From Rhodanobacter sp. DHB23 (GTDB taxonomy: Bacteria > Pseudomonadota > Gammaproteobacteria > Xanthomonadales > Rhodanobacteraceae), in NCBI RefSeq assembly GCF_014842975.1, contig NZ_JACYXK010000025.1, positions 62,001-126,000 on the forward strand: a stretch of DNA of 64,000 bases, given 5' to 3'. The notes under the pieces were generated by a model. It saw only the letters and a program-made list of their open reading frames with translations, was not told the DNA's origin and made no database searches. Positions 1 through 64,000 of the stretch are shown here, piece after piece. The number at the start of each line of letters is the position of its first letter. Within the stretch, counting starts at the first letter, position 1. Both the position numbers and the translations under genes were made by a program.

Positions 1-1600
1 GGCGCATGTCGCCACGCTCAAGAAGCTGGCGCCGGAAGTGGTGCGCGCCACCAGCCTGTTCTCGGATGGCGACCTGGAGCCCGCCGAGCACACCATCCGT
101 CCCTACCTGCTGCGGGTCGGCAATGACGTGGAAGGCATGCGCCTGCTCGCGCGCATCGGCCTGGCTCGCGACGTGCTGGACGACGCCGAGTTGCTGCTCG
201 AAGCCGTGCTCAAGCTGGCGCCCGACTACCACATGGCGCGCTTCGATTACGCGCAGGTGCTGTTCGCGCGGCACCTGTACCAGCGCGCCTGCGCGGAGGC
301 GGAAAAGTTGCTTGCGATCGATCCGCAACATCTCGACTACCGTGCACTCTACGCCAGCGCCAGCGTGGGCCTTGGCGAACACGAACGCGCCATCGCCTTG
401 TATCGCGAACTCCTGCGCGACATGCCGGACGCGGCCGACCTGCACCTGTCGCTCGCGCATGCGCTGAAGACGCAAGGGCGGCAGGCCGAGGCCATCGAGG
501 CCTACCGCGCCGCCACGGCGGCGCGCGCCGACTTCGGCGATGCGTACTGGAGCCTCGCCAACCTCAAGACCTATCGTTTTTCGGACGACGAGATCGCGCG
601 CATGCAAGCCGGGGAAGCATCGCCGGCCACATCGCTCGCCGACCGCTATCACCTGTGCTTTGCGCTGGGCAAGGCGCTCGAAGACCGCGGCGACTTCACA
701 GTATCGTGGCAGCACTACGAACGCGGCAATGCGCTCAAGCGTTCCGAGAGCCGCTACCGCCCGGAGATTTTCGAGACAAACACGCGCAGGCAGATCGAGG
801 TCTGCACGCGCGAATTATTTGCCAGCCGCGCGGGTGCCGGCGATGCCAGCGCGGAGCCCATCTTCATCGTCGGCCTGCCACGTGCCGGCTCCACGCTGAT
901 CGAACAGATCCTCGCCTCGCATTCGCAGGTCGAGGGCACGCAGGAGCTGGGTGACATCCCGCGCATCGCGCTCGACCTGCAGGGCCGCGATCCCGATCTC
1001 GACGACCCACGCTATCCCGGCGTGCTGGCCGAGCTGCCGCCCGACGAATTCCGCCGGCTGGGTGCGAAGTACCTGCGCGACACGCGCGTCTACCGCAGCG
1101 GCAAGCCGTATTTCATCGACAAGATGCCGAACAACTTCCGACACCTCGGCCTGATCCACCTGATGCTGCCCAACGCGAAGATCATCGACGCGCGGCGCGA
1201 GCCGATGGCCTGCTGCTTCAGCAACTTCAAGCAGCTGTTCGCCAGCGGCCAGGAGTTCACCTATGGCATCGGTGACATCGCACGCTACTACCGCACCTAC
1301 CTCGAGCTGATGCGGCACTGGGACGAGGTGCTGCCGGGTCGCGTGCTGCGCGTGCATCACGAGGACGTGGTGGACGACCTGGAAGGCAGCGTGCGCTGCA
1401 TCCTGGATTTCTGCGGCCTGCCGTTCGAACCGGGCTGCCTGGAGTTCCACAGGACCGCGCGCAGCGTGCGCACGGCCAGTTCCGAACAGGTACGCCGCCC
1501 GATCTTCCGCGACGGCATCGACCAGTGGACGAACTACGCCGCCGAGCTGGCACCGCTCAGGGAGATGCTTGGCGATGCGCTGCTGCGCTATCGCGAGTGA
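1..1600 (+). CDS. TPR-repeat sulfotransferase, 5' end outside window
   Basis: The reading frame is open to the left edge, so the true start lies upstream; the first possible internal start is a GTG at 38. The N-terminal third looks like tetratricopeptide repeats (pattern A..LY.ELL..MPDAADLHLSLAHALKTQGR around 380-480). The C-terminal half is a sulfotransferase domain beginning with IFIVGLPRAGST near 860-895, which matches the PAPS 5'-phosphosulfate loop, followed by IDKMPNNF and a DARREPMACCFSNFKQ stretch typical of the 3'-phosphate-binding region. The architecture is that of the TPR/sulfotransferase_1-3 fusions common in Xanthomonadales. It probably transfers sulfate from PAPS to an unknown acceptor. 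No partner genes are visible. Family is confident; substrate is unknown. Confidence 0.88.
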   Translation, partial: AHVATLKKLAPEVVRATSLFSDGDLEPAEHTIRPYLLRVGNDVEGMRLLARIGLARDVLDDAELLLEAVLKLAPDYHMARFDYAQVLFARHLYQRACAEAEKLLAIDPQHLDYRALYASASVGLGEHERAIALYRELLRDMPDAADLHLSLAHALKTQGRQAEAIEAYRAATAARADFGDAYWSLANLKTYRFSDDEIARMQAGEASPATSLADRYHLCFALGKALEDRGDFTVSWQHYERGNALKRSESRYRPEIFETNTRRQIEVCTRELFASRAGAGDASAEPIFIVGLPRAGSTLIEQILASHSQVEGTQELGDIPRIALDLQGRDPDLDDPRYPGVLAELPPDEFRRLGAKYLRDTRVYRSGKPYFIDKMPNNFRHLGLIHLMLPNAKIIDARREPMACCFSNFKQLFASGQEFTYGIGDIARYYRTYLELMRHWDEVLPGRVLRVHHEDVVDDLEGSVRCILDFCGLPFEPGCLEFHRTARSVRTASSEQVRRPIFRDGIDQWTNYAAELAPLREMLGDALLRYRE

Positions 1601-1645
1601 TCGCCGCTACTGCGGTCCGCGCCAGTCTTGCCGGCAGTGACTTTT

Positions 1646-1794
1646 CCCTTCTCCCGTCGGGAGAAGGTGGCCCAGAGGGCCGGATGAGGGTTCGGGCGAA
1701 GCGAGGCATCACAGCCATCTCGAAACTTGCAGTCCGCTCCAAGCCCGAACCCTCACCCCAACCCCTCTCCCGTCGGGAGAGGGGCTTCAAGCCA
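1646..1794. repeat. Two-hairpin palindromic intergenic repeat, copy R1
   Basis: It lies between two convergent genes. It has a left arm with the stem CTTCTCCCGTCGGGAGAAG and a right arm CCTCTCCCGTCGGGAGAGG preceded by CCCTCACCCCAACC, separated by a spacer of about 75 bp. It belongs to the same family as the copies at 14051, 14553, 17631, 32693, 40988, 42958 and 45700. The position would also suit bidirectional transcription termination. Confidence 0.8.
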
Positions 1795-1870
1795 CTGAGC
1801 CCTGCCGCCCATCCGGTTGCTGGATGATGGTCGGGACAGGCGAGCGTTTCCGGTTTTCCTTGCAGGTACT

Positions 1871-3172
1871 TCAAGCCACCGCCGGCAACGCAATCGGCGC
1901 GCGCGCGCGTCGCGCCTTCTCGTGGAAGTAGAGCGCCGACACCAGCGTGATCAACATGCCGATGCCCGACAGTGTCATCACCGTGTCGGCGTAGAACGAG
2001 GCCCACGAAAGGTGCATGCCGCCGAATTCCTTCACCAGGATCACCAGCACGCTGCCCATGTAGCCGCCGCTGTCGGCGATGTACATCATGAAGCCCACGT
2101 TGCCGGTGACGCGGAACGTCGCCAGCATGCGTTCGAAGAACGTGGCGTTGTACGGCACGTAGGCCAGGTAAAGCCCGAAGCCGCTGAAGCCGACCCAGCC
2201 CACCGGATCGATCATGCCGTGGCGATGCAGCCAGGTCGAAAAGACCGCGATGGCGAAGCCGCCGAAGATCAGCGCATGGTTGAGCATCAGCGCCCTGAGG
2301 TTGTCGCGCACGGCCATGGTGAAGGCGGTGATGATCAGCACGGCGATGGCGATCGGCACTTCCGTCTCGGTGAACACCGACGCATCGCCGCCGCGGCCGA
2401 GGTCGGCCCAGATCTCCGCTGCGAAGTTGTCGCGGAAATCGCGCGTCACCGTCAGCGCCACGTAGGCCATCACGATCATCGCGATGCCGGGCAGGAAGCG
2501 CGCAAGGAACGCGCGCCGCGCCGTCGCGTCCATCGGGATGCGCACGCTGCGCGCCGCGACGTCGGCGGCATCGGGCGCGGGCAGGTGTTCGAGTACCCAC
2601 GTGGCCAGGCAAAGCGGCGCGACGAACACGGCGCCGGTGGCGAACGGCATCCAGAATTCGCTGACGTGCCAATCCACCATCAGCCACGTACCCACCGATT
2701 TCACCACGCCCGATCCGACGATGAAGCTGGCGCACATGCACGCGCCCATCAGCTCCGTGCCGCGGCGGCCTTCCAGGTAGCCGAAGATCACACCCCACAC
2801 CATGCCCAGCGGCAGGCCGTTGAGGAACAGGAAGGGGATGTTCCAGGGCGCAGGAACCAGCGCGAAGGCGAGCAGGGCGATCCACGAGAAGCCGATCAAG
2901 CCTGCCAGCGTGCGTGCGCGGCGCTGGCGCTGGATTTCCGCGATCCAGGTGATGCCGCGCACCTTGCTGAGCATGTAGCCCATCACCTGTGCGATCACCA
3001 GCCACACCTTGTAATCCACGCCAGCGACGTGCATGCCTTCGAACGTGGCCGCCGTGAACGGTTTGCGGAAGGCGTACATCGACGCATACGCCAGGAACGC
3101 GGCGCTGCCCGCGACCAGGTTGATCGTCATGGGATGACGGCGAATGCGCGACAAGAACGACACGAGAGCCAC
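1871..3172 (-). CDS. DUF5690-type MFS-like membrane transporter
   Basis: This 433-residue polytopic membrane protein has roughly 12 hydrophobic segments. The signature stretch YASMYAFRKPFTAATFEG near the N-terminus and GYMLSKVRGI resemble the DUF5690 proteins of the major facilitator superfamily, which are distantly related to sugar-phosphate antiporters. The chosen start is a GTG at 3172; an ATG at 3130 (MTINLVAG) is a credible alternative because neither has a clear ribosome binding site. The gene faces away from the phosphoesterase gene across a 430-bp gap. The substrate cannot be read from the sequence. Confidence 0.8.
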   Translation of the reverse strand: MALVSFLSRIRRHPMTINLVAGSAAFLAYASMYAFRKPFTAATFEGMHVAGVDYKVWLVIAQVMGYMLSKVRGITWIAEIQRQRRARTLAGLIGFSWIALLAFALVPAPWNIPFLFLNGLPLGMVWGVIFGYLEGRRGTELMGACMCASFIVGSGVVKSVGTWLMVDWHVSEFWMPFATGAVFVAPLCLATWVLEHLPAPDAADVAARSVRIPMDATARRAFLARFLPGIAMIVMAYVALTVTRDFRDNFAAEIWADLGRGGDASVFTETEVPIAIAVLIITAFTMAVRDNLRALMLNHALIFGGFAIAVFSTWLHRHGMIDPVGWVGFSGFGLYLAYVPYNATFFERMLATFRVTGNVGFMMYIADSGGYMGSVLVILVKEFGGMHLSWASFYADTVMTLSGIGMLITLVSALYFHEKARRARAPIALPAVA

Positions 3173-3601
3173 CCGAGGCCAGCCGATCCGGCAATCCGGA
3201 AAGGTTGGCGGTCCCGGGTTACAGTCGCGTGGCGGTGGCTAGCCGCCCGGGCGGCATGGTCTAGGTCGCGATTTCTTGCAGCAGTGGAGTGGTGGATGGA
3301 TGGCCGCGGGCGGATCGCACACACATCTTCAATGTGCATGGCAGATGACGGCATGCTGCCAAGCAGCGAATTGGGGCGCGCCGTGCCATGCCATGGTCAC
3401 GTGGACGCAAGCGGAGTTTCACAAAGCCTGACCAGCATGACGACCCTTCGCCGCCATGCTTGCGCCAGGGCGGTCCGCGATGGACCGCATGGGGAGCTTC
3501 GGGTTGCGCCCGGACGCGAGCATGCATGACCGTTTCCACCGGGCATCCGCCGCCGGCTCCGTGCCGCGCGGCGGATGTCCATTCGCCTGCCGAGATCGCC
3601 G
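3173..3601. other. Intergenic gap of about 430 bp, no gene supported
   Basis: This is the divergent region between the DUF5690 transporter and the phosphoesterase. Open frames cross it on both strands but they are extensions of, or shadows to, the flanking genes. I see no convincing promoter, pho box, repeat or small gene. Promoters for both neighbours must lie here. Confidence 0.5.
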
Positions 3602-6013
3602 ATGAAGCGTTGCCTGTTGCCACTCGCCCTCCTGCTGTCGCTGAGCGCCTGCCACCCGCAAGCCACGCAAAGCCATGTCGTCGTCAGCGGCGTGGTCGGC
3701 GGCGCGGTGCCGGTGGCCGGGGTGCCGGTCACGGCCACCGATCATGCGGGCCACCGCACGGTATCTGGCGTGACGGATGCGCAGGGCCGCTTCTCGTTCG
3801 TCCTCGATGGCGTTGGCCCCTTCGTGCTGACCGCGCCATCCGGCGACGACGATGGTGCCCCGGCGATTTTGTCCACGGCCTTCGCGCCCGCGGCGGGGCA
3901 GGCATCGGCGGTGGCGAACCTCGATCCGGTCAGCACGCTGCAAGCCCAACGTGCGCTGGGCGCAGTGCTGGATGGAGCGCCGGATGCGGCGCAGATGGCC
4001 GGCCTCGATGCTGCGCGCATCACCAACGCGGCCAAGGATGTCGCCGGCGTGCTCGCGCCGCTGTATGCGGCATTCCATGTGCCGGCCGATGCGGCGAACG
4101 GTCGGGCAGGCGACGCGTCGTTCCATGCCGATGCCGGCAATCCAAGGACTGCGCTGTTCTCGGTTGTCCACTTCGACCTGCGCCATGGCACCGTCAGCGT
4201 GGGCAGCGATGCCGACCGCGCCGTCGTTTCCATTCCCGCGCAAGGTACGCCGTCCGCGGCGGTGCCGGCGCGCGCGGCGGCTTCGGCGCTGGCCCTCGCG
4301 CAGGGCCCGACCAGCACGCCGATCCAGCACGTCATCGTGGTGATCGGGGAGAACCAGACTTTTGATGGCCTGTTCGGCGGCTACGCGCCGGCGGCCGGGC
4401 AAACGGTGAAGAACCTGCTGTCCGAAGGCATCATCAAGGCCGACGGCACGCCCGGGCCGAATTTCGCATTGGCCGCGCAGAGCAAGGGCGCGCCGGTGCA
4501 GGCCTACACCCTGCAACCCGAGCGCGCGGGCAGCTACGCCACTTTGCCGCAGCCACTGCAGATCGGTGAAATGAATCCGGTCACCTTCGAGAACGCCGCC
4601 GGCACGCCGGACACGCGCTTCCCCGCCGACCTGCCCAACGGCCCGTTCCAGATCACCCGCTACGTGCCGTACCGCGACGCCGGCAAGGACGGCCTTGCGG
4701 CGACGGTGGTGACCGGCGACCCGGTGCACCGCTTCTTCCAGATGTGGCAGCAGACCGGCGGCGACAACGCCAGGTTGGACATGTTCACCTGGGTGGCGGC
4801 GAACACCGGCATGGGCGGCGACACCAAGGGCGTGAGCCCGGCCAACCCGTCGCAGGGCGGCGAGCTGATGGGCTTCATGAACATGTCCGCCGGCGACGCG
4901 CCGCTGTTCGATGCGCTGGCGCGGGACTATGCGCTGGGCGACAACTACCACCAGTCCATCATGGGCGGCACCGGCGCCAATTTCTTCGCCATCGCCACCG
5001 CCGACGTGCCGTTCTTCAACCAGGACGGCCAGCTCGCCGTGCCGCCGGCCAACCAGATCGAGAACCCCGATCCGATGCCGGGCACGCCGAACTTCTATAC
5101 GCGCGACGGCTACTCGGGCGGCTCCTACGTCGACTGTTCCGATCCGAAGCAGCCGGGCGTGGCCGCCATCCGCGCCTTCCTCGACGCGCGGCACATCCCC
5201 AGCAAGTGCACGCCCGGCGCCTACTACCTGGTGAACAACTACAACCCCGGCTACGACATGGATGGTCGCCCGGAACCGATCGGCCCGGACAACTACACCT
5301 ATCCGCCGCAGACCGTGCCGACCATCGCCGAGGCGCTGGCGAAGCACGGCGTGAGCTGGAAGTGGTACACCGGTGCGCGTGACGCAGCAGACGTCGCCGC
5401 ACAGGCGGCCGCGTGGCACATGCCGGTCGCGAAGGCGCAGATGCTCCAGTACAACAACATCGGCGATCCGCTGGTGGCCTCCGCGAAGGTGATGGGCGAT
5501 CCCGCGCTGAAGTCCGGCCTCGCCGGCCTCGCCACGCTCGACAGCGACCTCGCGCACCACACGCTGCCGGCGGTGTCCTTCGTGGTGCCGATGGGCTTCG
5601 ACAGCGGCCACCCCGGCTATTCGGCGCCGGCCAGCTATGAGGCCTTCGTCAAGGACCTGCTGGCCAAGGTGCAAGCCGACCCGGCACTGTGGGCGCATAC
5701 CGCAATCCTGGTCACCACCGACGAGGGCGGCGGCCATTTCGACACCGGCTACATCCAGACGCTGGACTTCTTCGGCGACGGCCCGCGCATCGCGATGCTG
5801 GCAGTCTCGCCGTATGCGCGCAAAGGCGTGGTCGACCATGCGTACGGCGATCACGCCTCGATCCTGAAGTTCATCGAGCGCAACTGGCGCCTGCCGCCGC
5901 TGTCGCCACGCAGCCGCGACAACCTGCCGGACCCGGTGACCACGGCCGCCCATCCATACCGGCCGACCAACGGCCCGGCAGTCAGTGATCTGATGTCGAT
6001 GTTCCAGTTCTGA
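3602..6013 (+). CDS. Phosphoesterase-family lipoprotein (acid phosphatase / phospholipase C-like)
   Basis: The preferred start is the ATG at 3602, giving MKRCLLPLALLLSLSAC: a lipoprotein signal with the lipobox LSAC, so the mature protein is probably membrane-anchored. An upstream in-frame ATG at 3575 would only add nine residues before the signal. Residues about 25-80 form a carboxypeptidase-regulatory-like beta domain (GVPVTATDHAGH, TDAQGRFSF). From about residue 240 the phosphoesterase domain starts with HVIVVIGENQTFDGLFGGY and continues through DNYHQSIMGGTGANFF, SFVVPMGFDSGHPGY and TTDEGGGHFDTG, ending with YGDHASILKFIERNW. This fits the alkaline-phosphatase fold family that includes AcpA and phospholipase C. 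It likely hydrolyses phosphate mono- or diesters at the cell envelope. The di-haem peroxidase gene follows 37 bp later. Confidence 0.88.
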   Translation: MKRCLLPLALLLSLSACHPQATQSHVVVSGVVGGAVPVAGVPVTATDHAGHRTVSGVTDAQGRFSFVLDGVGPFVLTAPSGDDDGAPAILSTAFAPAAGQASAVANLDPVSTLQAQRALGAVLDGAPDAAQMAGLDAARITNAAKDVAGVLAPLYAAFHVPADAANGRAGDASFHADAGNPRTALFSVVHFDLRHGTVSVGSDADRAVVSIPAQGTPSAAVPARAAASALALAQGPTSTPIQHVIVVIGENQTFDGLFGGYAPAAGQTVKNLLSEGIIKADGTPGPNFALAAQSKGAPVQAYTLQPERAGSYATLPQPLQIGEMNPVTFENAAGTPDTRFPADLPNGPFQITRYVPYRDAGKDGLAATVVTGDPVHRFFQMWQQTGGDNARLDMFTWVAANTGMGGDTKGVSPANPSQGGELMGFMNMSAGDAPLFDALARDYALGDNYHQSIMGGTGANFFAIATADVPFFNQDGQLAVPPANQIENPDPMPGTPNFYTRDGYSGGSYVDCSDPKQPGVAAIRAFLDARHIPSKCTPGAYYLVNNYNPGYDMDGRPEPIGPDNYTYPPQTVPTIAEALAKHGVSWKWYTGARDAADVAAQAAAWHMPVAKAQMLQYNNIGDPLVASAKVMGDPALKSGLAGLATLDSDLAHHTLPAVSFVVPMGFDSGHPGYSAPASYEAFVKDLLAKVQADPALWAHTAILVTTDEGGGHFDTGYIQTLDFFGDGPRIAMLAVSPYARKGVVDHAYGDHASILKFIERNWRLPPLSPRSRDNLPDPVTTAAHPYRPTNGPAVSDLMSMFQF

Positions 6014-6050
6014 GCGGTCGCCACGCCGGTGACTGCACGGTAGCGAAGCG

Positions 6051-7382
6051 ATGCGTTTTCCGCGGATGGCAGGTCATCGAAACAGGGTGCTGGTCGTCGC
6101 GACCGTGCTGATGGCGGCCGGCGGCCTTGGCGGCGCATGGCCAGCGGCACGCGCCGACGGACAAGCTGCCGCGACGGCGCCCGCGCCCGTGGCGACCGAT
6201 GCCGCGATCGACGCGGCGGTGCGCCAGTGGGTGCGCTATCCGCAGCTGCCGGCCGCGTTGAGTCCACGCGCGGCGCTGGGCAAGGCGCTGTTCTTCGACA
6301 CCGCGTTGTCCGCCTCGGGCCGGATGTCCTGCGCCAGCTGCCACGATCCTGCGCATGCCTATGGCCCGCCGAACGGATTGGCCGTGCAATCCGGCGGTCC
6401 GGACCTGCATCGCGCCGGCACGCGCGCGGTGCCTTCGTTGCGCTATCTGGACAACACGCCGCTGTTCAGCCGGCACTTCTACACGCCCGGCTCCGAGGAT
6501 GCCGAATACGAAGGGCCGACCGGCGGCTTCAACCGCGACGGCGCGGCGGCCTCGCGCCAGCAGCAGGCCGCGGTGCCGCTGCTCAGTGCAGACGAGATGG
6601 CCAATGCATCGCCCGCAGTGGTGGTGGCGTCGGTGCGCGATGGTGCGTTGGCGCGCCGGTTCGAACAGGTCTTCGGCGCGGGCGTGTTCCGGGATGCGAA
6701 GCAGGCGTTCGTCGACATCGGCGCGGCACTGGAAGCTTTCCAGGCCGAAGACCCGAGCTTCCATCCCTACACCAGCAAGTTCGACGCGGTGGTGTCGGGC
6801 CATGCGCGCTTCACTCCCCAGGAGCTGCGCGGCTACGCGCTGTTCAACGATCCGAAGAAAGGCAATTGCGCGGCCTGCCACATCGACGTGCCGGGGCCGG
6901 GCGGCCGGCCGGCAGTGTTCACCGACTACGCCTACGAGGCGCTGGGCGCGCCGCGCAATCCGGACATTCCAGCCAACCGCGACCCGCGCTACTACGACCT
7001 TGGCTTGTGCGGCCCCAAGCGACAGGACCTCGCCGGGCAGGCGCAGTACTGCGGCATGTTCAAGACACCGACCCTGCGCAACGTCGCCACGCGCCAGGTG
7101 TTCTTCCACAACGGCTACTTCCACACGCTGGACGCGATGATGCATTTCTACGTCGAGCGCGACACCGACCCGCGCAAGTGGTATCCGGTGGTCGGCGGCA
7201 AAGTGCGGAAGTTCGATGACCTGCCGCCCCGCTACCGCGCCAACGTCGACCACAGCGATGCGCCGATGGATCGCGCACCGGGCGACAAACCCGCGCTCGA
7301 TGCGCTGGAAATTGACGACATCATCGCTTTCCTCGGCACACTGGATGATGGCTATACGGCCAAGGCTGGCGGGGCGCCATAA
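6051..7382 (+). CDS. Di-haem cytochrome c peroxidase family protein
   Basis: The protein is exported: the N-terminus carries a signal peptide (VLVVATVLMAAGGLGGAWPAARA). Two c-type haem sites are visible, CASCH at residues 94-98 and CAACH at 273-277, the two-haem arrangement of bacterial cytochrome c peroxidases and MauG-like proteins. PTLRNVATRQVFFHNGYF near residue 345 and a C-terminal methionine region match the second haem domain. The role is probably periplasmic peroxide reduction or oxidation of a protein partner. The start could be the ATG at 6051 or at 6066; neither has a strong ribosome binding site. It follows the phosphoesterase closely and may be co-transcribed with it, as such pairs often are in this group. 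Confidence 0.88.
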   Translation: MRFPRMAGHRNRVLVVATVLMAAGGLGGAWPAARADGQAAATAPAPVATDAAIDAAVRQWVRYPQLPAALSPRAALGKALFFDTALSASGRMSCASCHDPAHAYGPPNGLAVQSGGPDLHRAGTRAVPSLRYLDNTPLFSRHFYTPGSEDAEYEGPTGGFNRDGAAASRQQQAAVPLLSADEMANASPAVVVASVRDGALARRFEQVFGAGVFRDAKQAFVDIGAALEAFQAEDPSFHPYTSKFDAVVSGHARFTPQELRGYALFNDPKKGNCAACHIDVPGPGGRPAVFTDYAYEALGAPRNPDIPANRDPRYYDLGLCGPKRQDLAGQAQYCGMFKTPTLRNVATRQVFFHNGYFHTLDAMMHFYVERDTDPRKWYPVVGGKVRKFDDLPPRYRANVDHSDAPMDRAPGDKPALDALEIDDIIAFLGTLDDGYTAKAGGAP

Positions 7383-7451
7383 GGAAGCAGTCGCCTTCGC
7401 GCAGGTGCCGTTCTACGATGCGCTTCCATCGCAACGACAGGCGGCGCAGCC

Positions 7452-7802
7452 ATGCTGCAATACGCATTCAAGGTCATCATTTCGGCCCTCGTCATCGTGG
7501 CTGTGTCCGAGCTTGGAAAGCGCAGTTCGTTCTGGGGCGCGCTGCTCACGTCGCTGCCGCTGACGTCGCTGATGGCGTTCATCTGGATCTGGCGCGATAC
7601 AGGCAATGCCGAAGCCATCGCGTCGCTGTCGCACGGCATCTTCTGGATGGTGATCGCCGCGCTGCCGCTGTTCCTGATACTGCCGGCCCTGCTCAGGAAC
7701 GGGGTGTCGTTCTGGCCGGCACTGGGGCTTTCGTGCCTCGTCACTGTCGGCGTGTATTTCGCGCTGACGTGGGTGCTTGGGCGCTTCGGCGTACGCATCT
7801 GA
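7452..7802 (+). CDS. DUF3147 family small membrane protein
   Basis: This 116-residue protein has four hydrophobic segments. The N-terminal pattern MLQYAFKVIISALVIVAVSELGKR followed by SSFWGALLTSLPLTSLMAFIWIWRDTGN is characteristic of DUF3147 proteins. Function is unknown for the family. It sits 27 bp upstream of a VOC-family gene on the same strand. Confidence 0.85.
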   Translation: MLQYAFKVIISALVIVAVSELGKRSSFWGALLTSLPLTSLMAFIWIWRDTGNAEAIASLSHGIFWMVIAALPLFLILPALLRNGVSFWPALGLSCLVTVGVYFALTWVLGRFGVRI

Positions 7803-7829
7803 AAATTCCGGACACTGCGGGGAGCCGAC

Positions 7830-8177
7830 ATGCCCAGATCCCTCGATCACATTGCCCTGGTGGTGCGCGATCCCGCGCGCAGCGCACAGTTGTTTGCGCA
7901 GGTGTTCGACGACGCGCGGGTGCAGTCCGGCGAGGGTGATCACGACACCCTGATTTGGCTGGGTGGTGTGTGTCTGGTGCTGGCGCGTGGCGAGCCGCCG
8001 GCAACGCGCAACGGCGACCACATCGCCTTTGCGGTGAGCAAGGTCGAGCAGCTGGCCTGCGCCGAGCGGTTGCGCGAGGCGGGTATCGAATGCCTGATGG
8101 CTCGCGGCGACAGCGCGCTGTATTTCGACGATTACGACAACCACGTATTCGAGCTGGACGTGATCGAAGGCGGTTGA
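7830..8177 (+). CDS. VOC (glyoxalase/bleomycin-resistance) superfamily protein
   Basis: This is a single VOC module of 115 residues: the first beta-alpha-beta unit begins LDHIALVVRDPARSAQLFAQVF and the second NGDHIAFAVSKVEQL, with the C-terminal DYDNHVFELDV. The histidines in DHIA, the second DHIA and the final glutamate of FELDV are the usual metal ligands. FosX-like and dioxygenase-like members share this layout, so the substrate is open. A good ribosome binding site (GGGGAG) precedes the ATG. Confidence 0.85.
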   Translation: MPRSLDHIALVVRDPARSAQLFAQVFDDARVQSGEGDHDTLIWLGGVCLVLARGEPPATRNGDHIAFAVSKVEQLACAERLREAGIECLMARGDSALYFDDYDNHVFELDVIEGG

Positions 8178-8218
8178 TGCCGCGTCATCGGTCCGGCCAG
8201 CAAATAGTGGGTAACGGT

Positions 8219-8257
8219 GTCCTTCGACTTCGCTTCGCTACGCTCAGGACGAACGGC
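8219..8257. repeat. Dispersed repeat of the CTTCGACTTCG...CTCAGGACGAACGG type
   Basis: This intergenic copy reads CCTTCGACTTCGCTTCGC then TACGCTCAGGACGAACGGC. A shortened relative of the same element lies inside the leuB coding sequence at 16199-16227, sharing GTCCTGAGCG and AGTCGAAGG on the opposite strand. Confidence 0.75.
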
Positions 8258-8265
8258 AGGTGCAT

Positions 8266-8293
8266 CGCCATGCCTGTTTGTGCAGGCATGGCG
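8266..8293. terminator. Perfect 11-bp stem-loop between convergent genes
   Basis: CGCCATGCCTG (8266-8276) pairs perfectly with CAGGCATGGCG (8283-8293) around a six-base loop. It lies between the ends of the VOC gene and ilvD, so it could end transcription from either side. There is no U-tract in either direction, so intrinsic termination is uncertain; a role in 3'-end protection is also possible. Confidence 0.5.
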
Positions 8294-8317
8294 TCAAAAA
8301 CTGGATTGTTGCTGCGG

Positions 8318-10192
8318 TCAGGCCGACGTTTCGTCGGTGTGGGTTGCACCAAGCCGGCTCAGATCGCGCACCGCGCCGTTCGCCGCGTTCGAAGCCATCG
8401 CCGCATAAGCCTGCAAGGCCACGGAGACGGGTCGCACGCGATTGACGGGCTTCCACGCTGCGCGGCCACGCGCCTGCATCGCGGCGCGGCGCGTGGCGAG
8501 GGTTTCCTCCGGCAGGTCGAGGCGGATGCCGCGGTTGGGGATGTCGATGGCGATGGGGTCGCCGTCTTCGACCAGCGCGATCAGACCGCCTTCGGCGGCT
8601 TCCGGCGAGACGTGGCCGATGGACAGGCCCGAGGTGCCGCCGGAGAAGCGGCCGTCGGTGATCAGTGCGCAGGCTTTGCCCAGACCCTTCGATTTCAGGT
8701 AACTGGTGGGGTAGAGCATCTCCTGCATGCCGGGGCCGCCGCGCGGGCCTTCGTAGCGGATCACCACCACGTCGCCGGCCTTCACCTTGTTGCCGAGGAT
8801 GCCGCTCACGGCGGCTTCCTGGCTTTCATACACCTTGGCGGTGCCGTGGAAGACGAGGATGGATTCGTCCACGCCCGCGGTCTTTACGATGCAGCCTTCC
8901 GGTGCGAGGTTGCCGAACAGCACGGCGAGGCCGCCGTCCTTGCTGAAGGGGTGTTCGGCGGAGCGGATCACGCCGCGCTCGCGGTCGGTGTCCAGCGTTT
9001 CCCAGCGCGCGGCCTGGCTGAAGGCGGTCTGCGTGGGCACGTTGCCGGGGGCGGCGCGGTAGAAGTGGTGGGTGGCTTCGTCGTTGCTGCGTTGCACGTC
9101 CCATTGCGCCAGCGCATCGCCCATGGTGGGTGCGTGCACGGTGGGGCGGCTGGCGTCGATCAGGCCTGCGCGGTCGAGTTCGCCGAGGATGCCCATGATG
9201 CCGCCCGCGCGATGCACGTCCTCCATGTGCACATCGCTCTTGGCGGGCGCCACCTTGCACAGGCAGGGTACGCGGCGCGAGAGGCGGTCGATGTCGGCCA
9301 TGCCGAAATCCACGCCGCCTTCGCGAGCGGCGGCCAGCAGGTGCAGCACGGTGTTGGTGGAGCCACCCATGGCGATGTCCAGGCTCATCGCGTTCTCGAA
9401 TGCGGCGCGGTCGGCGATGCTGCGCGGCAGGACGCTGGTGTCATCCTGTTCATACCAGCGGCGTGCGAGCTCGACGACGACATGGCCGGCACGGCGGAAC
9501 AATTGCTCGCGGTCGGCGTGTGTGGCCAGCACCGAACCGTTGCCGGGCAGCGCCAGGCCCAGCGCCTCGGTGAGGCAGTTCATCGAGTTGGCGGTGAACA
9601 TGCCGGAACAGGAGCCGCAGGTGGGGCAGGCCGAGCGTTCCATCGTCGCCACTTCGGTGTCGCTGTAGCTGTCGTCGGCGGCGGCGACCATCGCGTCGAT
9701 CAGGTCCAGTGCCTTCTTCTGGCCCTTCACCAGTGCCTTGCCCGATTCCATCGGTCCGCCGGAGACGAATACCGCGGGGATGTTGAGGCGCATCGCGGCC
9801 ATCAGCATGCCGGGCGTGATCTTGTCGCAGTTGGAGATGCACACCAGCGCGTCGGCGCAGTGCGCGTTGGCCATGTATTCCACGCTGTCGGCGATCAGCT
9901 CGCGCGACGGCAGCGAATACAGCATGCCGCCGTGGCCCATGGCGATGCCGTCGTCCACCGCGATGGTGTTGAACTCCTTGGCCACACCGCCCGCGGCCTC
10001 GATCTCGCGCGCCACGAGTTGGCCGAGGTCCTTCAGGTGCACGTGGCCGGGCACGAACTGCGTGAAGCTGTTGGCCACCGCGATGATCGGCTTGCCGAAG
10101 TCCCCGTCCTTCATGCCGGTGGCGCGCCACAGGCTGCGCGCGCCGGCCATGTTGCGGCCGTGGGTGGTGGTGCGGGAACGGTAGGCAGGCAT
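8318..10192 (-). CDS. ilvD: Dihydroxy-acid dehydratase
   Basis: This enzyme dehydrates the dihydroxy acids of the valine and isoleucine pathways, giving the 2-oxo acids used by IlvE. The ATG at 10192 gives [19 protein letters not shown], the canonical N-terminus, and a 624-residue product of normal length. Iron-sulfur and metal motifs are present: [37 protein letters not shown], and the C-terminal [15 protein letters not shown] and [21 protein letters not shown]. The open frame extends further upstream but that part is only an antisense-like shadow of ilvA. It is the last gene of the branched-chain cluster, 40 bp after ilvA. Confidence 0.97.
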
Positions 10193-10232
10193 GGGGTTTC
10201 GTGCTCCGTGGATCGGTGTGGATGGCGTGGTG

Positions 10233-11804
10233 TCAGCTGCGCAGCAGCAGGCGGTAGGCGGCGTTGTCGCTTTCGTCGCAGTGCGGGTAGCCGAGCGATT
10301 CGAGGAAGCGTTGCAGCGCGGCTTGTTCGTCGGCCGGTGCCTGGATGCCGACAAGGATGCGGCCCTGGTCGGCGCCGTGGTTGCGGTAGTGGAACAGGCT
10401 GATGTTCCAGTCCGGGTGCAACTGCGCGAGGAAGTCGGGCAGCGCGCCGGGGCGCTCGGGAAAGTCGAAGCGGTACAGGCGCTCATCCTGCGCCAGTGGT
10501 GAGCGGCCGCCCACCATGTGGCGCAGGTGCAGCTTGGCCAGCTCGTCGTCGCTGAGGTCGAGCACGGCGAAACCCTGCGCGCGGAACGCGGCGACCACGG
10601 CGGCGCGCTCATTGCGGCTGGCGGTCTGCACGCCCACGAAGATGTGCGCTTGCCGCGCGTCGCCGATGCGGTAGTTGAACTCGGTGATGCTGCGCCGGCC
10701 CAGCGCGTCGCAGAAGCGGCGGAAGCTGCCGCGCTCCTCGGGAATCGTCACCGCGAACAGTGCCTCGCGCTGCTCGCCGACCTCGGCGCGCTCGGCGACG
10801 AAGCGCAGCCGCTCGAAGTTCATGTTCGCACCGGAGACGATCGCCACCAGCGTGGCGTCGCGCAGCGCGTGGGTGGCGGCATATTGCTTCAACCCGGCCA
10901 GCGCCAGCGCGCCGGAGGGTTCGGGCACGCTGCGGGTTTCCTGGTAGACGTCGCGGATCGCGGCGCAGATCGCGTCGCCATCCACGCGCAGCATCGCGTC
11001 CACGTGGCGGCGGCAAAGTTCGAAGGTGAGCGCGCCCACCTGCTTCACGGCGGTACCGTCGGCGAACAGGCCTACCTCGGGCAACACCTCGCGCGCATCG
11101 CTTTCCAGCGAACGCGCCATCGCGTCGGAATCCGCGGCTTGCACGCCGATTACCTTGGTCTGCGGCGACAGCGTCTTGATGTAGCTGGCGATGCCGGCCA
11201 GCAGGCCGCCGCCGCCCACCGGCACGAACACCGCATCCGGCGGCGTAGGCAACTGGCGCAGCAGCTCCATGCCCACGGTGGCCTGGCCGGCGATCACGTC
11301 GAGGTCGTCGAAGGGATGCACGAACACCAGGCCGCGCTCGGCTTCGATACATGCCGCGGCGGCTTGTGCGTCGCTGTAGGAGTCGCCGGTGAGCAGCACT
11401 TCCACGAACTTGCCGCCGAAGCGGCGCACCGCGTCCACCTTCACCTGCGGCGCGGTCACCGGCATCACGATCAGCGCGCGGATGCCCAGTTTCGCCGCGG
11501 CCAGCGCCACGCCCTGTGCATGGTTGCCGGCGGAGGCGGCGATCACGCCGTTCGCGCGTTCGGCCGCACTCAGCGCGGCCATCTTGTTGTAGGCACCGCG
11601 CAGCTTGAACGAGAACACCGGCTGCAGGTCCTCGCGCTTCAACAGCACGCGGTTGACCAGGCGCGCGGACAGCAGCGTGGCGTCTTCCAGTGGCGTTTCG
11701 CGCGCCACCTCGTACACCCGCGCAGCCAGCGTGCGACGCAGCAGGTCGAGGTCGGCAGGCGTGTCGTCGGACGACTGTGCGCGCTTGGCGAGTTGCATCG
11801 TCAT
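10233..11804 (-). CDS. ilvA: Threonine ammonia-lyase, biosynthetic
   Basis: This pyridoxal-phosphate enzyme converts threonine to 2-oxobutanoate, the committed step to isoleucine. The 523-residue length and two C-terminal ACT-like regulatory modules (starting near [16 protein letters not shown] and [15 protein letters not shown]) mark the feedback-inhibited biosynthetic form. The catalytic lysine is in [13 protein letters not shown], the asparagine loop is SAGNHAQG, and the phosphate-binding glycine loop is VGGGGLLAG. Its start codon overlaps the stop of ilvM (ATGA), which suggests translational coupling. It draws its substrate from the hom-thrB-thrC operon encoded about 30 kb away. Confidence 0.97.
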
Positions 11805-12079
11805 GCAGGCGTGGCGGCCAGCCTGCTGCCGTCGTGGCCGCCCACCAGCGACAGGCTGTTGGCGTCCAGCACGTCCACCAGCTTGCGCACCTGGCGCAGG
11901 ATCTGCTGCAGCGTGCCTTCGTCGCCGTGCAGCACCAGGGTGAGCTGCGACACCGCGGGGTCGTGCGTGGCCGCCACCGTGAGCGTGTCGATGTTGACGT
12001 GGCGCGCGGCGAACAGTCCCGCCACGCGCACCAGCGCGCCGGATTCGTTCTGCAGCAGGATGGAGAGGGTGTGTTTCAT
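11801..12079 (-). CDS. ilvM: Acetolactate synthase small (regulatory) subunit, short ACT-domain form
   Basis: The 92-residue protein from the ATG at 12079 is a single ACT domain: MKHTLSILLQNESGALVRVAGLFAARHVNIDTLTVAATHD. The length and isolated ACT domain match IlvM-type small subunits rather than the roughly 160-residue IlvH/IlvN. It would bind and activate the catalytic subunit encoded 73 bp upstream. It ends by overlapping the ilvA start codon. Confidence 0.9.
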   Translation of the reverse strand: MKHTLSILLQNESGALVRVAGLFAARHVNIDTLTVAATHDPAVSQLTLVLHGDEGTLQQILRQVRKLVDVLDANSLSLVGGHDGSRLAATPA

Positions 12080-12152
12080 GGCATTGCTCCGCAAGACAGA
12101 CCGCGAACCTTCAAGAGTGGAATCCATCTTCACGAAGGGAGAAGGAAGAGCC

Positions 12153-14021
12153 TCAGAACATCGACGTCGAGGGAACCTCGATGGTTTCGACAGGCGCCGC
12201 CCCACGCGAAGCAATGAAATCCCCGGTGATCATCTGCGCGTAGGTCGCGCCTGGCCCCACCATCGGATACACGCCGGCGTCGGGGTCGATCACCACCTCC
12301 AGGAAGGCCGGGCCGTCGAAGGCGAGGAAGTCGGCGATGGTGGATTCCAGTTGCGCCTTGTCGTCGAGGCGTTGCGCCCACTCGAAGCCGTCGGCCTGCG
12401 CGGCGAGCACGAAGTTCTTCTTGTGCAGGCTCTTGTCGGAGGCGGAGAAGCGGCCCTTGAAGAATAGTTTCTGCCACTGCCGCACCATGCCGTCGCCGCT
12501 GTTGTTGAGCACCACGATCTTCAGCGGCAGGCCGTAGGTGGTGACGGTTTCCATCTCGCCGAGGTTCATGCGGATGCTGGCGTCGCCGTCGATGTCGATC
12601 ACCAGCGCGTCGGGCCGCGCGAACTGCGCGCCGATCGCTGCGGGCAGACCGAAGCCCATCGTGCCCATCGAGCCGGAGGTGAGCCAATGGCGCGGCTCGC
12701 GGAAATCGAAGTACTGCGCGGCCCACATCTGGTGCTGGCCCACGCCGGTGCTGACGATGGCGCGGCCCTGGGTGATGCGGTTGATCGCCTCGATCACCGC
12801 ATAGGGCTGGATCAGCGCGCTGTCGCGGTCGTAGTTCATCGCGTGGTCGCGCTTCAGTGCGGCGACGTGCGCATGCCATTCCGCGAGTTGTGGTTGCAGG
12901 CCGCGTGCGCGGCCCCAGGCGGTGAGCCGTTCCAGCGCGGGAACCAGCTGGCCCATGTGGTGCCAGTCCACCGCCTTCACCTTGGCGATCTCGGCGGGGT
13001 CGATGTCGATCTGCGCGATGAACTTCGCGCGCGGCGCGAACTTGTCGGGCACGCCCGCGACGCGGTCGTCGAAGCGCGCGCCGAGCGTGAACACGAAGTC
13101 GCAGTCTTCCACCGCGTAGTTGGCGAAGGCGGTGCCGTGCATGCCCAGCATGTGCAGCGCCAGCGGCGCCGTGCTGTCGCAGGCGCCCAGGCCCATCAGC
13201 GTGGTGGTGACGGGCAGGCCGAAGGTATCGGCGAATTCGCGCAGCGCTGGCGCTGCTTCCGCCGCGATCACGCCACCGCCGGCATAGATCAGCGGGCGCC
13301 TGGCCTGCATCAGCGCATCGAAGAAGGCGGCGCAGGCGGCATCGTCCAGTCGTGCGCTCTCGACGGTGCGCAGGCGTGCGCGGTAGCCGGGGATGGGCAG
13401 GCGGCAGGCGCCGTCGAAGTGCAGCGCGGCGTTCTGCACGTCCTTCGGCACGTCCACCACCACCGGGCCGGGGCGGCCGCTGCGCGCGATCTCGAACGCG
13501 GTGCGCAGGGTGGCTTCCAGTTGCGCGACATCGGTGACCAGGAACACGTGCTTGGCGCACGCGCTCATGATGTTGCTCACCGGTGCTTCCTGGAATGCGT
13601 CGGTGCCCAGCGCGGGCGTGGCCACCTGGCCGCAGACCACCACCATCGGCGTGGAATCGGCCATCGCGTCGCGCACCGGCGTCACCGTGTTGGTGGCACC
13701 GGGGCCGGAAGTGACGATGGCCACGCCCACCTTGCCGGAGGCACGCGCGTAGCCCGCCGCCATGAAACCCGCGCCCTGCTCGTTGGCCGGCACGATCAGC
13801 GGCATAGTCTCGCGGCCGTCGGCGGTGGCGTGCTCGGCGTTGTAGCGGAACACCGCGTCGTACACCGGCAGGATGGCACCGCCGGAATAGCCGAACAGCA
13901 CGTCCGCGCCTTCGTCGGCCAGTACCTGCACGATCGCCTCCGCGCCGGTCATGGCGTGGCCGGCGAGCGGGTGCTGGTCGATGGTGGGGGCCGCGTGGGC
14001 GGTCTGCGCTGAAGTGGTCAC
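12153..14021 (-). CDS. ilvG: Acetolactate synthase catalytic subunit
   Basis: This ThDP- and FAD-dependent enzyme condenses pyruvate with pyruvate or 2-oxobutanoate. The start is probably the GTG at 14021, because AGGAA lies eight bases before it; an ATG at 13952 (MTGAEAIVQVLADEG) is the fallback. The catalytic glutamate is in ANEQGAGFMAAGYARASGKVG, the FAD/central domain follows, and the ThDP motif is IDGDASIRMNLGEM...VVLNN. About 622 residues, slightly longer than usual because of a 23-residue N-terminal extension. ilvB or ilvI are equivalent family names; ilvG is chosen because it precedes an IlvM-type subunit. Confidence 0.95.
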   Translation of the reverse strand: MTTSAQTAHAAPTIDQHPLAGHAMTGAEAIVQVLADEGADVLFGYSGGAILPVYDAVFRYNAEHATADGRETMPLIVPANEQGAGFMAAGYARASGKVGVAIVTSGPGATNTVTPVRDAMADSTPMVVVCGQVATPALGTDAFQEAPVSNIMSACAKHVFLVTDVAQLEATLRTAFEIARSGRPGPVVVDVPKDVQNAALHFDGACRLPIPGYRARLRTVESARLDDAACAAFFDALMQARRPLIYAGGGVIAAEAAPALREFADTFGLPVTTTLMGLGACDSTAPLALHMLGMHGTAFANYAVEDCDFVFTLGARFDDRVAGVPDKFAPRAKFIAQIDIDPAEIAKVKAVDWHHMGQLVPALERLTAWGRARGLQPQLAEWHAHVAALKRDHAMNYDRDSALIQPYAVIEAINRITQGRAIVSTGVGQHQMWAAQYFDFREPRHWLTSGSMGTMGFGLPAAIGAQFARPDALVIDIDGDASIRMNLGEMETVTTYGLPLKIVVLNNSGDGMVRQWQKLFFKGRFSASDKSLHKKNFVLAAQADGFEWAQRLDDKAQLESTIADFLAFDGPAFLEVVIDPDAGVYPMVGPGATYAQMITGDFIASRGAAPVETIEVPSTSMF

Positions 14022-14050
14022 GTCGGGTTCCTGGTGGATGGGCGGATTTC

Positions 14051-14153
14051 TCCTCCCCCTGCTTGCAGGGGGAGGCCGGGAGGGGGTGCTCTTCAGTCGA
14101 TGGAAAAGCCAGCAGCACCCCACCCCAACCCTCCCCTGCAAGCAGGGGAGGGA
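14051..14153. repeat. Two-hairpin palindromic repeat, copy R2
   Basis: It lies between the VOC gene and ilvG inside the operon. The left hairpin is CTCCCCCTGCTTGCAGGGGGAG and the right one CCTCCCCTGCAAGCAGGGG, with a 55-bp unlike spacer. Its position between ilvG and the gene before it could alter RNA stability or expression within the operon. Confidence 0.85.
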
Positions 14154-14159
14154 GACAAA

Positions 14160-14501
14160 TCAATTGCGGATCAGGTCGCGCTCGACCGCGGGATGCACCG
14201 GCACGCCGAAGGTGGCGATGATCTGCAGGTCCTGCTCCAGCGTGGAGAAGCGCTCCCAGGCGATGCCGTTCACGTCGGTGCTGCTGCTGAAGCCCTGCGC
14301 GCTGTCGTCCTCGAAGCCGAGCTGGCAGATCTGGCCGGCCTTCTCGGGCTGCTGGCGGATCGAGAAGTTGAGGATGTCCGTGCGCCACATGGCGTAGACG
14401 CCGTAGACCAGGGCCTGCGGCGGCTGGCCGAGGCGTTTGCTGTAGTCGGCGATGGAGGCGTCCAGGTCGGCGACGGCCAGTGCGATGTGGAAGCGTTTCA
14501 T
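14160..14501 (-). CDS. VOC-family protein embedded in the ilv operon
   Basis: This 113-residue single-domain protein starts MKRFHIALAVADLDASIADYSKRLGQPP, the first motif of the vicinal-oxygen-chelate fold, and continues with a second half around ILNFSIRQQPEKAGQICQLGFED. It resembles cadmium-induced CadI/ArsI-like and phenazine-type VOC proteins but has no clear second metal histidine in the expected place, so a catalytic role is unsure. It is flanked on both sides by palindromic repeats and lies between ilvC and ilvG, transcribed with them. No function in branched-chain synthesis is known to me. Confidence 0.8.
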   Translation of the reverse strand: MKRFHIALAVADLDASIADYSKRLGQPPQALVYGVYAMWRTDILNFSIRQQPEKAGQICQLGFEDDSAQGFSSSTDVNGIAWERFSTLEQDLQIIATFGVPVHPAVERDLIRN

Positions 14502-14552
14502 GACGTACCTCGTTCTACTGTCTGGTGGTGCTCTGTACGGGTGGTTGCCTTG

Positions 14553-14655
14553 CCTCCTCCCCTGCGCAGCAGGGGAGGGTTGGGGAGGGGGCTTCGATCC
14601 CGAAATCAAAAGCTCCACCCCCTCCCGACCTCCCCCTGCTTCGCAGGGGGAGGAG
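14553..14655. repeat. Two-hairpin palindromic repeat, copy R3
   Basis: It fills most of the gap between ilvC and the VOC gene. Hairpin arms are CTCCCCTGCGCAGCAGGGGAG and CTCCCCCTGCTTCGCAGGGG, with a spacer of about 50 bp containing CTTCGATCCCGAAATC. Same family as R2 on the other side of the VOC gene. Confidence 0.85.
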
Positions 14656-14666
14656 CAAGGCGTTTC

Positions 14667-15683
14667 TCAACCGGCCTTCTTCAGCGCCTCGGCCGGCTTG
14701 GCGGTGTCGGGATGCAGCCACGGCATGCGCGCGCGCAGCTTGTGGCCCACCACCTCGATCGGATGCTCGAGGTCGGCCTGCTTGAACTTCTTGTAGTTCG
14801 GCAGGCCGGCCTCGTATTCGGCGATCCAGTTCTTCGCGAAGGTGCCGTCCTGGATGTCCTTCAGCACGCCCTTCATGCGCTCCTTGGTGGCCGCGTCGAC
14901 GATGCGCGGGCCGCTGACGTAGTCGCCGTACTGCGCGGTCTCGGAGATGAACTCCAGCATGCGGGTGATGCCGCCTTCGTAGAACAGGTCGACGATCAGT
15001 TTCAGTTCGTGCAGCACTTCGTAGTAGGCGATCTCCGGCTGGTAGCCGGCTTCCACCAGGGTCTCGAAACCGGCCTGCACCAGCGACGAGGCGCCGCCGC
15101 ACAGCACGGCCTGCTCGCCGAACAGGTCCGTTTCGGTCTCTTCTTTGAAGTCGGTCTTGATCAGCATGGCGCGGCCGCCGCCGATGCCGTTGGCATAGGC
15201 GTGCGCCTTGGCCTCGGCCTGGCCGGAGACGTCCTGGTGCACCGCCCAGATGCTGGGCACGCCGCGGCCGCGCTCGTACTCGGTGCGCACCAGCGCGCCG
15301 GGGCCCTTGGGCGCGACCAGGATCACGTCGATGTCGTCGCGCGGCGCGATGCGCTTGAAGTGCACGTTGAAGCCGTGCGCGAACAGCAGCGCGGCGCCGA
15401 CCTTGATGTTCGGCTCGATGCTCTCCTTGTAGAGCTTCGCCTGCACCATGTCGGGGGTGAGCACGGCGACCAGGTCGGCACCCTTTACCGCCTCGCCCGG
15501 CTCGGCCACGGTGAAGCCTTCAGCGCGCGCCTTCTCCCACGAGGGACCGCCCTTGCGCACGCCGACCACGACGTCGAGGCCGGAGTCGCGCAGGTTGAGG
15601 GCGTGGGCGCGGCCCTGGCTGCCGTAGCCGAGGACGGCGATGCGGGCCTTGGCCAGCGTGTCGTTGGTGGTGCTGTTGCTCAT
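14667..15683 (-). CDS. ilvC: Ketol-acid reductoisomerase, class I
   Basis: This enzyme isomerises and reduces acetolactate or acetohydroxybutyrate with NADPH. The ATG at 15683 is preceded by AAGGAG at good spacing and gives a 338-residue class I protein. The Rossmann motif is [19 protein letters not shown], and the metal and substrate residues lie in [16 protein letters not shown]-like sequence ([23 protein letters not shown]). A 220-bp gap separates it from leuB, the longest gap within the cluster, so it may have its own promoter. Confidence 0.97.
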
Positions 15684-15903
15684 GCGGTAACTCCTTCGTT
15701 GACGGCGATGCGTGCGTGTGTGGTTGGGGCGAAGCGGGTGTCGGTTGCCTCCCCCGTGCGCGTGGCGGCGCCGGGTCGGGGGTGACGGCGGGACTTGGCC
15801 GGGGAGTAGGCAGTCGTCGTCTTGGGCGCCGCGCGCGGCGCACAGGGGAGGGCAAGGGTGGCGCGGGCGCGAACGCCTTCGCCGTGGAAACGGGAGCGCG
15901 CGC

Positions 15904-17022
15904 TCAGCCGCATGCGCGTGCTCCGTCGAAGTCGCTGCGATGGGTGGCGGCATGCTCCGCCAGCGCCTTGAGCACGGCGTCGCGCACTTCGGCGGTGCTG
16001 GCGTTGCCGCCGATGTCGCGGGTGTGCGGGCCGTGCTGCAGCACGTGGTCGACGGCGGCCTCCACCGCCTGCGCTTCCGCGTCCAGCTGCAGCGAATGGC
16101 GCAGCAGCAGGGCGACGGAGAGGATGGTGCCGACCGGATTCGCCACGCCCTTGCCCGCGATGTCGGGGGCGGAGCCGTGGATGGGTTCGTACAGGCCTGT
16201 CCTGAGCGCAGTCGAAGGGCCGTTCGTATCACCCAGCGAGGCGGAGGGCAGCAGGCCCAGCGAACCGGCGAGCGCGGCAGCCTCGTCGGTGAGGATGTCG
16301 CCGAACAGGTTCTCGGTGACCACCACGTCGTAGCTGGCCGGGCGCGTCAGCAGCAGCATGGCCATCGAATCGACCAGCTGGTGCTCCAGCGTCACGTCCG
16401 GATACTCGGCGGCGACGCGGGTGACGGTGCGCCGCCACAGCCGCGAGGTTTCCAGCACGTTGGCCTTGTCCACCGAGGTGACGTGGCGGCGGCGCGCGCG
16501 CGCCAGCTCGAAGGCGCGGCGGGTGACGCGCTCGACCTCGGCCTCGGTGTACCTGCACTCGTCGGTGGCGTAGTCGGCGCCCTTGGTCTTCGCGCCGAAG
16601 TACGCGCCGCCGGTCAGCTCGCGCAGGAACAGCACGTCGACGTCCTTGAGCTTCCCGTTCTTCAGCGGCGACAGGTCGGCCAGCGCGGGGTGTACGGTGA
16701 GCGGGCGCAGGTTGGCGTACACGCCCAGCGCGGCACGCAGGGCCAGCAGGCCCTGTTCCGGGCGCACCGGCGCGTTCGGGTCCGACCACTTCGGGCCGCC
16801 CACCGCGCCCAGCAGCACCGCGTCGGCGGCCTTGCAGGCATCCAGCGCAGCGGCGGGCAGCGGCTCGCCGGTGGCGTCGATGGCGGCGCCGCCGATCAGC
16901 TGTTCGTCGAACGCGAACTCGTGCCCGTAGTGCGCGGCCACCGCTTCGAGCACGGCCACCGCCGCGGCGGTGACCTCGGGGCCTACGCCGTCGCCGGGAA
17001 GGGTGACGATGTTCGCTTTCAT
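15904..17022 (-). CDS. leuB: 3-Isopropylmalate dehydrogenase with an in-frame repeat-derived insertion
   Basis: This enzyme oxidatively decarboxylates 3-isopropylmalate in leucine synthesis. The ATG at 17022 overlaps the leuD stop (ATGA). Typical motifs are present: [51 protein letters not shown] and [15 protein letters not shown]. Between SASLGD and GLYEP, where relatives have a short loop, there are about nine extra residues reading [10 protein letters not shown]. The DNA there (16199-16227) matches a dispersed palindromic repeat also seen at 8219-8257. The frame is intact and all catalytic motifs remain, so the enzyme is probably active. At 372 residues it is about 10-15 longer than usual. 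Confidence 0.96.
16199..16227. repeat. Short dispersed repeat inserted inside leuB
   Basis: GTCCTGAGCGCAGTCGAAGG followed by GCCGTTCGT is a compact copy of the element found intergenically at 8219-8257. It encodes PSTALRT-like residues in the leuB frame and falls in a surface loop just before the conserved [12 protein letters not shown] motif. Confidence 0.8.
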
Positions 17023-17600
17023 GCTGCTTGCTCCTGTTCTTCGTAATGGGCGATCAACTTCTCGTTTTGCAGCAGGTAACCCAGCTGATCCACGCCGTTG
17101 AGCAGGCAATGGCGCGCGAAGGGTTCCAGCACGAAGCTGATGCGGCCGCCGTCGGGCAGCGCGATGTACTGGCCCTGCACGTCGATGCTCAGCTCGATGC
17201 CGGGGTTCGCCAGCAGCCACTCGTGCTCGGCGGCGGAAACCACGATGGCCAGCAGGCCGTTCTTCAGCGCGTTGTTGCGGAAGATGTCCGCGATCTCGCT
17301 GCACAGCACCGCCTGGATGCCGTAGTCCAGCAGCGCCCACGGCGCGTGCTCGCGCGAGGAACCGCAGCCGAAGTTGCGCCCGGCCACGACGATGGCGCAG
17401 CCCTTGGCTTCCGGCTGGTTGAGCGGGAAGGCCGGGTTGTCGCTGCCGTCCGGCAGGTAGCGCCAGTCGTTGAAGCACAGCTTGCCCAGGCCCGTGCGCG
17501 TGGTGGTGGTGAGGAAGCGCGCGGGGATGATGCGGTCGGTGTCGATGTTCTCGTCCGCCATCACGGCGGTGCGCGAATGGATGCGGGTGACGGGCTGCAT
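17019..17600 (-). CDS. leuD: 3-Isopropylmalate dehydratase small subunit
   Basis: This is the small subunit of isopropylmalate isomerase, partner of LeuC. At 193 residues it is close to the usual length of about 200. Motifs: [15 protein letters not shown] near residue 20 and [18 protein letters not shown] near residue 75, the substrate-specificity loop region. It overlaps leuB by four bases. A 178-bp gap holding repeat R4 separates it from leuC, which is unusual because the subunits are needed in equal amounts. Confidence 0.97.
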
Positions 17601-17630
17601 TAATGAAATTCCTCGCTGGTTGCGTTCGCT

Positions 17631-17765
17631 TCCTCTCCCCTTTGGGGAGAGGATTGAGGAGAGGGGCGGGTGCTCGCGGTGGCGTGCATCGAAGCGCGCC
17701 TTGATGTTGGCCTTCCGCCAGCGCGGCCCCTCACCCCAACCCTCTCCCCGCAGGGGAGAGGGAGA
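17631..17765. repeat. Two-hairpin palindromic repeat, copy R4
   Basis: It occupies the leuC-leuD gap. Arms are CCTCTCCCCTTTGGGGAGAGG and CCTCTCCCCGCAGGGGAGAGG, and the second is preceded by CCCTCACCCCAAC as in copy R1. Confidence 0.85.
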
Positions 17766-17778
17766 AATGCGTGCGCAT

Positions 17779-19191
17779 TCATGCGGCCACCTCGGTCATG
17801 TACTCGCGCGGGTCGGCGATCGCGCCGGCCACCGCGGAGGCCGCTGCAGTGGCGGGGCTGGCCAGCACGGTGCGCGCGCCCTTGCCCTGGCGGCCTTCGA
17901 AGTTGCGGTTGGAAGTGGAGACGACCAGCTGCCCGGGCTGCGCCAGGTCGCCGTTCATCGCGATGCACATCGAGCAGCCCGGGATGCGCCATTCGGCGCC
18001 GGCAGCGCGGAACACCTCGTGCAGGCCTTCCGCTTCGGCATCGCGGCGCACGGCTTCGGAGCCGGGCACCACCAGCATGCGCACGCCATCGGCGACGCGG
18101 CGGCCGCGCAGCACGCCGGCGGCTTCGCGCAGGTCGGACAGGCGCGAGTTGGTGCAGCTGCCGACGAACACCACGTCCACCTTGGAGCCCTGCATGGGCT
18201 GGCCGGCGCGGCTCTGCATGTAGTCCAGCGCGCGCTGCTCGACGGCATTGCGCGCGGCGGGCACCGGCGCGTCCATCGCGATGGCCATGCCGGGGTGGGT
18301 GCCGTAGGTGACGGTGGGCTTGATCGTGCCGGCGTCGATGCGCACTTCGCGGTCGTACTGCGCGCCGTCGTCGGTCTTCAGCGTGCGCCAGTGCGCCACC
18401 GCGCGGTCCCACGCCTCGCCCTGCGGCACGCGCGGGCGGCCCTTGAGCCAGGCGAAGGTGGTTTCGTCCGGCGCGATCAGGCCCGCGCGCGCGCCGGCTT
18501 CGATTGACATGTTGCACACCGTCATGCGCTCTTCCATCGACAGCTTTTCGATGGCCGCGCCGCGGTATTCGATGACGTGGCCGGTGCCGCCGTCCACGCC
18601 GATGTGGCCGATGATGTGCAGGATCAGGTCCTTCGCGCCCACGCCCTTCGGCAGCTCGCCGTCGACGTGGATCGCCAGCGTCTTCGGCTTGCGCTGCAAC
18701 AGGCATTGCGTGGCCATCACGTGGCCGACTTCGGTGGTGCCGATGCCGAAGGCCAATGCGCCGAACGCACCGTGCGTGGAGGTGTGGCTGTCGCCGCAGA
18801 CGATGGTGTTGCCCGGCTGGGTGGCGCCCAGCTCGGGGCCGATCACGTGCACGATGCCGCGCTCGCTGCTGTCCCAGCCGTGCAGCTCGACGCCGAACTC
18901 GCGGCAGTTCTCTTCCAGCTGCGCGACCTGCGCCTTGGCCTCGGCGTTGGCGTAGGGGCGCTCGCCGTCGGGGCCGGCGGGCAGGGTGGGCGTGGAGTGG
19001 TCCAGCGTGGCCAGCGTGCGGTCGGTGCGACGCAGCTTCAGGCCGCGCGAGCGCAGTTCGTCGAAGGCCTGCGGCGAGGTGACTTCGTGCACCAGGTGCA
19101 GGTCGATGTAGATGATCGCCGGGGTGTCGGCGGTTTCGGGGGCGACCACATGGGCGTCCCAGATTTTTTCAAAGAGAGTCTTTGCACTCAT
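17779..19191 (-). CDS. leuC: 3-Isopropylmalate dehydratase large subunit
   Basis: This [4Fe-4S] aconitase-family enzyme isomerises 2- to 3-isopropylmalate together with LeuD. The 470-residue protein starts [16 protein letters not shown]. Cluster ligands are in [19 protein letters not shown] and [12 protein letters not shown], and the active-site region includes [20 protein letters not shown]. Its start overlaps the stop of ilvE (ATGA). Confidence 0.97.
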
Positions 19192-20123
19192 GCTGCGGCT
19201 TCCTGTTTCTCAACCATTTCCAGCCAGCCCCACTTGTCGTGGGTGCGGCCATCGAACAGACCGAAGAACGCCTCGCGCAGCGCGCGCGTCACCGGGCCGG
19301 GCTGGCCGTTGCCCACGGCCTTGCGGTCCACCGAACGCACGGGCGTGATCTCGGCGGCGGTGCCGGTCATGAACATTTCGTCGGCGGTGTACAGCGCCTC
19401 GCGCGGCAGTTCGCGTTCTTCCGCCTCGATGCCCAGCTCGGCGGCCAGCGTGAGCACGCTGTCGCGGGTGATGCCGGCGAGGATGCCGGCGCTGGAGGGC
19501 GGCGTGACCAGCTTGCCGCGCTTCACCAGGAACAGGTTCTCGCCGGCGCCTTCGCTGAGCAGGCCGTTGTGGCCCAGCGCGATGCCTTCGTCGTAGCCGC
19601 CGCGGCGCGCCTCCAGCCCGATCAGTTGGCTGCTGAGGTAGTTGCCGCCGGCCTTGGCCCAGCTCGGGATGGTGTTGGGCGCGGGGCGGTTCCACGAGGA
19701 CACGCACACGTCCGCGCCGCGTTCGGCGGCGTCGCCGAGATAGGCGCCCCAGGCCATCGCCATGATCGCCACCTCCACCGGCGCGCCGTCGCGCGGCAAC
19801 ACGCCCAGGCCGCCGGCGCCGCGGAACACGATGGGCCGCACGTAGGCGGACTGCATGCCGTTGGCGCGGATCACCTCGTGGCAGGCCGCGTCGATCTCGG
19901 CTTCGCTGTAGCCGACGTCGATCTCGTACACCTTGGCCGATTCGAACAGTCGGCGCGTGTGGTCGGCGAGGCGGAAGTAGGCCGGGCCGTTCGGCGTGGC
20001 GTACACGCGCTCGCCTTCGAACACCGAGGAGCCGTAATGCAGCGCGTGCGTGCTGACGTGGACGTTGGCTTCGGCCCAGGGCTTGATGCGGCCGTTGTGC
20101 CAGAGGAAGGCGGTATGGCTCAT
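19188..20123 (-). CDS. ilvE: Branched-chain amino acid aminotransferase
   Basis: This fold-type IV PLP enzyme performs the last step for Ile, Val and Leu. At 311 residues it is of normal length. The catalytic lysine is in [21 protein letters not shown], and the PLP-binding loop is [16 protein letters not shown]. It overlaps leuA upstream and leuC downstream by four bases each, so leuA-ilvE-leuC look translationally coupled. An AAGGAG site precedes the start. Confidence 0.97.
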
Positions 20124-21775
20124 GGATGGTTCTCCTTTTGCGCGCTTCCATTCGCGCGAAGATCAAAAGGCGGCCTTCCATGGCCGCACTCTTCAATAGA
20201 CTCTTCGGGCCGGCTCTGCGCGGCCTGCCGTTCGATGCGGTTGACGATGGCCAGCGCGGCCTGCGCGGCGGCTTCGACGATGTCGGTGCTGACGCCGTGG
20301 CCGCGCCAGTCGCGCTCGCCGTGGCGTGCGGTGAGCTGGGCTTGGCCCTGGGCGTCGCCGCCCGCGCTCACCGCGCGTACCTGGAATTCGGTGACGTCCA
20401 GCGTGTTGCCGGTGGCGCGTTCGATCGCGCGCAGCACCGCGTCCACCGGGCCGTCGCCGATCGCCGCTTCGCCGGTTTCGCGACCGTCGTCGTGGCGCAG
20501 CTTCACCGAGGCCGAGGCGCTGCCGCCCAGGTGCGTGTTGCTGCTCAGCTGCACCAGTCGCCATGGACCCAGCGCTTCCGGGTCCTGGCCCAGCGCGATG
20601 GCTTCCAGGTCCTCGTCGTGGATCTCGCGCTTCTTGTCGGCCAGGGTCTTGAAGCGCGCGAAGATCACGTCCATCGCGGCCTCGTCGGGGTCATGTCCCA
20701 ACACCTGCAGGCGCTGGCGCAGCGCGGCGCGGCCCGAGTGCTTGCCCAATACCAGCTTGGTCTCGGCAATGCCCACGTCCTGCGGCCGCATGATTTCGTA
20801 GGTGCCGCGGTGCTTGAGCATGCCGTGCTGGTGGATGCCCGACTCGTGCGCGAAGGCGTTGGCGCCCACGATGGCCTTGTTGCGCTGCACGTTCTGGCCG
20901 GTCAGTTCGCTGAGCAGGCGCGAGGCGGGGTAGAGCTTGCGGGTGTCGATGCGCGTGTCGGTGCCGAACCAGGTGCCGCGCACCTTCATCGCCATCACGA
21001 TTTCTTCCAGCGCCGCGTTGCCCGCGCGCTCGCCAATGCCGTTGATGGTGCATTCCACCTGGCGCGCGCCCGCGCTCACGGCGGCGAGGCTGTTGGCCAC
21101 ACCCAGGCCCAGGTCGTTGTGGCAGTGGCTGGAGAACACCACGTGCTGGCCGCGCTTCACGTTGGCGATCAGCCAGGCGAAGCGCTCGGCGATTTCCGTC
21201 GGCGTCATGTAGCCCACGGTGTCCGGCGCGTTCAGCGTGGTGGCGCCCGCGGCGGCGGCGGCGTCGAACACCTCGACCAGGAACTCCGGCTCGGTGCGCA
21301 TCGCGTCCTCGGCCGAGAATTCCACCTCGTGCGCCAGCTGCATGGCGCGTTCCACCGCGGTGACGGCGGTGTCCAGCACCTGCTGCTTGCTCATGTTGAG
21401 CTTGTGCTCGCGGTGCAGCGGGCTGGTGGAGAGGAACACGTGGATGCGCGAGCGCCGCGCCGATTCCAGCGCGCGGCCGGCGCTGTCGATGTCGCCCGGC
21501 ACGCAGCGTGCCAGCGCGCAGGCGGTGGTTTGCGTGAGCATGCCGGCGATTTGTGCGACTGCAGCGAAATCGTCCGGCGAAGCCTGCGGGAAACCCGCCT
21601 CGAGCACGTCCACGCCCAGCGCCTCCAGCATCTGCGCCATGCGCAGCTTGGCGCGCCGGTCCATCGAGAAGCCGGGCGTCTGCTCGCCGTCGCGCAGGGT
21701 GGTGTCGAAGATGCGCACGTGCTCGGCGGCTACGTCGCCGATCTCGCTCTGCGGGTCGTTCTGCTGGGTTTCCAT
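20120..21775 (-). CDS. leuA: 2-Isopropylmalate synthase
   Basis: This first enzyme of the leucine branch condenses acetyl-CoA with 2-oxoisovalerate. It begins [18 protein letters not shown], binds a divalent metal through [16 protein letters not shown], and carries the C-terminal allosteric domain ([32 protein letters not shown]). About 551 residues, with a 30-40-residue polar tail ([16 protein letters not shown]...) beyond the usual end. A GGAGCC site precedes the ATG. It is the first structural gene after the attenuator at 21813-21850. Confidence 0.97.
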
Positions 21776-21812
21776 CGCTGGCTCCGCTGTGTGGGTGCGG
21801 CGCCGAGGGCAA

Positions 21813-21850
21813 CAAAAAACCCCGCTCCATTTCTGGTGCGGGGTTCTTCG
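21813..21850 (-). terminator. Intrinsic terminator acting as ilv-leu attenuator
   Basis: Read on the minus strand, AACCCCGCACC pairs with GGAGCGGGGTT-type sequence around a short A-rich loop, followed directly by TTTTTTG. It lies between the leader peptide stop (21891) and the leuA start (21775). This is the classic place for a transcription attenuator. Confidence 0.88.
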
Positions 21851-21890
21851 GGTGTTTTCAGGTTCTTTCTAGCTACCTGGACACATGCCC

Positions 21891-22028
21891 TCAGCCCGCA
21901 CCTCCGTTGGTAATAAGGAGTACGAGTACAAGGGCAAGAAGGAGCGTGCCGCGAAGCCGCAGCAGGCCGGCGACCGTCGGAGGACGGTTCAGGGCGGCGG
22001 TGCTGCGGTGGCTGTTGCGCTGCGACAT
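21891..22028 (-). CDS. ilv-leu operon leader peptide
   Basis: This is a 45-residue reading frame starting MSQRNSHRST and ending LITNGGAG, with the run LLLALVLVLLI encoded at 21912-21944. A dense run of Leu, Val and Ile codons just before an intrinsic terminator is the hallmark of a branched-chain attenuator peptide: stalling on uncharged Leu, Val or Ile tRNA would favour an antiterminator. The start at 22028 lies one to three bases from the inferred transcription start, so it may be translated from a leaderless transcript. An earlier in-frame ATG at 22052 lies inside the promoter and is less likely. Confidence 0.85.
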   Translation of the reverse strand: MSQRNSHRSTAALNRPPTVAGLLRLRGTLLLALVLVLLITNGGAG

Positions 22029-22035
22029 GTCATCG

Positions 22036-22064
22036 ACCGTACGCTTGCCCATCCGGCATGTCAA
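22036..22064 (-). promoter_or_regulatory. Promoter of the ilv-leu operon
   Basis: On the minus strand a perfect -35 box TTGACA (22064-22059) is followed after 17 bases by TACGGT (22041-22036). An A-tract GAAAAAAGTG lies just upstream of the -35 and could act as an UP element. Predicted initiation is near 22030, next to the leader ATG. Confidence 0.65.
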
Positions 22065-22110
22065 CACTTTTTTCATGACGATTTTTCAGAAGCGACCGGA
22101 GGCGTGGTTT

Positions 22111-22140
22111 GGACGTATGGATGGATAGCCGTCCATACGC
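22111..22140. promoter_or_regulatory. Palindromic operator candidate upstream of ilv-leu
   Basis: CGTATGGA (22114-22121) and TCCATACG (22132-22139) form an 8-bp perfect inverted repeat with ten bases between them. It lies about 50 bp upstream of the -35 box. The same half-site occurs before the threonine operon at 45518-45541. The regulator is not known from the sequence. Confidence 0.5.
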
Positions 22141-22180
22141 CAGCGTCTTGATGGATTGGGGCGGGTGTCGCGGGCGTGCA

Positions 22181-22194
22181 TGAAAGCGTTTTCT
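22181..22194. promoter_or_regulatory. LacI-family operator candidate, distal
   Basis: TGAAAGCGTTTTCT matches the LacI-family consensus TGNAARCGNTTNCA at all but the last position. It lies about 250 bp upstream of the lacI-type gene and could form a loop with the proximal site at 22381. Confidence 0.5.
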
Positions 22195-22380
22195 TGTCCG
22201 GCGTCGATTCCGCCTGGCATGCAGCGGTGCACGGCAGTTTCCGGACATGAAAGATGCTGCGTCGCGAAAAAGCATCATCCAAGGCATTTGTCGGTGTTTT
22301 TCGCGATATATGGCTGGTTGGTCGAATTTGCTTCCGTTCTGCAGCAAAGGTGCCGCAAGCATTTGCTTTACAAGCTTCCA

Positions 22381-22394
22381 TGAAAACGTTTACG
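22381..22394. promoter_or_regulatory. LacI-family operator candidate, proximal
   Basis: TGAAAACGTTTACG matches TGNAARCGNTTNCA except at the final base. It is about 50 bp upstream of the regulator start, so it is a plausible autoregulation site for the regulator and TonB receptor genes. Confidence 0.6.
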
Positions 22395-22446
22395 TTCGCC
22401 CTGCGCTCGCGTCCGGGAGGCGCGAATTCGGCGGGGAGGCATGCAA

Positions 22447-23502
22447 GTGACGGCAACGATCAAGGACGTGGCACGCGAAGCCAAGGTCTCCGTGGCCTCG
22501 GTATCGCGCGCCCTGAATGGCTCGGGCGGCGTGACGCCTGCAACCGAACAGCGCATCCGCGAGGCGGCCACGCGCCTGCGCTACGTGCCGCACGGGGCTG
22601 CCCGCAGCCTGATCACCAAGCGCACGCATACCGTGGGCGCGCTGATGCCCGACCTGCACGGCGAATTCTTCTCGGAGCTGATCCGCGGCATCGACCTGGA
22701 AGCGCGCTCGCACGGCCTGCACCTGCTGGTCTCCAGTTCGCACGACGGCGTGGACGATGCGGCGGCGGCGCTGCGCGCCATGCAGGGCCGGGTGGACGGC
22801 ATCGTGATCCTCTCCTCGCCGCGCGTCGATGCGGCCTTCCTCGACGCCAACCTGCCCGAGGGCCTGCCCACCGTGCTGCTCAACAGCGGCGTGAAGGGCA
22901 CCGCCCACGCCGTGTTGAACATCGACAACTTCGCGGGCACCTACGCGATGGTGCGCCACCTGGCCGGCCTCGGGCACAAGCGCATCGCCCTGGTCAGCGG
23001 GCCGAAGGACAACTTCGACGCGCAGCAGCGCGAGGCGGGCTTCCGCGCCGCGATGGCCGAGCTCGCGCCGAACGAGCCGTTGCGCGTGGTGGCCGGCGAT
23101 TTCAGCGAGCAGTCCGGCTATCAGGCGGGTCTGGAGCTGCTGGCGCTGAAGACGCGTCCCCAGGCCGTGTTCGCCGCCAACGACATGATGGCCGTGGGCT
23201 GCCTGCAGGCCTTCAAGGAAGCCGGTGTCGAGGTGCCGGGCGAGATCGCCCTGGCCGGCTTCGACGACATCCCGATCGCGCGCTACGTCACGCCGTCGCT
23301 GAGCACGGTGCGCGTGCGCATCGCGGACCTGGGCAAGAACGCCATGGATCTGCTGGCCGACCTGATGGATCGCCCGGGAGTGTCGGCCGCCTCTGTACAC
23401 ACGCTCGGCTGCGACATCGTCGTGCGCGAATCCTGCGGGGCCCAGCGCGGCGCAGCCGCAGGTGCCACAACCAAGAAGACGCAACGCAAACCGGTTCGAT
23501 AA
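22447..23502 (+). CDS. LacI-family transcriptional regulator of the carbohydrate locus
   Basis: The protein begins with a LacI helix-turn-helix, TIKDVAREAKVSVASVSRALNGSGGVTP, followed by the hinge (RYVPHGAARSLITKRTHTVGALMPDL) and a periplasmic-binding-protein-like sensor domain to residue 350. GGGGAGG lies only one base from the ATG at 22441 but eight bases from the in-frame GTG at 22447, so GTG is the better start. It sits 19 bp upstream of the TonB receptor gene and almost certainly shares its transcript. Consensus operators at 22181, 22381 and 37925 outline its probable regulon. The effector sugar is unknown. Confidence 0.92.
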   Translation: MTATIKDVAREAKVSVASVSRALNGSGGVTPATEQRIREAATRLRYVPHGAARSLITKRTHTVGALMPDLHGEFFSELIRGIDLEARSHGLHLLVSSSHDGVDDAAAALRAMQGRVDGIVILSSPRVDAAFLDANLPEGLPTVLLNSGVKGTAHAVLNIDNFAGTYAMVRHLAGLGHKRIALVSGPKDNFDAQQREAGFRAAMAELAPNEPLRVVAGDFSEQSGYQAGLELLALKTRPQAVFAANDMMAVGCLQAFKEAGVEVPGEIALAGFDDIPIARYVTPSLSTVRVRIADLGKNAMDLLADLMDRPGVSAASVHTLGCDIVVRESCGAQRGAAAGATTKKTQRKPVR

Positions 23503-23524
23503 AAGACCTTCGGAGGGGAGTTAC

Positions 23525-26500
23525 ATGAGCAGTCGCAAGATCTTCAACATCAGGCAACGCCTGCTGCCGGCCGCCGTGGTCGCGGCGATGGCCGCTTCGG
23601 CGCCGGGCATCGTGATGGCGCAGTCGGCCAATGCGACCTTGCGCGGCAAGGGCCCGGCCAACGCCACCGTGACGGCCAAGAACGTGGCCACCGGCGCGGT
23701 GCGCGTCACGCAGACCGGCAAGGACGGCGCCTACGCGCTGGTGGGCCTGCCGCCGGGCACCTACACCGTGGATGCCGGCGCCGGCACGCAGCGTACCGTC
23801 ACGCTCAGCGTGGCCTCGGTGGGCACGCTGGATTTCAGCGGCCCGGGCACCGCCACCACGGCTTCCGCGGCGAATGCGACCACGCTGGGCGCGGTCAACG
23901 TGCAGGGCACGGCGCTGGAGGAAGTGAAGACCTCCGAAGTCGGCACCACCATTTCGGTGCAGCAGATCGCCAACCTGCCGCAGATCACGCGCAACTTCCT
24001 CGAGTTCGCGGACATCGTGCCCGGCATGATGTTCCAGACCGAGAACGGCAAGACCTCGATCCACGCCGGCGCGCAGCCGGACGGCAACATGAACGTGTTC
24101 ATCGACGGCGTGGGCCAGAAGAACTACGTGCACGGCGGCGCGATGGCCGGCCAGGCCGGCCCCAACCACGACGGCGACGTGGGCAACCCGTTCCCGCAGC
24201 TGGCGATCGGCGAGTACAAGGTCATCACCTCGAACTACAAGGCCGAGTTCGACCAGATCTCCTCGGCGGCGATCGTGGCCGAAACGCAGTCGGGCACCAA
24301 CGAGTTCCACGGCGAGGCCTACGAGACGTTCAACAGCAGCAACTGGCGCGCGGAGACGCCGGCCGAGGAATACGCGGGCAAGAAGACCAACGGCACGCAG
24401 CACGAATACGGCGGCTCGTTCGGCGGCCCCATCATCCAGGACAAGCTGCATTTCTTCGTGGCCTACGAAGGCAAGTCGTTCGCCACGCCGACCACCACCA
24501 CCGGCTCCACGAACACCTACGACAACATCCCGCAGAACAACTTCCTGCCGGACAGCGCGAAGGCGCAGCTCGGGCCGACCTCGATGCCGTTCAAGGAGAA
24601 CCTCTGGTTCGGCAAGCTGGACTACGAGCCGACGACCCGCGACCGCTTCGAGCTGAGCACCTCGCTGCGCACGGAAAACCAGATCTACGGCGCAGGCGAC
24701 ACCACGGCGGCGTCGGCGCTCTACAAGTACCAGAACAAGGACAAGCACGTCGACGCGCGTTGGCAGCACAGCGCCGACTCGTGGTTCAACGAGTTCACGT
24801 GGAACTACCAGAACACGCTGGACCAGCCGTCCCCGCTGACCGATTCGCCCGCCACCACCTATTTCTGGAACAGCCCGGCCCCGGCCGGCGCGGTGCTGAC
24901 GATCAACGGCCAGGATCCGCGCCAGTATTTCTCGGCGCGCCAGATCGGCAACACCCTGCAGGACAACCTCACCTTCAACGACATCGACTGGCACGGCGAC
25001 CACGTGATCAAGATGGGCGTGAAGTACTCGCAGGTGACCTTGAGCGACCGCGACAGCTCCACCTCGGCGGACTATTTCTACAACGTCGGCCCCGACGGCA
25101 CGGAAACCACGCCGTATGAAGTGGTGTTCGGCAAATTGAACAACGGCCTGCCGTTGACGGCCGTCTCGCACAACAAGCAGTTCGGTGCCTACATCCAGGA
25201 CGATTGGGACGTGACCGACAAGCTGCAGCTGAACCTCGGCGTGCGCTGGGATTACGAGCGCACGCCCGAGTGGCTCAACTTCCACACGCCGCAGTCGGTG
25301 CTCGACGCGCTTTACGCGCCGACCTACCAGTTCAACGGCCAGACCATCAACAACTCCTACGCGCAGTCGCTGGCGATGGGCGGCGTCAACGTCGCCAACT
25401 ACATCAGCACGGGCAGCAACCGCAAGGCGCAGAAGGGTGAAATCCAGCCGCGCCTCGGTTTCTCGTATGACCTGAATGGCGACGAGGAGCACGTGATCTT
25501 CGGCGGCGTCGGCCGCGCCTACGACCGCAACCTGTTCGGCCTGCTCTCGCTGGAGAACACCAAGAACGCGTTGTCCGAGCCGCAGGTCTATTTCGAGAGC
25601 CCGTCGGGCGCCAGCAACGGCAGCGCCAACGGCGGCGGCGTGCAGTGCCTGCCGGGCGCGGCCAACGGCACCACCTGCTTCGTGTGGGACCCGAAGTACT
25701 ACAACGCGGCCAACCTGCAAGGGCTGGGCAGCGGCGTCGGCGAAGTCGACATGGTCAACAACAACCTCAAGTCGCCGTACTCCGACCAGTTCAGCCTCGG
25801 CATGCGCAACAAGCTGGGCGACTGGAACATCACCACCACGTTCCAGCGCATCAACCAGTACGACACCGTGGTCGGCTGGCTGGGCAACCGCTATCCCAAC
25901 GGCCAGTTCTACCAGAACGGCACGCAGTGGGGCAGCCCCGGCGTGCCGGGCATCGGCGGCCTGATCCTGTGGGACAACGGCGGCACCACGTACAACAGCT
26001 CGTTCCTCGTGTCCGCCGAAAAGCCCTATACCGACGAAAGCGGCTGGGGCATGACCATCGCCTACACCTACACGCACGCGACGGAAAACCATCCGTACCA
26101 GGATCCGTCCTACGCGTTCGACCTGCCGCGTCCCTACCTCTACCCGTTCACCACTTCCAGCGTTGCGCCGAAGCATCGCCTGGTGGTCAGCGGCACGTAC
26201 AAGGGGCCGTGGGACATCATGCTGGGCGCGAAGTTGATCCTGTCCACGCCGATCCCGAGCAACACCATCTGCGGTGTCGCCGACTACGGCACCGACGAGT
26301 GCGGCGCGCAGATGGTGGATGGGCAGTGGGCCAACGCATGGCCGGTGACGGGCGTGCCGAGTGGCGGTGGCCACTTCCTTTTCGGTGGGCCGATCTTCGG
26401 CTACCGCGAGGTCGATCTGCAGGCCACCAAGAACGTCGACCTCGGCCATGGCTTCACCCTGCAGGTGCGTGCCGATGCGCTCAACGTGTTCAATTTCCAC

Positions 26501-26623
26501 AACTACGCCGATGTGGTCGGTGCGTACGGCAGCAATGGCCAGTACGCGCCGTACTACAACACCGTCGGCAACATCTACGGCGTGCCGCGCACGTTCAAGC
26601 TGACGGCCGACGTCAAGTTCTGA
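23525..26623 (+). CDS. TonB-dependent receptor, Oar-like with N-terminal CarboxypepD-reg domain
   Basis: A strong ribosome binding site (GGAGGGGAG) precedes this ATG. Residues 1-32 are a signal peptide ending VMA-QS. Residues about 38-85 form a carboxypeptidase-regulatory-like beta-sandwich (TVTAKNVATGAVRVTQTGKDGAYALVGLPPGTY). The plug starts near residue 120 (VGTTISVQQIANLPQITRNFLEFADIVPGMMF), and the rest is a large outer-membrane barrel ending in the aromatic FKLTADVKF. It should import a large carbohydrate or its fragments across the outer membrane with TonB energy. It follows the LacI regulator and is followed by an intrinsic terminator. Confidence 0.93.
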   Translation: MSSRKIFNIRQRLLPAAVVAAMAASAPGIVMAQSANATLRGKGPANATVTAKNVATGAVRVTQTGKDGAYALVGLPPGTYTVDAGAGTQRTVTLSVASVGTLDFSGPGTATTASAANATTLGAVNVQGTALEEVKTSEVGTTISVQQIANLPQITRNFLEFADIVPGMMFQTENGKTSIHAGAQPDGNMNVFIDGVGQKNYVHGGAMAGQAGPNHDGDVGNPFPQLAIGEYKVITSNYKAEFDQISSAAIVAETQSGTNEFHGEAYETFNSSNWRAETPAEEYAGKKTNGTQHEYGGSFGGPIIQDKLHFFVAYEGKSFATPTTTTGSTNTYDNIPQNNFLPDSAKAQLGPTSMPFKENLWFGKLDYEPTTRDRFELSTSLRTENQIYGAGDTTAASALYKYQNKDKHVDARWQHSADSWFNEFTWNYQNTLDQPSPLTDSPATTYFWNSPAPAGAVLTINGQDPRQYFSARQIGNTLQDNLTFNDIDWHGDHVIKMGVKYSQVTLSDRDSSTSADYFYNVGPDGTETTPYEVVFGKLNNGLPLTAVSHNKQFGAYIQDDWDVTDKLQLNLGVRWDYERTPEWLNFHTPQSVLDALYAPTYQFNGQTINNSYAQSLAMGGVNVANYISTGSNRKAQKGEIQPRLGFSYDLNGDEEHVIFGGVGRAYDRNLFGLLSLENTKNALSEPQVYFESPSGASNGSANGGGVQCLPGAANGTTCFVWDPKYYNAANLQGLGSGVGEVDMVNNNLKSPYSDQFSLGMRNKLGDWNITTTFQRINQYDTVVGWLGNRYPNGQFYQNGTQWGSPGVPGIGGLILWDNGGTTYNSSFLVSAEKPYTDESGWGMTIAYTYTHATENHPYQDPSYAFDLPRPYLYPFTTSSVAPKHRLVVSGTYKGPWDIMLGAKLILSTPIPSNTICGVADYGTDECGAQMVDGQWANAWPVTGVPSGGGHFLFGGPIFGYREVDLQATKNVDLGHGFTLQVRADALNVFNFHNYADVVGAYGSNGQYAPYYNTVGNIYGVPRTFKLTADVKF

Positions 26624-26650
26624 TCGGCCGATCGGTAGCTGTCTCCCCAG

Positions 26651-26684
26651 CGCATGGCCCAGGGCATCGGGTCATGCGTTTTTC
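26651..26684 (+). terminator. Intrinsic terminator after the TonB receptor
   Basis: CGCATGGCCC pairs with GGGTCATGCG around a short loop and is followed by TTTTTC. It would reduce read-through from the receptor gene into the halogenase-like and glycosidase genes, allowing high receptor expression. Confidence 0.75.
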
Positions 26685-26752
26685 TTCGGCGGCCACGCGT
26701 TGCGCGTGGTCGTCACTAACATGAGTCACCTTCCTGCCGGGCCCTGCATGCC

Positions 26753-28270
26753 ATGAACGATCACATTCGAACCGTGCTCATCGTTGGTGGCGGCACCGCC
26801 GGCTGGATGGCGGCCGCGGCGTTCGCCAAGACGCTCGGCAGCGACTGCGCGATACGCCTGGTCGAGTCCGAGGAGATCGGCACGGTCGGCGTGGGCGAGG
26901 CCACGGTGCCGCACCTTTCCTATTTCAACCGTTTCCTGGAGATCGACGAGGCGGAGTTCGTCCGCCAGACCCAGGGCACGTTCAAGCTCGGCATCCAGTT
27001 CAACGACTGGGGCAAGCCGGGCGATTCGTACATCCACGGTTTCGGCAGCATCGGCCACGACATCGCCATGCAGCCGTTCCACCAGTTGTGGCTGCGCGCG
27101 CACAAGCTGGGGCTGGCGGGCGACATCGGCGATTACTCGATCAACACGCTGGCCGCGCCGCGCGGCCGGTTCATGGCTTCGCCCAGGGACGCGCCGCCGT
27201 CGTCGCCGCTGGCGAACATCGCCTATGCCTACCACTTCGATGCGGGCCGCTACGCCCGCCATCTGCGCGGCTATGCCGAAAGCCGCGGCGTGCGCCGCAC
27301 CGAAGGCAAGATCGCCCAGGTGCTGCTGCGTCCCGACGACGGCTTCGTGGAGGCCGTGCAGCTGGAAAGCGGCGAGCGCATCGAGGCCGAGCTGTTCATC
27401 GACTGCTCCGGCTTCCGCGGCCTGCTGATCGAGCAGGCGCTGCACACCGGCTACGAGGAATGGACGCAGTGGCTGCCCTGCGACCGCGCGCTGGCGGTGG
27501 CGTGCGAGAAGGTGGGGCCGCCCACGCCGTATACCCGCTGCACCGCGCGCGATGCGGGCTGGCAGTGGCGCATCCCGTTGCAGCACCGCACGGGCAACGG
27601 CTACGTCTATGCCAGCCAGCACATCAGCGACGACGAGGCCGCCGCCACCCTGCTGGCGAACCTGGACGGCAAGGCATTGGGCGATCCGCGCCCGCTGCGC
27701 TTCGTCACCGGGCGGCGCAGGCAGGCGTGGAACCGCAACGTGGTGTCGCTGGGCCTGGCCAGCGGCTTCATGGAGCCGCTGGAATCCACCAGCATCTACA
27801 TGATCCAGTCGGGCATCATGCGGCTGTTGAGCCTGATGCCGCGCCGCGATTTCAGCCCGGTGCTGCGCGACCGCTACAACGCGCAGGTCGCGGTGGAGTC
27901 CGAGCGCATCCGCGATTTCCTGATACTGCATTACAAGGCCACGCAGCGCGACGGCAGCGCGTTCTGGCGACAGTGCCGCGACATGCCGATACCCGCCGCG
28001 CTGCAGGACACCATCGACCTGTTCCGCGACACCGGCAGCTTCTTCCGCGAGGGTTTCGAGGAAATGTTCGGCCTGGTCAGCTGGGTGCAGGTGATGATCG
28101 GGCAGGGCATCATGCCCGCGCGTTGCCATCCGCTGGCGGAGCAGATGCCGGAAGCCGATCTCCGCCAGTTCATGCAAGGCGTGCGTCAGGTGCTGGAAAG
28201 CTGCGTGGACGCCATGCCGCCCCACGAGGCTTTCATCGCGCGGCATTGCGCGGCGGCGATGGCCGCTTGA
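26753..28270 (+). CDS. Flavin-dependent tryptophan halogenase-like protein
   Basis: The 505-residue protein starts with a Rossmann FAD motif, VLIVGGGTAGWMAAAAFAK. The lysine matching the catalytic lysine of PrnA/RebH lies in GTFKLGIQF, the halogenase signature WxWxIP is present as WQWRIP, and the glutamate of MEPLESTSIYMIQSG matches the catalytic Glu region. All landmark residues for a two-component FADH2 halogenase are therefore retained. No flavin reductase is encoded next to it. Related genes are often paired with TonB-dependent receptors in sugar loci of Xanthomonadales and Caulobacterales, where the substrate is unknown. It lacks a signal peptide and is probably cytoplasmic. Confidence 0.9.
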   Translation: MNDHIRTVLIVGGGTAGWMAAAAFAKTLGSDCAIRLVESEEIGTVGVGEATVPHLSYFNRFLEIDEAEFVRQTQGTFKLGIQFNDWGKPGDSYIHGFGSIGHDIAMQPFHQLWLRAHKLGLAGDIGDYSINTLAAPRGRFMASPRDAPPSSPLANIAYAYHFDAGRYARHLRGYAESRGVRRTEGKIAQVLLRPDDGFVEAVQLESGERIEAELFIDCSGFRGLLIEQALHTGYEEWTQWLPCDRALAVACEKVGPPTPYTRCTARDAGWQWRIPLQHRTGNGYVYASQHISDDEAAATLLANLDGKALGDPRPLRFVTGRRRQAWNRNVVSLGLASGFMEPLESTSIYMIQSGIMRLLSLMPRRDFSPVLRDRYNAQVAVESERIRDFLILHYKATQRDGSAFWRQCRDMPIPAALQDTIDLFRDTGSFFREGFEEMFGLVSWVQVMIGQGIMPARCHPLAEQMPEADLRQFMQGVRQVLESCVDAMPPHEAFIARHCAAAMAA

Positions 28271-28293
28271 GTCCTACTGTCGCGAGGCCTGCC

Positions 28294-29781
28294 ATGGTTC
28301 CGTCCCGCTGGCTTTTCGTTGCCGTCGCCTTCGTGGCGTCCGCCATGGGCGGCATGGCGCAGGCGGCGCCGGACGGGCCGGTGGCCCCGCCGCAGCCCGA
28401 TACCCTGACCTACCAGAAGCTGGAACACGGGCAGCGCGCCTTCATCGACGACCTGGAGCGCCGCACCTTCGACTGGTTCTGGGAAAGCGCCGACCCGTAC
28501 ACGGGACTGGTGCCGGACTCGTGGCCGAACCACACGTTTTCCTCCATCGCCGCCATCGGTTTCGGCCTGACGGCGTACGGCATCGGTGTCGAGCGCGGCT
28601 ATGTCACGCGCGGGCAGGCGGCGCAGCGCACCCTGGCCACGCTGCGCTTCCTCGCCGCCGCGCCGCAGGGCGGCGGCGAGGACGACAGCGCCGGTTACCA
28701 CGGTTTCTTCTACCACTTCCTGGACATGCAGACGGGCCGCCGCTACGGGCGCGGGGTGGAGCTGTCCAGCGTGGACACCACGCTGATGATGGGCGGCGTG
28801 CTGTTCGCGCAAGGCTATTACGACCGCGACACGCCGCAGGAACGGGAAATCCGCCGGCTTGCCGACCAGCTCTACCGCGCCGTGGACTGGCCGTGGATGC
28901 AGGCGCGCAAGCCGCTGCTCAGCATGGGCTGGACGCCGGGCGGCCGGTTCATCGACGCCGACTGGAAAGGCTACGACGAGGGCAAGCTGGTCTATCTCCT
29001 CGCGCTGGGCTCGCCCACCCATCCGGTGGATGCGGACGCGTGGGCCGCGTGGTGCGCGACCTACCCGAAGCAGTGGGGCAGGTTCCAGGGCTACACCTTC
29101 CTCAACTTCGCGCCGCTGTTCGGCCACCAGTACAGCGAGGCCTGGGTGGACTTCCGCGGCATCCGCGATGCGTGGGGCCGCGCGCACGGGCTGGACTACG
29201 CGCAGAACGGCCGGCTGGCCACGTATGCGCAGCGCGCCTACGCCATCGCCAATCCCGGCCACTGGACAGGTTACGGCGCCGACGTGTGGGGCCTGACCGC
29301 CAGCGACGGCCCGGGCGACGTCACCGAGAACTCGCCGCAGGGCGTGCGCCGCTTCAGCAGCTACATGGCGCGCGGCGCGGGGCTGGACGACGTCACCGAC
29401 GACGGCACCGTCGCACCCGCCGCGGCCGGCGGCTCCATCGCGTTCGCGCCGTCCATCGTGGTGCCCGCGCTGATGGCGATGAAGCAGCGTTACGGCCGCT
29501 ACATCTACAACCGCTACGGCTTCGTCGACGCCTTCAACCCCAGCTTCCACGGCACGCCGGAATACGGCCATGCCTATCCCGGCTTCGGCTGGGCCGACAA
29601 CCAGCAGTTGGGCATCGACCAGGGGCCGATCCTGCTGATGATCGAGAACTGGCGCAGCGGCCTGGTATGGAACGTGATGAAGAAGAACCCGTACATCCGC
29701 CGCGGCCTGCAGCGTGCAGGCTTCACCGGCGGCTGGCTGGAACGCGCCGACGCCGGGTCGGCAACCACGGCGCCGCCCTGA
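28294..29781 (+). CDS. Exported glycoamylase-domain (GH144-like) glycoside hydrolase
   Basis: The protein carries a signal peptide (WLFVAVAFVASAMGGMAQA). The rest is an alpha/alpha-barrel of the glycoamylase type: RRTFDWFWESADPYTGLVPD, SIAAIGFGLTAYGIGVERGY, FYHFLDMQTGRR, SSVDTTLMMGGVLFAQGYY, and FGHQYSEAWVDFRGIRD. This family (PF10091/COG5368 as I recall it) includes the GH144 endo-beta-1,2-glucanases, so beta-1,2-glucan cleavage is a reasonable suggestion, but many members are uncharacterised. It lies in a run of exported glycosidases just after the halogenase-like gene. Confidence 0.85.
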   Translation: MVPSRWLFVAVAFVASAMGGMAQAAPDGPVAPPQPDTLTYQKLEHGQRAFIDDLERRTFDWFWESADPYTGLVPDSWPNHTFSSIAAIGFGLTAYGIGVERGYVTRGQAAQRTLATLRFLAAAPQGGGEDDSAGYHGFFYHFLDMQTGRRYGRGVELSSVDTTLMMGGVLFAQGYYDRDTPQEREIRRLADQLYRAVDWPWMQARKPLLSMGWTPGGRFIDADWKGYDEGKLVYLLALGSPTHPVDADAWAAWCATYPKQWGRFQGYTFLNFAPLFGHQYSEAWVDFRGIRDAWGRAHGLDYAQNGRLATYAQRAYAIANPGHWTGYGADVWGLTASDGPGDVTENSPQGVRRFSSYMARGAGLDDVTDDGTVAPAAAGGSIAFAPSIVVPALMAMKQRYGRYIYNRYGFVDAFNPSFHGTPEYGHAYPGFGWADNQQLGIDQGPILLMIENWRSGLVWNVMKKNPYIRRGLQRAGFTGGWLERADAGSATTAPP

Positions 29782-29789
29782 GGAAAGAC

Positions 29790-31292
29790 ATGCATCGCCT
29801 GCTGACCACCATCGCCATCGCCTGTGCCGCCACCTTGTCCCTGCCGGCGCGGGCGGCCGCGCCGCAGCAGACCGTCCGCATCGATGCCGCGGCCAGGGCC
29901 ACGCCGTTCCCGCATTTCTGGGAGCAGATGTTCGGCTCCGGCCGTGCCGCGCTCAGCCTGCGCGAGGACTACCGCGACGACCTGCGCGCGGTGAAGCGCG
30001 TCACCGCATTCCGCTACGTGCGCTTCCACGGCATCCTCGACGACGAGAACGGCGTGTACGGCGAGGACGAGCACGGCGAACCGGTCTACAACTTCACCAT
30101 GGTGGACCGCATCTACGACGGCCTGTTGCGCAACGGCGTGCGGCCGGTGGTGGAGATCGGCTTCATGCCGAAGAAGCTGGCGGCCAACCCCGACGCGCTG
30201 CACGCGTTCTGGTACAAGCCCAACGTGTCGCCGCCCAAGGACTACGACCGCTGGGACGGCCTGATGCGCGCCCTTGCGCAGCACCTGGTGCAGCGCTACG
30301 GCATCGACGAAGTCGCGACGTGGTACTTCGAGGTGTGGAACGAGCCGAACATCGACTTCTGGGGCGGCGTCCCGCGCCAGGCCTCGTACTTCGAGCTGTA
30401 CGACCACACCGCGCGTGCCTTGAAGTCGGTCGATGCGCGCCTGCGCGTGGGCGGCCCGGCCACCGCGGCCGCCTCGTGGGTCGGCGACTTCCTGGCGCAC
30501 GCGGCGAAGGAGCACGTGCCGGTGGATTTCGTCTCCTCGCACGGCTACGCGGACGACACCGCGGAGAACCTCTTCCACAGCGACGCGCCGGTGCCGGAGG
30601 ACGACCGCGTGTGCCGCGCCATCGGCAAGGTGCGCGGCGAGATCGCCGCCTCGCCGCTGCCGCACCTGCCCCTGTTCTGGACCGAATGGAACGTTCCCGG
30701 TCGCGACCAGCTGCGCGACACCACCTACGTGGGTCCGGCGCTGGCGAACACGGTGCGCGAATGCGACGGGCTGGTGGACATGATGTCGTTCTGGACCTTC
30801 TCCGACGTGTTCGAGGAAGGCGGCCCCAGCCCCGAGCCATTCAACGGCCAGTTCGGCCTGCGCGCCAGCGGCGGCATCGACAAGCCCAGCTATTACGACT
30901 TCGCGCTGCTGCACCAGCTGGGCGACGAGCGGCTGGCGAACCGTTCCGGCGACGTGATCGTCACGCGCAGGAAGGACGGCAGCCTGGCCATCGCGGCCTG
31001 GAACCTGGTCGATCCCGGGACGCATGGCGGCCCGCGCACGCTGCGCCTGGCATTCGACCACGTGCCCGCGGACGCCAGTGTCACGGTGCAGCGCGTGGAC
31101 GACGGGCACGGCAACGTGTTGCCGGTCTACGCCAGGCTGGGCAGCCCGCGCTACCCGACGATGGCGCAGGTGGCGCAGATGAACGCCGCCACGGCGTTGC
31201 CGCCGCCGGCGCAGGAGCGCCTCGACCACGGCGTGCTGACGCTGGAGCTGGAGCCGGACGCACTGGTGTTGGTGACCGTGGCCGGGCACTGA
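29790..31292 (+). CDS. GH39 family glycosidase, copy 1
   Basis: The 500-residue exported protein (signal LLTTIAIACAATLSLPARA) has a GH39 catalytic barrel. The acid/base glutamate is E185 in VWNEPN and the likely nucleophile is E299 in FWTEWN. The N-terminus FPHFWEQMFGSGRAAL is typical of beta-xylosidase-like GH39 members in Xanthomonadales. AGGAAAGAC precedes the ATG, and it follows the glycoamylase-like gene by nine bases. Known GH39 activities include beta-xylosidase, alpha-L-iduronidase and others, so the sugar is not fixed. A paralogue is encoded at 39369. Confidence 0.92.
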   Translation: MHRLLTTIAIACAATLSLPARAAAPQQTVRIDAAARATPFPHFWEQMFGSGRAALSLREDYRDDLRAVKRVTAFRYVRFHGILDDENGVYGEDEHGEPVYNFTMVDRIYDGLLRNGVRPVVEIGFMPKKLAANPDALHAFWYKPNVSPPKDYDRWDGLMRALAQHLVQRYGIDEVATWYFEVWNEPNIDFWGGVPRQASYFELYDHTARALKSVDARLRVGGPATAAASWVGDFLAHAAKEHVPVDFVSSHGYADDTAENLFHSDAPVPEDDRVCRAIGKVRGEIAASPLPHLPLFWTEWNVPGRDQLRDTTYVGPALANTVRECDGLVDMMSFWTFSDVFEEGGPSPEPFNGQFGLRASGGIDKPSYYDFALLHQLGDERLANRSGDVIVTRRKDGSLAIAAWNLVDPGTHGGPRTLRLAFDHVPADASVTVQRVDDGHGNVLPVYARLGSPRYPTMAQVAQMNAATALPPPAQERLDHGVLTLELEPDALVLVTVAGH

Positions 31293-31381
31293 GCATGGCG
31301 TGCCGCGGACATGCCGCCGCAACGATGCGCCCGCCCGCACGGGCGCATCGCCACGGCGGCGCGCGGCGACAGGAACCGGGC

Positions 31382-32668
31382 ATGGGCGCATGGCGTGGCG
31401 GATTGCGGCAGTGGCTGCGCGCGGCGGCGGTCCTCGCCGCGCTCTGCCTTGCCGGCTGCGCGCGCGGGCACGACGACACCCTGGTGTTCTGGACGTTCGG
31501 CCCCGAAGGCGAGGCAGTCGCCGGGCTGCTGCCGGATTTCGAGCGCGCGCATCCGGACATCCATGTCGAGGTGCAGCAGCTGCCGCTGAGCGCGGCGCAC
31601 CAGAAGCTGCTCACCGCGATCGCCGGCGGCACCACGCCGGACATGGCGCAACTCGGCAACACCTGGCTGCCGGAGATGGTGGCGCTGCACGCGTTGGCGC
31701 CCCTGCAGCGGGACGTCGCCGCTTCGAGGGCGGTGGCGCCGCCGGACTACTTCGCCAGCATCTGGGCGACCAACGTCAGCGGCGGTCAGCTGTACGGCAT
31801 CCCGTGGTACGTGGACACGCGCCTGCTGTTCTATCGCCGCGACCTGCTGCAGCAGGCCGGCTTCGATGCGCCGCCGCGCGACTGGGCCGAATGGCGGCGC
31901 ATGCTGGCTGCGCTCAGCCATCCCGCGCGCAAGGTGTACGGCATCCTGCTGCCGACCAACGAATACGAGCAGTTGCTGTCGCTGGCGCTGCAGCAACCCG
32001 ATCCGCTGCTGCGCGACGACGACAGCCGCGGCAATTTCGAAAGCGCGGGTTTCAGGCGTGCCCTGGCGTTCTACGTGGACACCTTCCGCCTGCAGCAGGC
32101 GCCGGTGGTCACCAACGTGGAAGTGGCCAACCCGTGGGCGGAGTTCGGCAATGGCGTCTATGCGTTCTATCTGTCGGGGCCGTGGAACGTGGGCGAGTTC
32201 CGCAAGCGCCTGCCGGCTAGCGAGCAGGGCGACTGGGCCACCGCGCCGCTGCCCGGGCCGGACGGACCCGGCGCCGGCCTTGCGGGTGGCGCCAGCCTCG
32301 TGGTGTTCCGCGCATCGAAGCACCGTCGCGCCGCCTGGGCGCTGGTCGAATACCTGTCGCAGCCGCAGGTGCAGCAGCGCTTCTACCGGCTCACCGGCGA
32401 CATGCCGCCGCGGCGAAGCAGCTGGGACAGCCCGCTGTTGCAGAATGACGCGGCCATGCATGCCTTCCGCGACCAGCTCGAGCGCGTGAAACCCACGCCG
32501 GCCATACCCGAGTGGGAGCGCATCGCGGTGATGATGCAGCAGGTCGCCGCGCGCGCCGTGGCGGGCGAGCTGTCGGTGGACCAGGCCGCCGTGGAAATGG
32601 ACCGCCGGGCCGACCTCATCCTGGCCAAGCGGCGCGCGCTGCTCCACGACGCGGAGGCAAAGCGATGA
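31382..32668 (+). CDS. ABC sugar importer, lipoprotein substrate-binding protein
   Basis: The start at 31382 is supported by AGGAACCGGGC before the ATG and gives a lipoprotein signal with lipobox LAGC. The mature protein is a family 1 solute-binding protein: TLVFWTFGPEGEAVAGLLPDFERAHPDIHVEVQQ at the start, GGTTPDMAQLGNTWLPEM, and YGIPWYVDTRLLFYRRDLL. It should deliver an oligosaccharide to the permeases encoded just downstream. A half copy of the palindromic repeat (32693-32731) lies between it and the first permease. Confidence 0.93.
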   Translation: MGAWRGGLRQWLRAAAVLAALCLAGCARGHDDTLVFWTFGPEGEAVAGLLPDFERAHPDIHVEVQQLPLSAAHQKLLTAIAGGTTPDMAQLGNTWLPEMVALHALAPLQRDVAASRAVAPPDYFASIWATNVSGGQLYGIPWYVDTRLLFYRRDLLQQAGFDAPPRDWAEWRRMLAALSHPARKVYGILLPTNEYEQLLSLALQQPDPLLRDDDSRGNFESAGFRRALAFYVDTFRLQQAPVVTNVEVANPWAEFGNGVYAFYLSGPWNVGEFRKRLPASEQGDWATAPLPGPDGPGAGLAGGASLVVFRASKHRRAAWALVEYLSQPQVQQRFYRLTGDMPPRRSSWDSPLLQNDAAMHAFRDQLERVKPTPAIPEWERIAVMMQQVAARAVAGELSVDQAAVEMDRRADLILAKRRALLHDAEAKR

Positions 32669-32692
32669 GCTTGCGGATCGCGCTCACGCTTT

Positions 32693-32731
32693 CTCCCTCC
32701 CCTGCGCGCAGGGGAGGGCCGGGGTGGGGTC
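32693..32731. repeat. Half copy of the palindromic repeat family, R5
   Basis: CTCCCTCCCCTGCGCGCAGGGGAGGG is a single hairpin followed by CCGGGGTGGGGTCG. It sits in the 100-bp gap between the binding-protein gene and the first permease gene, where it could stabilise the upstream message and raise binding-protein levels. Confidence 0.75.
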
Positions 32732-32777
32732 GCTCTCCACGCGGCAGTGATATTGGGCTCAACACGGAGCAATGCGC

Positions 32778-33656
32778 ATGAAGGCGTCACGTGTTGCCTG
32801 GCTGTTCCTCGCGCCGGCATTGCTGGTGCTTGCCGTGTTCTTCCTGTTGCCTGTGCTGGGCGCGCTCGCGCTGAGCTTCACCGACTACGACCTCTACGCC
32901 CTGGCCGACCTGCACAACCTGCGCTTCGTGGCGCTGGGCAACTACTGGGCGCTGCTGCACCGGCCGCAGTTCTGGGCGGCGCTGGGACACACGTTCTATT
33001 TCGTCGCGGTGGGCGTGCCGCTGTCGCTGGCCGCCTCGCTGGGCGCAGCGCTGCTGCTGCATTCGCCGCTGGCGCGCTGCAAGGCGTTCTTCCGCGCCGC
33101 GCTGTTCGCGCCGGTAGTGACCACCGCGGTGGCGACGGCGGTGGTGTGGCGCTACCTGTTCAACACCAAGTACGGCTGGGCCAATCACCTGCTCGGCATG
33201 CTCGGGCTCCACCCGGTGGACTGGCTTGGCGACCCGCACTGGGCGATGCCCACGATCATCCTGTTCGCGGTGTGGAAGAACTTCGGCTACAACATGATCA
33301 TCCTGCTCGCCGGCCTGCAGGCGGTCCCCGCCGAGCTGTACGAGGCGGCGCGCATCGACGGCGCCTCGGCCTGGCGGCAGTTCCGCCACATCACCCTGCC
33401 GATGCTGGGACCGACCCTGCTGATGGTGGCCATCCTCACCGTGTCGGGCTATTTCCAGTTGTTCGCCGAGCCCTACGTGATGACCGAGGGCGGTCCGCTG
33501 GAGAGCACCACCAGCGTGCTGTACCTGATGTACGAGGACGGCTTCCAGTGGTGGAACCTCGGCGTCGCCACGGCGGAGGCTTTCGTGCTGTTCCTGGTGA
33601 TGTTCGCGGTGACCGCGGCGATGCTGCGCCTGTCGCGGCGGGGCGAGGCGGCATGA
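32778..33656 (+). CDS. ABC sugar importer permease 1 (UgpA/MsmF type)
   Basis: GGAG lies eight bases before the ATG at 32778 and only two before the one at 32772, so 32778 (MKASRVAWLFLAPALLVL) is preferred. Six membrane segments are visible, with the cytoplasmic EAA loop ELYEAARIDGASAWRQFRHITLPML that contacts the ATPase. Its stop overlaps the start of permease 2. Confidence 0.95.
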   Translation: MKASRVAWLFLAPALLVLAVFFLLPVLGALALSFTDYDLYALADLHNLRFVALGNYWALLHRPQFWAALGHTFYFVAVGVPLSLAASLGAALLLHSPLARCKAFFRAALFAPVVTTAVATAVVWRYLFNTKYGWANHLLGMLGLHPVDWLGDPHWAMPTIILFAVWKNFGYNMIILLAGLQAVPAELYEAARIDGASAWRQFRHITLPMLGPTLLMVAILTVSGYFQLFAEPYVMTEGGPLESTTSVLYLMYEDGFQWWNLGVATAEAFVLFLVMFAVTAAMLRLSRRGEAA

Positions 33657-34474
33657 ATCCGCGGCTGGCGAAGGCGCTGGTCAACGGCCTGCTGCTGGGC
33701 GGCGCGGCGGTGGCGCTGTTCCCGCTGCTGTGGATGCTCGCGGTGTCGTTCATGCCGGCCGGCACGTCCAACGCGCTGCCGCCGCCGCTGTGGCCGGCGC
33801 ATCCCGTGCTGGACAACTACCGGCAACTGTTCGAGCACGCCGGCATCGGGCGCTACCTGCTCAACAGCCTGCTGATCTCCGGCGGGATCGCCTTGCTGTC
33901 GCTGGCCTTCAACCTGCTGGCGGGCTACGCCTTCGCCAAGCTGCGCTTCGCGGGGCGCGAACAGCTGTTCCGCGTGCTGCTGGGCCTGCTGGTGGTGCCG
34001 GCGCAGGTGGCGATGCTGCCGCTGTTCCTGCTGTTCAAGTACGCCGGCCTGGTGGACAGCTACGCGGGCGTGATGCTGCCGGGCATGGCCTCGGTGCTGG
34101 GCATCTTCCTGGTGCGCCAGTACGCGCGCGGCCTGCCCGACGAATTGCTGGAGGCGGCGCGCATCGACGGCGCCGGCGAGCTGCACATCTTCCTGCGCAT
34201 CGTGCTGCCCCTGCTGCGCCCGGTGGTGGCGACGCTGGCGGTCCTCACCTTCCTCACCGCGTGGAACGACTTCATGTGGCCGCTGATCGAGCTGACCGGG
34301 CAGGGCCACTACACCTTGCCGCTGGGGCTGGCCACGATGGCGCGCGAGCACACCGAAGGCACCGAGCAGATGATGGCCGGCTCGGTGCTCACCGTGCTGC
34401 CGGTGCTGGCATTGTTCCTTTCCATGCAGCGGCATTACCTCGATGGCCTGCTGCTGGGCAGCGTGAAGGGGTGA
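33653..34474 (+). CDS. ABC sugar importer permease 2 (UgpE/MsmG type)
   Basis: The 273-residue membrane protein overlaps permease 1 by four bases (ATGA). It has six membrane segments and the EAA loop ELLEAARIDGAGELHIFLRIVLPLL. It pairs with permease 1 in a CUT1-class importer. The ATPase is encoded separately at 36735-37829 on the other strand. Confidence 0.95.
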   Translation: MNPRLAKALVNGLLLGGAAVALFPLLWMLAVSFMPAGTSNALPPPLWPAHPVLDNYRQLFEHAGIGRYLLNSLLISGGIALLSLAFNLLAGYAFAKLRFAGREQLFRVLLGLLVVPAQVAMLPLFLLFKYAGLVDSYAGVMLPGMASVLGIFLVRQYARGLPDELLEAARIDGAGELHIFLRIVLPLLRPVVATLAVLTFLTAWNDFMWPLIELTGQGHYTLPLGLATMAREHTEGTEQMMAGSVLTVLPVLALFLSMQRHYLDGLLLGSVKG

Positions 34475-34503
34475 ACACGGGCATGTACCTGCGAGGATTC
34501 TCC

Positions 34504-36717
34504 ATGATGCGTGATGCAAGGCTGCGCGGCCGCATGCTGGCGGTGCTGATGTGCGGGTTGTCGGGTGCGTGCTTGTGCGGGACATCCGCCGCCGCACCGT
34601 CGAAGGCGACCTTCGATACCGCGCCGGCGCACGCGGCGCTGCAGCGCCTGCTGCCCGCGCAGCAGCAGGCACAGTTCACCCTCGTCGCGCTGGATCGCGG
34701 GCAGGGCGCGGACCGTTTCGAGATCCGCGGCACGCCGGGGCACATCGAGGTGGCGGGCACTTCGCCCGCGGTCATCCTGGCCGGCGTGGAAACCTACCTG
34801 GAGCAGGTGGCGCACGTGGCCATCGGCTGGCCGGGCGACAGCCTGTCGCGCCTGCCGGCCATGCTGCCGGCGCCGCCGGCGCCCATCGTGCGCCGCGCCG
34901 CCGTGCCGGATCGCTATGCGCTGAACGACACCGACGACGGCTACGCCAACGCCTACCTGGCCTGGTCGGCGTGGGAGCGCAAGATCGACCTGCTGGCGCT
35001 GCACGGCATCGACGAAGTGTTCATGCCGGTCGGCACGGAAGAGGTCTACCGCAGCACCTTCCGGGATTTCGGCTACAGCGATGCCGAGATGCGCGCGTGG
35101 ATTCCCGCCACCGCGCACCAGCCGTGGTGGCTGCTGCAGAACATGTCGGAATTCGACGCGCCCTTGTCGCCGCAGCAGTACGCACGGCGCGTGGCGCTGG
35201 CGCGGAAGATCGTGGCGCGCCTGCGCGAGCTGGGCATGACGCCGGTGTTCCCCGGCTGGTTCGGCACGGTGCCGCCGGATTTCGCGGCGAAGCATCGCGG
35301 TGCGGACGTGGTGCCGCAGGGCACGTGGGCGGGCTTCACGCGGCCGGACTGGCTCGATCCGCGCGATCCGCTCTACGCGAAGGTCGCGGCGGACTTCTAC
35401 CGCCGCCAGCATGCGCTGTTCGGCGACAGCACGATGTACAAGATGGACCTGCTGCACGAAGGCGGCAGCGCCGGCAACGTGCCGGTGGCGGATGCCGCGC
35501 GTGGCGTGATGGACGCTTTGCTGGCCGCGCATCCGGAGGCGCGCTGGGTGCTGCTGGGCTGGCAGCACAATCCGTTGCCGGCGGTGCTCGACGCGGTGGA
35601 CCACCGGCATCTGCTGATCGTCGACGGGCTGTCGGACCGCTACGACGGGCTGGACCGCGAGCGGGACTGGCACGGCGTGCCGTATGCCTTCGGCAGCATC
35701 CCCAACTTCGGCGGCCACAGCACGCTGGGCGCGAACGCGGGCGTGTGGCTCCAGCGCTTCGCCGCATGGCGCGACAAGCCCGGCAGCCAGTTGCGCGGCA
35801 TCGCGTGGATGCCCGAGGCCAGCGGCATCGATCCCGCGGCATTCGCCCTGTTCGCCGCGCTGGCCTGGGAGCCGCTGCCGCACGACGAAGCCGCCTGGTT
35901 CAAGGCGTATGCCGACAGCCGCTACGGCGGCGTCGACGCGCATGCCGAGGCCGCCTGGCGCATCCTCGGCGAGACGGCCTACGCCATGCCCGCGGACGGC
36001 GACTCGGAACCGCAGGACGGCTTGTTCGGCGCGCGTCCCGCGCAGGACGTGGCGACGGCGGCGACCTGGTCGCCGAAGGCGATGCGCTACGACGCGCGGC
36101 ATTTCGACCAGGCCGTCTGCGAGCTGCTGCAGGTGGCGCCCGCGCTGCGCGACACCGGCGCCTGGCGCCACGACGCGGTGGACGTGGCGCGGCAGACGAT
36201 GGACAACCACGCCCGCCTGCTGTTGCCGCGGATCAAGGCGGCCTGGGAGGCGAGGGACGCCGCACGCCTGCACGCCCTGTCCGCCGAATGGTTGGACGAC
36301 ATGGCGCTGCTCGACCGCCTGCTCGCCAGCGATCCGGCGTCCCTGCTCGGCAACTGGCTGGCGCCGGCGCGAGCGGAAGCGGGCAACGATGCCGAGGCGG
36401 CGCAGTTCGAGTACGACCAGCGCACGCTCGTCACCATCTGGGGCGATCGCGGCGGCGCGGATCGCGGCGGGCTGCACGATTACGCGAACCGCGAACTGTC
36501 GGGCCTGGTGAGCGGCCTGTATGCGCCGCGCTGGCGGCGCTTCTTCGAGTCGCTGGGGCAATCGCTGGCGACGGGCAAGCCGCCGGAAAGAATCGACTGG
36601 TACGCGATGGAGCATGCGTGGGCGGTTTCGCGCAAGGCGGAGCCGACCGTGCCGCAGGGCGATCCGTGGCAACTCGCGTCCGAGGTGGCGCGGCGGCTGG
36701 GAGTCTGCAAGCCGTGA
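34504..36717 (+). CDS. GH89 alpha-N-acetylglucosaminidase-like exported enzyme
   Basis: GAGGA seven bases before the ATG at 34504 makes this the best start, although GTG 34471 and ATG 34483 are in frame. The N-terminus is a signal sequence (MLAVLMCGLSGACLCGTSAAA). The body matches alpha-N-acetylglucosaminidase (NAGLU/GH89): YALNDTDDGYANAYLAWSAWERKIDLLALHGI, the catalytic acid glutamate E319 in DLLHEGGSAG, and the second glutamate E438 in WMPEASGIDP. It should release alpha-linked N-acetylglucosamine or a related sugar from the imported or captured glycan. Its stop is 18 bp from the converging ATPase gene. Confidence 0.9.
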   Translation: MMRDARLRGRMLAVLMCGLSGACLCGTSAAAPSKATFDTAPAHAALQRLLPAQQQAQFTLVALDRGQGADRFEIRGTPGHIEVAGTSPAVILAGVETYLEQVAHVAIGWPGDSLSRLPAMLPAPPAPIVRRAAVPDRYALNDTDDGYANAYLAWSAWERKIDLLALHGIDEVFMPVGTEEVYRSTFRDFGYSDAEMRAWIPATAHQPWWLLQNMSEFDAPLSPQQYARRVALARKIVARLRELGMTPVFPGWFGTVPPDFAAKHRGADVVPQGTWAGFTRPDWLDPRDPLYAKVAADFYRRQHALFGDSTMYKMDLLHEGGSAGNVPVADAARGVMDALLAAHPEARWVLLGWQHNPLPAVLDAVDHRHLLIVDGLSDRYDGLDRERDWHGVPYAFGSIPNFGGHSTLGANAGVWLQRFAAWRDKPGSQLRGIAWMPEASGIDPAAFALFAALAWEPLPHDEAAWFKAYADSRYGGVDAHAEAAWRILGETAYAMPADGDSEPQDGLFGARPAQDVATAATWSPKAMRYDARHFDQAVCELLQVAPALRDTGAWRHDAVDVARQTMDNHARLLLPRIKAAWEARDAARLHALSAEWLDDMALLDRLLASDPASLLGNWLAPARAEAGNDAEAAQFEYDQRTLVTIWGDRGGADRGGLHDYANRELSGLVSGLYAPRWRRFFESLGQSLATGKPPERIDWYAMEHAWAVSRKAEPTVPQGDPWQLASEVARRLGVCKP

Positions 36718-36734
36718 GCAGGCGCGCAACCGCT

Positions 36735-37829
36735 TCAGCCGATGCGCGCTCCATTGCCCGGATCGAAGAAGTGCAGGCGTGGCGTGGCGATGCCGAGGCG
36801 CACGGTTTCGCCGGGTGCGCAGGCGATGCCCGGCGGTGTGCGCGCGACCAGGGGCAGGTCGCCGTGGCGCAGGTTGAGGAAGACTTCGTTGCCCACCGGT
36901 TCCAGCACTTCCAGCCGCGCCTCCAGCGCGGCACCGGAGGCATCGGTCGCGAGCGGGTGCAGATCCTCCGGGCGCAGGCCGAGGATCACCTCGCGCCCGC
37001 GCCACGCGGCGAGCGCGTCCATCTGCGGCGGCGTGCCGAGCCGTATCGTGCCGCCCGCCGTGGCCAGTGCGAGGCCGTCGTCCGCATGCAGGGTGCCGCG
37101 CAGCAGGTTCATCGCGGGGCTGCCGAGGAAGCCGGCCACGAACAGGTTGGCGGGGCGCTCGTAGAGCTTCATCGGCGTGTCGATCTGCTGGATCGCGCCC
37201 TGGTCGAACACCACGATGCGCTGGCCCAGCGTCATCGCCTCGACCTGGTCGTGGGTGACATAGACCGTGGTGGTGCCGAAGCGGCGGTGCAGCCGCGCGA
37301 TCTCCACGCGCATCGACAGGCGCAGCCGCGCATCGAGGTTGGACAGCGGCTCGTCGAGCAGGAACACCGCGGGCTGGCGCACCATCGCGCGGCCCAGCGC
37401 CACGCGCTGGCGCTGGCCGCCGGACAGCGCGGCGGGGCGCGCGTCCAGCCGCTGTTCCAGTTCCAGCAGGCGGGCGACTTCGTCCACGCGCCGCGCGATT
37501 TCCGCGCGCGGCGTGCCGCGCAGGCGCAGGCCGAAGCCGAGGTTCTCGGCCACCGTCATGTGCGGGTAGAGCGCGTAGTTCTGGAACACCATCGCGATGT
37601 CGCGGTCCTTCGGCGCCACCTCGTTCACCACGCGGCCGCCGATGCGCAGCGTGCCGGCGCTGATGGCCTCCAGCCCCGCGATCATGCGCAGCAGGGTGGT
37701 CTTGCCGCAGCCGGAGGGGCCGACCAGCACCAGCAGCTCGCCGTCGGCGATGTCGAAGCTGGCGCCGGCCACGCCGACGTGCCCGTTGGGATAGACCTTG
37801 CGCACGTTGTCGAGACTGACGGTGGCCAT
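36735..37829 (-). CDS. ABC sugar importer ATPase (UgpC/MsmK/MalK type)
   Basis: The 364-residue ATPase starts MATVSLDNVRKVYPNG at 37829. Walker A is GPSGCGKTT, the Q-loop FQNYALYPHMTV, the signature LSGGQRQRVALGRA, Walker B FLLDEPLSNLDA, and the H-loop YVTHDQ. The C-terminal part is a MalK-type TOBE/regulatory domain (GLRPEDLHPL, LEPVGNEVFLNL). Such ATPases often serve several CUT1 importers. It is divergent from the GH1 gene, with a perfect LacI-type operator between them, so it is likely induced with the locus. Confidence 0.95.
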   Translation of the reverse strand: MATVSLDNVRKVYPNGHVGVAGASFDIADGELLVLVGPSGCGKTTLLRMIAGLEAISAGTLRIGGRVVNEVAPKDRDIAMVFQNYALYPHMTVAENLGFGLRLRGTPRAEIARRVDEVARLLELEQRLDARPAALSGGQRQRVALGRAMVRQPAVFLLDEPLSNLDARLRLSMRVEIARLHRRFGTTTVYVTHDQVEAMTLGQRIVVFDQGAIQQIDTPMKLYERPANLFVAGFLGSPAMNLLRGTLHADDGLALATAGGTIRLGTPPQMDALAAWRGREVILGLRPEDLHPLATDASGAALEARLEVLEPVGNEVFLNLRHGDLPLVARTPPGIACAPGETVRLGIATPRLHFFDPGNGARIG

Positions 37830-37924
37830 CGGCGTTGCGTGCTCTCTGCTGGTTGTCGCGGCGTGGCGGTCGGTGTCGCGGAAAAGGGCGTGCATCCCGG
37901 GACGGCGTTCGGCTATTCTCGGGA

Positions 37925-37938
37925 TGTAAACGGTTACA
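37925..37938. promoter_or_regulatory. LacI-family operator, perfect consensus
   Basis: TGTAAACGGTTACA matches TGNAARCGNTTNCA at every fixed position. It lies in the 146-bp divergent gap between the ABC ATPase and the GH1 gene and could control both. Confidence 0.75.
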
Positions 37939-37975
37939 TCAAGCCGCAGTGCGGCATTCGAGAGTTTCGGAATCC

Positions 37976-39331
37976 ATGACTTCACGCTACCGCTTTCCGG
38001 ACGGGTTCCTCTGGGGCGCGGCCACTTCCGCCTATCAGATCGAAGGTTCGCCGCTGGCGGACGGCGCCGGCCCCAGCATCTGGCAGCGCTTCGCGCACAC
38101 GCCCGGGATGATGGCGAACGGCGACCACGGCAACGTGGCCTGCGACCACTACCGCCGCTACAGGGACGACGTGCAGCTGATGCGCGCGCTGGGCCTGCAG
38201 AGCTACCGCTTCAGCGTGAACTGGGCGCGCGTGCTGCCCGGGGGTGCCGGGCGCGTCAATCCGAAGGGGCTGGACTTCTATTCGCGGCTGGTCGACGAGC
38301 TGCTGGAGAACGGCATCACGCCGAACGTCACGCTGTTCCACTGGGACCTGCCGGCGGCGCTGGACGACCGCGGCGGCTGGCTCAACCGCGACAGTGCGCA
38401 CTGGTTCGCCGAATACGCCACGACGATGTTCAAGGCGCTGGACGACCGCGTACCGTACTGGAGCACGCTCAACGAACCGTGGGTGGTGGTCGACGGCGGC
38501 TACCTGCATGGCACGCTGGCGCCCGGCCACCGCAGCCCGTTCGAGGCGCCGATCGCCGCGCACAACCTGATGCGCGCCAGCGGCGCGGGCATCCAGGCCT
38601 ACCGCGCGCACGGCAGGCACGAGATCGGCGTGGTGTTCAACATCGAGCCCAAGTATCCGTATTCCGACAGCGCGGAAGACCTCGCCGCCACGCGCCGCGC
38701 CAACGCCTACATGAACCAGCAGTTCGCCGACCCGGCGCTGCTCGGCAGCTACCCCGCCGAGCTGGCGGAGGTCTATGGCGAGGCCTGGCCGGATTTCCCG
38801 GCGGACGATTTCCAGCTGACCAGGCAGCCGGTCGATTTCGTCGGCCTCAACTACTACACGCGCGCCGTGGTGCGGCACGACGCCCACGCCTTCCCGCTGC
38901 GCGCCGCGCCGGTGCCGCAGCCGCAGCACACGCGCACCGAGACCGGCTGGGAAGTCTACGCGCAGGGCCTGGTCGACATGCTCACCGGCTTCCGCCAGCG
39001 CTACGGCGACATCCCGCTCTACATCACCGAGAACGGCTCCGCCTTCTACGATCCGCCGACGGTGGAGGGCGAAGTGCTGGAGGATCCGCTGCGCACGGAT
39101 TACCTGCGCAAGCACCTCATGGCCGCGCATCGCGCGATCGAGGCCGGCGTGAACCTCAAGGGGTATTACGCGTGGTCGCTGATGGACAACCTGGAGTGGT
39201 CGCTGGGCTTCGCCAAGCGCTTCGGCCTGTACCACGTCGATTTCGCCACGCAGAAGCGCACGCCCAAGGCCACCGGGAAGCTCTACGCGCGGGTGATCGC
39301 GAGCCACGGCGAAGCGCTGGACGAATCCTGA
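37976..39331 (+). CDS. GH1 beta-glucosidase
   Basis: The 451-residue protein starts MTSRYRFPDGFLWGAATSAYQIEGS, the GH1 N-terminal signature, at 37976. The acid/base glutamate is E167 in TLNEPW and the nucleophile is E352 in YITENGS. There is no signal peptide, so it acts in the cytoplasm on imported disaccharides, most likely beta-glucosides, though GH1 enzymes also accept other beta-glycosides. It lies downstream of the consensus LacI operator and 37 bp before the second GH39 gene. Confidence 0.95.
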   Translation: MTSRYRFPDGFLWGAATSAYQIEGSPLADGAGPSIWQRFAHTPGMMANGDHGNVACDHYRRYRDDVQLMRALGLQSYRFSVNWARVLPGGAGRVNPKGLDFYSRLVDELLENGITPNVTLFHWDLPAALDDRGGWLNRDSAHWFAEYATTMFKALDDRVPYWSTLNEPWVVVDGGYLHGTLAPGHRSPFEAPIAAHNLMRASGAGIQAYRAHGRHEIGVVFNIEPKYPYSDSAEDLAATRRANAYMNQQFADPALLGSYPAELAEVYGEAWPDFPADDFQLTRQPVDFVGLNYYTRAVVRHDAHAFPLRAAPVPQPQHTRTETGWEVYAQGLVDMLTGFRQRYGDIPLYITENGSAFYDPPTVEGEVLEDPLRTDYLRKHLMAAHRAIEAGVNLKGYYAWSLMDNLEWSLGFAKRFGLYHVDFATQKRTPKATGKLYARVIASHGEALDES

Positions 39332-39368
39332 AAAACCGAATCATGCGCAAGGGCGCAGGGGAGATGAA

Positions 39369-40970
39369 ATGAACAACACGAGGACGATGCCGCGGCGGGC
39401 CGCACTGGGCCTGCTGGCCGCGGGACTGCTCGCGCTGGGTGCAACGCAGGCCGCGCCTGCCGCCGGCGACGACGTGCGGATCAAGGTCGACGCGAAGGCG
39501 CAGGGCACGCCGTTCCCGCACTACTGGGAACAGATGTTCGGCTCCGGTCGCGCCGCGCTGGCGCTGCGCGACGACTACCGCAAGGACCTGGTCGCGGTGA
39601 AACAGGCCACCGGCTTCGGGTACGTGCGCTTCCACGGCATCTTCGACGAGGACGTCGGCCTGTTCCAGCTCGGCAAGAACGGCCAGCCGTTCTACAACGC
39701 CGCCGACAAGTCGGACAAGGGCAGCGAGCCGGTCTACAACTTCTCCTACGTGGACCAGATCTACGACGGCCTGCTGGAGCGCGGCGTGCGGCCCTACGTG
39801 GAATTGAGCTTCATGCCGGACGACATGAGTGCCGATCCCAAGGCGATCCTGGACATGTGGTATCGCCCCAACATTGCGCCTCCGAAGGACTACGCGCTGT
39901 GGGACGGCATGATCCGCGCTTTTGCACAGCACCTGATCGCGCGCTACGGCATCGATGAAGTGTCGCAGTGGTACTTCGAGGTGTGGAACGAGCCCAACAT
40001 CGGATTCTGGGCCGGCAACCCCAAGATGGCCACCTACTACACGCTGTACGACCACACCGCGCGCGCGCTGAAGTCGGTGAGCCCGCGCCTGCGCGTGGGC
40101 GGCCCGGCCACCGCGCAGGCCGCGGAGGTCGCCGGCTTCCTCAAGCACGTGCATGACGCCAACGTGCCGGTGGATTTCGTCAGCACCCACGTCTACGGCG
40201 ACGACACCGCCGACAACGTGTTCCACACCAGCGAGAACATCCCGCGCAAGGACATGGTGTGCCGCGCGGTGGACAAGGTGCACAAGGAGGTGCTGGCCTC
40301 GCCGTACCCGAAGCTGCCCTTCATCATGAGCGAGTTCAACGCTTCCTACGCCAACCTGCCCAACGTCACCGACTCGGTGTACATGGGCCCGTGGCTGGCC
40401 AACACCATCCGCGCCTGCGCCGGCAAGGTGGACGCGATGAGCTACTGGTCGTTCTCCGACGTGTTCGAGGAAGGCGGCGTGGTGCGCACGCCGTTCTACG
40501 GCGGCTTCGGCCTGATCGCCGAGGACAACATCCGCAAGCCGGCCTACAACGCCTTCGCGATGCTGCACCGGCTGGGCGACGTGCAGCTGCCATCGTCCTC
40601 CGACTCCGCGCTGGTCACCCGCCGTGCCGACGGTACCCTGGCGCTGGCCCTGTGGAACTACGCGCCGCCGGTGGGCGACACCGCCGATTACACCGTCGGC
40701 CAGCCGAAGGGTGACGTGAAGCATTTCGAGGTCGACCTGTCCTCGTTGCCGCCGGGCGCCGCGGCGACCGTGTGGCGCCTGGATGAAACGCATGGCAACG
40801 TCATCGCCACGTTCGACCGGATGGGGCGCCCGGCCTTCCCCTCGCGCGAGCAGATCCGGCAGTTGCGCGAAGCTGGCCAGATGGCCGCGCCCGAGCAGGT
40901 CGCGCTGCACGGCGGCAAGCTCGTCCTCGACATCCCGCCGCAGGGCCTGGTGGTGGTCGAGGTGCATTGA
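39369..40970 (+). CDS. GH39 family glycosidase, copy 2
   Basis: The 533-residue exported protein has a signal peptide (RAALGLLAAGLLALGATQAAPA) preceded by twin arginines only weakly placed (MPRRAALG). It is a clear paralogue of the GH39 at 29790: FPHYWEQMFGSGRAAL, acid/base E208 in VWNEPN, nucleophile E322 in IMSEFN. It differs by an insertion after FDED (GKNGQPFYNAADKSDKGSE), absent from copy 1, close to the substrate-cleft side. GGGGAG precedes the start. Transcribed after the GH1 gene. Confidence 0.92.
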   Translation: MNNTRTMPRRAALGLLAAGLLALGATQAAPAAGDDVRIKVDAKAQGTPFPHYWEQMFGSGRAALALRDDYRKDLVAVKQATGFGYVRFHGIFDEDVGLFQLGKNGQPFYNAADKSDKGSEPVYNFSYVDQIYDGLLERGVRPYVELSFMPDDMSADPKAILDMWYRPNIAPPKDYALWDGMIRAFAQHLIARYGIDEVSQWYFEVWNEPNIGFWAGNPKMATYYTLYDHTARALKSVSPRLRVGGPATAQAAEVAGFLKHVHDANVPVDFVSTHVYGDDTADNVFHTSENIPRKDMVCRAVDKVHKEVLASPYPKLPFIMSEFNASYANLPNVTDSVYMGPWLANTIRACAGKVDAMSYWSFSDVFEEGGVVRTPFYGGFGLIAEDNIRKPAYNAFAMLHRLGDVQLPSSSDSALVTRRADGTLALALWNYAPPVGDTADYTVGQPKGDVKHFEVDLSSLPPGAAATVWRLDETHGNVIATFDRMGRPAFPSREQIRQLREAGQMAAPEQVALHGGKLVLDIPPQGLVVVEVH

Positions 40971-40987
40971 GCACTCATGCTTTCGAG

Positions 40988-41073
40988 CCCCTCTCCCGCT
41001 TGCGGGCACGCGGGGAGGCGCCATGGATGGCGCCGGCTTTGAGGAGCGAGGAGAGGGGTTGGGGAGAGGGGCT
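40988..41073. repeat. Palindromic repeat copy R6, near-identical inverted partner of R7
   Basis: About 86 bp beginning CCCCTCTCCCGCTTGCGGGC and containing GGCGCCATGGATGGCGCC. It matches the reverse complement of 42958-43044 at all but about two positions. The two copies flank thrC in opposite orientation. Confidence 0.88.
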
Positions 41074-41112
41074 CTTGCTTGTGCTGGGTTGTCGCAAGTT
41101 TCAAAGCGGTTT

Positions 41113-41440
41113 CGTGCGCCTGTCGGCGCCCGAGTTACTTTTCTCTTGAGTGGCCAAGAGAAAAGTAACCAAAAGAGAAGGCCACCCCGATGCGGCGCTC
41201 TCCGGGCATCCTGCCCTCCGAGTCCGTGAGGCGTGGCCGGGCTTTTCGGCCGGGCTCCTGCCCGGTCGAAAAGGCGTTGCCATCCGTGGCAACGCCCGCT
41301 GCGCGGCCTGATCGTCCACGCCTCACCGCCGCATAGGGGCCCCGAAGGGCAGCGCGCTCCTGCGCGCAGAAGCAACAGCCAGAGCTACAGCTACAGCTAG
41401 AGTTAGAGCTAGAGCTAGAGCTAGAGCTAGAGCTAGAGCG
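41113..41440. repeat. Intergenic element with 14-bp perfect hairpin and hexamer array
   Basis: The element begins with the hairpin GTTACTTTTCTCTT (41134-41147) / AAGAGAAAAGTAAC (41156-41169) and continues through GC-rich palindromic segments. It ends in ten tandem hexamers, mostly AGAGCT, at 41381-41440. No gene is supported within it. Elements with the same AGTTACTTTTCTCTTG start are, to my knowledge, widespread between genes in Xanthomonadales. Confidence 0.75.
41381..41440. repeat. Hexanucleotide tandem repeat (AGAGCT)10
   Basis: Ten exact-length hexamers cover 60 bp: AGAGCT once, ACAGCT twice, AGAGTT once, AGAGCT five times and a final AGAGCG. The degenerate units are at one end, as expected for slippage growth. 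It lies 20 bp beyond the stop codon of thrC, so length change would not alter a protein. Confidence 0.92.
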
Positions 41441-41459
41441 GACCGTCCTGACGGTGGGG

Positions 41460-42770
41460 TCAATTCCGCTCGCGCAGCCACTGCTTCAACGCTTCATCAT
41501 CCGCTGCCATCGGCTCCGCGCTGGCCGAACGCTGCAGCATCGCCGCCAGCGCGGGCGGGACAGCGACGGCATGGCCGACCAGCGGTTCCACCACCTGCTC
41601 GAACTTCGCCGGATGCGCGGTGGCGACCACGGCCCACGGCCGGTCGTCGCTCCGTTCGCGCAGGCGGTCGAGCAGGTGCAGGGCGGTGGCGGTGTGCGGG
41701 CAGAACGTTTCGCCGTGTTCACTCGCATGCAGGGCGATGGTGCGGCGGATGGTGGCGTCGTCCACGCTCTCCGCATGCAGCGTGTGGCGCAGCGCCGCGT
41801 CGTCGCCGAAGGTCCAGTGCAGGCGCTCGAAGTTGCTGGGCGCGCCCACGTCCATCGCATTGGCCAGCGTGGCGATCGCTTCGCGCGGCGCGTAATCGTG
41901 GCCGGCGAAGAACTCGGGCAGGGTGGCGTTGGCATTGCAGGCCAGCCGGACCTCGCCCAACGGCAGGCCCATCGCACGCACCCACAGGCAGGCCATCGCG
42001 TTGCCGAGGTTGCCGGTGGGCACGAGGAAGTCCAGCGGCTCGCCGCGTTCGCGCCAGAAACCGAGCGCCGTGTGCGCGTAGTAGCTCATTTGCGGCAGCA
42101 GGCGGCCGAGGCTGATGCTGTTGGCGGAGCTGAGCGGCACGGCGCGTTGCAGCTCCGCGTCGTTCAGCGCGGCCTTCACCATGCGCTGGCAATCGTCGAA
42201 GCGCCCCGCCACGCGCAGCGCCTGCACGTTGCCGCCGAAGCAGCCCAGCTGGTGCGCCTGCCGCGGCGAGACCAGGCCATCGGGATACAGGATCGCCACG
42301 CGCACGCCCGGCTGGCGATGGAATGCCGCGCCCACCGCCGCGCCGGTGTCGCCCGAGGTGGCGACCAGGATGGTGAGCGGCCGGTCGTCCGCACGCGGCA
42401 GCCGGCGCAGGCAGGCGGCGAGGAAGCGCGCGCCCACGTCCTTGAACGCCGCCGTGGGGCCGTGGAACAACTCCAGCATCTGCGCGTCGCGGTACGGCAG
42501 CGGGCGCAGCGGCACCGCGAAATCCAGCGCCTCGGCGCAGATCGCCGGGAGTTCGCTGGCCAGCGCATCCCCCGCGAAGAACGGCGCGAGCAGGGTGGCG
42601 GCGGTGTCGGCCAGTGAGCCGCGTGGATCGAAGTCGGAAGGATCCAGCGTCGGCAAACGCTCCGGCACGTAGAGGCCGCCATCCGGCGCGAGGCCGGCGG
42701 CGATGGCTCCGCTCAATGTGGCGGCAGGCGCGTGCTTGCGCGTGCTGAGGTAGCGCAACGAATGACTCAT
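41460..42770 (-). CDS. thrC: Threonine synthase
   Basis: This PLP enzyme converts O-phosphohomoserine to threonine. The ATG at 42770 gives MSHSLRYLSTRKHAPAATLSGAI and 436 residues, typical of the gammaproteobacterial type. The catalytic lysine is in FHGPTAAFKDVGARF, and the phosphate loop is VATSGDTGAAVGAAFH. It is the last gene of the thr operon and is separated from thrB by a 289-bp gap with repeat R7. Confidence 0.97.
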   Translation of the reverse strand: MSHSLRYLSTRKHAPAATLSGAIAAGLAPDGGLYVPERLPTLDPSDFDPRGSLADTAATLLAPFFAGDALASELPAICAEALDFAVPLRPLPYRDAQMLELFHGPTAAFKDVGARFLAACLRRLPRADDRPLTILVATSGDTGAAVGAAFHRQPGVRVAILYPDGLVSPRQAHQLGCFGGNVQALRVAGRFDDCQRMVKAALNDAELQRAVPLSSANSISLGRLLPQMSYYAHTALGFWRERGEPLDFLVPTGNLGNAMACLWVRAMGLPLGEVRLACNANATLPEFFAGHDYAPREAIATLANAMDVGAPSNFERLHWTFGDDAALRHTLHAESVDDATIRRTIALHASEHGETFCPHTATALHLLDRLRERSDDRPWAVVATAHPAKFEQVVEPLVGHAVAVPPALAAMLQRSASAEPMAADDEALKQWLRERN

Positions 42771-42957
42771 GAGCCGCTCCCCGCATGCACAAGATTGTTG
42801 GCCTCGGTCCCCGGGTGCGGCGTGGCGTGGCGGCGGCGGTCGTGTCGCGGAGTGTTGTTCCAATGTCCCTGGAACAGCAGGCGTGCAATTCCGGCGTATC
42901 GAACCGGGCCATTCCTCCTGGTTGCTTCCTTGTTGCTTGCGAAGGCGCTGTAGCCAA

Positions 42958-43044
42958 AGCCCCTCTCCCCCGACCCCTCTCCTCGCTCCTCAAAGCCGGC
43001 GCCATCCATGGCGCCTCCCCGCGTGCCCGCAAGCGGGAGAGGGG
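42958..43044. repeat. Palindromic repeat copy R7 between thrB and thrC
   Basis: This is an inverted, near-identical copy of R6 (40988-41073), including the central GGCGCCATCCATGGCGCC. It lies in the thrB-thrC gap, where a strong RNA hairpin could affect thrC expression. Confidence 0.88.
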
Positions 43045-43059
43045 AGTGTGGCATGCGGC

Positions 43060-44058
43060 TCATGCGGCCACCTCGCCATCGACCAGGCACGCCGCGGGTC
43101 CATCGATGGGCGCGACGAACACGTCGCTCTCCAGGCCCGTTTCGGCAAACGCCGCCCGCATCGCGACCGAGGCCGCCTCTGCCTCCGCACGATGCTCGAA
43201 CCAGCCGAACACGCTGGGCCCGCCCCCGGAGATGCTCGCCCCCAGCGCGCGATGGTCGAGCGCTGCCTGCTTCACGCGGCCGAAGTTCGGCACCAGCGGC
43301 GCCCGCCGCGGTTCCACCAGCATGTCCTTCAGGCCATCGCGCACCAGCGCCGCGTCGCCACGGAAACAACCGGCGAGCAGCAACGAGAGGTTCGCGCTCT
43401 GCGCCACGAATTCGCCCAGCGCGTAGTGCCCCGCCAGCGCGGCGCGCGCCTTGCGCGTCTCCAGCACGAAGTGCGGATGCACCAGCGCGCAATGCCAGCC
43501 GGCCGGCACCGGGATGCGCAGCACGCGGTCGTGTGTGGCCAGCGCCAGGCCGCCGAGCAGTTGCGGCCCCACGTTGTCGCCGTGGCGGCCGCCGCTGGCC
43601 GCCGCCTCGCCGTCCATCGCGAAGCCGTACAGCGCCTCGTGCGGCAGCGGCTGCTCCAGCAACGCGTTCGCCGCCACCAGCGCGGCCACGCAGGAGGCGG
43701 CCGAGCCGGCCATGCCCGAACCCAGCGCGATGCCCTTGTGCAGCACCACTTCGAAGCCGTGGCGCAGGCCCAGCGCCTTGCGCAGCGCGAGCAGGGCGAC
43801 GCCGGCGGTGTTGCGCTGCGCGTCCAGCGGCAGGTCCTGGGTGGTGCCGTGGATCGCCGCGATGCGCACGACGGGTTCGTCGATGCGGCGCACCTCGGCG
43901 CGGTCGCCGGCGCCGGCCATGCTATGGCCGAGGATGTCGAAGCCCACGCCGACGTTGCCGACGCAGGCGGGCGCGAACGCGACGGCGCGGACACGGCGGG
44001 GAGCGGGGCGGGACGACGAGGTCTTCATGGGTTCCTGCAACAGGGTAGGGGCGTTCAT
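43060..44058 (-). CDS. thrB: Homoserine kinase
   Basis: This GHMP-family kinase phosphorylates homoserine. The motifs [21 protein letters not shown], the ATP loop [20 protein letters not shown] and the C-terminal [14 protein letters not shown] are canonical. The 332-residue form starts at 44058 and overlaps the hom stop by four bases; an internal ATG at 44028 (MKTSSSRP) is possible but the overlap favours the longer form. Confidence 0.96.
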
Positions 44059-45209
44059 GCGCGCGGCTCCAGCGATTCGGCGATCCGCAGCAGGTCGGCG
44101 AACACGCCGGCCGCGGTCACTTCCGGCCCGGCGCCGGGTCCTTGCACGAGCATGGGATTGTCGCAGTAACGGCGCGTGCGGAACTGCACCACGTTGTCGG
44201 TGAGCCGTGTGTGCGCGAACGGGTGCGCCACGGGCAGCACCGCCAGCCGCACGCTGGCGCGACCTTTGCGGTCGAGGCTGGCGACGTGGCGCAGCACGCC
44301 GCCGCGGGTGTGCGCCTCGGCGAGCCTAGCGGCCATCGGCGCGTCGAGTTCGTGCAGGCGCTGCATGAACTCGTCCGCGGGCAACCCGGCCAGCGCGGGC
44401 GGCACCAGGCTCTCCACCGCCACCTGTTCCAGCGACAGCGGCCAGCCGGCCTCGCGCGCGAGGATCACCAGCTTGCGCGCCACGTCGAGGCCGGACAGGT
44501 CCTCGCGCGGATCGGGCTCGGTGTAGCCCAGCGCATGCGCCTCGCGCACCAGCGCGGAAAACGGCTGCTGGCCGTCGTGGCGGTTGCACAGCCAGGCCAG
44601 CGTGCCGGAGAACATGCCTTCCACCGCCAGCAGTTCGTCGCCGGTGTCGAGCAGGTCGCGCAGGGTCTGCACCACCGGCAGGCCGGCGCAGACGGTGGCC
44701 TCGTAGTGGAAGCGCGCGCCGTCGGCGCAGGCGGCGCGGATCGCGCGCCAGCGTTCCAGCGGTCCGCTGCCGGCCAGTTTGTTCGGCGTCACCACGTGCA
44801 GCCCGGCGGCCAGCCAGCGCGGATAGTGCGCGGCCACCGCTTCGCTGGCGCTGCAGTCGACCAGCAGGGCGTGCCGATCACCCATGCCGTGCACGTGCGC
44901 GGCGAAGACGTCGAGGTCGCTGGGGCGCCAGGTCTGCGCACCGGCATGGCGGGCGTTGAGCTCGGCGTCGTCGCAATCCAGCCACATGCGCTGGCGGGCC
45001 ACCACGCCGCAGAGTTTCAGGTCCAGCGCGTGGTCCCGCGACAGCCGCGGCTGCGCCGTGCGCAGCTGGTCCAGCAGTGCGCCGCCGACCCGGCCGGGGC
45101 CGATCAGGCCCACCGCCAGCGTGCGCCGGCGCGCGGTTCGCGCGGGCAGCGCGAAGGCGCGCGGCGGCAGGTTCGGATGTTTGGCGAGCGGCGAAGCGCA
45201 GATGTTCAC
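44055..45209 (-). CDS. hom: Homoserine dehydrogenase, without aspartokinase domain
   Basis: This NAD(P)-dependent enzyme makes homoserine from aspartate semialdehyde. It has a Rossmann motif [17 protein letters not shown] near residue 35, the catalytic region [24 protein letters not shown], and [20 protein letters not shown], ending [21 protein letters not shown]. It resembles the C-terminal half of ThrA/MetL bifunctional enzymes, but the aspartokinase half is missing and only a 30-residue basic extension precedes the Rossmann fold. The start is a GTG at 45209 with GGAGG five bases before it; this site is held in the hairpin at 45213-45229. It is the first gene of hom-thrB-thrC. Confidence 0.94.
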
Positions 45210-45212
45210 AGT

Positions 45213-45229
45213 GACCTCCGGTGGAGGTC
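45213..45229 (-). promoter_or_regulatory. Hairpin covering the hom ribosome binding site
   Basis: On the RNA strand GACCTCC pairs perfectly with GGAGGTC over a three-base loop, enclosing the GGAGG that serves the hom GTG start. Opening of this stem would be needed for translation, so it may be part of leader-controlled expression or simply a translation brake. Confidence 0.6.
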
Positions 45230-45258
45230 CCGTCTCGCTAGGCGGTGTCGGTCGCGCC

Positions 45259-45283
45259 GGCCCGCCTCTTCGAGGGCGGGACC
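45259..45283 (-). terminator. GC-rich hairpin in the thr leader, attenuator candidate
   Basis: GGTCCCGCC and GGCGGGCC form a strong stem around CTCGAAGA, 14 bases after the leader peptide stop. No U-tract follows, so it may need a factor to terminate or may act as one of the alternative leader structures. Confidence 0.5.
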
Positions 45284-45296
45284 GTTGCGTAAAGGG

Positions 45297-45455
45297 TTAC
45301 TCGCGCACGGACACCCACCCGGAACCGGTGGTACCGGTACCGGTGGTAATAATCGTGGCGATGGCGGTTGCGGCGATGCCGCCCGCGGCCAGCAGCGTCC
45401 GTCCGGCGTTGACCGGGGTCGGGAGCATGCGTGCTGGTGCGAAGGATGGCGACAT
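45297..45455 (-). CDS. thrL: Threonine operon leader peptide
   Basis: This 52-residue reading frame begins MSPSFAPARM and contains the run ATAIATIITTGTGTTG, rich in threonine and isoleucine codons as in the enterobacterial thr leader. It stops 88 bp before hom, and two hairpins lie between. Ribosome stalling for lack of Thr or Ile tRNA charging would change the fold of the leader. The ATG at 45455 lies within a few bases of the inferred transcription start. It is too short for most gene finders. Confidence 0.85.
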   Translation of the reverse strand: MSPSFAPARMLPTPVNAGRTLLAAGGIAATAIATIITTGTGTTGSGWVSVRE

Positions 45456-45461
45456 GGATCC

Positions 45462-45492
45462 GAGCCTAGATGGGCGCTTGCGCGGATGTCAA
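45462..45492 (-). promoter_or_regulatory. Promoter of the thr operon
   Basis: On the minus strand TTGACA (45492-45487) is followed after 18 bases by TAGGCT. An A-tract (CCAAAAAACC) lies just upstream of the -35 box, as before the ilv-leu promoter. Initiation would be next to the thrL ATG. Confidence 0.6.
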
Positions 45493-45517
45493 CAGGTTTT
45501 TTGGAATAAGCATGGGC

Positions 45518-45541
45518 GGCCGTATGGACGTCCAGACGGCC
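45518..45541. promoter_or_regulatory. 24-bp near-perfect palindrome upstream of the thr operon
   Basis: GGCCGTATGGACGTCCAGACGGCC is its own reverse complement apart from one symmetric pair. It can also be read as three contiguous 8-mers of the type GGACGTCC, like arrays of MetJ boxes (AGACGTCT). It shares CGTATGGACG with the site upstream of ilv-leu at 22111-22140. It lies 26 bp upstream of the -35 box. Confidence 0.6.
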
Positions 45542-45699
45542 ACTTGGTTTACGAGTTCGCGAACGCCCATGCGGTTGGTCGCCTGGATCGATGGTGCGTG
45601 GCGAGCGTGCCGGCATGCCGGTCGGCACCATGCCACCGGTCGGATGTGATCCCTCCCGGATGGCCTGATTGGCGTCGGGTCCCGGTCGCGCAATGTCTG

Positions 45700-45826
45700 T
45701 CTCCCTCCCCTGCGTGCAGGGGAGGGCTGGGGTGGGGTCAGGCTCTTGCGAAAGCCATCCATGAGCGTCTTGCGCAAGGTTTCACCCCCTCCCAGCCTCC
45801 CCCTGCAAGCAAGGGGAGGAGCAAAT
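45700..45826. repeat. Two-hairpin palindromic repeat, copy R8
   Basis: Arms are CTCCCTCCCCTGCGTGCAGGGGAGGG and CTCCCCCTGCAAGCAAGGGGAG, with a spacer containing the inverted pair CTTGCG...CGCAAG. It lies between the divergent-side end of the S41 peptidase gene and the thr promoter. With thrL, the promoter and the 24-bp palindrome, it accounts for most of the 692-bp region 45210-45901. Confidence 0.85.
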
Positions 45827-45901
45827 CGGCTCACGGCTGGACTCGACGCCAATCAGGCCCGGATGGCGGCTGCCGGCCGTCGTTGCCCGCATCCGGGGTG
45901 G

Positions 45902-47824
45902 TCAGTGGAGCTGGCCCCGGTACATTTCCTCGATGCGGGAAATGGGCGTCTTCGGGCCCAGGATCAGGCGCAACGCCTCTTCCAGTACCGGGTCCCTGCC
46001 GGCACGGATGGCCGCAATGGTCGGTTCGACAACGACGTCCGGAACGATGCCGACGCGCTGGGTAGGCCGCCGGTCGGGATAAAACACGCCAACGCCGCTG
46101 ATGATCGTGAACAAGCCGCCGGGCAACTCGACCCGCGATGCGTTGCCGTCGGCTCCCGCCGTCGTGCTGCCCACGACCAGCGCCCCGGGGGCGGCGCGGA
46201 ATGCCATGGCGGTGTACTCGGCCTGGCTTTGCGTCACTTCATCCACCAGGATCACGACTTTGCCGCGGTAATGGGGAGCCTTGGGTTCGAGTACCAGCGG
46301 CGGCGCCCAGTGGAACGCACCCGGGTTGGACAAGTCGCCCGCGGTGAAGCGCGCGAACGGTGTCGGCCGGTCGACCAGCAGCGAGCCCAGTGCGAAAACC
46401 ATGAATTCCGACGGATAGTTCCTGGCGTCGATGATCATGCCCGCGGTGCCCGCCGCCTGCCTGACGTAGTCGCCCGCCTGGCGCGCACTTGCCGACGACA
46501 ATTTCAGATAGGCGACCTCGGGCGACAACAGCCGGAATGCGGGGCCGGGCAGATCGTGGAACGCAATGGGGAGGTAGTCGCCCATGGCAAGATGGTCTTT
46601 CGGCAAGGGCACGCGCGCGACTTCGAGACTCAACGCATGGTCGTCCCTGCGGACCGCCAGGCCGACCTCGCCGCAGGGGCCGCGGGTCATGTAGGTCGCG
46701 ATGTCGCGCAAGCGTGCAGCCTCGTTGGAACCCGCGTAGTAAGGCGCCCATTCCCTGACCAGGGCTGGTATGGGCCGGCCGCCCAGTTTCGTGATCACGT
46801 CGCCGGTCTGCAGTGCCGATGGGTTCGGCGGTGCGCCGTCGACGGCCGTTACCACGGCCTGTTGCTGCACGAAGCGCAGGCTCACGGGCAGGTGGCAATG
46901 GCCGGCTGGCGGCCTTGTGTCCAGGGAGCTTCGCAGGCTGGCATGGGTGTCGTGGACCCTGGCAATGAGCGCCATCGCTTGAAGCTGGTAGCCGGTGCTG
47001 TCCCTGGCCAGCACAAGCCTCGGGATGAACGTTGCCAGGACCTTGTCCCAGTCTTCGCCGATCACGTCCCGGTCGGGATACCAGTATTCGATGATGTTCC
47101 AGTAACGGAACAGCGCAAGGAGCTGGAAGCCGGAATCGGGAAAGGGGATGTGGTCGTATGACGGTTCGTGCCCGAAGACCGGATAGCCGACCTTCGGCGC
47201 CAACGTGACGTAGAACTGCGTGCCGACCTGCCGCTGATCGCGGATCCACTGCAGTTTTCGACTCAACGTTTCCCCCAGGAGCCGGGCGTCGGCAATCCAG
47301 TCCAGGTCCGGGGAGGATTGAAGGTCGTGCGGGTCCAGGTGCGCGCACGGACTGCAGCGGGGCACCGGTCCCAGAGCGTCGATCCACTTGACCAGCGCGG
47401 CATTGGCGCTGGCGCGGTCGGGCGCCCGAAGGATCGCGGGCAACACCCGGAACAGCGCGTAGTCCCATTGCAGTCGGCCGGAGGTGACCGTGGGGTCGTA
47501 GTACTTGAGGAAGCCCCAGACCTTGCCCAGCGTCACCAGGTTTTCAATCTGCGTCCCGTCGAGTCCGTGGATCGCGATACCGGAGCCGTTGTCGAACCGG
47601 TGGTCCGTGGCGATGGCCAGCTTCGGCGGATTGCGTCCGGCCGTCTCCGCGCCATCCGCCGCCGCGGCCTGGGGAATGTCGTGCCCGCCACTCGGCGATG
47701 GCCGGGGTGGTGACAGCTGCGCGATGGCGACAGCCGGCAGCGCCACCATGGCGGCAACCGCCACGCATCTGAAGAATGAGCCCGATCGGCTCGCCATTCC
47801 GTGCAGGGCAACTTTGGCCGCCAT
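45902..47824 (-). CDS. S41 family peptidase, exported
   Basis: The 640-residue protein has a signal peptide (VAVAAMVALPAVAIA-QL). Residues about 65-300 are an N-terminal helical region with WGFLKYYDPTV and ALFRYWNIIEYWYPD, typical of S41 peptidases of the C-terminal-processing/tricorn type. A PDZ-like segment (ALQTGDVITKLGGRPIPAL) follows, then the catalytic S41 domain with the serine in VDEVTQSQAEYTAMAF and GSTTAGADGNASRVELPGG. It probably degrades or processes proteins in the periplasm; the substrate is unknown. It ends at the R8-containing region and starts 283 bp from cpdB. Confidence 0.92.
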   Translation of the reverse strand: MAAKVALHGMASRSGSFFRCVAVAAMVALPAVAIAQLSPPRPSPSGGHDIPQAAAADGAETAGRNPPKLAIATDHRFDNGSGIAIHGLDGTQIENLVTLGKVWGFLKYYDPTVTSGRLQWDYALFRVLPAILRAPDRASANAALVKWIDALGPVPRCSPCAHLDPHDLQSSPDLDWIADARLLGETLSRKLQWIRDQRQVGTQFYVTLAPKVGYPVFGHEPSYDHIPFPDSGFQLLALFRYWNIIEYWYPDRDVIGEDWDKVLATFIPRLVLARDSTGYQLQAMALIARVHDTHASLRSSLDTRPPAGHCHLPVSLRFVQQQAVVTAVDGAPPNPSALQTGDVITKLGGRPIPALVREWAPYYAGSNEAARLRDIATYMTRGPCGEVGLAVRRDDHALSLEVARVPLPKDHLAMGDYLPIAFHDLPGPAFRLLSPEVAYLKLSSASARQAGDYVRQAAGTAGMIIDARNYPSEFMVFALGSLLVDRPTPFARFTAGDLSNPGAFHWAPPLVLEPKAPHYRGKVVILVDEVTQSQAEYTAMAFRAAPGALVVGSTTAGADGNASRVELPGGLFTIISGVGVFYPDRRPTQRVGIVPDVVVEPTIAAIRAGRDPVLEEALRLILGPKTPISRIEEMYRGQLH

Positions 47825-48107
47825 CGAATCTCCACCTTGCGCGGCCCTTGCGGGAGATGGCCAGGAGACGTCCGCGTCAGTGGAAAAGCATAACTGCTGT
47901 CATGCCTGCACGAGGCGGATGGTCCGCTTCAGGCGCCTGTCCGATGCCGCCTCGTAATTCCCCCACAAGCTCTCCAAGCCGGGCAAGGTGCCTTTCGGTT
48001 CCGATCCTTGGACCGATCGGCCAGGCCGCCGGCACGGCCATGGCCGATCGGCCTGGGTGGCCGGCTTCATCGATGTGCCCATGCGTGCCGGCGGGACGGG
48101 CAGGGCG

Positions 48108-50123
48108 TCAGCGCGACAGGTCGATGGCGTAGATGGCCGTGCCGTCGCCGTTGTCCTTGACCTGGCGGATACCCTCGATGCCGTCCGCCCGCGCCACGTC
48201 CTGCCTGTCGGCGGCCGAGCCGAAAGTGACCGGGCCGGCTGTCTTCAGCGGTGCGAAGCGCCACGAGCCGGCGGGCAGGTCGTGCGCGGTGATCTCGCGG
48301 TGCTGCGCCAGCCAGCGCGCCACGATCTCGCGCGTGCCGTCTGGCGCGGCCAGCACGATGCTGCTGCCGTCCAGTCCGGGGAAGTGCCCGCCGCCGCTGG
48401 CGCGGTAGTTGTTGGTCACCACGATGAAGGGCTGGCCGGGCTGGACCGGCTTGCCGTCGAAAGTGAGCGAGGTGATGCGCTGGCCTTCCGGTTTGGACAC
48501 GTCGATCACGTACTGGATGCCGCCCTGGATCTGGTCGAAATTGAAGCCGGGGTAGCGGGTGTTGATGAGCGGCTGCACGTCGGTCTTCGCGGGGTCGATG
48601 CGGTTGAAGCGTTCGGCGGACTGCTCCAGCCACGCCTTCACGCCGGCGCCGTCGGTCTTCACCGCGGCAAGCGTATTCGGGTAGAAGTAGAGGTCCGCCG
48701 CGCTGCGCAGGGTGAGCGGGCCGGGCGCCACGTCGGTGTAGTCGTCCGGGCCGCCGAAACCGGTGCGGAACGCGGCGGCGGCGGAAAGCACCGGCACGTC
48801 CGCGAGTTCCGGATGCAGGCGCGGCAGCTCCGTGCGCACGTAGTCGCGCTGCGCGGCGTTGACCACGGCCAGCGCGCTCATGTCGCCCTCGTCGGCGAAG
48901 TAGCTGGAAAGACGCACGTCGCTGTGGCCGATCGGCGTGTTCACGTAGGCCACCGCGGCCTGCTGCGCCTGCGCCACCAGCGGCGCGATGGCGGGATCGG
49001 CCGCCACGCAACTGGCGTTGTCGCCGGCCTTGGCGCAGATCGGTCGCACCTCGCTGTGCGTCTTGTCCTTGTCGATGCTCCAGCGGCCGCCCTGGTAATC
49101 CAGCGCCAGCGCGACCACGCCCAGGTCCTTGCCGAAGAAGCCGCCCATCACCGCCGGCTTGCCGCGCACGAAGCCGTGCACGTCGTCCACGTCCTGCATG
49201 TGCGCGAAGTGCGGGCCGGGGAATTCGGTGTGCGAGTGGCCGAGCAGCAGCACGTCGATGCCGGGCACGCCGGCGAGGTGCCAGCCGGCGTTTTCCGTCG
49301 CCGGCGTGTACGGCGCGGTGTCGAGGCCGCCGTGCACCAGCGCCACCACCAGGTCGGGATGCTGCGCCTCGATCTGCGGCAGGTATTTCTTCGCTGCCTC
49401 CACCACGCCGTCCACCGTGACCTTGCCCTCGAGGTTGCGCTTGTCCCACTCCATGATCGGCGGCGGCGTGAAGCCGATGATCGCCACGCGCAGCGGCACG
49501 CTTTCGGTCTTGCCGCCAGGCAGCGTCACGGCGATGTCCTTGGTCAGCATCGTCCACGGCTGGAAGATAGTCTTGCCGTCGCGCGCGCTGTCCACGTTGG
49601 CCAGCACCAGCGGGAAATGCGGGCCGTCGCAACGTGCGCGCGTGCCGCCGTCCACGTCCATCGGCTTGCCGGTGACCTGCGAGAGGAAACCCAGCCCGTA
49701 GTTGAATTCGTGGTTGCCGATGGTGCCGCCGTCGTAGCCCACCGCGTCCATCGCGCGGTAGACCGCCAGTTCCTGGTTGCAGGCCATCTTCTGCACCTGC
49801 GCCTGCCAGTCGGCCAGCACCGTGCCCTGGATGGTGTCGCCGCTGTCGAACAGGAAGTGGTTCGGGAACTGCTTGCGCGCCTCGGCGATCAGCGTGGCCG
49901 TGCGCTCGAAACCCAGCGTCGGATCGGCCTTCTGCTTGTAGTAGTCGTAGCCGAGGACGTTGGAGTGGATGTCGGTGGTTTCCAGGATCGCCACCGTGGC
50001 GCGCGTGCCGTCGGGCAGGGTGGTGGCCTGCAGCGGTTGCAGGGCGCCGGCGGCGAACAGGGCGGTGGCGAGCAGGGTGGGCGTGGCGCGGCGTGGGGAC
50101 ATGGCGGGATCGAGCAGTTGCAT
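48108..50123 (-). CDS. cpdB: 2',3'-Cyclic-nucleotide 2'-phosphodiesterase / 3'-nucleotidase-like protein
   Basis: The 671-residue exported protein belongs to the CpdB/UshA 5'-nucleotidase family. Metal motifs are ILETTDIHSNVLGYDYY, DSGDTIQGT, GTIGNHEFNYGL and GHSHTEFPG; the C-terminal substrate domain contains GFNFDQIQGGIQYVIDVS and NNYRASGGGHFPG. The start may be 50123 or 50102 (MSPRRATPTLLATALFAAGALQPLQA, the actual signal peptide). It would salvage nucleotides in the periplasm. It is divergent from icd across 140 bp. Confidence 0.92.
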   Translation of the reverse strand: MQLLDPAMSPRRATPTLLATALFAAGALQPLQATTLPDGTRATVAILETTDIHSNVLGYDYYKQKADPTLGFERTATLIAEARKQFPNHFLFDSGDTIQGTVLADWQAQVQKMACNQELAVYRAMDAVGYDGGTIGNHEFNYGLGFLSQVTGKPMDVDGGTRARCDGPHFPLVLANVDSARDGKTIFQPWTMLTKDIAVTLPGGKTESVPLRVAIIGFTPPPIMEWDKRNLEGKVTVDGVVEAAKKYLPQIEAQHPDLVVALVHGGLDTAPYTPATENAGWHLAGVPGIDVLLLGHSHTEFPGPHFAHMQDVDDVHGFVRGKPAVMGGFFGKDLGVVALALDYQGGRWSIDKDKTHSEVRPICAKAGDNASCVAADPAIAPLVAQAQQAAVAYVNTPIGHSDVRLSSYFADEGDMSALAVVNAAQRDYVRTELPRLHPELADVPVLSAAAAFRTGFGGPDDYTDVAPGPLTLRSAADLYFYPNTLAAVKTDGAGVKAWLEQSAERFNRIDPAKTDVQPLINTRYPGFNFDQIQGGIQYVIDVSKPEGQRITSLTFDGKPVQPGQPFIVVTNNYRASGGGHFPGLDGSSIVLAAPDGTREIVARWLAQHREITAHDLPAGSWRFAPLKTAGPVTFGSAADRQDVARADGIEGIRQVKDNGDGTAIYAIDLSR

Positions 50124-50224
50124 GGACCCGCCAAGCTAGCAGATCGATATGACGGGCGCGCCCCCGCGTCGGCATCACGCGTGCTTTGCCGCCCGCGCGG
50201 GAAATCGCGACAATGCCGCGTTAG

Positions 50225-52492
<2,268 letters not shown>

Positions 52493-52516
52493 GGCTTGCC
52501 AGTCGATGATGTGATG

Positions 52517-52550
52517 CAAAACGGGGCGCTTTGCGCCCCGTTTTGTTTTA
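52517..52550 (+). terminator. Intrinsic terminator after icd
   Basis: AAAACGGGGCGC pairs with GCGCCCCGTTTT around a short TTT-containing loop and is followed by GTTTTA. The A-tract on the other side also makes it suitable for the converging gene at 52582. Confidence 0.92.
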
Positions 52551-52581
52551 TGGGTAGAACACATGCGTCGTGTGCATTGAT

Positions 52582-53976
52582 TTACCACGACATGATTTGT
52601 TTTGCCAGGCCGGGTGTCGGCTCAACCTTGAACTGGTAGGGCTGAAAGCTGCAAACGTGTTGCGATCCAGTAGGAGTCAGTTCGACAACACCCGTCAGCC
52701 CCTTGTTGGATGTATTGCCATCGTTGAGCGGCTCGGCATACGTGACGAAATAGATGTGGCCGGCATAGGTAATGAGTCTGCCGCCACTAGGAGACGTCAG
52801 GGTGGCTCCATTCAGTTGGCTGACTCCGGTGATGGCTTTGATCAACTGTTTGTTCGCATTGTCAGTCAGGTCGGCGACACCATGTGCATTCAAGATGACT
52901 GGGAATGTGGCGTCATCGGTGCTGCCGCATCCCCCGCCAGAGTCGTAGTGGAACCTCATTAGCCCGACATCGAGCGGCTTTCCTTCGTTGCGCAGATCAG
53001 CCTGTGATGTGCCGGACAGTTCAAATGTACCTATTTCTTCTTTCGGCAGAAGCGCAGTCTTATTGGCTGCCGCTTGCACGGGAATGGCCGTTGTTTGGTT
53101 GGCAACAACCGCGTGGCATATCGGATTGGCGCTGCCTGATAGGTCACGCGGCCTCGGTGTGTAGATTTGGGTTGCAGTGCAAAGGGTATTTCGCTGTCCG
53201 TCCTTGCTCAAGGATTCAAGGGAAAATGTCCCTTCGTTGCCAGAGCCATATTCGACCTGCAAAACGAGAGGATGCCCAAGCACCTGCACGAGTCTTTGAC
53301 CATCGGCAAATGTGTTATCGGCGGTGGTTCGAGTTACCAAGCCGGAAAGATCGTCGGGCCAGATTTGCAAGTAATCGGATGGACAAGAGCCACCATCTTC
53401 AATGGGAAAAACTTTCATCGCGTGGCCGTCAATCTTGATTCGCGCTAAGCCATCGATATTGCCATCGTCGCCATTGGCAGCTTGGGAAATCTTGTCTTGC
53501 ATGCCATCGGGTGTTGCTGCCAAAGGTAGGTACGGCAAGTTGGAAAAACCGCTTCCATCACGATTGATGATGTTGGCTGCCGCTGCGCAAACCTGCGCCA
53601 CCGTATCCGACGGACGTGCATGCGGCGCTCCCGTGGCATGAAGCCGTGCCTTTTCTACCCAACCCGCAGAAATCAGCTTGGAGCCTTGGTAGCGGACATA
53701 GGCGTAGTTATCGCATGTGGCAATCACCTCCACGGTGTTCCCCGTGAGCAAGTACATGTCGGGTGACGGCGGAGCCTCGAATCTCGGGTCGTAATAAGGA
53801 TAGGCGTCGTACAGAGACAGGTGTTCGCCGGAAGAACCGGCCACTTGTGCAGAGGTGCTTGTGCTTGCTTGCAATAGTGTCGTATCGGTGGCGCATGAAG
53901 GTGCGTCTGCCTGACATGCCATCGAACACAAACTGCCGGTCAGCAGTAGCAGAAGCAAAAGCACGATCCGTTGCAT
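52582..53976 (-). CDS. Hypothetical exported protein with an SH3-like segment, lower GC
   Basis: The preferred start at 53976 (MQRIVLLLLLLLTGSLCSMACQADAPS) has GGGAG at suitable spacing and gives a signal peptide; the open frame upstream would bury it. Residues about 75-115 (YLLTGNTVEVIATCDNYAYVRYQGSKLISAGWVEKARL) look like a bacterial SH3 domain. The remaining 340 residues hold several cysteines and short beta-like stretches and I do not recognise them. The base composition is visibly poorer in G+C than all neighbours, suggesting recent transfer. It converges on icd and is divergent from the first TraB-like gene. Confidence 0.8.
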   Translation of the reverse strand: MQRIVLLLLLLLTGSLCSMACQADAPSCATDTTLLQASTSTSAQVAGSSGEHLSLYDAYPYYDPRFEAPPSPDMYLLTGNTVEVIATCDNYAYVRYQGSKLISAGWVEKARLHATGAPHARPSDTVAQVCAAAANIINRDGSGFSNLPYLPLAATPDGMQDKISQAANGDDGNIDGLARIKIDGHAMKVFPIEDGGSCPSDYLQIWPDDLSGLVTRTTADNTFADGQRLVQVLGHPLVLQVEYGSGNEGTFSLESLSKDGQRNTLCTATQIYTPRPRDLSGSANPICHAVVANQTTAIPVQAAANKTALLPKEEIGTFELSGTSQADLRNEGKPLDVGLMRFHYDSGGGCGSTDDATFPVILNAHGVADLTDNANKQLIKAITGVSQLNGATLTSPSGGRLITYAGHIYFVTYAEPLNDGNTSNKGLTGVVELTPTGSQHVCSFQPYQFKVEPTPGLAKQIMSW

Positions 53977-54260
53977 GATGGTGGCTCCCGGTCCAGTTGC
54001 GACAGGTTCAAGTTGCAGTACAGCCAGAATGACACGCCCAATCAAGTACCGTTGCTGCGTTTCGACGAACATCGCGCACTTGGCGTGGTCACGACGCCGA
54101 TGATGGAATCTGCGGTGTACTGTCTTCTACCGGGAACGGGCAATGAGGATGGACCAGACTCGCCCCTGGCCATGCCGTCGTACCTTGCGCCCGCCATGCA
54201 GGTACGGTGCTCGCAACACCCGTCAGGAGCCTTGGAGATTCCAGAGATGAAGTGGAGCGC

Positions 54261-55280
54261 ATGATCAGGGCGTCCTGGCTGCCGTTGCTTTGTGCCCTTG
54301 CCGGGCCGGTGCATGCGCAGGCAGCCGCCACGCCAGCACATGCGTCCACGGCCGCCGTCACGCTGGACCCGGTCACGGTCACCGGCGTGCAGCCCGGTCC
54401 AGGCCTGTGGAAGGTGAGCAGGGGCGGGCACGTGCTGTGGGTGCTTGGCACGCTGACGCCGCTGCCCGGGCACATGCAGTGGCGCTCGGCGCAGGTGGAG
54501 CGCGTGCTGGCGCAATCGCAGGAACTGCTCGACGTGCCGACGGCCACCCTCAAGCTGGATACCAGCGCCGCAGGCAAGCTGCTGCTGTTGCCTTCCGCGT
54601 ACGGTGCGCGCTGGAACCCCGACGATGCCACCTTGCAGCAGTTGCTGCCGCCGGAGGCCTATGCGCGCTGGCAGGCGCTGCGGAGCCGGTATGGCGTGGG
54701 CGGCTGGGGCAGCGCGCATTGGCGTCCGGTCGTGGCCGCGCTCGAGCTCTACAAGGCGCTGTTGGCGCGCGACGGACTGACCGATTCGGACGACGTGGCA
54801 CATGCCGTCGAGAAGCTGGCCAGGCGGCACGGCGTGAAACGCATGCCGGTCGAATACCAGGTGGTGGTCGCGCATCCGCACGACGCGGACGAGACCATGC
54901 GCGAAACCCGATCGCAGGACATCGCCTGCCTGCGGCAGACCATGGACGCCGCGGCGCGCGACACGGACATGCTGGCGACGCGCGCCAACGCCTGGTCCGC
55001 CGGCGACGTCGCCACCCTGCGCAGCACCGCAAGGGAGGCTGGCGGCGAGGCCTGCGTGGTCGCGGCGATGAACGCCGACTTCGCGTGGCAACTGGGCATG
55101 CGCGACCTCCCCGCGCGGATCGACGCCGCCTGGCTCGATGCCGCACGGCAGGCGTTGATGCGCAATGCGGCCACCTTCGCCCTGCTGCCCATGGACAGAC
55201 TGCTGTCGCCCGATGGCCCGCTGGCGCAACTCGAGGCGCTGGGTTACGCCGTGCAGCCGCCCGACGGAGCCGACCCGTAG
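54261..55280 (+). CDS. TraB/GumN family protein, tandem copy 1
   Basis: The 339-residue exported protein starts MIRASWLPLLCALAGPVHAQ with GGAG before the ATG. The family block reads GPGLWKVSRGGHVLWVLGTLTPLPGHMQW. In canonical TraB/GumN proteins this place holds the GxxH motif (GTIH-like); here the histidine is replaced (GTLT). The rest alternates helices with a conserved C-terminal block (FALLPMDRLLSPDGPLAQLEALGYAV). Function in Xanthomonadales is unknown. First of three paralogues in tandem. Confidence 0.88.
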   Translation: MIRASWLPLLCALAGPVHAQAAATPAHASTAAVTLDPVTVTGVQPGPGLWKVSRGGHVLWVLGTLTPLPGHMQWRSAQVERVLAQSQELLDVPTATLKLDTSAAGKLLLLPSAYGARWNPDDATLQQLLPPEAYARWQALRSRYGVGGWGSAHWRPVVAALELYKALLARDGLTDSDDVAHAVEKLARRHGVKRMPVEYQVVVAHPHDADETMRETRSQDIACLRQTMDAAARDTDMLATRANAWSAGDVATLRSTAREAGGEACVVAAMNADFAWQLGMRDLPARIDAAWLDAARQALMRNAATFALLPMDRLLSPDGPLAQLEALGYAVQPPDGADP

Positions 55281-55402
55281 GGCCCGTTCAAGCGACGTTG
55301 CCTCCTTTTGCAGGAACATCGCCGATTCGCTGCGGTCGCAGCACCGACGCCGGGCCCGGCAAAGCGCCCGGGAACCTGCTTTCGCCGATAAGGATGAACC
55401 CG

Positions 55403-56497
55403 ATGCGCCCGTGGATCATGCTGCTTGGCTTTGCGTTGGCCGCGCCGGCCGCATTCGGTGCGCAGGCGCAGGTGCCGCCATCCGCAGGCACCACGGCCAC
55501 GCCACCGGTGCCCGCCGAGGTGCCCTTGCTGGCGCCGGTGGTGGTCAGTGGCGTGGTGTCGGGGCCGGGCCTGTGGAAGGTGAGCAGGGACGGCCACGTG
55601 CTGTGGGTGCTGGGCACACTGTCGCCGCTGCCGGGCAACATGCAGTGGGAATCGCACGAGGTGGAGCAGGTGCTCGCACAGTCGAAGCAGGTGCTGCTGC
55701 AGCCCAAGATCGAGTTGAAGGCGGACGTCGGCTTCTTCGGCAAGCTGTTCCTGCTGCCCAGTGCCTACGGTGCGCGCAAGAACCCCGACGGCAAATCGCT
55801 GGACCAGGTGATGGACGCGTCCACCTACGCGCGCTGGCTGGTGCTGAAGCGGAAGTACATCGGCAACGACGGCGGCATCGAGCGCTGGCGCCCGCTGTTC
55901 GCGGCGGAGGAGCTGTACAACAAGGCGCTGAAGGGGAACGGCCTGAATCGCGATGGCGGCGTGCCGGGCAAGGTGGCCGCGCTGGCGAAGCAGGACGGCG
56001 TGGTGGAGACGCCGGTGCGCTACCGCGTGGAGATCCGGCACCCGCGCGACGCGATCAAGGCCTTCAAGGCCGCGGCGCCCAGCGACATGGAGTGTTTCGA
56101 CCGCACGCTGGACGCCATCGAGCACGACCTGCCGGCGATGACCGCGCGCGCCAACGCCTGGGCCACCGGCGACCTGGAAGCCTTGCGCGCGCTGCCCGAC
56201 AGCCACCGCCACGACACCTGCGTCGCCGCGGTCACCGGCGCCGGCTTCGCGCGGCAGTTCGGCATGGCCGACATTCCCGCGCAACTGGAGGCGGCATGGC
56301 TGGCCGCCGCGCGCGACGCGCTGGCGAAGAACGACACCAGTTTCGCCATGCTGCCGATGGACGAGCTGCTGTCGCCCGATGGTTACCTGGCCCGGCTCAA
56401 GGCGCAGGGCTACGCGGTGGAGGCGCCGCTGGGGCTGGATGATGCACCGGCGGCGGGCGGCAGTGTCGCGGCGCCCGTTTCGGCCGCTGCCCATTGA
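55403..56497 (+). CDS. TraB/GumN family protein, tandem copy 2
   Basis: AAGGA lies eight bases before the ATG at 55403 and overlaps too closely with the ATG at 55394, so MRPWIMLLGFALAAPAAFGA is the chosen start. The signature block is GPGLWKVSRDGHVLWVLGTLSPLPGNMQW, again without the GxxH histidine. The C-terminal block FAMLPMDELLSPDGYLARLKAQGYAVEAP matches copies 1 and 3, followed by an Ala-rich tail. A 122-bp gap separates it from copy 1. Confidence 0.88.
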   Translation: MRPWIMLLGFALAAPAAFGAQAQVPPSAGTTATPPVPAEVPLLAPVVVSGVVSGPGLWKVSRDGHVLWVLGTLSPLPGNMQWESHEVEQVLAQSKQVLLQPKIELKADVGFFGKLFLLPSAYGARKNPDGKSLDQVMDASTYARWLVLKRKYIGNDGGIERWRPLFAAEELYNKALKGNGLNRDGGVPGKVAALAKQDGVVETPVRYRVEIRHPRDAIKAFKAAAPSDMECFDRTLDAIEHDLPAMTARANAWATGDLEALRALPDSHRHDTCVAAVTGAGFARQFGMADIPAQLEAAWLAAARDALAKNDTSFAMLPMDELLSPDGYLARLKAQGYAVEAPLGLDDAPAAGGSVAAPVSAAAH

Positions 56498-56609
56498 GGC
56501 GGCGGGATCGGCCGGGCATCCTGTCGCGACCGAACTTCGCCGGCACACGCCGGTCCGTGCGGAGTCCTGCCGCGATCGGCGCGGCCGGGATGGATCAAGG
56601 GAGTGAGCG

Positions 56610-57623
56610 ATGCGCATCGGCTGCTGGATGATGGCTGTGCTGGGCCTGGCGACCCTGCCGGTGTTCGCGCAGGTGGCGCCCGCACCGGCCGCCACGACGG
56701 CGAAGGACCTGCCTGCCGTGGTAGTGAGCGGCGAGTTGCCGGGGCCGGGCCTGTGGAAGGTCAGCAAGGGCGACCACGTGCTGTGGATACTCGGCACGCT
56801 CGCGCCGCTGCCGAAGAAGATGCAGTGGCAGTCGCGCCAGGTGGGCGACACCGAACTGGAGGCGCAGGCGGTGCTGCTGCCGCCCGGCATCGAGGTGAAC
56901 GCCAAAGTGGGTTTCTTCGGTTCCCTGCTGCTGTTGCCGCGGCTGGTCGGCATCCGCAACAACCCCGACGGCCGCAAGCTCGTGGACGTGCTGCCGCCGC
57001 CCGTGTATGCGCGCTGGCTGGGGCTGAAGGCGCGCTACCTCGGCCATGACGGCGGCGTGGAGAAATACCGCCCGATGTTCGCCGCGATCAAGCTCTACGA
57101 GGCGGCGGTGAAGGAGGCCGGCCTCAGCGACGACGACATCGCGGGGAAGCTGGTGCGCAAGCTGGCCAAGGCGCACGACATCCCGCTGGTCGACACCAGC
57201 TACAAGTTCACCCTGGCCGATCCGAAGGCGGCGCTCACCGAGTTCCGCCACGGCGGCATGGACGACACCGCCTGCTTCGAGCAGACGCTGGACCGTGTCG
57301 AACACGGCGTGCCGCAGATGCAGGCGCAGGCCAATGCCTGGGCCACCGGCGACATCGACGCGCTGGCGCGCATGCCGCGCGACCATGCCGACCGCAGCTG
57401 CGCCGATGCGTTCGACGGCGCCGACTTCGCCCGCCAGCAGGGCCTGCAGGACCTCCCGGAAAAGGTGGCGCAAAGCTGGATGGACGCCGCCGGCAAGGCG
57501 CTGGCGCAGCACGGCAGCAGCCTGGCCCTGCTGCCGATGGAGGACCTGCTGGCGGCGGACGGCTACCTGGCCAGGCTCAAGGCGCAGGGCTACACGGTGG
57601 AATCGCCCGACGAGCAGGACTAG
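56610..57623 (+). CDS. TraB/GumN family protein, tandem copy 3
   Basis: The 337-residue protein starts MRIGCWMMAVLGLATLPVFAQVAP, a signal peptide, with GGGAG six bases upstream. Signature block: GPGLWKVSKGDHVLWILGTLAPLPKKMQW, with GTLA in place of GTxH. The C-terminal block LALLPMEDLLAADGYLARLKAQGYTVESP is shared with the other copies. It is closest to copy 2 in the central part (GFFG.L.LLP...NPDG). Probably expanded by tandem duplication. Confidence 0.88.
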   Translation: MRIGCWMMAVLGLATLPVFAQVAPAPAATTAKDLPAVVVSGELPGPGLWKVSKGDHVLWILGTLAPLPKKMQWQSRQVGDTELEAQAVLLPPGIEVNAKVGFFGSLLLLPRLVGIRNNPDGRKLVDVLPPPVYARWLGLKARYLGHDGGVEKYRPMFAAIKLYEAAVKEAGLSDDDIAGKLVRKLAKAHDIPLVDTSYKFTLADPKAALTEFRHGGMDDTACFEQTLDRVEHGVPQMQAQANAWATGDIDALARMPRDHADRSCADAFDGADFARQQGLQDLPEKVAQSWMDAAGKALAQHGSSLALLPMEDLLAADGYLARLKAQGYTVESPDEQD

Positions 57624-57680
57624 GAGCCCGAACGGCTTCTGCCGCCCAGACTCCTCGCGACCCATGGCGGTGGGCGCCCC

Positions 57681-57901
57681 TCAGGGCGCCGCCGCGGCCG
57701 TCAGTTCCTGCCGCAGCAACGCCAGCGTCAGCACCGAGGGCAGCACCTTGCCGTGCCGACATTGGCGAACACCACGTGGAGCGGCACGCCGGGCGAGCGG
57801 ACCTCCTGCCTGCGCACATGGGACTCGAGGCGGACGACGTGCCCCACGTCGTCCGCGTCCTGTGCGGTCACGCCACTGCGCAGGACGACGACGCGCAACA
57901 T
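57681..57901 (-). pseudogene. Possible frameshifted small gene
   Basis: From an ATG at 57901 a frame reads MLRVVVLRSGVTAQDADDVG... VPLHVVFANV with GC-rich third positions. Near 57755 the coding look shifts by one base to a second frame, KVLPSVLTLALLRQELTAAAAP, ending at 57681. Together they would give a protein of about 72 residues. I do not recognise it, and no ribosome binding site is seen. The rest of the 400-bp gap 57624-58023 shows nothing else. Confidence 0.25.
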
Positions 57902-58023
57902 GGCCGATAGCCCATCCAGGGGTTGTTGCCTCGCACCCGGGGCGTTCAGCCCAGTAGACGTGCCAGCGGGCGAATCCGGACATTCCCGGATTTCCCTGCG
58001 CCTGCCAGCATCCGGCCGGCGCG

Positions 58024-58971
58024 TCAGGCCGCGCTGGCGCGATCCAGCGCGGCGATCTCGTCGGCAGCCAGGGTGAGCTGCAGCGCTCCCAGCAACTCCT
58101 GCAATTGCGGCACGCTGGTGGCGCTGGCGATCGGCGCCGTGACGGACGGACGGGCGACCAGCCAGGCCAGCGCCACCTGCGCCGGCGTGGCGCCGTGCGC
58201 GGCGGCCACCGCGTCCAGCGCGGCGAGCACGCCCAGGCCGTGCGGGTTGAGGAAGCGCTTCGCCGCACCGCCGCGCGCGATGCTCTTGGCGAGGTCGTCC
58301 GCGCTGCGGTACTTGCCGGAGAGGAAGCCGCTGGCCAGCGCGTAGTAGCAGACCACGCCCAGGCCCTCCTCGCGCACCAGCGGTTCGAGTTCCGCCTCGT
58401 AGCCGGCGCGCGCGACCAGGTTGTATTCCGGCTGCAGGCACTCGTAGCGCGGCAGGCCGTGCTGCTGCGCCAGCGCCAGCGCGTCGGCGACGCGGTCGGC
58501 CTTGAAGTTGGAGGCGCCGATCGCGCGCACCTTGCCCTGTTCGATCAGGCGGCCGAATTCGCCCAGCGTCTCGTGCATCGGCACGCTGGCGTCGTCCTCG
58601 TGCGCGAAGTAGAGGTCGATGCGGTCGGTCTGCAGGCGCTTGAGCGAGCCCTCCACCGCGGCATGGATGTTCATCGGCGACAGGCCGGGGTGCTCGGCCC
58701 ATTTCGCCACCTTGGTGGCGATCAGCACCTTGTCGCGCTTGCCGCTCTTTTTCAGCCACTTGCCGATGATGGTTTCCGACTCGCCGCCGGCATTGCCCGG
58801 CACCCAGGCCGAATAGACGTCGGCGGTGTCGACCAGGTTGCCGCCACCGTCGACGAAGGCGTCGAGCAGTTCGAACGAGCGCGCCTCGTCGGCGCTCCAG
58901 CCGAACACGTTGCCGCCGAACACCAGCGGGGCGATGGAAAGCGGCGAGCGGCCGAGCGGACGGGTTTGCAT
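58024..58971 (-). CDS. Aldo/keto reductase
   Basis: The 315-residue protein starts MQTRPLGRSPLSIAPLVFGGNVFGW at 58971 with GGAG seven bases before it. The AKR tetrad is visible: Asp and Tyr in VDTADVYSAW, Lys in ATKVAKW, His in YFAHEDD. It resembles the AKR families that use NADPH to reduce aldehydes, such as YajO/Tas-like enzymes. Substrate unknown. The small gene at 59120 lies 149 bp further on the same strand. Confidence 0.93.
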   Translation of the reverse strand: MQTRPLGRSPLSIAPLVFGGNVFGWSADEARSFELLDAFVDGGGNLVDTADVYSAWVPGNAGGESETIIGKWLKKSGKRDKVLIATKVAKWAEHPGLSPMNIHAAVEGSLKRLQTDRIDLYFAHEDDASVPMHETLGEFGRLIEQGKVRAIGASNFKADRVADALALAQQHGLPRYECLQPEYNLVARAGYEAELEPLVREEGLGVVCYYALASGFLSGKYRSADDLAKSIARGGAAKRFLNPHGLGVLAALDAVAAAHGATPAQVALAWLVARPSVTAPIASATSVPQLQELLGALQLTLAADEIAALDRASAA

Positions 58972-59119
58972 GAGGGGCTCCGGTGGCGGGGAGCGCCGGG
59001 ATGCCAGTGGCCACGCATGCACCCGCATGCGCGGCCCATCCCGACGGGGGGGCTCCGTCGATGATGGGCGCGCGCGGGCAGTCGATCAAGGCGGGGCGGT
59101 GCGCCTCACGGCGAGTTGA

Positions 59120-59329
59120 TCAGGGCGAGTTGATCAGGAACAGGTAGCGTGCGCCGCCGACCACGCCGCGCCACGAGCTGCGCCGTGCGGCGGCCTCCGG
59201 TGCGGTCAGTTGCCTGGCCGCGTCGCGCAGGGGCAGCGTGCGCTGGTCGTCGCGGTCCAGCTGGCGGACGAGTTCGGGGGAATGCACATGGCCGTGCTGC
59301 AGCAGCAGGCCGAGGAAGGGCGAGCGCAT
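59120..59329 (-). CDS. Small hypothetical protein divergent from a LysR gene
   Basis: The 69-residue protein starts MRSPFLGLLLQHGHVHSPELVRQL with AAGGA seven bases upstream, and ends YLFLINSP. I do not recognise the family. It faces the LysR-type gene across 103 bp, an arrangement often seen for regulator targets. A tandem duplication (GGCGAGTTGATCA twice) covers its stop codon but leaves the encoded C-terminus unchanged. Confidence 0.6.
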   Translation of the reverse strand: MRSPFLGLLLQHGHVHSPELVRQLDRDDQRTLPLRDAARQLTAPEAAARRSSWRGVVGGARYLFLINSP

Positions 59330-59432
59330 GGTGAATTCCTTGCAAGTGGGGACGGGGACGGATGCAAGGTAAGCCGTGGCACGACGGCGAAAAAGCGATA
59401 TCTTCGCAAGCCTGCCTTGAAGGAAATTCAAG

Positions 59433-60353
59433 ATGACGCGACTCTCGCTGGACCTGCTGCAGCAGTTCGTGCTGGTCGCCCGCAGCGGCAAGCTGTCGCG
59501 TGCCGCCGAGCAGGCGCACCTCACGGTGAGCGCGCTCAGCCACCAGATGCGCCAGCTGGAGGAACGGCTGGACCGGCGCCTGCTCGAACGCGGCCCACGC
59601 GGCGTGACGCTGACCGCGGAAGGCTGCAGCCTGCTTGAAGCGGTGGGTGACCATTTCGACGGCATCGAGCACGCGCTGTCGCGCTATCGCGAGCGTCGCC
59701 ACGACGCGCTCACGCTCAGCGCCAGCGCCGGCATCATCTCCAGCTGGCTGGTGCCGCGGCTGCCCCGCCTGGTGGCGGAGCATCCAGAGCTGGAACTCAA
59801 CCTGCAATCGAGTTCGGCGCTGGTGCAGTTCGATCGCGAGCCGGTGGATGCCGCCGTGCGCTACGGCCGTGGCGACTGGCCGGGCCTGCAGAGTGAACGT
59901 CTGTTCGGCGAATGGGTCGCGCCGGTCGCGGCGCCTGCCCTGCTGGCGCGGATGGGCGATGCCGACCCGCACGACCTCGCGCAGTGGCCGCTGCTGGGCG
60001 AGCCCGATCCGCCGAATCGCTGGCGCAGCTGGTTCGCGCACTTCGGCGGCGCGCCGCCGCGCCGCTACGTGGCGCACTTCGACAACCTCGAAGCGTTGCG
60101 GCACGCGGCGCTGGAAGGGCTGGGCGTGGCGATGGGGCGCATGGTCATGTCCAAGTCGCTGATCGACGCCGGTCGGCTGGTCGTGCTGGGCGAGCGCTAC
60201 CTGCCGGTGACCGATGCCTACTGGCTGGTATACCCGCCGCGCTCGCAGGAACACCGCGGTCTGCAGACCTTCCGCGCCTGGTTGTTGGCCGAGGCGGACG
60301 ATTACTGCCGAAGGCTGCCGATGAAGGCGCCTGCGGGTGCCATGGAGGATTGA
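59433..60353 (+). CDS. LysR-family transcriptional regulator
   Basis: The 306-residue protein has an N-terminal winged helix-turn-helix (LSRAAEQAHLTVSALSHQMRQLEERLDRRLLERG) and a type 2 periplasmic-binding-like effector domain, resembling the GcvA group. AAGGAAATTCAAG precedes the ATG. It is divergent from the 69-residue gene and possibly controls it and the aldo/keto reductase. Confidence 0.94.
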   Translation: MTRLSLDLLQQFVLVARSGKLSRAAEQAHLTVSALSHQMRQLEERLDRRLLERGPRGVTLTAEGCSLLEAVGDHFDGIEHALSRYRERRHDALTLSASAGIISSWLVPRLPRLVAEHPELELNLQSSSALVQFDREPVDAAVRYGRGDWPGLQSERLFGEWVAPVAAPALLARMGDADPHDLAQWPLLGEPDPPNRWRSWFAHFGGAPPRRYVAHFDNLEALRHAALEGLGVAMGRMVMSKSLIDAGRLVVLGERYLPVTDAYWLVYPPRSQEHRGLQTFRAWLLAEADDYCRRLPMKAPAGAMED

Positions 60354-60444
60354 CGCGCCCCGTATCGCGTAAAATCGCCGCCGCCGGCCGCTATGGGCCG
60401 GTGTGTCGCCATCCCGTCCAATGCAGCATCCATGAGGATTTCCT

Positions 60445-61107
60445 ATGCAACGCACCGCCATCCTGGTCGACGGCGCCTACTTCCTTGCCCGCTACCGCAA
60501 GGTCTGGGGCGAGCGCGATGCCGGCGACGCCCGCACCGTGGCCAAGACCCTGTTCGGCATGGCGCTGGAACACCTGAAGGCGCTGGATCGCCCGCGCGAA
60601 TCGCTGTACCGCATCTTCTTCTACGACTGCCCGCCGCTGGAAAAGAACTTCGTGCGCCCGGTGAGCGGCGACACCGTGGACTTCGGCCGCAGCGGCGCCG
60701 CCGCGTTCCGCCGCGAGCTGCATGACCAGTTGCGCCGCCAGCGCAAGATGGCGCTGCGGCTGGGCCGGCTCGCCGAGCGCGGCGAATGGAAGCTCAAGTA
60801 CCAGGCCCTGCAGCAACTGCGCGACGGCGGCCTGCGCTGGGACGACGTCGGCGACGAGCACTTCGAGCCGGAGATGCGCCAGACCCAGGTGGACATGAAG
60901 ATCGGCATCGACATCGCCGCGCTGGCCTACAAGCGGCTGGTGGACCAGATCGTGCTGGTGGCGGGCGACGCGGATTTCATCCCCGCCGCGAAACTCGCGC
61001 GCCGCGAAGGCATCGACTTCATCCTGGACCCGATGTGGCAGGGCATCGCGCCGGACCTGCACGAGCACATCGACGGCCTGCAGTCGGTGTGCCCGCGGCC
61101 GTTCTGA
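60445..61107 (+). CDS. NYN domain (PIN-like) protein
   Basis: The 220-residue protein starts MQRTAILVDGAYFLARYRK. Conserved acidic residues are in ILVDGAYF, QVDMKIGIDIAALA and LVAGDADFIPAAKLARREGID, which fit the NYN/LabA-DUF88 nuclease-like fold. A role in RNA cleavage is typical for the fold but not shown for this subgroup. A GAGGA site is seven bases upstream. Confidence 0.9.
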   Translation: MQRTAILVDGAYFLARYRKVWGERDAGDARTVAKTLFGMALEHLKALDRPRESLYRIFFYDCPPLEKNFVRPVSGDTVDFGRSGAAAFRRELHDQLRRQRKMALRLGRLAERGEWKLKYQALQQLRDGGLRWDDVGDEHFEPEMRQTQVDMKIGIDIAALAYKRLVDQIVLVAGDADFIPAAKLARREGIDFILDPMWQGIAPDLHEHIDGLQSVCPRPF

Positions 61108-61141
61108 ACCGGCAGGGCATCCCGAATAACCGCCTTTTGCT

Positions 61142-61275
61142 CGTCATTCCCGCGAGGCGCTTTTCAACAGCCGAAGGCTGGTCAAGCGGGAGTCCATTTC
61201 GACTTTGCGGAACATCCACCTGGATGACCAGCCTTCGGCTGTTGTGAAGCACCTCCCGCTTTTGCGGGAACGACG
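61142..61275. repeat. Large inverted-repeat intergenic element
   Basis: Two 26-bp arms (61159-61184 and 61225-61250) are inverted copies differing at two positions and share the perfect 17-mer CAACAGCCGAAGGCTGG. The outer parts read CATTCCCGCGAGG and CCCGCTTTTGCGGGAACGAC, like the common bacterial TCATTCCCGC repeats. It could end transcription of the NYN gene. Confidence 0.8.
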
Positions 61276-61373
61276 TCAGTGGGAGTTTTTGAGGCTCCCG
61301 ACAAGGCCGTCGCTGATTCTGCGCGCGTCATCGCGCATACTCGATGGACCACTTCCATCATCAGGAGCCGTCC

Positions 61374-62222
61374 ATGAAACACCCACTGATCTTCGGGGCC
61401 GGCGCAGCACTGCTGCTGACCGTGGGCATGGCGGCCAGCGCGATCGGCCAGGCGCAACAGGCAAAGCCCATGCCGTCGGGCAGCACCAGCCAGCTCGACA
61501 CCGTCATCGCCGGCAGCTGGCGCGAGCCGGCCAACCGCGCGCGCGACGTCTATCGCCATCCCAAGGCCACCCTGCAATTCTTCGGCATCGAATCGGACCA
61601 GACGGTGGTCGAAATCAACCCGTCCGCCGGCTGGTACAGCGAGCTGCTTGCACCGCTGCTGCGCGACAACGGCCACTACATCGCCGCCGAGCCCGCACCA
61701 TCGGGCGGCGGCGAGGCGAAGCGTGACGACAGCAAGCTGCACAAGAAATTCGCCGCCGACCCGATCGAGTACGGCAAGGCGAAAGTGATCGGCTACGACC
61801 CGAAGGCGCCGGTGTTCGGTGCGCCGGGTTCGGCCGATGCGGTGCTGACCTTCCGCAACGTGCACAACTGGGCGGAAGCCGGCACCGCGCCGGCCATGTT
61901 CAAGGCGTTCTTCGCCGTGCTCCGGTCGGGCGGCACGCTTGGCGTGGTCGACCATCGCGCCGCGCCGGGCGCCAAGCTGGACGCGGTGAAAGCCAGCGGC
62001 TACCTGCCCACCGACTACGTGATCAAGCTCGCCACCGACGCCGGCTTCAAGCTGGTCGGCCAGAGCGAGATCAATGCGAACCCGAAGGACGACAGGGATC
62101 ATCCCAAGGGCGTGTGGACCCTGCCGCCCACGCTGGCGCTGGGCGACCAGGACCGGGCGAAGTACCTGGCCATCGGCGAGTCGGACCGCATGACGCTGCG
62201 CTTCGTGAAGCCTGCGCACTGA
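61374..62222 (+). CDS. Exported SAM-methyltransferase-like protein
   Basis: The 282-residue protein has an AGGAG site before the ATG and a signal peptide ([24 protein letters not shown]). The remainder resembles a class I methyltransferase fold: [32 protein letters not shown], a loop [13 protein letters not shown], and [14 protein letters not shown]. Periplasmic members of this family are known in proteobacteria although SAM is not expected there, so activity is uncertain. Confidence 0.88.
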
Positions 62223-62245
62223 GCCGGGGCGCGCATGCAACCGCC

Positions 62246-62779
62246 ATGCTGATCGCGCTCAACAAGCCGTACGGCGTGTTGTGCCAGTTCACCAGCGACG
62301 ACGGCCGGCCCACGCTGGCCGACTACGTGCGGCAGAAGGGCGTCTACGCCGCGGGCCGGCTGGACCACGACAGCGAGGGCCTGCTGCTGCTCACCGACGA
62401 CGGCCGGTTGCAACACCGGCTGGCCGATCCGCGCCACAAGCAGCCCAAGACCTACCTGGTGCAGGTGGACGGTGCGATCGACGACAAGGCCATCGCGGCC
62501 CTGCGTCGCGGCGTGGTGCTGAACGACGGCCCCACCTTGCCCGCGCCGGCCGAGCACGCCGACGAGCCGGAGTGGCTGTGGCCGCGCGATCCGCCGGTGC
62601 GCTTCCGCAAGGCCATCCCCACCAGCTGGCTCACCATCACCCTGCGCGAAGGACGCAACCGCCAGGTGCGCCGCATGACCGCGGCGGTGGGTTTCCCCAC
62701 GTTGCGGCTGATCCGCGTGCGCATCGGCGGGCATGGCCTCGACGGCCTCCTGCCGGGCGAGTGGCGGCGACTCGACTGA
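62246..62779 (+). CDS. rluE: 23S rRNA pseudouridine synthase, RluE type
   Basis: The 177-residue protein starts [28 protein letters not shown] and has no S4 domain, as in RluE. The catalytic aspartate is in [18 protein letters not shown], and the C-terminal motif is [29 protein letters not shown]. It should isomerise U2457 of 23S rRNA by homology to RluE; the exact site is inferred. Confidence 0.92.
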
Positions 62780-62957
62780 GCGTCGCCGGCCTTGCCGCCC
62801 GCCATCTCTCCCGCAGTGGCGTGGGCCGGCAAGGACGTAGCGACCCGGGTGCCGGCAGGCAACCGGAATCGTCCTGTCGCCTGCGAAGCGCGGGACGTCC
62901 GCGCTGCAGGTTGAAAAGGGGCGGCGGAAATTCCGGGCAGGCCCAGTTAAAGCCCGC

Positions 62958-63650
62958 TCAATCGTCGAGGACGATGCCGAGCCGACGCAGCCCGCTGCGC
63001 CCGGGCGGTGTCAGCAGCAGCGCGCGCGAACCGTCATGGCGCCGCAGCCAGTCGCGTCGCACCAGTTGCTCGGTAACCGCCACACCCAGCGCGCCACCGA
63101 GGTGGAAGCGGCGCTCGGTCCAGTCCAGGCAGCCGCGGCCCGCCAGCACCTGCCCGGCGGTTCCGTGCGGCAGCAGGCCCGCCGCCTGCAGTGCCTCGGC
63201 ACCGGTGGTGCTGAGCCGCACTGCCTGTTCGCCCAGTTCGATCCAGGCCTGCCGGCGCAACCCCTCGTAGAACGCCACGCCCAGCCGCCCGGCGAGATGG
63301 CGGTAGCAGGTGCGCGCGAAAGCCAGCGGCCGCGTGTCGACCGCCGGCTCCGGCGCGCACGCATGCGGCACGCGCAACAGGGGAAGCGCTTCGAGCACCT
63401 GCGCCACGTGGTCGCTGGCCACGCGGAAATAGCGATGCCGCCCCTGCTCCAGCACCTGCAGCAGGCCGCCTTCGAGCAAGCGGCCCAGGTGCGCACTGGC
63501 AGTGCTGGGCGCGATGCCGGCCATGCGCGCCAGTTCACCGGCGGGCCGCGCCCGTCCATCCACCAGGGCCAGCAGGATCGCCGCGCGCGACGGATCGGCG
63601 AGCAGGCTGCCGATCTCGGCAAGCTGGTAGCGGGTGGGGGCGGCGTGCAT
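62958..63650 (-). CDS. ArsR-family transcriptional regulator
   Basis: The 230-residue protein carries an N-terminal winged helix (LAEIGSLLADPSRAAILLALVDGRARPAGELARMAGIAPSTASAHLGRLLEGGLLQV) and a C-terminal domain longer than in metal sensors. It is divergent from the flavin reductase-like gene, the usual arrangement for regulation of that gene. TGCAT-GATGG-ATGCA at 63646-63660 overlaps its start codon and is a candidate operator. Confidence 0.9.
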   Translation of the reverse strand: MHAAPTRYQLAEIGSLLADPSRAAILLALVDGRARPAGELARMAGIAPSTASAHLGRLLEGGLLQVLEQGRHRYFRVASDHVAQVLEALPLLRVPHACAPEPAVDTRPLAFARTCYRHLAGRLGVAFYEGLRRQAWIELGEQAVRLSTTGAEALQAAGLLPHGTAGQVLAGRGCLDWTERRFHLGGALGVAVTEQLVRRDWLRRHDGSRALLLTPPGRSGLRRLGIVLDD

Positions 63651-63660
63651 GATGGATGCA
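63646..63660. promoter_or_regulatory. Inverted repeat at the ArsR start, operator candidate
   Basis: TGCAT and ATGCA flank GATGG. The repeat overlaps the ArsR start codon in the divergent gap, so binding could repress both directions. The arms are short, so chance occurrence is possible. Confidence 0.35.
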
Positions 63661-63737
63661 TGCTAGCGCGCCATCGCCGGCGACACTTCGCCGGCCGCCG
63701 AAACATGGCAGGGGCCGCTGCCGCGACGATGGCAGCC

Positions 63738-64000
63738 ATGCCGACGCCCATCCCCATCCGCGCCATCCAGCCGCGCATCCTCTATTTCGGCACGCCGGTG
63801 CTGCTGATCGCCACGCGCAACGAGGACGGCAGCGCCAACCTGACGCCGATGTCCTCGGCCTGGGCGTTGGCCGACCGCGTCGTGCTGGGCCTGGCCGAAG
63901 GCGGCCAGGGCCTGGCCAACCTGCGGCGCGAGCGCGAGTGCACGCTCAACGTGGCGGGGCCGGAACAATGGCGCGCGGTGGAGGCGCTGGCGCCGACCAC
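63738..64000 (+). CDS. Flavin reductase-like domain protein, 3' end outside window
   Basis: From the ATG at 63738 the frame reads MPTPIPIRAIQPRILYFGTPVLLIATRNEDGSANLTPMSSAWALADRVVLGLAEGGQGLANL and runs off the window. The LTPMSSAW block is the FMN-binding start of the flavin-reductase-like split barrel. In-frame ATGs at 63705 and 63729 are alternatives. Probably controlled by the divergent ArsR gene. Confidence 0.82.
   Translation, partial: MPTPIPIRAIQPRILYFGTPVLLIATRNEDGSANLTPMSSAWALADRVVLGLAEGGQGLANLRRERECTLNVAGPEQWRAVEALAPT

Follow-up and report, generated by a model that had tools for sequence, protein, structure and literature searches.

The window analysed here, a stretch of 64,000 nucleotides from Rhodanobacter sp. 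DHB23, carries on its minus strand a hom gene for homoserine dehydrogenase (44055–45209, with a GTG start codon at 45209), the name of which is assumed from its position and sequence features. On the same grounds, the ORFs at 43060–44058 and 41460–42770 on this strand are taken to be thrB-like (homoserine kinase) and thrC-like (threonine synthase), respectively, the start of the latter being presumed as well. Judging from the ORF list, where their translations share SPTPLLAPQSRRHPWRLPACPQAGEG-like text, two intergenic stretches at about 40900–41100 and 42900–43050 look like a dispersed GC-rich repeat. Upstream of hom on the minus strand lies thrL (45297–45455), an ORF of 52 codons and a stop codon encoding the leader peptide MSPSFAPARMLPTPVNAGRTLLAAGGIAATAIATIITTGTGTTGSGWVSVRE of 52 amino acids, whose ATG at 45455 coincides with the predicted transcription start. 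It contains a run of Thr/Ile control codons (R0, 45327–45368), for which the relatives are alike, and a tail of SGWVSVRE codons (R1, 45300–45323). Seven nucleotides upstream of the thrL ATG there is a promoter-like pair (45463–45492) made up of TTGACA (45492–45487), an 18-nt spacer and TAGGCT (45468–45463), the spacing of which is kept in relatives.

The region between thrL and hom is occupied by strands that could pair in several ways. The hub strand R2 (ACGCAACGGTCCCGCCCTCG, 45271–45290) has R1, R3 and R4 as possible partners; R1:R2 would join 45320–45314 to 45280–45274, and R2:R4 would join 45283–45277 to 45232–45226. R3 (AAGAGGCGGGCCGG, 45257–45270) is the second arm of a GC hairpin at 45284–45258, while R4 (CCGACACCGCC...CGAGACGGGACCTCC, 45223–45251) contains in its 3′ part the strand complementary to the Shine-Dalgarno sequence (SD) of hom. 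This anti-SD strand forms with the SD strand R5 (45219–45213) the SD-hiding hairpin GACCTCC-ACC-GGAGGTC (45213–45229), which has a 7-bp stem and a 3-nt loop. Alternatively, R2 and R3 together can pair with R4 into a long hairpin (45226–45283; GGTCCCG...CGGGACC plus inner stems), which leaves the SD free and is mutually exclusive with both short hairpins. The first-pass annotation had named a Thr/Ile-rich leader before hom, a GC hairpin after it that lacks a U-tract, and a perfect stem GACCTCC/GGAGGTC over the hom SD. All three are borne out: its ATAIATIITTGTGTTG lies inside the leader peptide, no T-run stands behind the GC hairpin, and the stem shows compensating changes in related leaders. 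New with respect to that annotation are the promoter-like pair, which lay outside its range, the long pairing, and the pairing between the end of the leader ORF and the first arm of the hairpin.

A search for Hom in 117 genomes of the window's family, Rhodanobacteraceae, gave matches in 114 genomes covering all 26 genera. Upstream DNA was taken from 89 of these 114 genomes, those with only a distant hom copy (~50% identity) being left out; 38 loci of the family sample are named, mostly from Rhodanobacter, Dyella and Frateuria. A Thr/Ile-rich ORF stands directly upstream of a stand-alone hom in 104 of the 128 loci with a hom match, giving 93 distinct sequences that typically end in SGWVSVRE or a variant of it. 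Moreover, where aspartate kinase and homoserine dehydrogenase are fused (22 loci), the kinase part is preceded by a comparable leader, often with the tail VVRRVVRE. Left out of the leader set were L103, whose stretch ended too early, and L127, an additional hom copy with no convincing leader. Altogether, the leader is present in 25 of the 26 sampled genera of the family. In an order-level survey, hom matches were found in 116 of 121 genomes and 40 stretches were taken. The leader recurs in 14 of the 15 loci of a sister family (f2), which from its kinship we take to be Xanthomonadaceae, with tails such as VRPVVFV; the exception, L164, showed no leader in the stretch taken. Among 24 loci of the families f3–f12 of the order, some stretches of which may miss the leader, a convincing Thr-rich leader was seen only in L173, L192 and L199. 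In two of these, L173 and L199 (family f4), the ATG of the Thr-rich leader ORF follows TTGAC or TTGCC at a distance of 36 nt. The 93 distinct stand-alone leaders and the 22 fused-thrA leaders make up a set of 115, which becomes 130 with another 15 (14 of family f2 and L198).

In the set of 115, the stop codon of thrL is followed by the start of the enzyme gene after 82–111 nt (median 92). The loci were chosen for their Thr/Ile content, and in 114 of the 115 the 14 codons that end with the last Thr include at least five for Thr. The last Thr codon is separated from the stop by nine codons in 82 loci and by ten in 19; this spacing is almost constant, as would suit a ribosome that acts on R1. In most stand-alone hom leaders (L006–L095), the N-terminal half of the ~50-residue peptide is conserved too (about MSPLSAPARMxxAPVxxGR), more than an attenuator peptide would need.

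A simple scan of 44900–45900 listed no promoter, and TAGGCT matches TATAAT at only three of six letters, so the promoter call relies on conservation in the relatives. There, 129 of 130 loci (the exception is L112) have the thrL ATG 35–38 nt downstream of the first T of TTGAC, and the full pattern TTGACN-N17/18-TANNNT followed by the ATG after 6–8 nt is found in 92 of the 93 distinct stand-alone loci. Apart from L112, TTGAC is similarly placed in the fused loci, most of which differ in the -10 sequence. An SD-like 4-mer precedes the thrL ATG in 25 of 129 loci, and in all six cases listed it is the AAGG of the -10 box. Because this conserved spacing puts the ATG at the expected start of transcription, the predicted thrL message is probably leaderless.

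Since many foldings look good in such GC-rich RNA, comparative tests were applied to the pairings. The swap test sets the duplex energy of two segments that belong to the same genome against the energies obtained after exchanging segments between genera; the input was the 103 of 130 loci that have a genus label, and kinship was handled solely by taking one representative per genus. Up to three loci per genus entered the synonymous-codon test and up to two the shuffle test. The mean z values of the swap test with 25 and 33 genera were -4.7 and -6.9 for R1:R2, -5.9 and -7.9 for R2:R3, and -4.1 and -5.3 for R2:R4, respectively. For R4:R5 they were -2.8 and -1.8 (worst draw, -0.6), and -2.4 for R4a:R5, where R4a is the 15-nt anti-SD strand; this covariation is weak partly because the letters of the SD can hardly vary. 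The long pairing R2R3:R4 reached -7.5 with 33 genera, and the Thr run paired with R1 gave -4.4, a signal that is partly suspect because the two segments nearly touch. The eleven control pairings ranged from -0.4 to +2.3 (33 genera). Within the 15 closest genera, where the sequence hardly varies and the signals are weak for this reason, the values were -2.0 for R2:R4, -1.4 for R2:R3, -1.5 for R4a:R5 and +0.3 for R1:R2.

The codon choice of thrL favours R1:R2 throughout the 33 genera (mean z -1.9). Towards R3 (17 of 33 genera), R4 (18 of 33) and R5 (18 of 33) it shows no preference, and R4a (z -0.6) and the Thr run (z -1.3) are slightly favoured, in 25 and 29 of 33 genera, respectively. The segment shuffles agree with the swap test: z fell below -1 for R2:R3 in 33 of 33 genera, for R4a:R5 in 31, and for R1:R2 and R2:R4a in 28 each, compared with 11 for R3:R4a, 6 for R1:R4a and 5 for R1:R3, which served as controls. 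Compensating variants are quoted from the 16 commonest of the 30–54 pair variants per helix: for R1:R2, GGGTGGG:CCCGCCC is listed in the window's genus and four others and GGTGCGG:CCGCACC in eight more, and for R2:R4, GGTCCCG:CGGGACC, GGCCCCG:CGGGGCC, GGCTCCG:CGGAGCC and GGCCCGC:GCGGGCC are listed. Poor matches also occur, namely runs of three to four pairs for R2:R4 in the genera g9, g12 and g22 and of three pairs for R4:R5 in g3 and g9. As general antisequestors, R1:R4 and R3:R4a found no support in the swap, shuffle or codon tests, yet R1:R4 is strong in some species. Indels and near-invariance meant that little could be learned from column-wise covariation in an alignment (A1) of 79 sequences, and the swap test was used in its place. 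The comparison thus supports four pairings, R1:R2, R2:R3, R2:R4 and, more weakly, R4:R5, and the arrangement of the leader is not a product of chance. From these pairings it follows that two folds would compete, R2:R3 together with the SD-hiding hairpin on one side and one long, SD-free hairpin on the other, and that the tail of the leader ORF would compete for R2.

An intrinsic terminator at this leader can be rejected. The simple scan found no terminator-like site in 44900–45900, and the densest 8-nt window after the R2:R3 hairpin has 0–2 T in 113 of 130 loci, three in 12 and four in five. No 8-nt window after this hairpin reaches five T in any of the 130 loci, and near the hom or thrA start four of 130 do so. 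A known Rfam element was rejected as well: the whole window gave no match at the gathering threshold, and the covariance model of the thr leader (RF00506, which we take to be the family of the Escherichia coli thr operon attenuator, thrL) gave no match at E ≤ 1 in seven loci.

The SD of hom is unusually well hidden, for freeing it locally costs 11.4 kcal/mol, compared with a mean of 4.6 kcal/mol for the 19 window genes with a guessable SD start, hom itself being one of them and ranking second. Another guessed gene start, at 14123 on the minus strand, equals hom in this respect, with 11.6 kcal/mol needed to free its SD. Over the 130 leaders the mean cost is 7.7 kcal/mol. In the window, the fold with the two short hairpins (R2:R3 and R4:R5) has -41.6 kcal/mol, versus -34.7 kcal/mol for the long hairpin. 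At equilibrium the SD is mostly hidden at every ribosome position; it is more than half unpaired in 2–4% of 93 loci, and the cost of freeing it averages 5.9–6.5 kcal/mol at each of four ribosome positions. Freeing is slightly easier with the ribosome at the stop codon than in the middle of the run in 20 of 33 genera (the opposite holds in six; 6.0 versus 10.5 kcal/mol in the window), which is the wrong sign for induction by starvation. Release of the SD by equilibrium folding is thus unsupported; once R5 exists, most loci hide the SD in all states, so that control, if any, must be kinetic.

Estimates for the moments before R5 is made are mixed. With a ribosome at the end of thrL, 82% of 33 genera then form the long hairpin (more than five R2:R4 pairs); with the ribosome past the run about 80% do so, and without a ribosome 48%. 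This hairpin is least frequent (21–24%) with the ribosome four to five codons before the last Thr codon, where R1:R2 is maximal. At face value, a long hairpin that is rarest mid-run and commonest at the end of thrL has the wrong sign for a switch turned on by starvation. On the other side, a crude estimate of the barrier for closing the SD hairpin gives 23.7 kcal/mol for the window RNA with a mid-run stall versus 14.4 kcal/mol with the ribosome at the stop, and closing is slower with the mid-run stall in 21 of 33 genera, which favours starvation-on, and faster in 11. The highest mean closing barrier of all, 11.0 kcal/mol over 33 genera, belongs to the state without a ribosome.

Considering the conserved codon run, the SD stem, the co-varying alternative pairings and the missing U-tract, we regard it as rather probable that the leader is a ribosome-sensed Thr/Ile attenuator whose output is the initiation of hom translation through these pairings; this estimate refers to the switch as such and leaves its sign aside. 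The first-pass annotation had suggested that translation of the leader is coupled to hom initiation in place of a plain terminator, and the comparative part of this suggestion stands, whereas the folding calculations do not lend it the same support, with the SD mostly hidden at equilibrium wherever the ribosome sits and the kinetic estimates pointing both ways. In the mechanism that we propose, a leaderless thrL would be translated from the very 5′ end of the RNA, and the position of the ribosome on the Thr/Ile run and R1 would decide whether R2 is held by R1, folded with R3 or joined to R4. With R2 folded with R3 or held by R1, the anti-SD strand R4 would close on the SD and hom would be off; with R2 and R3 paired with R4, the SD would stay open and hom would be on. 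The choice between the folds would presumably be made during transcription, and starvation would be expected to open the SD, a direction taken from physiology.

The same translational switch could also work with the sign of the E. coli attenuator, a reading that overlaps with the preferred one and that we consider possible though somewhat unlikely. Here a mid-run stall would let R1 pair with R2 and also, in certain species, with the anti-SD strand; the on state would be this pairing instead of the long hairpin. The maximal R1:R2 pairing upon a mid-run stall would fit, as would the resemblance of the arms to those of E. coli; in addition, with R1 free, the minimum-energy folds of L046 and L021 pair R1 with R4 and free most of the SD, and, as long as R5 has yet to be made, the window RNA likewise shows about 10 pairs between R1 and R4. 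However, R1:R4 shows no covariation, codon choice across the genera lends it a slight preference at best, and at equilibrium R4 continues for the most part to close on the SD even when R2 is mostly out of the fold (offset +36). That the SD hairpin is not regulated at all and simply sets a low level of hom translation, the leader acting otherwise or being a relic, would agree with an SD mostly hidden in all computed ribosome states and with the one other window gene, of 19, that has an equally costly SD. It would leave the conserved codon run, the nine-codon spacing from the last Thr to the stop and the co-varying alternative pairings without an explanation, and we judge it very improbable.

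A further alternative keeps the control in transcription: R2:R3 or the long hairpin would pause RNA polymerase, and Rho or another factor would end the transcript when hom is untranslated, the SD hairpin only adding polarity. In its favour, R1:R2 and R2:R3 correspond to the arms of the thr leader of E. coli K-12 (L200), which are GGTGCGGGCTGA, GCCCGCACC and GTGCGGGC, the first two being like those of the fused-thrA relatives and the third (R3) being followed by nine T, and a hairpin followed by eight T is kept in L192 from another family of the order. Against it stand the lack of a T-rich tract after the hairpin throughout the 130 loci and the fact that the SD stem and R2:R4 would have no clear reason to co-vary, so that this alternative appears unlikely. 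Rho-dependent or pausing effects may nevertheless occur at the U-less hairpin, and we infer that translation, not Rho termination, carries most of the control in the translational switch preferred here.

The same genome also has a leu leader region (21813–22079, minus strand) before leuA (20240–21718), with a leader ORF (21891–22028) encoding the 45-residue peptide MSQRNSHRSTAALNRPPTVAGLLRLRGTLLLALVLVLLITNGGAG. Its layout, TTGACA-N17-TACGGT-N7-ATG, is like that of the thr leader, and it is perhaps leaderless too; the two also share a codon run, and the leu tail contains GGTGCGGGCTGA. In contrast to the thr leader, its terminator-like hairpin (21845–21813) is followed by TTTTTT, as in a classical transcription attenuator, which suggests that the genome uses a terminator attenuator elsewhere. 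The simple scan missed this hairpin, the loop of which looks longer than the scan allows, and a quick scan around hisG and trpE of the genome gave no obvious leader. Within the order that has the U-less form, L192 (family f9) carries a classical-looking thr leader, MMIFNRRTALIITTTITTVTRREVMR, whose hairpin is followed by eight T.

The leader resembles the E. coli thr attenuator in having a Thr/Ile-rich leader peptide before thr genes and a tail able to pair with the leading arm of a GC hairpin (seen in eight genera here as GGTGCGG:CCGCACC and in E. coli as GGTGCGGGC:GCCCGCACC), and it differs in the missing T-run, the extra SD-hiding stem, the R2:R4 pairing and the start codon at the predicted +1. 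In translational attenuators of the ermC/cat type and in the rtpA leader of Bacillus subtilis, the position of the ribosome on a leader ORF decides whether the downstream SD is hidden. A leader ORF is proposed to govern the hiding of a downstream SD here as well, but sensing would rely on Thr/Ile codons in the leader of a biosynthetic operon, and the hub strand has three alternative partners. Amino-acid examples with the SD inside a switching structure are the LEU element and the translational T-boxes of Actinobacteria (PMC1262725); these likewise sense through a leader peptide or tRNA upstream of amino-acid genes, but with another fold (pseudoknot or T-box), in another phylum, and for leucine or ileS. 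A precedent for a leaderless leader peptide is trpL of Sinorhizobium meliloti, the leader RNA of which starts with the ATG codon (PMC7298713); it is a transcription attenuator for tryptophan, unlike the switch proposed here. In 2010, a change between termination and hiding of the ribosome-binding site was called a realistic hypothesis, and no terminator hairpin that also hides such a site was reported to have been demonstrated by experiment (PMC2965389). Judged by titles and the beginnings of abstracts, no description of such a switch was found in the literature; Vitreschak et al. 2004 (FEMS Microbiol Lett) may have predicted a thr attenuator of this group. Translational attenuators are already known, and the form seen here is likely a threonine attenuator with translation initiation as its output.

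As to the origin of the system, the chances appear evenly balanced that a threonine terminator-attenuator lost its U-tract and was rewired, in two families of one order (Rhodanobacteraceae and the presumed Xanthomonadaceae), into a leaderless, ribosome-sensed translational switch, the hub strand of which would pick the leader tail, a relic terminator arm or the anti-SD strand; the U-less form would then presumably be the derived one. If this is true, nature would here provide a case of attenuation that passed from transcription to translation; a classical-looking form would persist in L192, from another family of the order, and in the leu leader of this genome. Both forms of one sensor apparently exist within a single order, and the steps of a change from termination to initiation could therefore be compared and tested. 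Furthermore, it suggests how the flux to threonine is set in this group of bacteria, whose leader peptides may be leaderless.
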